Source: Thermodesulfobacteriota bacterium
GTDB taxonomy: Bacteria; Desulfobacterota; Anaeroferrophillalia; Anaeroferrophillales; Tharpellaceae
Direction: 5' to 3'
NCBI GenBank assembly: GCA_024762675.1
Contig: JANTGZ010000017.1
Location: 1 to 33,263, forward strand
Length of the DNA stretch: 33,263 nt
The notes under the pieces are model-generated. The model searched no databases. It was not told the DNA's origin and was given only the letters and a program-made list of their open reading frames with translations. Below, one piece after another: positions 1-33,263 of this stretch. A program made the translations under genes and the position numbers. The first letter of the stretch is position 1; every line of letters starts with the position of its first letter.

Positions 1-350
1 TTAAGCGTCGACAGGCCACTTAAAGCTTGATTGTGGACCCCGGAGCATTTGTGGGCATATTAAAATGAAGTTATAGGTCAAAACTACAACTTTTGATTAT
101 TTTTTGTCAAGATATTTTTTTAGTAAAATTAGGTTCTTAGGTGAGTGGTAAGGGGTGGAAAAAAAACTTGACTTGAAAAGCTTCAGTATGATAACTATGC
201 GCCCGCTTTGCGACCCGTGAAAATGGGTGAAATTGAACATTTTAACTGGATTGGCTGCCATTCTCAGATGTTGTTTTTTCTCTCTACTTTCGGTAGCGAA
301 TGCAACATACATTATAATGTGGCCGATGAAATCAGTAGGAGTAGAGCGCT
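1..350. other. Upstream leader of the atp operon, no convincing gene
   Basis: This stretch is AT-rich and holds no reading frame with a good ribosome site. The first 30 bases could be the end of a + strand gene (nine codons ending LSVDRPLKA and a TGA at 28-30), or the last 15 codons of a short - strand frame ending at position 1; neither can be identified. An imperfect AT-rich hairpin at 68-92 is followed by a T-rich run and may end an upstream gene. A weak promoter-like pair, TTGACT at 168-173 and TAACTA at 192-197, lies before atpF'. A 71-codon - strand frame at 97-312 looks like chance. Confidence 0.5.
168..197 (+). promoter_or_regulatory. Weak candidate sigma-70 promoter for the atp operon
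   Basis: TTGACT (168-173) matches the -35 consensus at five of six bases. With an 18-base spacer the -10 candidate TAACTA (192-197) is poor. The location, about 150 bases before the first atp gene, is sensible, but the -10 match is weak. Confidence 0.25.
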
Positions 351-776
351 GTGATAGATATTAATGCAACACTGTTCATCCAGTGGGGCATCTTTGTGGC
401 CCTGATGGTTTTTTTGCACTTTTTCCTCTTCAAGCCAGTGTTGCGGGTAATCGACGCCAGACAAGCCAAGGTTGAAGGGACTTTTGCCAGGGCTGAAGAT
501 CTACAGTCTAAGTCAGCCAAAGATCAGGCCGAGTATCAGGCTAAGCTTGATGCCTCTAAAGAGAAACTTTTTGCGCGTACAGCGGCTATCCGCGAGAATG
601 CTGCGAAAGAGTCTAAGGGACTTATGGAGAAGGCTCGGGAAGAGGCTTTAGCTCAGGTTGAATCTACCAAAGAGCGGGTTCGGCATGATTCGGAAGTCGT
701 GCGTAAAGAGCTGGTTGCAAATGTAGATGGTCTGGCACGAGAAATCGCCGGCAAGATTCTAGAGAGAGCAATTTAA
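351..776 (+). CDS. atpF': F-type ATP synthase subunit b' (F0 peripheral stalk)
   Basis: A 141-residue b-type stalk protein of the F0 sector. Residues about 9-28 form one hydrophobic membrane helix (WGIFVALMVFLHFFLFKPV). The rest is a long charged coiled coil rich in Ala, Glu, Lys and Gln. It starts with GTG at 351, preceded by AGGAG at 337-341. The gene lies 33 bases before a second b-type gene. Organisms with two b-like genes usually build a b-b' heterodimer stalk linking F0 to F1. The short N-terminus and the placement before the longer b subunit fit b'. No subunit a or c genes are nearby, so these must be encoded elsewhere, as is common in Desulfobacterota. Confidence 0.9.
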   Translation: MIDINATLFIQWGIFVALMVFLHFFLFKPVLRVIDARQAKVEGTFARAEDLQSKSAKDQAEYQAKLDASKEKLFARTAAIRENAAKESKGLMEKAREEALAQVESTKERVRHDSEVVRKELVANVDGLAREIAGKILERAI

Positions 777-809
777 CCGGCACCAAGGTGTTTTGAGGGA
801 TAAGACGGG

Positions 810-1430
810 ATGAATAGTCGTTTAAAGAGTAAGGCTGGGGAGATCTTGCTAGCTGCTCTGATGATTGGGTTGATGGTTGCCGCGGCCGGAGCTGCGGAGC
901 ATGGCGGGGCCGAACATAAGAGCCTTTTTACCTTGCTGGTTGAGGATCCGATGCCCTTACTCAAAGATTTTCTCTGGCGGGTTCTTAACCTTGGCGTTTT
1001 GCTCTGGGTTATTATCAAATTTGCCGGTAAACCGGTGCGTGAATTTTTTGCCGGGCGACGTGAAACTCTTTTGAAGGGGGTACAGGAAGCTCAGGAGGCA
1101 AAAGCGGCAGCCGAAAAGATCTATAGTGAGTACCAGTCTAAACTTGCCGGTCTTGAAGGTGAGTTGGTGGAGATGGAAAAACAGGCTCAACTTGAGGCTG
1201 AGCGTGAAAAAGAGAGAATGCGTCAGGAGACTGAAGCTTTAGTAGCCAAGCTCCAGCAACAGACCCGGCAGATGGCCGACCAGGAAGTTGCCACCGCCCA
1301 GCGCACTTTGCGTAATGAGGCGGCTCGTTTGGCTATAGAAGTAGCTGAACGCCTGGTAACTGAGAATGTTAGTGATGACGACCGTAAGCTGATGGTTGAA
1401 AACTATTTGGAAAAAGTAGCGAGGGCGTAA
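810..1430 (+). CDS. atpF: F-type ATP synthase subunit b (F0 peripheral stalk)
   Basis: A 206-residue b subunit. It has a hydrophobic N-terminal segment at about residues 11-29 that resembles a signal sequence or extra helix, a short Gly/His/Glu-rich linker, then the usual b membrane helix (about 55-72, WRVLNLGVLLWVIIKFAGKPV). A charged coiled coil follows from about residue 80 to the end. The extra N-terminal hydrophobic stretch makes it longer than the roughly 156-residue E. coli protein. Extended b subunits of this kind are familiar in Desulfobacterota. The stop at 1428-1430 is one base from the atpH start, so the two are probably translationally coupled. Confidence 0.92.
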   Translation: MNSRLKSKAGEILLAALMIGLMVAAAGAAEHGGAEHKSLFTLLVEDPMPLLKDFLWRVLNLGVLLWVIIKFAGKPVREFFAGRRETLLKGVQEAQEAKAAAEKIYSEYQSKLAGLEGELVEMEKQAQLEAEREKERMRQETEALVAKLQQQTRQMADQEVATAQRTLRNEAARLAIEVAERLVTENVSDDDRKLMVENYLEKVARA

Positions 1431-1431
1431 G

Positions 1432-1971
1432 TTGATTCGCGATATTATTGCCAAAAGATATGCTAAAGCCTATTTTGCTTTGGCCCGGGAGCAGGATCGC
1501 CTGCTGGAAGCGCAGACCGAATTAAGTGAGTTGGTTGCTTTTTTGAATGAGCAGTCGGAGCTCTGTGGGGTACTTTACAACCCGGTTTTTGAGGTCATGC
1601 AGCGCAAAGCGGTCCTTGATGCTCTTCTCGACAAACTTGAAGTGTCGAGTCCATTACGCAGCCTTCTTGGTATCTTGATAGATAAAAATAAGATCGCCTA
1701 TGTTGATCTTGTGGCTGAAAATTTTAGCCAGTTGGTGGATGCAGCTGAAGGTCGGATGAAAGTTGAAATCAGTAGTGCATCAGCCTTGGGCAAAAAGTCT
1801 TTGAAGGATCTGCGCAAAGAGTTTTCGCGTCTGACCGGCAAAGAGGTTGAGTTGGAAGTTGAAGTCGACGAGGCACTTATTGGTGGTATCGTTGCCCGCT
1901 ACGGGGGGATGGTTTACGACGGCAGTATCAGGACTCAGCTAAATCGTTTTGGAGAGACCCTTAAAGCTTAG
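1432..1971 (+). CDS. atpH: F-type ATP synthase subunit delta
   Basis: A 179-residue OSCP/delta subunit, which joins the top of the F1 head to the b/b' stalk. The N-terminus (IAKRYAKAYFALA) is the typical delta opening. The C-terminal region contains the conserved pattern ending DEALIGGIVARYGGMVYDGSI, shared by delta and OSCP proteins. The best start is TTG at 1432, because the family motif begins only a few residues later and no in-frame ATG precedes it; GAGG lies at 1421-1424. Length is normal. A 94-base gap separates it from atpA. Confidence 0.93.
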   Translation: MIRDIIAKRYAKAYFALAREQDRLLEAQTELSELVAFLNEQSELCGVLYNPVFEVMQRKAVLDALLDKLEVSSPLRSLLGILIDKNKIAYVDLVAENFSQLVDAAEGRMKVEISSASALGKKSLKDLRKEFSRLTGKEVELEVEVDEALIGGIVARYGGMVYDGSIRTQLNRFGETLKA

Positions 1972-2065
1972 GGTGAGATTAAGAGTCGAATAAAATATGA
2001 TCTTCCGTTGTCAGGGTAGATCGTTTGAAGTTTAAGGAACTGTTTTTAGGGAGTGGTAAGAGGCC

Positions 2066-3574
2066 ATGGAATTACGTGCTGAAGAGATAAGTCAGATTAT
2101 CAAAGATCAGATTGAAAACTATGAGAAGAAGGTCGAGGTCAGTGAAACCGGAACTATCCTGACGGTTGGTGATGGTATCGCGCGTATCTATGGTCTTGAG
2201 AATGCCATGGCCGGAGAACTCCTGCTCTTCCCCCATGATATCTATGGGATGGTTCTTAACCTGGAAGAGGATAATGTTGGTGCCGTCCTCTTCGGTGAGG
2301 ATATCGAGATCAGCGAAGGTGATGAAGTTAAACGTACCGGTCGGATTGTTGAGGTTCCCGTAGGTGAAGCTCTTTTAGGACGGGTCGTAAATGCCTTAGG
2401 GCAGCCAATTGATGGTAAGGGACCGATCGATAGCGATTTGAGCCGCAGGGTCGAAATTAAAGCCCCCGGTATTGTTGATCGCCAATCGGTTCATGAACCT
2501 CTGCAGACGGGCTTGAAAGCTATTGACTCGATGGTGCCGATTGGACGAGGCCAGCGTGAATTGATTATTGGTGACCGTCAGACCGGTAAAACGGCTGTCG
2601 CCGTTGACACCATTATCAACCAGAAAGATACAGATGTTCACTGTATTTATGTTGCGATCGGTCAGAAACGTTCAACTGTTGCCCAGGTTGTGGCCAAACT
2701 TGAAGAGTTTGGGGCTATGGAGTATACGACTGTGGTTGCATCGACTGCCAGTGAACCCGCACCGTTGCAGTTTATCTCTCCCTATGCCGGGGTCACCATG
2801 GGTGAGTATTTCCGTGACAATGGCAAGCACGCCTTGATCATCTATGACGATCTTTCAAAGCAGGCTGTAGCCTATCGTCAGCTCTCTCTCTTGTTGCGTC
2901 GTCCTCCGGGACGTGAAGCCTATCCCGGAGACGTTTTCTACGTCCACTCCCGCCTGCTTGAACGGGCTGCAAAAATGAGTGACGAGCGCGGTGGCGGTTC
3001 TCTGACAGCTTTGCCGATTATTGAAACCCAGGCAGGTGATGTCTCAGCCTACATTCCGACCAACGTTATCTCGATTACCGATGGTCAGATTTTTCTTGAA
3101 TCTGATCTCTTTTATTCCGGTATCCGGCCGGCAATTAACGTCGGACTCTCGGTCTCACGGGTTGGTGGTTCGGCTCAGGTGAAGGCTATGAAACAGGTTG
3201 CCGGTTCTCTGCGCCTTGACTTGGCTCAATATCGTGAGATGGCTGCTTTCGCTCAGTTTGGCAGTGATCTCGATAAAACTACCCAGGCTATGTTGGCGCG
3301 AGGTTCTCGCTTGGTTGAAATTCTTAAGCAGGATCAGTACTCACCGTTCCCACTTGAGAAACAGGTGCTTATCATCCACGCAGCGATTAACGGTTTTATT
3401 GATGCTTATGATGAGTCGGTGCTACTTCGTTATGAGGCTGAACTTAATGATTATGTCTCTGCAAACTACAGTTCAGTGATGGATGAACTGAGAGATAAAA
3501 AGAAAATTGATGATGACCTTAAAGCCAAGATCGAAGATGCTTTAAATGCCTTTAAAGAGGTTTTTAAACCTTAA
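2066..3574 (+). CDS. atpA: F-type ATP synthase subunit alpha
   Basis: A 502-residue alpha subunit, full length for the family. The Walker A motif GDRQTGKT falls at about residues 169-176 and is complete. The YDDLSKQA region, the [11 protein letters not shown] block and the conserved SRVGGSAQ segment with the arginine that reaches the beta catalytic site are all present. Alpha forms the alternating hexamer of F1 with beta and binds nucleotide at non-catalytic sites. The ATG at 2066 is preceded by a purine-rich stretch (GGTAAGAGG). Nothing in the sequence looks unusual. Confidence 0.98.
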
Positions 3575-3660
3575 GAATTATCCGGTTTCGGGATCCCCCA
3601 GTCCTCTGCTGAGTAGAGGTTAGCGTGTAAAGTCTTTGGCTGAAGCAGGATTATAGATAG

Positions 3661-4524
3661 ATGGCAAATCTAAAAGATATCAGAAAACGCATTAGCAGCG
3701 TCAAGAGTACGCAGCAAATCACTAAAGCCATGAAAATGGTGGCCGCCTCTAAATTAAAAAAGGCGCAGGATGGAGTCGTTCAGGCGCGTCCATATGCAAC
3801 CAAGATGAGTGATGTGCTGGCCAGCCTGGCGGTTCGTGTTAAGCCCGGTAAACATCCCCTGCTCCAGCGTCGGGAAGAAAAAAAAGTTGAGTTGCTGGTG
3901 ATCACCTCGGATCGGGGATTGTGCGGCGGTTACAATACAAATGTCACCAAAGCGGCTGACAACTTTCTTAATGAGAAGAGAGATAGTTGTGAAGAAATTG
4001 TTATGAGTGTCATTGGTCGCAAGGCTCGAGATTACTACCGCAGACGTGATTGGGAATTTCAAAATGAGGAGCTGAATCCCGGGTCCACAAGTTTCAGCCA
4101 AGCCGAAGCGATCGCTCGTCCCGTAATTGATCGTTATGTTGGGGGCGAAATTGATGCCGTTTATGTAGCTTATACCGAGTTCAAGTCGGCTATGACCCAG
4201 AATATTGTCGTCAAACGCCTTCTTCCACTCGAACCGAAAGCTTTGGCCGAGGATGAAGTGCCGGTTGAGTATCTCTATGAACCATCCGAAGGTGCTCTCT
4301 TGGCAGATATTATTCCTCGTTATATTTATACGCAGATGTTCAGCATGTTGCTTGAATCGATTGCCAGTGAACATGGTTCACGGATGACGGCCATGGATTC
4401 CGCAACTAATAATGCGACTGAGATGACAGCCAAATTGACGTTGCTCTACAACCGTGCCCGGCAGGCTGCGATTACCACGGAATTGATGGAAATTGTCAGT
4501 GGTGCGGAAGCGCTTAATTCGTAA
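3661..4524 (+). CDS. atpG: F-type ATP synthase subunit gamma
   Basis: A 287-residue gamma subunit, the central rotating shaft of F1. The N-terminus (DIRKRISSVKSTQQITKAMKMVAASKL) and the C-terminus (MDSATNNATEM...YNRARQAAITTELMEIVSGAEAL) are the two highly conserved coiled-coil strands of the family. The internal segment with SDRGLCGGYN is also typical. The 86-base gap after atpA contains a small hairpin (CCTCT/AGAGG at about 3602-3618). A long antisense frame over this gene is a by-product of its codon use and not a gene. Confidence 0.97.
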   Translation: MANLKDIRKRISSVKSTQQITKAMKMVAASKLKKAQDGVVQARPYATKMSDVLASLAVRVKPGKHPLLQRREEKKVELLVITSDRGLCGGYNTNVTKAADNFLNEKRDSCEEIVMSVIGRKARDYYRRRDWEFQNEELNPGSTSFSQAEAIARPVIDRYVGGEIDAVYVAYTEFKSAMTQNIVVKRLLPLEPKALAEDEVPVEYLYEPSEGALLADIIPRYIYTQMFSMLLESIASEHGSRMTAMDSATNNATEMTAKLTLLYNRARQAAITTELMEIVSGAEALNS

Positions 4525-5997
<1,473 letters not shown>

Positions 5998-6056
5998 TCT
6001 CTATTACCAAACACTGAAGACTCCTTCGCTGTTAACCTAAGTGAGATTTGAGAATA

Positions 6057-6464
6057 ATGGAAAGTGATAAAATACTTCTAGAGATTGCCAGCCCTTATCG
6101 TCAGGTTTTAAATATTGAGGTCGATGAGGTCATAGCTCCCGGTGAAGAGGGACAGTTTGGTGTTCTGCCGGGTCATACCCCTTTTCTGGCAACCGTAACT
6201 GTCGGGCAGTTGATATATCGGCAGGGCAATCAGCTGAAATATGTTGCAGTCTCACACGGTTATGCTGAAGTAGAGTATCATCGAGTGATTGTGTTGCTTG
6301 ATGCTGCTGAATTGCCAGATGAAATTGATTTGGAACGGGCAGAAAAAGCTCGTCTGCGGGCTGAGGGGCGTCTGGCCGAGTTAAATCAGGAAGATCGCGA
6401 CTATTTTGAGGAGTTGGCAGCCCTCGATCGAGCTATGAATCGGATAACGATTGCTAAAATCTGA
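6057..6464 (+). CDS. atpC: F-type ATP synthase subunit epsilon
   Basis: A 135-residue epsilon subunit. It has an N-terminal beta sandwich with the conserved GEEGQFGVLPGHTP segment at about residues 30-43, and a C-terminal helical hairpin from about residue 85 (ERAEKARLRAEGRL...). It binds gamma and inhibits ATP hydrolysis in many bacteria. The ATG at 6057 is preferred over an in-frame TTG at 6048 because the AAGTGAG ribosome site at 6039-6045 is too close to the TTG. It is the last gene of the operon and is followed by an intrinsic terminator. Confidence 0.95.
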   Translation: MESDKILLEIASPYRQVLNIEVDEVIAPGEEGQFGVLPGHTPFLATVTVGQLIYRQGNQLKYVAVSHGYAEVEYHRVIVLLDAAELPDEIDLERAEKARLRAEGRLAELNQEDRDYFEELAALDRAMNRITIAKI

Positions 6465-6516
6465 TGGCGATTAAGAATTAACAAATGAGTTATAGTAAAC
6501 AGGCCATATGAGCCTC

Positions 6517-6547
6517 AAAACGGGAGTTGACAAGCTCCCGTTTTTTT
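6517..6547 (+). terminator. Intrinsic terminator of the atp operon
   Basis: The arms CGGGAG (6521-6526) and CTCCCG (6535-6540), extended by A/T pairs, enclose an eight-base loop. The stem is followed by seven T residues at 6541-6547. It lies 53 bases after atpC and ends only about 20 bases before glmU, whose ribosome site AAGGAG begins at 6554. Confidence 0.9.
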
Positions 6548-6566
6548 CGTTTTAAGGAGATTTGTG

Positions 6567-7967
6567 ATGCATGATCTTACGGCTATCGTTCTGGCGGCCG
6601 GTCGGGGTACCAGAATGCTGTCTACGCTTCCTAAAGTACTTCATAAAATGCTTGATGAGCCTCTTTTATCCTACCCCTTACGAACGTTGGCTGAGCTTGG
6701 TCTTAAAAAGCAGCTGGTGGTTGTCGGCGGTGATCAAGACGGAGATCTTGTGGAAAGTGCAATGGTCGCCTTTGAGGGGCTTGAGTGGCCTCGTCAGATT
6801 CAAGCCCGGGGGACTGCGGATGCGGTCGCTGCTGCTCTGGAAAACTTGGACGGTGTCTCTGGATGCGCCCTTATTCTTTGTGGTGATGTGCCTCTTTTGA
6901 CCGGTGCAACCTTGCAGTCTTTTTATCAAAAACATATTGAAAGTAGTTCTCAATTGACGGTTCTTACTGCAGTTTTGGATGATGGTGGTAGCTACGGTCG
7001 AATTGTGCTCGATGTTGATGGATTACCTCGGGCGATCGTAGAGGCTAAAGATGCAAGCCCGGAGCAACTTGCCATTACCCGTATCAACAGTGGAACCTAT
7101 CTGGTTGATCTTGATCTGTTGCGCCGCGCTTTGGCCGATACCAGTTGCGATAATGCACAAGGAGAGTACTATTTGACGGATATGGTCGCTTTTGCCCGAA
7201 GTGAAGGAGCAACTACGGCTATTTTTGACCTTGCCGACAGTCGTGAGATACTGGGGGTTAACAAACGTGGAGATCTGGTCGACCTGGAGAAAATTATGGC
7301 TCTAAGGATTTGTCACCATTGGCTTGATAATGGGGTCACCGTGCGTTATCCTGAGACCGTTAGAATCGGCCCGCGTGTCTCTCTCGGAGAGGATACCGAG
7401 ATTGACTCCAATGTATCACTAAGTGGCCAAACTGAAATTGGAGCCGCTTGCAGTATCAAGTCAGGAGCACTTATCAAAGATTGTAAAATTGGTGACCGGG
7501 TTGAGATAAAACCATATTCGGTCCTCGAAGATGCCATCGTTGAGGAAGATTCTCAAATCGGTCCCTTTGCCAGACTTAGACCTGGTACCGAGATTGGGGT
7601 CGGGGCTAAAATTGGTAACTTTGTTGAAACTAAAAAGGCTTGTTTCGGCAAAGGGGCTAAAGCTTCGCATCTGGCCTATATTGGCGATGCCGAGGTTGGT
7701 GAACATAGTAATCTGGGCGCTGGCACCATCACCTGCAACTATGACGGTTTTAATAAGTTTAAAACCGAAATCGGGCAGCGAGTTTTCGTCGGTAGTGATT
7801 CACAACTGGTTGCCCCGCTAAAATTGGGTGACGACGTTCTGGTTGGTGCCGGCTCAACCATCACCAGGGATGTTGCCGATAATGGCTTAGTTACGACTAG
7901 AACCCGGCAGAAGGAACTTGCGGGTCGCGGGATGGCTTGGCGTAGACGCACTTTAGAGGAGAAATAA
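6567..7967 (+). CDS. glmU: Bifunctional N-acetylglucosamine-1-phosphate uridyltransferase / glucosamine-1-phosphate acetyltransferase
   Basis: A 466-residue GlmU, which makes UDP-GlcNAc for peptidoglycan and lipopolysaccharide. The N-terminal pyrophosphorylase domain opens with LAAGRGTRM...LPKVLHK at about residues 8-26 and contains GTADAV, CGDVPL and NSGTY blocks. The C-terminal left-handed beta helix (about residue 255 onward) has repeated hexapeptides and the conserved GNFVETKK and NYDG segments of the acetyltransferase site. ATG 6567 is chosen over GTG 6564 because the AAGGAG at 6554-6559 is better spaced. It is adjacent to glmS, the enzyme that starts the same pathway, with a one-base gap. 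Confidence 0.97.
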   Translation: MHDLTAIVLAAGRGTRMLSTLPKVLHKMLDEPLLSYPLRTLAELGLKKQLVVVGGDQDGDLVESAMVAFEGLEWPRQIQARGTADAVAAALENLDGVSGCALILCGDVPLLTGATLQSFYQKHIESSSQLTVLTAVLDDGGSYGRIVLDVDGLPRAIVEAKDASPEQLAITRINSGTYLVDLDLLRRALADTSCDNAQGEYYLTDMVAFARSEGATTAIFDLADSREILGVNKRGDLVDLEKIMALRICHHWLDNGVTVRYPETVRIGPRVSLGEDTEIDSNVSLSGQTEIGAACSIKSGALIKDCKIGDRVEIKPYSVLEDAIVEEDSQIGPFARLRPGTEIGVGAKIGNFVETKKACFGKGAKASHLAYIGDAEVGEHSNLGAGTITCNYDGFNKFKTEIGQRVFVGSDSQLVAPLKLGDDVLVGAGSTITRDVADNGLVTTRTRQKELAGRGMAWRRRTLEEK

Positions 7968-7968
7968 A

Positions 7969-9810
7969 ATGTGTGGAATCGTTGCTTATATGGGCCCGAA
8001 AAACGGAGTCCCGGTGGTGCTGGACGGTTTACGAAAGCTCGAATATCGAGGTTATGATTCTGCTGGTTTAGCAATTCTCAGTGATCATGAAATTGATATC
8101 CATCGCAGTGTGGGTAAACTGATCGGACTCGAAGAGAAGATCTTAGAAAAAAATCTCAGCGGGGCTCCGGTTATTGGTCACACCCGTTGGGCGACCCATG
8201 GTCGACCGACTGAGGCCAATGCCCACCCTCATAAATACGAGGGGGTTGTGGTTGTTCACAACGGCATCGTTGAGAATTATCTCGATCTCCGCCGGGAACT
8301 GATCGAACTTGGGCATATCTTCTCTTCCGAGACCGATACCGAAGTGATCAGTCATTTGATTGTCAGAGAGCTCAAAGCCGGCGCCGACTTTGAAAATGCA
8401 GTCAGACAGGCTCTGCTCAGGATTCGGGGAACCTATGCTTTGGCCGTTCTTTACGAGAAGGAGCCAGAAAAAATGGTAGCGGCTCGGCAGAGCAGCCCTT
8501 TGGTGTTGGCTCTGGGTGAAACTTCAGGCGAGTACTATGTCGCCTCAGACATTCCGGCTCTTTTAGCTTGGTCACGGGAAGTAATCTTTCTTGATGATGG
8601 AGAGTTGGTAATCTTTGATGACCATAAGATGCGGGTTCTCGGTCTTGTAGATGGCGAGCAAAGGGAAAAAGCGGCTCGTCGCATTGCCTGGGATCCGATT
8701 ATGGCTGAGAAAAGCGGCTATAAGCATTTCATGTTAAAAGAGATTTTTGAACAGCCCGAGGCTGTCAGCAATACCTTGTTGGGACGTTTGAATGAAGAGC
8801 GCAGCGGGGTAGATCTTAATGAAATTGGTTTCGGCGAAGAGCAGTGGCAAAGTTTTAAAGAGATAAAGATTATAGCTTGCGGTACCTCGTGGCATGCCGG
8901 GCTGGTTGCTAAATATTGGTTTGAAAGGCTGGCCCGGATTCCCGCTGAAGTCGATATCGCTTCAGAATTTCGTTACCGGGACCCTCTGGTTGGCCCTGAG
9001 ACTTTGCTTGTCGGTATCTCTCAGTCCGGTGAGACGGCTGATACTCTGGCGGCCCTGCAAGAGGGTAAACGTCGAGGGGCTCAGTTGTTGGCCGTCTGTA
9101 ATGTCATGGAGAGCAGTATAGCCAGGCTTTGTGACGGAGTTTTCTATACCCATGCCGGGCCCGAGATCGGGGTTGCTTCAACCAAAGCTTTTACGACCCA
9201 GTTGACCGCGCTTTTTCTTCTGGTTTTGGAGATTTCGGCCCGGCGCCAGGCTCTAAGTGATGAGGAGATCAGTCTGCAGGTAAAGGCTCTGTTGCATCTG
9301 CCTGTCGCTCTGGAGAAGGTTCTGGCTCGGGCCTCTGAACTTGAAAAAATGGCCCGCAAATATCATCATGTCAATGACTATCTCTATCTCGCCCGAGGGC
9401 TTAATTTCCCAATTGCTCTGGAAGGTGCTCTGAAACTGAAAGAGATCTCATATATTCATGCCGAGGGCTATCCGGCCGGAGAGATGAAGCATGGTCCGAT
9501 CGCCTTGATCGATGAAAATATGCCGGTTGTGGTTTTGGCCCCGCCCGATCGTCATCTAGAAAAGATCGTCAGCAATTTCCAGGAAGTTGCGGCTCGAGAA
9601 GGGCGTTTACTGTTGTTCTCCGGGCCTGATCTGGAGTTGCCTGAAGAGGTTTCCGCGGTTGACCGTTTTATCGTTGATGTCGTGGGCGAGGAGCTTAATC
9701 CTCTGCTCTATGTTGTGCCCCTGCAACTTCTGGCCTACTACACTGCCGTTTTGAAGGGCACCGATGTTGACCAGCCTCGTAATCTGGCCAAGAGTGTAAC
9801 GGTGGAATAA
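7969..9810 (+). CDS. glmS: Glutamine--fructose-6-phosphate aminotransferase (isomerizing)
   Basis: A 613-residue GlmS, which converts fructose-6-phosphate and glutamine to glucosamine-6-phosphate. The N-terminal glutamine amidotransferase domain begins MCGIVAY, with the catalytic Cys at position 2 after the removed Met, and contains HTRWATHGRP and HNGIVENY. Two SIS sugar-isomerase domains follow: CGTSWHAG/SQSGETADT and the ARGLNFPIALEGALKLKEISY/GEMKHGP region. The C-terminus PRNLAKSVTVE is the usual end. AGAGGAG lies just before the start and overlaps the end of glmU. There is no glmS ribozyme upstream, as expected outside Firmicutes. Confidence 0.98.
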   Translation: MCGIVAYMGPKNGVPVVLDGLRKLEYRGYDSAGLAILSDHEIDIHRSVGKLIGLEEKILEKNLSGAPVIGHTRWATHGRPTEANAHPHKYEGVVVVHNGIVENYLDLRRELIELGHIFSSETDTEVISHLIVRELKAGADFENAVRQALLRIRGTYALAVLYEKEPEKMVAARQSSPLVLALGETSGEYYVASDIPALLAWSREVIFLDDGELVIFDDHKMRVLGLVDGEQREKAARRIAWDPIMAEKSGYKHFMLKEIFEQPEAVSNTLLGRLNEERSGVDLNEIGFGEEQWQSFKEIKIIACGTSWHAGLVAKYWFERLARIPAEVDIASEFRYRDPLVGPETLLVGISQSGETADTLAALQEGKRRGAQLLAVCNVMESSIARLCDGVFYTHAGPEIGVASTKAFTTQLTALFLLVLEISARRQALSDEEISLQVKALLHLPVALEKVLARASELEKMARKYHHVNDYLYLARGLNFPIALEGALKLKEISYIHAEGYPAGEMKHGPIALIDENMPVVVLAPPDRHLEKIVSNFQEVAAREGRLLLFSGPDLELPEEVSAVDRFIVDVVGEELNPLLYVVPLQLLAYYTAVLKGTDVDQPRNLAKSVTVE

Positions 9811-9818
9811 AAATTTTC

Positions 9819-11594
9819 ATGATATCCCGCAAGAATCTCATAAATAAAATAGTATTTCTGAAAAAACGCTTCGGTGTATCGGAGAACTATTTCCTCATCT
9901 TTCTGGCTGTTCTGGTTGGCATTCTGAGTGCCTTGGGTAACTGGGGACTGCGTTTTGCGATTGAATTTTTTCACGAATATATCTTTGTTGCCGGTTCCGG
10001 TCTGCTCGGTGTTGGTCAGGGAGGCTGGAAATTTTATCTGTTGCCGCTATTGCCGATGTTTGGAGGCCTTCTCCTGATTCCTCTGGAGATGGCTTTCCCC
10101 GGTTATGTTTGCGGCTACGGCCTGCCAAATTTTTTAAAAACCGTCAATTTCGGCCATGGCCGTCTGGCGCGGCGCAATATCTGGCTCAAGATCATCGCTC
10201 CGGCGATTACTATCGGCAGTGGCGGTTCCGCTGGTCAGGAAGGGCCGATTGCAACCATCGGCGGTGCCATTGGGCAGATGGTTGCCGGTTTCTTCTCTTT
10301 TAATCAGGCCCGGGTTCGATTGTTGATCGCCTGCGGGGTTGCCGGCGGCATTGCCGCGACCTTTAATGCCCCGATTGCCGGGGTCTTTTTTGCCCTGGAA
10401 ATAATCATGATGGGTGATATCGGCTTGGCCATCTTTACGCCGGTGGTCATTTCGGCCGCAACTTCAGTGGTTTTTACCCGCCTGATTTTTGGCGAGGAGA
10501 GCCTCTTTGCGGCACCGGCCTTTACCCTGGGGAGTTATTGGGAGCTCTTTGTCTATATGGCGATGGGGTTGGTGATTGGTGTCCTGGCGGCTTTTTTTGT
10601 CCGTTTTTTCTATCTCGTGCAGGACCTTTTTGCCAAATTGATTTTTCCCCGTTATTTGAAGCCGGCCCTCGGCGGCTTGCTGGTCGGGATGATCGGTCTC
10701 TTTTTCCCACAGGTAATGGGCGATGTCTATGAACATATGGGTCACGTTTTTTACCACTCTCATGTTTGGTATCTGGTGCTGGCTTTGGTTTTTATGAAGA
10801 TGTTGGCGACGTCAATTTGTCTCGGTTCAGGGGGTGCCGGTGGGCTTTTTGCGCCGATCATGTTTATGGGGGTATTGATTGGTGAAAGCTGTGGTCTGAT
10901 TGCCAGTCATCTCTTTCCTGAATTGGTGCTTTCGGCCGATGGTTACGCGGTCGTCGGTATCGGGGCCTTTCTTTCGGCCGTAACCCATGCTCCTTTGACC
11001 GCCATTTTTCTGGCCTATGAATTGACCGGTAATTCACAGATTATCCTGCCAGCCATGTTTGCGACCGTGGTCGGTATCATGGTGGCCCGCAGTATTGAGC
11101 GGGAAGGGATTGATACTTTCGGTCTGGCTCGTGAAGGGATCCATCTTGAAGATGGTCGGGAAGTTAATCTTTTGCGTTCAATCAAGGTTGGCGAGGTTAT
11201 GTATCGTGGTTCTCTGGAGACAATTGCGGAAACTATGAAACTTAAATCACTGCTCCAGTTTCTGCCGAGATCTCGTAAGACCACTTTCCCGGTGGTAGAT
11301 GCCGAGGGTTTGCTGAGCGGGATCTTGAGTATTCAAGATCTGCGCGAACTGATTTACGAGGAGGGGCTCGAAGACCTTATTGTTGCCAAGGAGCTGGCCC
11401 GGGATAAGGTTTTGACCGTGACCGCCCAAGAGAACCTTAATGACGCCATGCAGAAGATCGGTTCACGAAATATCGACTATCTGCCGGTAGTTGCCGATGA
11501 TAACCCGCGTCGTCTGGTCGGCATGGTTTCACGCCAAGATATAATCGCAGCCTATAATCGCAGCCTGCTGGAACGGGAACTACCGGGACATTAG
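9819..11594 (+). CDS. ClC-family chloride channel/transporter with C-terminal CBS pair
   Basis: A 591-residue ClC membrane protein followed by two CBS domains. The ClC part spans about residues 25-430 with many hydrophobic helices. The second signature is SGGSAGQEGP at about 134-143, and its Glu141 corresponds to the gating glutamate kept in Cl-/H+ exchangers. The third signature is GGLFAPIMF. The first signature, normally GSGIP, reads GYGLP at 99-103. The CBS pair begins at about residue 457 (VGEVMYRG) and ends near 585, and probably binds an adenine nucleotide. It lies eight bases after glmS and may be co-transcribed, although no functional link is evident. Whether it is a channel or an exchanger cannot be settled from sequence. 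Confidence 0.92.
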   Translation: MISRKNLINKIVFLKKRFGVSENYFLIFLAVLVGILSALGNWGLRFAIEFFHEYIFVAGSGLLGVGQGGWKFYLLPLLPMFGGLLLIPLEMAFPGYVCGYGLPNFLKTVNFGHGRLARRNIWLKIIAPAITIGSGGSAGQEGPIATIGGAIGQMVAGFFSFNQARVRLLIACGVAGGIAATFNAPIAGVFFALEIIMMGDIGLAIFTPVVISAATSVVFTRLIFGEESLFAAPAFTLGSYWELFVYMAMGLVIGVLAAFFVRFFYLVQDLFAKLIFPRYLKPALGGLLVGMIGLFFPQVMGDVYEHMGHVFYHSHVWYLVLALVFMKMLATSICLGSGGAGGLFAPIMFMGVLIGESCGLIASHLFPELVLSADGYAVVGIGAFLSAVTHAPLTAIFLAYELTGNSQIILPAMFATVVGIMVARSIEREGIDTFGLAREGIHLEDGREVNLLRSIKVGEVMYRGSLETIAETMKLKSLLQFLPRSRKTTFPVVDAEGLLSGILSIQDLRELIYEEGLEDLIVAKELARDKVLTVTAQENLNDAMQKIGSRNIDYLPVVADDNPRRLVGMVSRQDIIAAYNRSLLERELPGH

Positions 11595-11654
11595 TATGGG
11601 TCTGAACTTCCCCAAGCTATCCTTTTCCGTAGTCAATCCCTGTTTGTTATGGGT

Positions 11655-11879
11655 TCAGTCGCTGGGGACCTCTTTTTTATGCATTGACGCCACAGCCGCC
11701 TTGATGAACCCCATAACCAGCATCAAAGCCGGAACCAGTTGAGCCACAACGATCAGCGCACAGACACCAACAAAGACGGAGACGAGAATTCCACTCTTGT
11801 AAACCACCGTGGTCTCAGCGGCAAATGCCGGACAGGTAACCGCCAGAACCAAAAAGATTGTTGAGATTGTCGTTTTCAT
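11655..11879 (-). CDS. Small exported single-helix membrane protein (copy 2)
   Basis: A 74-residue protein of unknown function. Residues 1-20 look like a signal peptide ending AFA, with predicted cleavage before AETT. One hydrophobic helix covers about residues 30-62, followed by a short charged tail (MHKKEVPSD). The start ATG (11877-11879) is preceded by AGGAGG at seven bases, so translation is well supported. It resembles the neighbouring gene on the same strand: both share the signal peptide, the helix core ALIV..Q.VPAL and a short polar tail. The two probably arose by duplication. The gene is convergent with the ClC gene. I do not recognise a named family. Confidence 0.8.
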   Translation of the reverse strand: MKTTISTIFLVLAVTCPAFAAETTVVYKSGILVSVFVGVCALIVVAQLVPALMLVMGFIKAAVASMHKKEVPSD

Positions 11880-11953
11880 GGTTAATCCTCCTTTTCTTTT
11901 CTGTTCTATCCTTTACCGGGAAACATATTGGTAGTTCATTAAATCAGGTGTTG

Positions 11954-12193
11954 TCAGGGTTTCCCAGTGGATGTAACGCTCTCATGACTTTTTGCTTTCC
12001 CGAAAATGCCTACTACCATGGATCCAAGCATAAACAAGGCGGGGACAAACTGACAGGCAACGATAAGAGCCATAAATCCGATAAAAATCCACCCGATGAG
12101 GCCTATCCCTCCACCCTCGGCACCGCTCGCTGCAAAAGCCGAATTTGCATGCAGGATGGCAGCCAGTGTGACGATACGAAATGTGTTTTTCAT
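11954..12193 (-). CDS. Small exported single-helix membrane protein (copy 1)
   Basis: A 79-residue protein with a signal peptide (residues 1-21, ending SAFA), a Gly-rich stretch (SGAEGGGIG) and one long hydrophobic helix at about 30-64. The helix contains ALIVACQFVPAL, and a Ser/Lys-rich tail follows. The ATG at 12191-12193 is chosen over the GTG at 12200-12202 because GGAGGT at 12201-12206 overlaps that GTG and is seven bases from the ATG. It is the first gene of a two-gene - strand unit and has a sigma-54-like promoter about 70 bases upstream. The conserved Pro in the helix of both copies may mark a kink or an oligomer contact. Function unknown. Confidence 0.8.
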   Translation of the reverse strand: MKNTFRIVTLAAILHANSAFAASGAEGGGIGLIGWIFIGFMALIVACQFVPALFMLGSMVVGIFGKAKSHESVTSTGKP

Positions 12194-12263
12194 TTTTCTC
12201 ACCTCCGTGCATTTCCAAAAGACTTTAATGCTTCTCGACTGATACTTTATACAATCTACAGTT

Positions 12264-12281
12264 CTGCATGAAACGTTCCAG
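12264..12281 (-). promoter_or_regulatory. Candidate sigma-54 (RpoN) promoter for the small exported proteins
   Basis: Read on the - strand the site is CTGGAACGTTTCATGCAG. It matches the RpoN pattern TGGCACG-N4-TTGC, with the invariant GG and GC at exactly the right spacing and two mismatches elsewhere. It would start transcription near 12254, about 60 bases before the first small gene. No enhancer-binding site can be proven; the palindrome at 12303-12312 is closer than activator sites usually are. Confidence 0.5.
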
Positions 12282-12445
12282 CGTGACCGTGGTCTCTATC
12301 TGCTTACGTAAGTTATCGTATTCATTTGTTTTACTTGGTCTGAGTGAGAAATATGATTCGTTTTATTTCATCCTGATGTATCTATTTTTTGTACATGATG
12401 TCCGCTTGTATGGATCGCGGAGGCGGCATTTGATATCCTAACACT

Positions 12446-12598
12446 ATGAAAATTAAAGGATTATCCGATATTGTTTGGAAGTATATGAAAAAAGTGCCCC
12501 TCTATTCCTTTCTGCTTGCATATATCCCCGTAACTCCCTTTCGATCCCCGGGATATTGTCTGAGGACCGAACTTTTTGCTGTTAACTTTAATTTTTAA
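12446..12598 (+). CDS. Possible small protein, doubtful
   Basis: A 50-codon frame starting with ATG at 12446 (MKIKGLSDIVWKYMKK...) and ending at TAA 12596-12598. It has a basic N-terminus, a mid hydrophobic stretch (LYSFLLAYIPV) and no clear ribosome-binding site. It could be a chance frame in the long intergenic region. It is listed only because nothing else explains 12430-12600. Confidence 0.15.
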   Translation: MKIKGLSDIVWKYMKKVPLYSFLLAYIPVTPFRSPGYCLRTELFAVNFNF

Positions 12599-12664
12599 GG
12601 GGCATAGTCCAGTTCGTTGCAATGACCGGTCAACCCTGACGGTTTGGCGGCATCCATTACGAGA

Positions 12665-12694
12665 TTGACAAAAACGAAGGGGATTGTGTATGAA
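12665..12694 (+). promoter_or_regulatory. Candidate sigma-70 promoter for the zinc-ribbon protein and pcrA
   Basis: TTGACA (12665-12670) is a perfect -35. An 18-base spacer leads to TATGAA (12689-12694), a four-of-six match to -10. Transcription would begin near 12701, leaving a leader of about 95 bases before the TTG start at 12797. Confidence 0.5.
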
Positions 12695-12796
12695 AATGCA
12701 GTAGTCAGGTTTTGATGAATGGCGAGGTTCATCCCGAAGCCCCAGCGGCGTAAGCCTGTAAGGTTTGGGTGCTAATTGTCGATCAGGAGGGTTAGG

Positions 12797-13162
12797 TTGG
12801 AAGAAGAAAAGAGTGAGGATGTCTCGAAGTTTGCTCTCGGGCTTAGCAAGCTTCGTCGACGGCGTTGGTTTCTTTGGGGGGTGATTCTGGTTTATGTGCC
12901 GTCCATCTGGCTTTCGCTCAGGTTAACCAATTCTGACCGCCAAACTGCCAAAGTTTTTGCTGTTTGGTTTCTGTTTGTTCTTGTATCCAGCATGCTCGCG
13001 GCGACCGGCAAGTGTCCGCGTTGTGGTAATTTTTTTCATGTCAACGGGTTTATACCTCTTTATCTGCGCAGATGCCTGCATTGCGGTCTGCACATAACCG
13101 CAGATAAAAAACAACGTAAGAAAAACATTAAGGGTTCGTCCAAAAACAACCTCAATAAATAA
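12797..13162 (+). CDS. Small membrane protein with a zinc-ribbon C-terminus
   Basis: A 121-residue protein of unknown function. It has a charged N-terminus with a run of arginines at residues 20-23, two predicted membrane helices (about 24-42 and 51-70), then a four-cysteine zinc-ribbon-like module with CPRC at 73-76 and CLHC at 93-96. A Lys/Asn-rich tail ends the protein. The start is TTG at 12797, six bases after a perfect AGGAGG (12785-12790); an upstream TTG at 12776 would place the ribosome site inside the gene. The stop is one base before the helicase ATG, so the two are likely co-transcribed and coupled. Nothing here shows a functional tie to the helicase. Confidence 0.75.
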   Translation: MEEEKSEDVSKFALGLSKLRRRRWFLWGVILVYVPSIWLSLRLTNSDRQTAKVFAVWFLFVLVSSMLAATGKCPRCGNFFHVNGFIPLYLRRCLHCGLHITADKKQRKKNIKGSSKNNLNK

Positions 13163-13163
13163 T

Positions 13164-15431
13164 ATGAATACAGATAATATTGTCGCCGGACTCAATTCAG
13201 TACAGCGGGAAGCGGTAATTAATAGTCAGGGGCCTCTGTTGATTTTGGCCGGAGCGGGTAGCGGTAAGACTCGGGTTATTGTGCACCGGGTTGCTTATCT
13301 TATTTCGGTCGCAGGGGTGGCGCCGCAGGAGATTATGGCGGTTACCTTTACCAATAAGGCCGCCCAGGAGATGCGCGAACGGGTTCGGGAGATGATCGGT
13401 TCGGTGGCCCAGAGTATGTGGATCTCGACCTTTCATTCGAGTTGTGCCCGGATTTTACGAAATCATGGCGATCTATTGGGATTTTCCGCTAAATTTTCGA
13501 TCTATTCCGATAAAGAGCAGATCGCCCTGCTTAAAGAGGTATCGCGTAAACTTAATCTGTCAGGGACTATGTTTCCGGTTGAATATCTCCGTTCGGTGAT
13601 TGATGATGCGAAAAACCGTGGGATTAATCCTGATGAATATGCGCAGGAGGCGAGACAGGCTCAAAATCCTAAGACCAGGCGGGTGGCCGATGTTTACAGG
13701 CTCTATCAGGATAGTATGAAGGAGAATGATGCTCTCGATTTTGGTGATCTTCTTTTTCAGACTGTGGCCCTGTTTAATAATCATCCCGAGGTCTTGGAGT
13801 CTTACAGGGAACGCTTTCACTATATTTTAGTCGATGAATATCAGGATACCAACGAAGTTCAGTATCGGCTTATCAGTATGCTCGCCGAGCCTCGGCGTAA
13901 TCTTTGTGTGGTTGGTGATGATGATCAGTCGATCTATAGCTGGAGAGGGGCCCAGATAAAGAATATTCTCGATTTTGAGTCGGACTATCCGGAAGTCAAG
14001 GTAGTCAGGTTGGAAGAGAACTATCGCTCAACTGCGACCATCCTGGCTGCCGCAAATCAAGTGATCGCCGGCAATCAGAAACGCAAAGGTAAAGATCTAT
14101 GGACAAGCAATAGCAAGGGTGATCTGATCTCTCTCTTTCTTGGCGCAAACGAAGCTGATGAATGCAATTATGTGGTCAAGCGGATCACTACTTCGGTTAG
14201 AAAGCCTGGCGATTTTGCCATCTTCTACCGGACGAATGCCCAATCTCGAATTTTCGAGGAGGGCCTGAGCCGTCGAGGGGTTCCTTACGTGATCGTCGGT
14301 GGCACGAAATTCTATGATCGAGCTGAGATTCGAAACCTGCTCTCCTATCTCAAGGTCATTAATAATGAGCGTGATGGTATCAGTCTTTTGCGGATTCTTA
14401 ATATCCCGACTCGTGGGGTGGGTAAAACCTCAATTGAGCACCTTCAGGTTTATGCGGAAGAGCACCGGCTGGGAGTCTGGGAGTGTCTGGAGAGGTTGGA
14501 ATCGGAAGCTCTGGTCCGTGGGGGAGCCCGAAAAGCTCTGCTGGGTCTGCGTGATATGATTGTGCAGTGGCGGCGTGATCTGGAGGCATTCAAGCCCAGC
14601 GAGCTTTGTGCCAAAATTATTGCAGAGATCGGTTTTGCTGAGTGGTTGCAGAAGAATAATGATCCGATTCAGGCTCAGGCCCGGGGCGAGAATGTGGCGG
14701 AACTTTTAAATGCGATTGAACTTTGGGAGAATGAGCAGGAGAATCCGACGCTGGCCGACTATCTTGAGAATGTGGCTTTGATCAACGATGATCATCTCTC
14801 ATCTGAGGAGGCCTCAAAAGTGACCTTGATGACGATTCATCGGGCCAAAGGTTTGGAGTTTGATGAGGTCTTTCTGGTGGGGCTCGAAGAGGGACTTTTC
14901 CCCGGGCAGCGTAGTTATGAGAAACCGGAACTTTTAGAAGAGGAACGGCGGCTCTGCTACGTAGGGATGACCCGTGCAAGGGAAAAACTGCATATGTCTG
15001 CTTGCCGGACTCGGCGACTATATGGGCAGATGAAAGATAGTCGCCCTTCTCGTTTTTTGATGGAGATATCTTTAGAACTATTGCGGCGCGAAGATCGTTA
15101 TCGGAGTTCTAATTTAAAACAACCCGGGGTTCTGTCCGAAGAAGCTGCGAAAGAGTCATTTTTGCGTTCGGGTTTAAGGTCTCAAAAAGGAGTGAGCCTG
15201 AATCCCCCATCGCGGCGTTTCCAGGGAGTCTCTAGAAAGAGAGAATCAGTGAAAACTGCTGGTCAGGGCTCTTTTCCGCAGGGATGTCATGTTGAACATG
15301 CGGTTTTTGGCCCTGGTGTAGTGGCCGGGGTTAAAGGTTTCGGAGAAGATACTAAACTCGATATCATATTTCGTGATCGAGGGCGTAAGCTTTTACTTCT
15401 TAAATTTGCTTCGCTCAAAAAGATCGGATGA
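13164..15431 (+). CDS. pcrA: ATP-dependent 3'-5' DNA helicase, UvrD/PcrA type
   Basis: A 755-residue superfamily 1A helicase used in nucleotide excision repair, mismatch repair or removal of blocked forks. Motif I is GAGSGKT at residues 30-36 and motif Ia is VTFTNKAAQEM. Motif II is DEYQDTN beginning at Asp224, and motif III is GDDDQSIYSWRGA. Motif IV is LEENYRS, motif V is LMTIHRAKGLEFDEVF, and motif VI is YVGMTRAREKL. The last 50 residues (VEHAVFGPGVVAG...) form the Tudor-like C-terminal domain that PcrA/UvrD use to bind RNA polymerase. It could equally be called uvrD; the overall pattern cannot separate the two names. Confidence 0.95.
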   Translation: MNTDNIVAGLNSVQREAVINSQGPLLILAGAGSGKTRVIVHRVAYLISVAGVAPQEIMAVTFTNKAAQEMRERVREMIGSVAQSMWISTFHSSCARILRNHGDLLGFSAKFSIYSDKEQIALLKEVSRKLNLSGTMFPVEYLRSVIDDAKNRGINPDEYAQEARQAQNPKTRRVADVYRLYQDSMKENDALDFGDLLFQTVALFNNHPEVLESYRERFHYILVDEYQDTNEVQYRLISMLAEPRRNLCVVGDDDQSIYSWRGAQIKNILDFESDYPEVKVVRLEENYRSTATILAAANQVIAGNQKRKGKDLWTSNSKGDLISLFLGANEADECNYVVKRITTSVRKPGDFAIFYRTNAQSRIFEEGLSRRGVPYVIVGGTKFYDRAEIRNLLSYLKVINNERDGISLLRILNIPTRGVGKTSIEHLQVYAEEHRLGVWECLERLESEALVRGGARKALLGLRDMIVQWRRDLEAFKPSELCAKIIAEIGFAEWLQKNNDPIQAQARGENVAELLNAIELWENEQENPTLADYLENVALINDDHLSSEEASKVTLMTIHRAKGLEFDEVFLVGLEEGLFPGQRSYEKPELLEEERRLCYVGMTRAREKLHMSACRTRRLYGQMKDSRPSRFLMEISLELLRREDRYRSSNLKQPGVLSEEAAKESFLRSGLRSQKGVSLNPPSRRFQGVSRKRESVKTAGQGSFPQGCHVEHAVFGPGVVAGVKGFGEDTKLDIIFRDRGRKLLLLKFASLKKIG

Positions 15432-15451
15432 GTGCGAAAAACCTTTTTTAT

Positions 15452-15481
15452 TTGACTTTTCCATGTCAGGTGGGCTAATAT
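15452..15481 (+). promoter_or_regulatory. Candidate sigma-70 promoter for ffh
   Basis: TTGACT (15452-15457) and TAATAT (15476-15481) are separated by 18 bases. Transcription would begin near 15488 and leave a leader of about 87 bases before ffh. That leader can fold: CTCTCG near 15487 pairs with CGGGAG near 15506. Confidence 0.45.
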
Positions 15482-15574
15482 CCCCGCTCTCGTAATTTTG
15501 CCTGTCGGGAGAGGTGCGCCCTCCGGACTTGCCCATTAAGTTTTAGAAGAACAATTTCAGGAAAATTCCTGCTG

Positions 15575-16912
15575 ATGTTTGAATCGCTTTCCGACAAACT
15601 TGATATAACGTTTAAGAAACTGCGCGGTCAGGGTCGCTTGACGGAGGATAACGTTAAAGATGCCTTGCGCGAGGTGCGTCTGACTCTGCTCGAAGCGGAT
15701 GTTAATTTTCTTGTCGTTAAACAGTTTGTAAAGGCGGTACGCGAGCGGGCTATGGGCAGCGAAGTTCTTGAGAGTCTGACTCCGGCCCAGCAGTTTGTTA
15801 AAATTGTCAATGAAGAGATGGTTGCCCTGATGGGAGGGAGCTCCGTTGGCCTTGATCTTAATGCCGCCCCTCCGGTTGTGGTTATGATGGTCGGTCTCCA
15901 GGGTTCCGGGAAAACAACCTCTTCCGGAAAACTGGCACTCTCTTTGAAAAAAAGTAAGCGCAAGCCTTTACTGGTTCCGGTTGATGTCTACCGGCCGGCA
16001 GCGATTGATCAGCTACAGAGTCTTGGGCGGCAGATTGACATACCGGTATTTCCTTCCGAAATTAATCAGGATCCTGTCAAGATCAGCCGTCTGGCCTTGG
16101 AGATGGCAAAGCAGCAAGGTCATGATACGGTGATTATCGATACCGCCGGGCGTTTGCAGATCGATGAAAAACTGATGGCTGAGCTCGAAAAGATCAAAGC
16201 CGCCGTCAAGGTTCATGAGATCCTGCTGGTGGCTGATGCAATGACCGGCCAGGAAGCTGTCAATATTGCCAAGACCTTTAATGATACCCTAGATATTACC
16301 GGTGTTGTCCTGACCAAACTTGACGGCGATGCTCGCGGCGGGGCGGCCCTGTCGATTAAAGCAGTCACTGGCAAACCGATCAAGTTTGTGGGTGAAGGGG
16401 AAAAACTCAGCGCCCTTGATATCTTTTATCCTGATCGTATGGCTTCACGGATTCTCGGGATGGGGGATATGCTGACCCTGATCGAGAAAGCCCAGGATGG
16501 TGTCGATCAGAAAAAAGCTGAAGAGCTGGCTCGAAAGCTGCGGAAAAATGAGTTTTCTCTAGATGATTTTCGTTCTCAACTGAAGCAGATCAAGAAGTTG
16601 GGCTCGATAGGCGGGATTATGAAGATGATTCCCGGTATGGGGAAACTTAAAGACAAGATTGGCGATGAAGCGATCGACGAGAAGGAGTTGATCAGAACTG
16701 AGGCAATTATAAACTCAATGACAGATAAAGAGCGGCATGATCACCGGCTGATTAACGGCAGTCGCCGTAAACGGATTGCCAAAGGTAGCGGTACAACGGT
16801 TCAGGATGTTAATCGTCTGCTCAAAAATTTTCTTGAAATGAAGAAAATGATGAAAAAATTTAACAAGATGGGACCAAAAGGTTTAAAGCGCATGATGGGA
16901 CAACTGAGCTGA
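15575..16912 (+). CDS. ffh: Signal recognition particle GTPase Ffh (SRP54)
   Basis: A 445-residue SRP54 homologue that binds signal sequences of nascent membrane proteins and docks with FtsY. It has an N domain (residues 1-90), then a G domain with GLQGSGKTT at 107-115, DVYRPAA, DTAGRLQIDE and TKLDGDARGGAAL. A methionine-rich M domain follows from about residue 300, ending in MKKMMKKFNKMG. The SRP RNA-binding segment near IINSMTDKERHDHRLINGSRRKRIAKGSG is intact, although written here only as landmarks: TDKER, GSRRKRIA and GSGT. Ribosome-site spacing is loose (AGGAAA near 15560). Confidence 0.97.
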   Translation: MFESLSDKLDITFKKLRGQGRLTEDNVKDALREVRLTLLEADVNFLVVKQFVKAVRERAMGSEVLESLTPAQQFVKIVNEEMVALMGGSSVGLDLNAAPPVVVMMVGLQGSGKTTSSGKLALSLKKSKRKPLLVPVDVYRPAAIDQLQSLGRQIDIPVFPSEINQDPVKISRLALEMAKQQGHDTVIIDTAGRLQIDEKLMAELEKIKAAVKVHEILLVADAMTGQEAVNIAKTFNDTLDITGVVLTKLDGDARGGAALSIKAVTGKPIKFVGEGEKLSALDIFYPDRMASRILGMGDMLTLIEKAQDGVDQKKAEELARKLRKNEFSLDDFRSQLKQIKKLGSIGGIMKMIPGMGKLKDKIGDEAIDEKELIRTEAIINSMTDKERHDHRLINGSRRKRIAKGSGTTVQDVNRLLKNFLEMKKMMKKFNKMGPKGLKRMMGQLS

Positions 16913-16998
16913 TGGGCCATGATGCGGAGACATTGCTCTGAGGCAGGGCTTTAAGCCCGAGCCGGTCTGAGCTGTGTCCCCTTCGAAGTGAGCGAAGC

Positions 16999-17031
16999 AA
17001 AGTTAGTTACCATCCTCTGTAACTTAACTTT
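16999..17031. repeat. Inverted repeat between ffh and rpsP
   Basis: AAAGTTAGTTAC (16999-17010) and GTAACTTAACTTT (17019-17031) are complementary apart from one bulged base, with an eight-base loop. It is not followed by a T run, so it is not a standard terminator. It could be an RNA stem, an operator, or a stem that protects the ffh message. Confidence 0.55.
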
Positions 17032-17061
17032 TGAATTAAAGGATACCTGCAAAGTTATACA
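17031..17061 (+). promoter_or_regulatory. Weak candidate promoter for the rpsP operon
   Basis: TTGAAT (17031-17036) and TATACA (17056-17061) are separated by 19 bases, slightly long for sigma-70. A start near 17069 would give a 60-base leader before rpsP. The -35 overlaps the end of the preceding inverted repeat. Confidence 0.3.
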
Positions 17062-17129
17062 ATCTTTTTAAATCTTGATGGAGCCTTTGTGGCCCCCAAA
17101 TATTATTAACGTTAAGGAGAAAGAGACAG

Positions 17130-17390
17130 ATGGCAGTAAAAATTAGATTGACGCGTAGAGGGGCGAAAAAAAAGCCTTTCTACCGTATTGTTGCGGCAGA
17201 TACGCAAGCTCCCAGGGATGGCCGTTTTCTTGAAATTGTCGGAACCTATGATCCCAATTTAGATCCCGGCGTTGTCGTTTTACATGATGATAAATTGAAG
17301 TACTGGCTCGATCAAGGGGCTCAGCCGACGGCGACTGTGGCGAACCTTATCAAAAAAGCCCAAAAAGCAGCCCCGGAAACATCAGCTTAA
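17130..17390 (+). CDS. rpsP: 30S ribosomal protein S16
   Basis: An 86-residue S16, a small-subunit assembly protein. The N-terminus [21 protein letters not shown] and the [15 protein letters not shown] segment are diagnostic. A short Ala/Lys-rich end follows. AAGGAG at 17113-17118 precedes the ATG. It opens the classic rpsP-KH-rimM-trmD-rplS cluster. Confidence 0.97.
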
Positions 17391-17427
17391 ATAGTCCTCA
17401 TTAATTCAAGGTGCCTGGAGAGAAGCA

Positions 17428-17661
17428 ATGTACAAAGATTTGATTGAGTACTTGGCTAAGTCCTTGGTTGATAATCCTGATGAAGTAGAGGTTCGGGAGC
17501 GAGAAGAGGAGAAATCAGTCCAGCTGGAGCTCTGTGTAAATCAAAAAGATCTCGGTAAAGTGATCGGCCGTCAAGGCAAGACGGCTCGGGCTATGCGTAC
17601 CATTTTGGGAGCTGCAGCTGCTAAGGAAGGGCGTCGCGCAAGTCTCGAAATTGTTGAATAG
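17428..17661 (+). CDS. khpA: KH-domain RNA-binding protein KhpA
   Basis: A 77-residue single KH-domain protein (the family formerly called UPF0109/YlqC). The GxxG loop is GRQG at residues 47-50 within LGKVIGRQGKTARAMRTIL. Members bind RNA, often with KhpB/Jag, and affect cell-envelope gene expression and small RNAs in Gram-positives; the role in this lineage is not established. Length and position between rpsP and rimM are standard. GGAGAG lies about eight bases before the ATG. Confidence 0.93.
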   Translation: MYKDLIEYLAKSLVDNPDEVEVREREEEKSVQLELCVNQKDLGKVIGRQGKTARAMRTILGAAAAKEGRRASLEIVE

Positions 17662-17724
17662 CTGCTTGTCGTGTCAGGCTCCTGCTTTTTCAGATAGAGA
17701 TTATGTTGAAGCAGTCATAGGCTT

Positions 17725-18279
17725 ATGAAAGATCCCTGGGTGTGTTTAGGTAAAGTTGTTAAAGCTCAAGGTTTACAGGGTGAAGTAAAGGTTCGATCAG
17801 AGATTGAAGAGCCTGAAAATTTCCTTTTGCCGGGACTTTCTCTGCGTTGTCGAGACGGATCATTCAAGCCTTTATCGGTACAGAGGTACAGAACCCATAA
17901 AGGTGGGTTTGTCCTTAGTTTTGCCGATTGTGAATCAATTGATCAGGCGCAATCTTTAATCGGTTGTGAAATTGTTTGTCGAGGTAGTCAGTTACCTCTT
18001 CTACCTGATGGAGAGTATTACCATTTTCAGTTACTGGGTTTGCCGGTATTTGATTGCCGGGGCGAAAAGCTTGGTTTATTGTCTGAAATCATGGTGACTG
18101 CGGCTCACGAGATATATGTGGTGCAGCCTCAAACCACCTGTAAAGGTGAGGGAGAGCTTTTGCTTCCAGTGGTTGCGTCTTACATCATTGATATTGATCT
18201 TAGCGCTGGAAAAATTGTCGTCGATCCGAGTGGAGAAGGTGGTGTCCCCGCAGAAGGCATAGTGGGATTGTCGCCTTAA
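17725..18279 (+). CDS. rimM: 16S rRNA processing protein RimM
   Basis: A 184-residue ribosome maturation factor that acts on the 30S head and binds S19. The N-terminal RimM domain opens with LGKVVKAQGLQGEVKVR at about residues 8-24. The PRC-barrel domain starts at about residue 96 (EYYHFQLLGLPVFD) and ends with LLPVVASYI and DIDLSAGKIVVD. The rather Cys-rich middle is not otherwise odd. The stop codon directly abuts the trmD ATG with no intervening base, implying coupled translation. Confidence 0.95.
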   Translation: MKDPWVCLGKVVKAQGLQGEVKVRSEIEEPENFLLPGLSLRCRDGSFKPLSVQRYRTHKGGFVLSFADCESIDQAQSLIGCEIVCRGSQLPLLPDGEYYHFQLLGLPVFDCRGEKLGLLSEIMVTAAHEIYVVQPQTTCKGEGELLLPVVASYIIDIDLSAGKIVVDPSGEGGVPAEGIVGLSP

Positions 18280-19023
18280 ATGATTATTGATGTAGTTACT
18301 ATTTTCCCTGGGATGTTTGATTCTCCTTTTGCCGAGAGTATTATTCTCCGAGCCCGGGAGAAAGGTCAGTTTCAATTACGGGTTCACGATCTTAGAGATT
18401 ACTGTCACGACCGTCATCGGGTGGTTGATGACTATCCTTATGGTGGTGGAGCCGGTATGGTGATGCGTCCTGAACCGGCTTTCAGGGCTCTACAGGATCT
18501 ACGTGATTCGAGTTTTTCCGGCGAAGTGCTCCTGCCGACACCAGCAGGAGAGCCCTTTACGCAAGTTTTGGCAGAGAAACTCAGTACTTTAGAGCAACTG
18601 GTTATATTTTGTCCCCATTATGAGGGGCTTGATGAACGGGTCAGCACTTTAGTTGACCGGGAGATAAGTTTAGGGGACTACGTTCTGACTGGCGGCGAGT
18701 TGCCGGCCATGGTTATGATTGATGCGGTGGTCAGGCTCCTGCCCGGAGTTTTGGGTTCGGCAGAATCGCTTGACGAAGAGAGTTTTTCTCCCCTTCTGGA
18801 GTATCCGCACTATACCAGACCGGCTGAATTTGCTGGTCTTAAGGTGCCTGAGGTTCTACTCTCGGGTCATCATGCCAGGATTAATGATTGGCGTCGACTA
18901 CAGGCTTTGAAACGGACTTTCGAGCGGCGTCCCGATCTTCTTGCTCAAGCTGAATTGACTGCACAGGAAGAAGATCTTCTGGTTCAATGGCGGCAACATG
19001 ATAATAAGCTCGATGAGGTCTGA
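18280..19023 (+). CDS. trmD: tRNA (guanine-37-N1)-methyltransferase
   Basis: A 247-residue TrmD that makes m1G37 in tRNA and so prevents frameshifting. It begins [13 protein letters not shown] and contains [13 protein letters not shown], and the trefoil-knot SAM site [20 protein letters not shown] lies near residues 131-150. The C-terminal DNA/tRNA-binding helices, with the [12 protein letters not shown] motif, are present. There is no separate ribosome site, as it starts immediately after the rimM stop. Length is normal. Confidence 0.97.
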
Positions 19024-19082
19024 ATTTTTATATAATTAACGTTTTTGAATCTTAAGTATTGTAAGTATTAGAGAGAGAAAAA

Positions 19083-19424
19083 ATGAACACAATTGCACAG
19101 ATTGAACAAAATAGTATGCGAATGGATGTCCCCCCTTTTAAGGCTGGAGACACCTTGAAAGTGCATGTTAAAATTCGTGAAGGTGAAAAACAGCGGATCC
19201 AGATTTTTCAGGGTTTTGTCTTGCGTCGTCAGGGGGAGAGTAGCCGTGAGACCTTTACCGTGCGTAAAGTTTCCGGTGGTATTGGAGTCGAACGGACCTT
19301 TCCTGTGCATTCACCAATGGTTGATAAAATTGAATTGGTTAACCGCGGCCGGGTTCGCCGGGCCAAACTTTACTATATGCGTAAACTGCGTGGTAAGGCG
19401 GCGCGGATCAGAACTATCAACTAG
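19083..19424 (+). CDS. rplS: 50S ribosomal protein L19
   Basis: A 113-residue L19, found at the 30S-50S interface. Diagnostic segments are [48 protein letters not shown] and the end LRGKAARI. A purine-rich AGAGAGAG precedes the ATG. It follows trmD by 59 bases, and a strong hairpin (19441-19470) follows it. Confidence 0.97.
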
Positions 19425-19440
19425 TTTGTCAGGCATCAGG

Positions 19441-19470
19441 GGTATCAGCTGACAGCTGTCACCTGATACC
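19441..19470. repeat. Near-perfect 30-base hairpin between rplS and rnhB
   Basis: The arms GGTATCAG and CTGATACC flank TGACAG/CTGTCA, giving 14 of 15 complementary pairs with one C/C mismatch. No T run follows, so it is not a typical terminator. The right half is built of seven-base units beginning CTG (CTGACAG, CTGTCAC, CTGATAC). The same ACTG/CTG heptamer style recurs before livM. Confidence 0.7.
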
Positions 19471-19478
19471 TTCATTCT

Positions 19479-20096
19479 ATGGGTTGTTCGCCGAGAAAAG
19501 CTATCGTCAGGCTCATGACCCGTCTTGGACGGCCGCTTGTTGTAGGTGTTGATGAGGTTGGCCGGGGATGTCTGGCGGGGCCGGTGATTGCTGCAGCAGT
19601 TTGGTTGCCTCCCGACTTTTCCATAGTCGGGGTGGACGATTCCAAGAACTTGAGCCCCAGGCAGCGTGAGCTGATTTTTAATCAATTAGTGAAAGCCGGT
19701 ATTCCCTTTGGCCTTGGCGTGGTCTCCGCTGAGGAGATAGATCATATCAATATACTGCAGGCATCCCTTAAAGCAATGGTCAAGGCCCTGACGTCAATGC
19801 GTCAGGTTTTTGATCTGGTGGTGGTTGACGGCCGTCAACGTTTGCCTTTGCACCTTCCTCAATACCCTTTGATCCGGGGTGATTCTCTTTGTCAGCCGGT
19901 TGCGGCGGCTTCAATTATTGCAAAAGTCGTCCGTGATCGACAGATGCTCTATTATGATCATCGTTTCCCCGAGTATGGGTTTGCCCGTCATAAAGGCTAC
20001 GCGACGGCGGCTCATCGTCGCGCCCTTATCCTTAACGGACCTTGTGCCTTGCATCGTAAAACCTTTCGTTGTAAAACTGTAGAGTGTGATGAGTGA
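19479..20096 (+). CDS. rnhB: Ribonuclease HII
   Basis: A 205-residue RNase HII, which cleaves RNA in RNA-DNA hybrids and removes misincorporated ribonucleotides. The catalytic block VGVDEVGRGCLAGPV gives Asp25 and Glu26. DDSKNLSPRQRE, the VVDG motif and GDSLCQPVAAASIIAKVVRDR are also present. The start is uncertain: ATG 19479 sits beside the hairpin without a clear ribosome site, and an in-frame ATG at 19515 is possible and would remove 12 residues. The 3' end overlaps yraN by eight bases. Confidence 0.93.
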   Translation: MGCSPRKAIVRLMTRLGRPLVVGVDEVGRGCLAGPVIAAAVWLPPDFSIVGVDDSKNLSPRQRELIFNQLVKAGIPFGLGVVSAEEIDHINILQASLKAMVKALTSMRQVFDLVVVDGRQRLPLHLPQYPLIRGDSLCQPVAAASIIAKVVRDRQMLYYDHRFPEYGFARHKGYATAAHRRALILNGPCALHRKTFRCKTVECDE

Positions 20097-20457
20097 AGAT
20101 TTGCGCCATAATCTCGGGCGATGGGGTGAAGATACGGCGGCCGTCTACCTGAAGAACCAGGGAATGTCTATTGTTGAGCGTGGTTTTCGTTGTCGTTTTG
20201 GTGAAATAGATATTATTGCTCAAAATTCAGAAGTTATGGTGTTCTGTGAGGTTAAAACCCGTCGCCGGGAGACCTTTGGTGCACCCCATGAGGCGGTCTC
20301 ATGGACGAAGCAGAGACGTTTGATCAAAACTGCCGGCTGGTATCTCAACCAGTGCTCTTGGGATGGTGAACTGCGCTTTGATGTGATCGCAATCTTGGCT
20401 CCGGGAGGCGGAGAGCCCAGTATCGAATGGATACAGGACGCATTTGTCTGGGAATAA
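20089..20457 (+). CDS. YraN family (UPF0102) endonuclease-like protein
   Basis: A 122-residue UPF0102 protein. The family has a restriction-endonuclease-like core, and its signature is visible as GEIDII (Glu39, Asp41) followed by CEVKTRR (Glu54, Lys56). An AV.W.KQRRLIKTAGWYL segment and RFDVIAI also match. Its biochemical role is unproven, though nuclease activity is expected from the fold. ATG 20089 is chosen over GTG 20086. The gene overlaps the rnhB end, the usual arrangement in many proteobacteria. Confidence 0.93.
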   Translation: MSEDLRHNLGRWGEDTAAVYLKNQGMSIVERGFRCRFGEIDIIAQNSEVMVFCEVKTRRRETFGAPHEAVSWTKQRRLIKTAGWYLNQCSWDGELRFDVIAILAPGGGEPSIEWIQDAFVWE

Positions 20458-20477
20458 TAATTAGTGAGAGAGTAAAT

Positions 20478-20768
20478 ATGAATAGTGATAAATCCGATTA
20501 TGAAATGCCTGAAGATGCTGCCGAAGTTGAGCGTCTAAACGATCCAGCTTGGATGCAGAAAACCTTGGGTGAACTCGACGACAATTTGGAATCGGTCACC
20601 GATGAGTTGAAAAAATCATATGCTCAGATGGCGGCCGGGGTGGCCCGGGTTGAGAAAGAGGTAAAAGAGGCCTTTGAGGCCGGGGATGAGATGGCTTATC
20701 AGGCTGCCAAGATCAAGAAGAATATGATCCTTGAGAGATTAAGAGAATTAGAGGCCTTACAACTTTGA
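20478..20768 (+). CDS. Small acidic helical protein, function unknown
   Basis: A 96-residue protein with no recognised family. It is strongly acidic at the N-terminus and predicted largely alpha-helical, with charged heptad-like stretches from about residue 28 (TLGELDDNLESVTDELKKSY) to the end. No cysteine, signal peptide or membrane helix is present. ATG 20478 is preferred over an upstream TG-rich frame because GAGAG precedes it and an earlier start would overlap yraN. The TGA overlaps the TTG start of the HD-domain gene by four bases, which implies coupled translation. Confidence 0.7.
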   Translation: MNSDKSDYEMPEDAAEVERLNDPAWMQKTLGELDDNLESVTDELKKSYAQMAAGVARVEKEVKEAFEAGDEMAYQAAKIKKNMILERLRELEALQL

Positions 20769-21367
20769 AAGAGATGGCCGAGTTTCTTTTTATGGCAGCG
20801 ATGCTCAGGCGGACTCCGCGCAGCGGCCTGCAATTTCTCGGCAGCGGTCGGGAATCGGTAGCTGAGCACGTTTTTCAAACCACGATTGCCGGTTATGCTC
20901 TGGCGAAAATGGAAATTGAGAGCGGAGTGGAGGTCGATGAGAAGCGGCTTTTGCAACTCTGCCTGTTACATGATCTGCTTGAAGCTCGAACCGGAGATCA
21001 TAACTACGTTAACAAAAAATATGTTGAGGTCGATGAGGCCCGAGCTTTGGAAGATATGTGTCAGCCGTTATTCTTTGGTGAAGAGATGGCGGCCCTGGTT
21101 AAAGAATTTGAAGAAAAAGAGAGTTTTGAAGCCCAATTGGCGGCTGATGCCGATCAGTTGGCGCTTATTGTTTTGGTCAAGGAGCAGCAAGATCTTGGCA
21201 ACCCATATGCAAAAAAATGGTTGACCGTGGCTCGGCAACGGCTCTTAACTGATTCCGGCCGGGCTTTAGCCAAAGGTTTGTATGAAAGTGACTGGGCTTC
21301 CTGGTGGTTCAGTAAGGACAGTAATGAGTGGTGGGTTAACGGTAAAAACAAAAAAGGGGAAAAGTAG
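20765..21367 (+). CDS. HD-domain phosphohydrolase (YfbR/HDDC2-like)
   Basis: A 200-residue HD-domain protein. Metal ligands are visible as His35 (AEHVF), His69-Asp70 (LLHDLLEARTGD) and an Asp at 128-130 (ADADQL). The Glu73 and the TGD triplet match the YfbR/HDDC2 group, whose members hydrolyse deoxynucleoside 5'-monophosphates; the substrate here is inferred. The likely start is TTG at 20765, overlapping the preceding stop; an ATG at 20774 has no room for a ribosome site. The C-terminus is rich in Trp (SDWASWWF...EWWVNG). The stop abuts the livK ATG. Confidence 0.85.
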   Translation: MKEMAEFLFMAAMLRRTPRSGLQFLGSGRESVAEHVFQTTIAGYALAKMEIESGVEVDEKRLLQLCLLHDLLEARTGDHNYVNKKYVEVDEARALEDMCQPLFFGEEMAALVKEFEEKESFEAQLAADADQLALIVLVKEQQDLGNPYAKKWLTVARQRLLTDSGRALAKGLYESDWASWWFSKDSNEWWVNGKNKKGEK

Positions 21368-22498
21368 ATGAAGAGATTATCGATGATGATTGTGGCCGGT
21401 TTTTTTCTGACCAGTTTCTTTCTGGTCTCTGTAGTAATAGCGGAAACCATAAAAATTCCTGTAGCTTCTCCTTTTACCGGTCCTCTTGCATCTTTTGGCG
21501 AAGGGGTCAAGAATGGTGCTCTGCTTAAAGCTGAGGAAATTAATGCCGGCGGTGGCATTAATGGAAAGCAGATAGAGATCGTTTTGGGTGACGAGCTTTG
21601 CGACCCTAAGGAAGCGGCTGCAGTTGCCACTCGTTTTGCCAGTGATCCCAAGGTTGCGATTGTGGTTGGTCATCTTTGTAGTTCAGCAACCCTGGCGGCC
21701 CTGCCGATCTATAAAGAAGCCGGGCTTCCGGCGATCACTCCGGCATCGACCAATCCCGAGATCGGAAAATCCAGCCCCTACTATTTTCGTAATGTCTACA
21801 AAGATGATTTCCAGGGTGATTTTCTTGCCCGTTACGCCAAAAAAGTGCGTAATTTCAAAAAAATTGCCATTTTTTATGAAGTTAACGACTATGCCATGGG
21901 GCTCAAGGATGCTTTTGTCAGTCAGGCTAAGAAGGTTGGTTTACGGATAATCGGAGCCGAATCTTATATGTCGGAAACGATCGATTTCAACGCCCAGCTG
22001 ACAAAGTTCAAGATGATGCGCCCTGATGCCATCTTTATTCCCGGTTACGCTCCGCAAGCGACACTTTTGATTTCACAGGCTCGTAGTCTGGGAATGAAAT
22101 GTGCTTTTTTCGGGGCTGATGGTCTCGATGATGCGATTATGCTGAAAAATCCTGACGCCGATGGTCTCTTTGTTACTACCCCTTTTCTGGTTGATCGGGG
22201 CGGAGCGATGGTTAAGGAATTTGTGGGACGCTACCAGCGGAAGTTTTCGATTGAACCCAACTGGTTTGCTGCTAACACCTATGATGCCGTCGGTTTGGCG
22301 GTTGCCGCAATTACAGCGGCCGGACTTGACCGGGAGAAGGTACGAGCTTATCTGGCTGGAATATCTTCTGAAGAGAAGGCTTTCCAAGGGATAACCGGCG
22401 CGACCTACTTTGACGAGAACGGTGATTGTCTGAAAGCTGCCTTTGTTAAGGTTGTCAAAGATGGTAAATGGGTTAGTGCCGAAGAACAGCTCCAATAA
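21368..22498 (+). CDS. livK: Branched-chain amino acid ABC transporter, periplasmic binding protein
   Basis: A 376-residue type I periplasmic binding protein (Leu/Ile/Val receptor family). The signal peptide covers about residues 1-25 with a predicted cut after VIA. The mature protein opens IKIPVASPFTGPLASFGEG and shows the VVGHLCSSATLAALPIYKEAGLP and ITPASTNP ligand-loop segments. There is no lipobox Cys. It begins right after the HD-domain gene with GGGGAAAAG as ribosome site. Exact ligand is not evident; the full set of livHMGF partners follows. Confidence 0.93.
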   Translation: MKRLSMMIVAGFFLTSFFLVSVVIAETIKIPVASPFTGPLASFGEGVKNGALLKAEEINAGGGINGKQIEIVLGDELCDPKEAAAVATRFASDPKVAIVVGHLCSSATLAALPIYKEAGLPAITPASTNPEIGKSSPYYFRNVYKDDFQGDFLARYAKKVRNFKKIAIFYEVNDYAMGLKDAFVSQAKKVGLRIIGAESYMSETIDFNAQLTKFKMMRPDAIFIPGYAPQATLLISQARSLGMKCAFFGADGLDDAIMLKNPDADGLFVTTPFLVDRGGAMVKEFVGRYQRKFSIEPNWFAANTYDAVGLAVAAITAAGLDREKVRAYLAGISSEEKAFQGITGATYFDENGDCLKAAFVKVVKDGKWVSAEEQLQ

Positions 22499-22503
22499 TT
22501 TTT

Positions 22504-23430
22504 ATGCTTGCTGCCATTCTAGATCAATCTTCCCTTTTTCTTCAGCAACTGGTTAACGGTATAACCTTGGGGAGTATCTACGCCCTGATTGCCGTCGGTT
22601 ATACGATGGTCTATGGGGTCATTCAGTTGATAAATTTCGCCCATGGTGAGATTTATATGATGGGGGCCTTTCTCAGCTTTTCCCTGCTCTCCGGTTTTTT
22701 TGGGTTCGGATTGCCTTTCGGTCTGGCCGTAGCCGTATCCGTATTGGTCTGCGCCCTGGCTGGAATTTTACTAGATGTTGTAGCCTACCGGCCTCTGCGC
22801 CGAGCTCCCCGGTTGGCAGCTCTAATCACAGCAATCGGCATGTCTATTTTCCTCCAGAATCTGGCCCTCCTGATCTGGGGGGGGCAGATTCAGTCCTTTC
22901 CCCAAAACGCTATTCCTGCTCTTCTTTCAGAACCGGCATTACAGCTTGGTGATGTGGTAATCAGCTGGTTGCAGGTGGTCATTCTATCGACAGCAATCTT
23001 TTTGATGCTGGCCTTACATTTGATTGTTCATTATACTAGAATCGGACGGGCTATGCGGGCCATCTCCCAGGACAAGACGGCAGCATCCCTGATGGGGGTT
23101 AATGTCGACCGAGTTGTATCCTATACCTTTGCTATAGGATCCGGTCTTGGCGGGGTGGCGGGGATTCTGGTCGGGCTCTACTATAATGCCGTCTATCCGA
23201 CGATGGGTTATTTTGCCGGAATCAAAGCTTTTGCCGCAGCCGTGCTTGGCGGCATTGGTAGTATTCCCGGGGCTATTTTGGGGGGAGGTATTTTGGGCCT
23301 GGCCGAAGTTTTCGGCGGAGGTTATATCTCCTCTTCCTATAGCAATGGTATTGCCTATGCCGTGATGATTCTGGTTATTCTGGTCAAACCAACCGGGCTT
23401 TTTGGACGGCATCTTCGAGATAAGGCGTGA
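22504..23430 (+). CDS. livH: Branched-chain amino acid ABC transporter permease LivH
   Basis: A 308-residue inner-membrane permease with about eight hydrophobic helices. The N-terminal LFLQQLVNGITLGSIYALIAVGYTMVYGVIQLINFAHGE region and the LMGVNVDRVVSYTFAIGSGLGG cytoplasmic loop are diagnostic of LivH. The ATG lies five bases after livK with no obvious ribosome site, so it may depend on coupling. The gene ends one base before a heptamer repeat array. Confidence 0.95.
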   Translation: MLAAILDQSSLFLQQLVNGITLGSIYALIAVGYTMVYGVIQLINFAHGEIYMMGAFLSFSLLSGFFGFGLPFGLAVAVSVLVCALAGILLDVVAYRPLRRAPRLAALITAIGMSIFLQNLALLIWGGQIQSFPQNAIPALLSEPALQLGDVVISWLQVVILSTAIFLMLALHLIVHYTRIGRAMRAISQDKTAASLMGVNVDRVVSYTFAIGSGLGGVAGILVGLYYNAVYPTMGYFAGIKAFAAAVLGGIGSIPGAILGGGILGLAEVFGGGYISSSYSNGIAYAVMILVILVKPTGLFGRHLRDKA

Positions 23431-23431
23431 T

Positions 23432-23474
23432 ATGAAAGGATGAAGGATGAAGGATGAAGGATGAAGGATGAAGG
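23432..23474 (+). repeat. Tandem heptamer array ATGAAGG between livH and livM
   Basis: A degenerate first copy (ATGAAAGG, 23432-23439) is followed by five perfect copies of ATGAAGG at 23440-23474. Each junction reads AAGGATG, so the array contains a series of ribosome-site-like and start-like sequences in changing frames. The unit length of seven makes it prone to slippage changes that do not affect a coding frame here. Confidence 0.9.
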
Positions 23475-23485
23475 ATGTACGTTTT

Positions 23486-23513
23486 ACTGCCTACTGAAGA
23501 CTGGTGACTGACC
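23486..23513 (+). repeat. Degenerate heptamer array ACTGNNN before livM
   Basis: Four consecutive seven-base units, ACTGCCT, ACTGAAG, ACTGGTG and ACTGACC, run from 23486 to 23513. They stop one base before the livM ATG, so they occupy the place where a ribosome site should be. GGTG inside the third unit is the only weak candidate. Confidence 0.7.
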
Positions 23514-23514
23514 C

Positions 23515-24471
23515 ATGCATTTAGACGATCGTCTTTTTACTGATAAAAAATTGTACCTGCCTCTGTTGGCCGCCGTCCTGGTTCTGCCCTGGTTACCAAT
23601 GGGGATTGCCGGACCTTATGTCTTAAGGGTTGCAACCCTGACTCTGGTCTATATGGTTCTCGCCTTAGGGCTTAATGTGGTGCCTGGGTTTACCGGCCTG
23701 CTCGATCTTGGGTATGTCGGTTTCTTTGGTCTGGGGGCCTATACTGCCGGTCTTTTGACGGTCCACTATCAATGGAGTTTGTGGTTGGTGCTGCCCCTGG
23801 CAGCCCTTAATGGTGCTTTCTGGGGGATTTTGCGCGGGGCCCCGACCTTAAGGCTCTCTGATGACTATTTTGCAATTGTTACCTTCGGTTTTTCAGAACT
23901 GATTATCCTGGTTATTCGTAATGAGCTTTGGTTAACCCGTGGTCCCATGGGAGTACCGGGTATCGCTCAGCCTGATATTTTTGGAAAAGTTCTCGACCAG
24001 CCCTGGCAGGCTTTTTATCTGATTCTCTTTTTCCTGTTCCTGGTATTGTGGGTGGTGGTCAAGATCCGCAGCTCACGTCTGGGCCGAGCCTGGTTTGCTG
24101 TGCGTGAGGATGAGATTGCGGCAGAGTGCGTTGGTGTCAACGTCGCCAGCTATAAGATTATCGCTTTTGCCTTAAGTGCGGCGATCGGGGCTTTGGCTGG
24201 GGCTTTTTATGCCCGCTGGTTTCGTTTTATTCATCCCGATATGTTTAAATTCTGGGAATCAATTCTCATTCTCTGCCTCATTGTTTTTGGTGGTATGGGA
24301 AGTATAACTGGAGCTCTGCTGGGAGCTCTGATTCTGATTCCGTTGACTGAGCTTTTGCGGATTGTTCTGCCGGCTGAACTTAGCAACGCCCGTTATCTGC
24401 TCTTTGGATTGATTATAGTCTTCATGATGCGTTGGCGGCCGGCTGGACTTTTACCCGTTGAAAAAGAGTGA
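23515..24471 (+). CDS. livM: Branched-chain amino acid ABC transporter permease LivM
   Basis: A 318-residue permease, partner of LivH. The LGLNVVPGFTGLLDLGYVGFFGLGAYTAGLL region (given here by its landmarks LGLN and GAYTAG), TLRLSDDYFAIVTFGF, GPMGVPGI and AECVGVNVASYKI are family signatures. It has about nine hydrophobic helices and normal length. The start codon directly follows an ACTGNNN heptamer array and has no good ribosome site. The end is 11 bases before the preferred livG start. Confidence 0.95.
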   Translation: MHLDDRLFTDKKLYLPLLAAVLVLPWLPMGIAGPYVLRVATLTLVYMVLALGLNVVPGFTGLLDLGYVGFFGLGAYTAGLLTVHYQWSLWLVLPLAALNGAFWGILRGAPTLRLSDDYFAIVTFGFSELIILVIRNELWLTRGPMGVPGIAQPDIFGKVLDQPWQAFYLILFFLFLVLWVVVKIRSSRLGRAWFAVREDEIAAECVGVNVASYKIIAFALSAAIGALAGAFYARWFRFIHPDMFKFWESILILCLIVFGGMGSITGALLGALILIPLTELLRIVLPAELSNARYLLFGLIIVFMMRWRPAGLLPVEKE

Positions 24472-24481
24472 AGGTTTTTTA

Positions 24482-25690
24482 ATGGCCGGTCGTAAAACAG
24501 GTGAGATCCTTCTGAAGGCTCACAATGTGGTGAAGAAGTTTGGTGGTCTGACGGCTGTCAAAGAGGTCTCACTAGATGTTCGGGCGGGAGAGATTGTTGG
24601 CCTTATCGGACCCAACGGAGCCGGTAAGACCACTTTTTTTAACTGTCTCAACGCTATTGCAGTACCGACTTCGGGTGAGATTACCTTTGCCGGTCACAGC
24701 CTTGTCAGCCAGATCAGTCCGGCTACCAGTCGCCTGGTTTTTCGATCAGGACTTCTTTTTGCCCTGCTTTCTTTGCTCTGGTTGCCCCTGGTTTTAGGGG
24801 TTGTCTGGCCGGAGACCTTCTTTCGGCTGGAAGCGGTTCTTGCGCTTTCAATTCTGGCTCTCTTCCGTATCTACCTGCTGCGCCCTTTAAGTCTCTTTCG
24901 GCCCTGGAGCAGGCTTTTGCTGATTATCTTTGTTCTGGTTGACGGCATTTGTGCGGTCAACTGGCTCTGGCGTAGCCCCGAGTTTTCAGAGGTCAGTTTT
25001 TTTAATCTTTTTCCTTTCTACCCACTGCTTGTTCCGGGATCCCTTTTACTTTTGCTTGCAAGCCTGGTTCTTCTGTTGTTGTTTAATCTGCCCAGGGTCA
25101 AAGAAGCTTTTGGTCAACACTTAAGGGCCGATGTTATCACCCGCCTGGGTATTGGTAGAACCTTTCAGAACATTCGCCTTTTTTCTTCCCTTTCGGCACT
25201 TGATAATGTCAAGCTGGGTCGCCATTGCCGCACCCGGGCCAACTTTTTCGGGATTGTTCTGGCCCTGCCTCAGGCTCGTAAAGAGGAGCTGGATTCAGCT
25301 GAGAAAGCGGCTGAATGTTTGAGGTTTGTCGGTCTTGGTAAACAGCTAGTAAGTCGGGCCGGTTCTCTGCCCTATGGTGATCAACGCCGTCTGGAGATTG
25401 CCCGGGCTCTGGCTACCGAACCTAAACTGTTACTCTTAGATGAACCGGCGGCCGGGATGAATCCGACCGAGTCAGCCGAGCTCATTACCCTGGTTCGCAG
25501 AATCAGCCAGGCCGGCATAGCAGTTCTGATTATCGAGCATGATATGAAGGTGATAATGAATTTGGCCGACCGAATCTATGTTCTTGATCATGGCGAATTG
25601 ATAGCTTCCGGAACCCCGGTCGAAGTTCGCAGCAACGCTAAAGTGATTGAAGCATATTTAGGAGCTCAGCATGCCGCTTCTGAAGCTTAA
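24482..25690 (+). CDS. livG: LivG-type ABC ATPase with an inserted four-helix membrane segment
   Basis: A 402-residue ATPase of the liv system, against about 255 for usual LivG. From ATG 24482 (GAAGG seven bases upstream; a TTG at 24458 would add eight residues), Walker A GPNGAGKTT is at 43-51. The Q-loop RTFQNIRLF has Gln at 229, and the signature LPYGDQRRLEIARAL begins at 296. Walker B LLLLDEP ends at 322 and the H-loop His is 353. Between GEITFAGHSL and ITRLGIGRTFQ, where LivG normally has some 15 residues, lie about 135 extra residues. They hold four hydrophobic helices at about 89-109, 115-133, 143-163 and 179-202, linked by short Arg- or Pro-rich turns. Four crossings would return both halves of the ATPase to the cytoplasm. 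All catalytic motifs remain intact, so it is probably active; the role of the insert is unknown. Confidence 0.92.
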   Translation: MAGRKTGEILLKAHNVVKKFGGLTAVKEVSLDVRAGEIVGLIGPNGAGKTTFFNCLNAIAVPTSGEITFAGHSLVSQISPATSRLVFRSGLLFALLSLLWLPLVLGVVWPETFFRLEAVLALSILALFRIYLLRPLSLFRPWSRLLLIIFVLVDGICAVNWLWRSPEFSEVSFFNLFPFYPLLVPGSLLLLLASLVLLLLFNLPRVKEAFGQHLRADVITRLGIGRTFQNIRLFSSLSALDNVKLGRHCRTRANFFGIVLALPQARKEELDSAEKAAECLRFVGLGKQLVSRAGSLPYGDQRRLEIARALATEPKLLLLDEPAAGMNPTESAELITLVRRISQAGIAVLIIEHDMKVIMNLADRIYVLDHGELIASGTPVEVRSNAKVIEAYLGAQHAASEA

Positions 25691-26381
25691 AGATATTCAT
25701 TACTATTACGGTAATATTCATGCCTTAAAAGGGGTTGATCTTGAGGTCTATGCCGGCGAGATCAGAACCCTTATCGGGGCCAATGGTGCCGGTAAGTCGA
25801 CGACCCTGATGGCGATCAGCGCGATCTTTAAGCCGCAAAAAGGGGAGATTTTATATCATGGCGCACCACTGGCCGGTCGGGCTCCGGATGAGATTGTCAA
25901 AGCCGGACTCTGTCAGGTGCCGGAAGGGCGGCGTATTTTCCCGGGGCTGACAATTCAGGAAAATCTTGAGATGGGAGCCTATTGCCGACGGGTAAAAGCC
26001 GCAATCAGTGCCGATCTCGAAATGGTTTATGACCTTTTTCCGGTACTCGGTGAACGGCGTCGACAGGCCGGTGGTACGCTTTCCGGAGGTGAACAGCAGA
26101 TGCTGGCGATCGGCCGCGCTCTGATGTCACAACCGCAGCTTCTGCTGCTTGATGAACCCTCTCTCGGGTTAGCGCCTTTAATGGTGGAAAAGATTTTTTC
26201 GATCATTGAGAGGATTGCCGGGGAGGGAATTACCATCCTGCTGGTTGAGCAGAATGCTCACGCCGCCCTTAACCTGGCGGATTATGGTTATGTGATGGAG
26301 ACCGGCAAGATCATTCTCGAAGCGCCGGCTACTGAGTTATTAAAAGATAAACGGGTTAAAGAGGCCTATTTAGGAGAATAA
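25671..26381 (+). CDS. livF: Branched-chain amino acid ABC transporter ATPase LivF
   Basis: A 236-residue ABC ATPase of ordinary size. Walker A GANGAGKST, the Q-loop LCQVPEGRRIFPGLT, the signature LSGGEQQMLAIGRAL, Walker B LLLLDEPSLGLAP and the H-loop region LLVEQNA are present. In this family the H-loop position in LivF carries Gln or Asn, as here. The gene overlaps the livG end by 20 bases, with AGGAG about seven bases before its ATG. It is one base from the aminopeptidase gene. Confidence 0.96.
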   Translation: MPLLKLKDIHYYYGNIHALKGVDLEVYAGEIRTLIGANGAGKSTTLMAISAIFKPQKGEILYHGAPLAGRAPDEIVKAGLCQVPEGRRIFPGLTIQENLEMGAYCRRVKAAISADLEMVYDLFPVLGERRRQAGGTLSGGEQQMLAIGRALMSQPQLLLLDEPSLGLAPLMVEKIFSIIERIAGEGITILLVEQNAHAALNLADYGYVMETGKIILEAPATELLKDKRVKEAYLGE

Positions 26382-26382
26382 A

Positions 26383-27864
26383 ATGGAAAAACAGATTATT
26401 TGGCGAGTCGAAAAGTCGTGGCCGCAAAAAGAGCAGGGTTTGCGGGTATTTATGATCTCCGATGAGCGGGTATTTTTTACGATTTATCAGGAGTTAGAGG
26501 ATAAATTAAAGGTCTACAAAGAGCGTAAACTCGATAAATCACTGCTTTTGACTGCTTCGGATTTGACCTCGGCTGACTACTTTGTGCCGCTTAATCAGTT
26601 TAAGCATCTTAATGTTTGGGAAGCGGTAAAATGTGCTGCACTGCAGGCCTACAAGGAGGCCGTAGCCCTTAAGATCTCGCCTTTGGTTTTGGTTCTTGAT
26701 GCTCCTGAGGCCAGTGGTTTTCATAAAAAAGCGCTGGAAGGGATTATCCTCGGCGCTTACGCCTATGAGCAGTTTAAATCTGATCCCAAGGATAGAGATA
26801 AAGAAGACTTTTGTCCGGAAGTTGTTTTTGTCGTCGGCGGCCTCGATCTGCCGATTATTGAAGCGGATTTGCGCCGGCTTGAGAAGGTCTGTAAAACGGT
26901 TAACCGGGTGCGTGACCTGGTCAACCATCCGCCAGCTTTCCTGGGTCCGGAAGAGTTTGTCGATGAGGCCGTAAAAAGTGCTGGTCGCTGTGGATTGCAG
27001 ATCGATCTCTGGGATGAAAACCGCCTCTTAAAAGAGAGTTATAATGGCCTTCTGGCAGTGGGTCGCGGCAGTAGTAAACCGCCGCGCATGGTGATGTTGA
27101 CTTATGAACCGGAAACGGCTGAGTCAGGCGTAATTCCACATGTTGTCCTGGTTGGTAAAGGAATTACTTTTGATTCCGGCGGGCTGTCGCTTAAACCGGG
27201 AGCCTCGATGGTCGATATGAAGTCCGATATGGCCGGGGCCGCTGCTGTCCTGGGCGCGCTCGAAATTATCGGTCAACTCGGGGCTCAAGTCAAGGTGACG
27301 GGGATTCTGGCTCTGGCAGAAAATATGCCGAGTGGTGATGCTCAGGCTCCAGGCGATATTATTGTTATGAAGAACGGTAAATCCGTGGAAGTCAAAAATA
27401 CCGATGCCGAGGGCCGGCTTATTCTGGTTGATGCTTTGCAGTTGGGAGCCTCTTTGAAACCTGATTACATGGTTGATGCCGCCACCCTGACCGGTGCCTG
27501 TCGCGTCGCCCTGGGTATTCAAGTGGCCGCAGTTTTAGGTCGTGATCGGGATTTGATCTCCCGGCTAATTAAATCCGGCGAAGAGAGCGGTGAAATTATC
27601 TGGGAGCTGCCGCTTGAAAAAGCCTATCTTGAAGATATGAAATCTGATTTCGCTGACATCTCCAACATTGGCAACAGTGCTTATGGCGGGACGATTACAG
27701 CCTCTCTTTTCTTGAGTGAATTTGTCCCCGAAGAGATCCCCTGGGCCCATCTCGATATCGCCGGGCCCGCCTATCCCGGGAAAAAATGGAAATATTTTGC
27801 CCCTGGTGCCACCGGCTTCGGAGCTCGGCTTATGGCCGGACTGGTGAAAAACCTACAGAAGTGA
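26383..27864 (+). CDS. pepA: Leucyl aminopeptidase (M17 family)
   Basis: A 493-residue M17 dizinc aminopeptidase, which removes N-terminal residues from peptides. Predicted metal ligands are Lys259, Asp264, Asp282, Asp341 and Glu343, with Arg345 in the NTDAEGRL signature (339-346) and Lys271 as catalytic lysine. Each is offset by 11 from the E. coli enzyme. The N-terminal non-catalytic domain is divergent. It is co-directional with and one base from livF, so peptide breakdown and branched-chain amino acid uptake may be expressed together. Some M17 enzymes also bind DNA (E. coli XerC accessory factor); nothing here suggests that. Confidence 0.95.
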   Translation: MEKQIIWRVEKSWPQKEQGLRVFMISDERVFFTIYQELEDKLKVYKERKLDKSLLLTASDLTSADYFVPLNQFKHLNVWEAVKCAALQAYKEAVALKISPLVLVLDAPEASGFHKKALEGIILGAYAYEQFKSDPKDRDKEDFCPEVVFVVGGLDLPIIEADLRRLEKVCKTVNRVRDLVNHPPAFLGPEEFVDEAVKSAGRCGLQIDLWDENRLLKESYNGLLAVGRGSSKPPRMVMLTYEPETAESGVIPHVVLVGKGITFDSGGLSLKPGASMVDMKSDMAGAAAVLGALEIIGQLGAQVKVTGILALAENMPSGDAQAPGDIIVMKNGKSVEVKNTDAEGRLILVDALQLGASLKPDYMVDAATLTGACRVALGIQVAAVLGRDRDLISRLIKSGEESGEIIWELPLEKAYLEDMKSDFADISNIGNSAYGGTITASLFLSEFVPEEIPWAHLDIAGPAYPGKKWKYFAPGATGFGARLMAGLVKNLQK

Positions 27865-27873
27865 TTTAATTTT

Positions 27874-28719
27874 ATGCCCTTACCTCTGGTCAGCGCCATT
27901 ATCCCGACGTTCAACCGGGCCCAACCGTTGATTAGGGCGGTTGCCTCGGTTCTGGCCCAGAGCTACCCCAATGTTGAAGTTATTGTTGTTGACGATGGCT
28001 CGACCGATAATAGTAGCGACCTTTTGCGTAACCGATTCGGATCAAACCTTCGGATTTTATGCCTGCCTCGCAACCGTGGTGTCAGTTATGCCCGTAATCG
28101 CGGGATCGAACTAAGTAGCGGTTCGTTTATCGCTTTTCTCGACTCCGATGATCTTTGGGAGCCTGAAAAAACCGAGCGCCAACTGGCTTTCATGCGGGCC
28201 GATCCCGATATTCTGATCTCTCAGACTGATGAGATCTGGATCCGCAACGGCAGACGGGTCAACCCCTGTAAACACCATAAAAAACCTTCCGGTGCCATTT
28301 TTGCCGAGTGCCTGCCTCTCTGTGTTGTCAGTCCCTCTGCTGTCATGATGCGGCGTCGTTTTTTTGCCGAAATCGGCCTCTTTGATGAAAATCTTCCGGC
28401 CTGTGAGGACTACGACCTCTGGCTCCGAACTGCCTGCCGTTACTCCATCCCTTTGCTGGCTGAAAATCTGGTGGTAAAGTTCGGCGGTCACGACGATCAG
28501 CTCTCGCGAACTATTCCCGCCCTTGACCGCTACCGTATTGTCTCCCTTTTGAAAATTCTTGCCGGTGATACCCTGACCCCCTCACAGAAAACTCTGGTCC
28601 TTGCCACTCTTGAACGTAAAAGCAAAATCTATCTCAAAGGCTGTCGCAAACGCGGCCGCATCGTGGAAGCTGGAGCCCTTGAGCAATCATTGGGAGATGT
28701 CGGCTTGCAGATAAGCTAG
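27874..28719 (+). CDS. Family 2 glycosyltransferase
   Basis: A 281-residue GT-A fold glycosyltransferase. The N-terminus SAIIPTFNRAQPLIRAV and VIVVDDGSTDNS (Asp40-Asp41) form the nucleotide-sugar pocket. DSDD at 90-93 supplies the metal site, and ACEDYDLWLR near 180 is the usual acidic acceptor-side motif. No membrane helix is evident. The donor and acceptor sugars cannot be told. It follows pepA by nine bases; no other envelope genes are near. The C-terminal 60 residues are basic (RKSKIYLKGCRKRGR). Confidence 0.9.
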   Translation: MPLPLVSAIIPTFNRAQPLIRAVASVLAQSYPNVEVIVVDDGSTDNSSDLLRNRFGSNLRILCLPRNRGVSYARNRGIELSSGSFIAFLDSDDLWEPEKTERQLAFMRADPDILISQTDEIWIRNGRRVNPCKHHKKPSGAIFAECLPLCVVSPSAVMMRRRFFAEIGLFDENLPACEDYDLWLRTACRYSIPLLAENLVVKFGGHDDQLSRTIPALDRYRIVSLLKILAGDTLTPSQKTLVLATLERKSKIYLKGCRKRGRIVEAGALEQSLGDVGLQIS

Positions 28720-28790
28720 TTCCGTCTGCCTTCTATTCGAACACTTGTACCCTTTAGGGTGAAAATTCTAATTCTTCAAGACACCCATAA

Positions 28791-28819
28791 TTGTCAGAAT
28801 GATTTGGTTGTGCTAGAAT
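28791..28819 (+). promoter_or_regulatory. Strong candidate sigma-70 promoter
   Basis: TTGTCA (28791-28796) and TAGAAT (28814-28819) are separated by exactly 17 bases; each hexamer matches consensus at five of six. Transcription would start near 28826, about 75 bases before the membrane-protein gene at 28900, and probably continues through the oxidoreductase, umuC and yqaA genes. Confidence 0.65.
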
Positions 28820-28899
28820 TCAGGTTACTCAATAGCAAAAAGCCTGTTAGTGTTCGGTTTTATTGGGTTTGCTAATGTACAAGTAAGCGGGAGGAGTGA

Positions 28900-29478
28900 G
28901 TGATAAGAGAAAACCTGCTCAGTTTAGGTTCCGCCGTCGCCGGGATCGCAAGCCTTTTTTTAAGTGGTATGTTTGCTCTTGCGGTGGCCTTTGTGGCCGT
29001 TATGCTCGCTTTTTTCGCCGGCCGGCGTAAGGAGAAGTTCTACACGTTCGGGATGTTGCTGGGAGCGGTTGTGCTGATCTTTGTTAACTTGCAGAATATT
29101 GGTATTATTAAGGACGATGCGAAAACTGAGATTGAAACTGTTTACAACTCCATGCGTTTGTCTAACCAGGCTTACGCAATGTTGGGCGCTGGAAGTCTAG
29201 ATGATATAGGAGAGGTTTTGGATCAGGCCTTGGTCAAAGCCCGCAAGGTGGATACGGAACTGATTGACCAGTTGATTCCTGGATTTAAAAGCCATTTCGA
29301 ATTGGAATATATCGAAGGTTTTACCCTGTTCAAGGATGGGGTTGTCACTTCTGACGTTGGTGAAAAACTGAAAGGTGCTGTGCTTATCGACTTATGGGCA
29401 ATATGGAGTCGTGAAAACAAGGATAAACTGGAAAAGGCCCGCCAGAAAAACCCTTCACTTGTGGCCTTCATTTTCTAA
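28900..29478 (+). CDS. Membrane protein of unknown function
   Basis: A 192-residue protein with no recognised family. The first 66 residues hold hydrophobic stretches at about 9-40, possibly two packed helices, and 48-66, separated by a basic turn (GRRKEKF). The remaining 125 residues are soluble and mixed in charge, with helical segments around ETVYNSMRLSNQAYAMLG and LDQALVKARKVDTELID. The GTG start at 28900 follows GGGAGG. It lies 21 bases before the oxidoreductase gene and behind a strong promoter, so it is probably the first gene of that operon. No cysteine, metal site or enzyme motif is apparent. Confidence 0.75.
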   Translation: MIRENLLSLGSAVAGIASLFLSGMFALAVAFVAVMLAFFAGRRKEKFYTFGMLLGAVVLIFVNLQNIGIIKDDAKTEIETVYNSMRLSNQAYAMLGAGSLDDIGEVLDQALVKARKVDTELIDQLIPGFKSHFELEYIEGFTLFKDGVVTSDVGEKLKGAVLIDLWAIWSRENKDKLEKARQKNPSLVAFIF

Positions 29479-29499
29479 AAAAAAATTAGGAGAGGCAAA

Positions 29500-30993
29500 A
29501 TGTCTAATTATGATTATGATATAGGTATTATTGGTGGTGGAGCTGCAGGACTCACGGTTGCCTCCGGCGCGGCTCAGTTGGGCGCGAAAACCTTATTGGT
29601 AGAAAAAGAGATGGAGTTGGGCGGCGACTGTCTTCATTATGGTTGTGTGCCCAGCAAGACCCTGATTAAGACAGCCTATGTCTATCATCTCATGAAAAAC
29701 GGGCCGAAATTTGGTCTCCCTGAGGTCGATTTGCCACCGGTTGATTTTGCTGCGGTCTCTGAACGGATTCGCTCGGCGATCGCTGTTATTCAGAAACATG
29801 ACTCGGTTGAACGCTTCTGCAAACTCGGCGTTAAAGTCGAATTCGGAGATCTGGAGTTCAGTGACGAACATGCTATAAATCTTGACGGTAAATCAATTTC
29901 TGCTCGCACCTGGGTGGTCGCCACCGGTTCCTCCTCAGCTGTTCCTCCGGTTGCAGGGCTCGATGAAACCCCCTATTTGAGCAATCGCGACATTTTCTCT
30001 CTCAAAAAACTTCCCGGTTCGTTAATTATTCTCGGCGCTGGACCGATTGCCATAGAGATGGCGCAGGCCTTTTGCCGACTTGGTAGCAGGGTAACGGTAA
30101 TCCAGCGCAGTGGTCAGATCTTAAGTAAAGAAGACCAGGATCTGGCTGAAATAGTGCAACAGGTTCTGGCAGAGGAGGGCGTTGATTTTCAGATGCATAG
30201 TTCAATCGTTTGCGTTAAAGATCTCGGTCATGAACGGGAAGTGGTGGTGAAAACCAAAGCCGGTGAGACTTTAAACCTTAGAGCTGAAGCCCTTTTCGTG
30301 GCTATGGGCCGGACCCCCAACGTTGCCGGGCTTGGTCTCGAAAAGATCGAAGTGCCCTTCGATCGCAAGGGAATTAAGGTGAACAGCTATCTCAAAACCC
30401 GTCACAAGCATATCTATGCCGCCGGTGACGTTATCGGCGGCTATCAGTTCACTCATGTGGCCGGTTACGAAGGCGGCGTGGTTTTAAGTAACGCCATTTT
30501 TCATATACCAAAAAAAACCAATTACACTAATGTGCCATGGTGTTCCTACACGCATCCGGAACTGGCCAGTATCGGCATGAACGAAAAAAGTGCCAAGGAT
30601 GCCGGTATCGACTACTCGGTGTGGAGTGAAGAGTTTAGTGACAATGACAGAGGTATTAGCGAAGGAGAAAGTGTCGGTCGCATCAAACTGCTGCTCAACA
30701 GCAAGGAGAAACCCCTTGGCATTCAGATTTTGGGCCCTCATGCCGGAGATCTCTTAAGTGAATGGGTGGCTATCATGAATGGCAATGTGGGGTTGTCAAA
30801 AATTGCTTCAGCTATCCATCCCTATCCAACTCTGGGTGAGATCAACAAAAAGGTGGTGGGCTCGGTTTTTGCCAAAAAACTATTTTCGGATAGAGTTCGC
30901 AAGGGACTCAAATTTTTCTTCAACTTCAAGGGCCGAGCTTGCACCTGTGGTCAGGATGTTGTCTGCGAGGAAGAGATGCAGAATGTCATGTGA
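29500..30993 (+). CDS. MerA-like FAD/NAD(P) disulfide oxidoreductase with a Cys-rich tail
   Basis: A 497-residue class I pyridine nucleotide-disulfide oxidoreductase. FAD site GGGAAG is at 12-17, and the redox disulfide is Cys44-Cys49 in GGDCLHYGCVPSK. The NAD(P) site ILGAGPIAIEMAQAF and the FAD motif IYAAGDVIGG follow. The dimer-domain motif reads HPYPTLGE at 440-447, with Tyr442 where dihydrolipoamide dehydrogenase has its catalytic His; mercuric reductase also has Tyr there. No N-terminal MerA metal-binding domain exists, and the C-terminal Cys-Cys pair of MerA is absent. In its place the last 20 residues hold Cys481-x-Cys483 and Cys489. Substrate is unknown; dihydrolipoamide dehydrogenase is unlikely. 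Confidence 0.88.
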   Translation: MSNYDYDIGIIGGGAAGLTVASGAAQLGAKTLLVEKEMELGGDCLHYGCVPSKTLIKTAYVYHLMKNGPKFGLPEVDLPPVDFAAVSERIRSAIAVIQKHDSVERFCKLGVKVEFGDLEFSDEHAINLDGKSISARTWVVATGSSSAVPPVAGLDETPYLSNRDIFSLKKLPGSLIILGAGPIAIEMAQAFCRLGSRVTVIQRSGQILSKEDQDLAEIVQQVLAEEGVDFQMHSSIVCVKDLGHEREVVVKTKAGETLNLRAEALFVAMGRTPNVAGLGLEKIEVPFDRKGIKVNSYLKTRHKHIYAAGDVIGGYQFTHVAGYEGGVVLSNAIFHIPKKTNYTNVPWCSYTHPELASIGMNEKSAKDAGIDYSVWSEEFSDNDRGISEGESVGRIKLLLNSKEKPLGIQILGPHAGDLLSEWVAIMNGNVGLSKIASAIHPYPTLGEINKKVVGSVFAKKLFSDRVRKGLKFFFNFKGRACTCGQDVVCEEEMQNVM

Positions 30994-31018
30994 TTACGGG
31001 AAGATCGGTAAACATTTC

Positions 31019-32287
31019 ATGTCGTCAGTATTCGCTTTGGTTGATTGCAATAATTTCTATGTCTCCTGTGAGCGGGTGTTTAACCCTAAGCTTGTCGGCA
31101 GACCGGTTATCGTTTTATCCAATAATGACGGATGTGCGGTGGCCAGGTCAAATGAGGCTAAAGCTCTGGGTATCAAAATGGCGGTGCCGGTATTTCAGAT
31201 CAAGGATCTTATCAAACATAACAAGGTTCAGGTCTATTCATCCAACTACGCTCTTTATGGTGATATGTCACAACGGGTCATGCAGACGCTTACACAATTT
31301 ACGCCTGACCTGGAGATCTATTCCATTGATGAAGCCTTCCTCGATCTTGCCGGCTGTAAACGAATTAACCTTACGGAGTACGGCCGCAATATAAAAACCA
31401 CGGTGGAAAAATGGACCGGAATCCCGGTTTCCGTTGGTATTGCCGGTACCAAAACCCTCGCTAAAATAGCCAATCACCTTGCCAAAAAATCAAAGAAAGC
31501 CAATGGCGTGCTCGATCTGACCACGGCAAAATATATGGACCAAGCGCTTGCGGCCGTTGCTGTCGGTGAAGTTTGGGGTGTCGGCAGAAAATACGCCGGG
31601 TTTTTAAAGGCTAACGGTATCGATAATGCCCTGCAGCTACGTGATGCTGATGACAATTTTATCAAAAAGAAGATGGGTATTGTTGGTCTCCGGTTGCTTA
31701 ATGAACTGCGTGGTATCTCATGTTATCCGATCGAGCAGTCACCGCCCCGGCGGAAGTCGGTCACCGTATCCAGGACTTTCAAAAAGGCGATAGCGTCTCT
31801 TGATGAACTGCTTGAGGCGGTTGCCGCCTATGTCTCGACGGGGGCTGAAAAACTAAGGCAAGAGAATTCTGTTGCCGGGGTCTTGATTGTCTACGTGATG
31901 ACCAATCGTTTTAAAGATGATTATTACTACAATAGTGTTACGCTTAAACTTCCGGTTCAGACCAATGATACCTCGGAGTTAATTGGCTACGCCCGGGAAG
32001 GACTCCGGGGGATTTACAAAAAAGGAGGCCAGTATAAAAAAACCGGTATCCTGTTACATGATCTGGGGCCGGAAACCTTGGTTCAAGCCAACTTTTTTGA
32101 TACAGTTGACCGGAATCGGTCAAAAAAACTGATGCAAGCGGTTGATGCGATCAATTGTGAGATGGGTTCCGGCGCGATTAAGTATGGGGCTGTCGGAGTA
32201 GGTCGCAATCAGAGCTGGAAAACGGCTTTTAATCAGCGTTCCAGGTCTTATACAACCCATTGGGACCATCTCTTGGAAGTAACCTGA
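31019..32287 (+). CDS. umuC: Y-family DNA polymerase subunit UmuC
   Basis: A 422-residue translesion polymerase, the same length as E. coli UmuC. It starts MSSVFALVDCNNFYVSCERVF with catalytic Asp9. SNNDGCAVARSNEAKALGIKM and YSIDEAFLDL (Asp104, Glu105) complete the palm. VSVGIAGTKTLAKIANHLAK and the VWGVG helix-hairpin-helix follow, and the little finger covers the C-terminal third. ATG 31019 fits the family; ATG 30983 with GAGGA upstream would add 12 residues overlapping the previous gene. No umuD is in the window, and no LexA-type site is obvious. The stop overlaps the next start by one base. Confidence 0.95.
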   Translation: MSSVFALVDCNNFYVSCERVFNPKLVGRPVIVLSNNDGCAVARSNEAKALGIKMAVPVFQIKDLIKHNKVQVYSSNYALYGDMSQRVMQTLTQFTPDLEIYSIDEAFLDLAGCKRINLTEYGRNIKTTVEKWTGIPVSVGIAGTKTLAKIANHLAKKSKKANGVLDLTTAKYMDQALAAVAVGEVWGVGRKYAGFLKANGIDNALQLRDADDNFIKKKMGIVGLRLLNELRGISCYPIEQSPPRRKSVTVSRTFKKAIASLDELLEAVAAYVSTGAEKLRQENSVAGVLIVYVMTNRFKDDYYYNSVTLKLPVQTNDTSELIGYAREGLRGIYKKGGQYKKTGILLHDLGPETLVQANFFDTVDRNRSKKLMQAVDAINCEMGSGAIKYGAVGVGRNQSWKTAFNQRSRSYTTHWDHLLEVT

Positions 32288-32721
32288 TGGAATACTTTGC
32301 AGAATTTGGTTATGCCGGACTTTTTTTAGCCTCATTTTTAGCAGCAACAATATTACCGTTGAGCTCTGAAGTTGTGCTTGGTTTTTTGTTATTGAATGGC
32401 TTGAACCCGACTCTGTTAGTAAGCGTTGCAACGTTTGGCAATGTCCTTGGGGCATTTGTGAATTATGCGATAGGTTTTTGGGGCAGTCTCTTTCTGGTCA
32501 GGAAGGTTTTGAAAATATCAGAAGATGAATCTGTTAAAGCGCAACAAACGTTTAAAAAATACGGAGTTTTCAGTCTCTTTTTTGCATGGGTACCTGTAGT
32601 CGGCGACCCCTTAACCTTTATTGCCGGCGCCCTGAAAATAAATCTTCTAATATTTTTCATCCTGGTTACATCAGGTAAATTGATTCGTTATGTGATCATC
32701 AGTTATGCAATCTTGACGTAA
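32287..32721 (+). CDS. YqaA/DedA-type small membrane protein
   Basis: A 144-residue membrane protein similar to E. coli YqaA (142 residues). It shares SFLAATILPLSSEVVLGFLLLNG, GNVLGAFVNYAIG, the AQQTFKKYGVFSLFFAWVPVVGDPLTFIAGAL region and a final helix after GKLIRY. YqaA belongs to the broader DedA/SNARE-associated (VTT) group, whose members move lipids or affect membrane potential; the role of YqaA itself is not known. The ATG overlaps the umuC TGA, so the two are coupled. It is the last gene before a 340-base non-coding stretch. Confidence 0.9.
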   Translation: MEYFAEFGYAGLFLASFLAATILPLSSEVVLGFLLLNGLNPTLLVSVATFGNVLGAFVNYAIGFWGSLFLVRKVLKISEDESVKAQQTFKKYGVFSLFFAWVPVVGDPLTFIAGALKINLLIFFILVTSGKLIRYVIISYAILT

Positions 32722-32790
32722 AAATGAGATAACTATTCAGGTAAATAGATTCAGTGTTGTCTTGTTAGGACGTTGTATGTGACAAATTCC

Positions 32791-32969
32791 GGGATATTTG
32801 GTCATTTTCTTCCGCTTTTTGTGAAAAATATTGTGCTTTTCTAAGCTCGCTCCGCCAAATTGCTAAACTCGCTCGTTCCTCGCTCAAACAGACGCAATTT
32901 TATGGCTCCGCTTCACTAAGAAAATGCTACAATTTTTTCAAGACGCTTCAGAAAACAACCAAATATCCC
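32791..32969. repeat. Large imperfect inverted repeat, possibly a MITE-like element
   Basis: The outer arms are GGGATATTTGGT (32791-32802) and its exact complement ACCAAATATCCC (32958-32969). Complementarity continues inward with mismatches (TTTTCT, AAAAA, TTGT, TTTTCTAAG against their complements) over about 65 bases. Nearer the centre AAATTGC and GCAATTT pair, around a core with CTCGCTCGTTCCTCGCTC. There is no open frame. The form suits a mobile palindromic repeat or a structured RNA. No clear target-site duplication can be seen at its ends. Confidence 0.7.
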
Positions 32970-33008
32970 TCAAAGCAAGTTTGCAACCGGACACCACTGG
33001 GTAGATTC

Positions 33009-33039
33009 ATAACTTTGGCCGGCCAGAAGTTATTTTTTT
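33009..33039 (+). terminator. Intrinsic terminator after yqaA and the inverted repeat
   Basis: The stem ATAACTT (33009-33015) plus GGCC (33017-33020) pairs with GGCC (33021-33024) plus AAGTTAT (33027-33033), with small bulges. Six further T residues follow (33034-33039). The orientation suits + strand transcripts from the umuC/yqaA operon. Confidence 0.75.
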
Positions 33040-33060
33040 CGTTTTTGGTCTTTGGTCAAG

Positions 33061-33263
33061 TCATTTCAACTGATTTGCGTATGGCCAGGGGTTCGAAGTA
33101 AGGGCAGTGCGGGAGGCGCCGGCACTGGTAACTCTGATTGCTGCCGTACCGGTCAGGGGGCAGCGATTTTCACAGATGCCGCAGCCAATGCAGAGACGGT
33201 CAATGACGTAGGGCTGCTTGATTTTAACTGCCTCGCCTTGTTCATTCAGGATGGTGGCGATGC
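33061..33263 (-). CDS. C-terminal part of a 4Fe-4S ferredoxin-type protein (truncated by the window)
   Basis: Reading leftward from the right edge in frame (first full codon at 33259-33261), 66 residues end at TGA (33061-33063). They contain PYVIDRLCIGCGICENRCPL, a CxxCxxCxxxCP cluster motif typical of a 4Fe-4S site. A TGTAAIRVTSAGASR tail follows. The N-terminus lies outside the window, so total length and the number of clusters are unknown. The IRV..AG.SR ending after the cluster resembles larger multi-cluster iron-sulphur proteins of anaerobes, but this is a guess. The gene is convergent with yqaA. Confidence 0.85.
   Translation of the reverse strand, partial: IATILNEQGEAVKIKQPYVIDRLCIGCGICENRCPLTGTAAIRVTSAGASRTALTSNPWPYANQLK

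Follow-up and report, generated by a model that had tools for sequence, protein, structure and literature searches.

Heptanucleotide arrays between livH and livM

The gap between two branched-chain amino acid permease genes, livH and livM, contains two different arrays of seven-base units, and it raises the question of whether such DNA controls livM or belongs to a broader class of repeats. The window analysed here is the whole stretch of 33,263 nucleotides that carries the two genes. The genes around the gap are named as a branched-chain amino acid ABC transporter set (top NCBIfam matches, all under the curated cut-offs); for livH the top match is PRK10740 LivH (1.5e-81). The livH stop codon TGA occupies 23428-23430 and the livM ATG lies at 23515, leaving 84 nt between the genes (Table 1).

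In order, these 84 nt consist of a T, ATGAAAGG, five copies of ATGAAGG, an ATG, TACGTTTT, the units ACTGCCT ACTGAAG ACTGGTG ACTGACC, and a C. Thus, the six ATGAAGG copies that had been described, one with an extra A, are present as ATGAAAGG and five perfect units, and the four ACTGNNN units do end one base before livM (23486-23513, then C and the ATG). The further statement that the whole gap is periodic at seven bases holds for the two arrays and not for the first T or the 8-nt spacer. Tandem Repeats Finder (TRF) reports the first array as (AAGGATG)x6.0 at 23436-23477, with 100% matches and a score of 84, the runner-up among the seven rows for the window scoring 54. The longest run of exact period-7 matches in the window is 35 bases, as against 10 or fewer in 100 order-2 shuffles, and ACTGNNNx4 occurs once as against a mean of 0.0 over 200 shuffles; neither array is expected by chance in the window. 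Elsewhere in the window, a 13-base repeat, TATAATCGCAGCC, is present in about two perfect copies (11540-11566).

Table 1. Coordinates in the window of the features in and around the livH-livM gap.
Feature	Position	Strand	Remark
livH-type branched-chain amino acid ABC permease	22504..23430	+	upstream of the gap
Imperfect first unit ATGAAAGG	23432..23439	+	carries the extra A
Family A array (AAGGATG)x6	23436..23477	+	adjoins the livH stop; ATGAAGG strand reads away from livH
Final array-initiated mini-ORF MYVLLPTEDW*	23475..23507	+	ends 7 nt before livM; possible reinitiation route
Spacer TACGTTTT	23478..23485	+	8 nt; separates the two arrays
Family B arm ACTGCCT ACTGAAG ACTGGTG ACTGACC	23486..23513	+	ends 1 nt before the livM start
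GGTGA	23503..23507	+	-12 to -8 of livM; sole Shine-Dalgarno-like match found before livM
livM-type permease, intact	23515..24471	+	86-93% identical in 8 congeners

The same heptamers across the host genome

The original prediction treated the gap as a device by which copy-number change could tune LivM relative to LivH, and suggested counting the arrays genome-wide. That count gives 11 ATGAAGG arrays and 41 ACTGNNN clusters in the host genome (G000). The former derive from 40 matches to ATGAAGGx2, 18 on the forward and 22 on the reverse strand, against none in a reversed control; our own grouping of these matches yields the livH-livM array and 10 others. The latter derive from 96 matches to ACTGNNNx3 on both strands, with 20 in a reversed control; by our reasoning, some of these are the same arrays counted again, since TGAC lies within ACTGAC units and recurs every seven bases. 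The consensus of the ACTG units is ACTG-A/G-C-N, also written ACTG-R-Y-N, and a third family, AACTTTR, has 13 matches (controls, 0). Both heptamers of the gap are therefore found at dozens of other sites on both strands, which lends no support to a device specific to livM. Two contigs (L089, 1-57, and L090, 1-74) start within ATGAAGG arrays, and the assembly may therefore have been interrupted at the longest of them.

The seven-base period extends beyond these families. In a 400-kb sample (20 stretches of 20 kb, picked by contig number), tandem runs of 11 or more matched bases at period 7 numbered eight in intergenic and none in coding DNA, and all other periods from 3 to 20 together gave two intergenic runs. 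Self-match of intergenic DNA peaked locally at lags 7 (0.2775) and 14 (0.2752); the remaining lags between 4 and 24 gave 0.262-0.272, with no rise at lag 21 (433-kb set, window included). From the strong runs and the peaks at lags 7 and 14, we conclude that period 7 is a general trait of intergenic DNA in this genome.

Position and strand polarity of the arrays

The arrays are neither placed nor oriented at random. The strand that carries CAGT or ATGAAGG points away from the adjoining ORF edge regardless of gene direction, a polarity obeyed by 37 of 39 intergenic ACTG arms in the host genome, with gene edges taken from a simple self-made gene caller trained on this genome only. Those edges comprise 17 starts and 20 stops, which makes gene direction irrelevant to polarity. 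The same orientation was found for 19 of 24 arms in a congener (G008) and for 16 of 17 in 20 stretches drawn from other families (six genomes). When only unpaired arms are counted, the figures are 24/26, 12/13 and 12/13, respectively. These counts exclude arms inside called ORFs (8, 2 and 6) and arms without an edge (0, 1 and 4), and 40 of the 41 ACTG clusters were examined (C176:2249 was left out). Neighbouring arms of the form CAGT...ACTG were divergent in 16 cases and convergent in none. The mean distance from ACTG arm to ORF edge in the host genome is 13.9 nt, with 56.8 nt expected under uniform placement.

All six scorable intergenic ATGAAGG arrays follow the polarity (three arrays inside ORF ends and two at contig ends were excluded), and five of the six adjoin gene 3' ends and not starts, a further point against tuning specific to livM. 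Nine intergenic period-7 arrays of several heptamers from the 400-kb sample, three of them already in other counts and one without a left edge, all fit by our own reading. The strand reading away was the purine-richer one in eight of these nine; purine-richness was dropped as a general label for the polarity, since it fails at L172. In the livH-livM gap, the two sides carry unlike heptamers and both follow the rule.

A shared TTTT core was also considered and rejected. TTTT lies within 8 nt before the ACTG arm in 15 of 47 cases in the host genome and 8 of 27 in G008, and in 1 of 27 in other families, where the AAAA control gave 2 (AAAA controls in the host and G008, 3/47 and 3). At L095:3075-3142, an ACTG arm runs straight into a strong stem followed by a T run, which resembles an intrinsic terminator.

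Arrays in congeners and across the phylum

The closest named relatives of the host are Candidatus Tharpella MAGs, which probably places it within that genus of Desulfobacterota. A close LivM ortholog was found in 8 of 12 congener genomes, and both arrays are absent from the livH-livM gap in all eight. The other four assemblies (G003, G007, G008 and G009), which include the nearest relative G003, are incomplete and hold no close ortholog. Measured to the aligned start, the eight congener gaps (L009-L014, L029, L038) are 17, 14, 9, 5, 26, 9, 26 and 2 nt long. Comparison with relatives, which had been proposed as a check on copy number, thus showed a difference in gap length, 84 nt versus 2-26 nt, in congeners that carry no array whose copies could be compared. 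Because both heptamers are dispersed and eight congeners are array-free, a livM-specific device is not favoured. In a distant relative (L034), the livH-livM gap holds a 7-nt-like ACTAAAA array directly before livM.

Within the genus, ACTGNNNx4 has 48 matches in the host genome and 97 in G008 (controls, 7 and 18), 3 in G003, 2 in G005, and none in the remaining 9 of 13 genomes; ATGAAGGx3 was matched a single time in each of three congeners out of 12. In phylum samples, ACTGACSx3 was found in 18 of 297 genomes (reversed control, 10 of 297) and AAGGATGx3 in 5 of 247 (control, 0), and several ACTG-rich genomes fall in other families. The abundance of the arrays is patchy and not simply inherited.

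Two other orthologous gaps were compared across the genus. Both loci were chosen for having an array in the host genome, so they demonstrate that turnover happens and not how often. Upstream of a recombinase gene that we named Xer-type from its protein sequence, the host carries four and a half AACTTTR units, and G003, whose protein is 96% identical, has a short remnant, degenerate and about two and a half units long. At the same place, G008 carries four ACTGACC/ACTGACT units and G011 about four and a half units shifting from AACCCAG to AACTTTG. Three heptamer types thus occur at this gap (L238-L250) among four genus genomes, the host included; eight further congeners are array-free there and G012 is cut off. 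The last residues encoded by this recombinase gene in the host come from an ATGAAGG-type array at its 3' end (L091:3399-3437), and a degenerate array is present in G008, the other congeners stopping about 10 residues earlier. The dxr-rseP gap holds two-armed ACTG-type arrays in the host, G008 and G005 (G005 by eye). No array is present in the gaps of 12 nt in G003, which is the nearest relative for this gene, and of 13 nt in G007; G001 and G011 have longer gaps with no two-armed ACTG-type array in the 150 nt inspected.

Comparison with known heptamer repeats

Among the matches listed for literature searches on bacterial, Deltaproteobacteria and intercistronic heptamer repeats, none concerned the repeats of this genus. 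The STRRs of cyanobacteria are likewise degenerate heptamers and lie in intercistronic gaps that vary within conserved operons; their heptamers and phylum are different.

Closest in form are the TAACTGA arrays of marine Beggiatoaceae. Their description reports that they mostly face start codons, usually without a Shine-Dalgarno sequence, that their commonest position in BOGUAY ends 1 nt before the start, that one inverted repeat occurs in 170 sets, and that they were proposed to be bound by a ribosomal or an RNA-binding protein (PMC4679880). As far as that description goes, the arrays here share with them the 7-nt unit, a mostly intergenic location and a patchy distribution among relatives, and the livM arm is likewise in the sense direction, 1 nt before a start without an AGGAGGT 4-mer. 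TAACTGA is also a rotation of ACTGATA, which lies within the ACTG-R-Y-N consensus of the host genome, although none of the four units before livM is exactly TAACTGA. In contrast to the Beggiatoaceae sets as described (PMC4679880), the arrays here are degenerate, about equally frequent at stop edges, and in several gaps form two inverted arms; moreover, the livH-livM gap is shared with a second heptamer, and the host belongs to the Desulfobacterota. The present arrays appear to be of this kind, with degenerate units and both types of edge.

The GGGAATC and GGGGA(C/T)T heptamers of Xanthomonas and Nostoc are over-represented in non-coding DNA near ORF edges, with the G-rich strand nearer the 5' neighbouring ORF in any orientation, and inverted repeat pairs are mentioned as well (PMC4692102). 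This polarity rule is the same as the one found here. Those heptamers, however, contain GGG tracts and fold into quadruplexes in vitro (PMC4692102), whereas AAGGATG contains GG only and lacks four GGG tracts, and the minus strand of the gap has a single GGG (23512-23514). They are also reported at the same place in two species in 83% of cases (PMC4692102), unlike the two gaps compared here, which vary in array presence and heptamer between congeners.

Among long simple sequence repeats (LSSRs), heptanucleotides form the most frequent class in the majority of genomes studied, and slippage was proposed as their cause (Mrazek 2007, as summarized in PMC4679880). Here too, 7-mer runs exceed chance, and period 7 is the commonest long period and mostly intergenic; the difference is that the summary of that class contains no polarity rule or gap with two heptamers (PMC4679880).

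Origin and role of the arrays

We consider it likely that the livH-livM gap is a local case of dispersed heptanucleotide arrays of the LSSR, TAACTGA and GGGAATC kind. Each gene edge has an array of its own, the livH stop being followed by ATGAAGG units and the livM start preceded by ACTGNNN units, and this Tharpella-like genome carries such arrays throughout, for the most part next to ORF borders. Polymerase slippage, by duplicating 7 nt in tandem, is the probable source of the arrays and of changes in their length. Between livH and livM they most likely amount to filler that is tolerated and has no dedicated role in tuning. Tuning of LivM by slippage is possible but unsupported. Slippage by itself does not account for the spread of the arrays, whose heptamers turn up again at unrelated loci, nor does neutral slippage alone predict the non-random placement at ORF edges with fixed polarity.

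A more speculative proposal, to which we give rather little weight, is that one strand polarity is shared across unrelated heptamers and phyla, and that the heptamer at a fixed site can be swapped with the place and rough copy number kept. If true, a single directional array-writing process, and not sequence-specific regulation, would place and rewrite arrays, and the livH-livM gap would be a two-armed site whose arms have different heptamers. The repeat class is known but poorly understood, and the polarity and site turnover are unexplained yet repeatable. With filled, empty and heptamer-switched versions of gaps, the genus makes array origin and edge polarity testable. For livM, the striking intercistronic sequence is part of a genome-wide repeat class and should not yet be read as a control element.

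Translation of livM and alternative explanations

The gap had also been said to leave no ordinary ribosome site. Indeed no 4-mer of AGGAGGT was found before livM; GGTGA, however, is a candidate. By the same strict test, three of seven gaps checked in relatives (L009, L012, L013) also lack such a 4-mer, and AAGG is kept in two of these three. The gap RNA is less folded than its shuffles (z +1.75; other flanks, z +0.5), values on which a hairpin or terminator was rejected, and a scan of the window with Rfam (gathering thresholds) and a tRNA search gave no matches. We infer that livM is translated by coupling or reinitiation from livH or the array ORFs, or from GGTGA; on the filler reading, coupling to livH and/or initiation at the weak GGTGA is the probable route.

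Could the ATGAAGG array itself deliver ribosomes to livM? In a slippage-tunable relay, ribosomes leaving livH would be caught by AAGG and ATG and hop between mini-ORFs by ATGA-type reinitiation, with copy number setting the level. The proposed capture by AAGGATG is possible in layout, as AAGG sits 7 nt upstream of every gap ATG from the third onward, but the seven gap ATGs open ORFs of 3, 5, 5, 5, 16, 9 and 10 codons, and short ATG/TGA ORFs are an automatic consequence of the heptamer. The last three end at 23511, 23497 and 23507, thus 3, 17 and 7 nt short of livM, and the ACTGA units provide stops near the start. A same-strand start follows four of the six scorable ATGAAGG arrays at 40-150 nt (the window, 40; L092, 49; L088, 61; L087, 150), and none does so for the other two (L084 and L091 at 3001). 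Given that eight congeners manage without the array and that such arrays mainly adjoin stops, we regard a relay as improbable.

Regulation through the ACTGNNN arm, which before starts could be a candidate site for an RNA-binding or ribosomal protein by analogy with the TAACTGA proposal, seems to us equally improbable. The fit of ACTGATA to the consensus and the position 1 nt before the start, the commonest one in the BOGUAY sets as described (PMC4679880), agree with it. A Shine-Dalgarno 4-mer precedes 2 of 10 array-abutted starts in the host genome, against a background of 150 of 304, and none of 4 in other genomes; this shortage, at starts that we called ourselves, suggests a small, weak hint of an effect on initiation. 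The 4-mer is nonetheless kept at 4 of 9 such starts in G008, the heptamer type varies among congeners at the sole start-side gap compared across the genus, and the near-equal use of stops and starts by the arms is not predicted for a start-codon regulator.

Least probable of all is a mobile or REP-like palindrome that has here exchanged its left arm for ATGAAGG units: the divergent arms, the strong folding of some arms (z down to -10.2) and the presence or absence of the entire two-armed block at dxr-rseP are in its favour, but the livH-livM gap has no hairpin, and complementarity of arms is no higher within than between elements (permutation p 0.82, 0.79 and 1.0; n 7, 6 and 3). Permutation thus leaves a self-complementary unit with co-varying arms unsupported, although the G005 dxr-rseP arrays look matched by eye, and flanks opposite single arms are, if anything, less arm-like than the arms of other elements. 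A Y1/RAYT transposase was rejected as mobiliser, since PF01797 does not correlate with the arrays: it has no match in the array-rich G008 (68% complete), 3 in the host, and 6 and 5 in G011 and G001, both with no ACTGNNNx4.

Downstream of livM, the LivG-type ATPase of the same transporter set (window 24482-25690, 402 aa) has an inserted hydrophobic segment of about 150 aa behind the Walker A region (residues 73-223), and this segment is extra to the 255-aa LivG model. By tblastn, the insert is present in 26 of 75 LivM loci, at 66-83% identity in six congener records and at about 25-34% in 20 other loci, mostly from Deltaproteobacteria.
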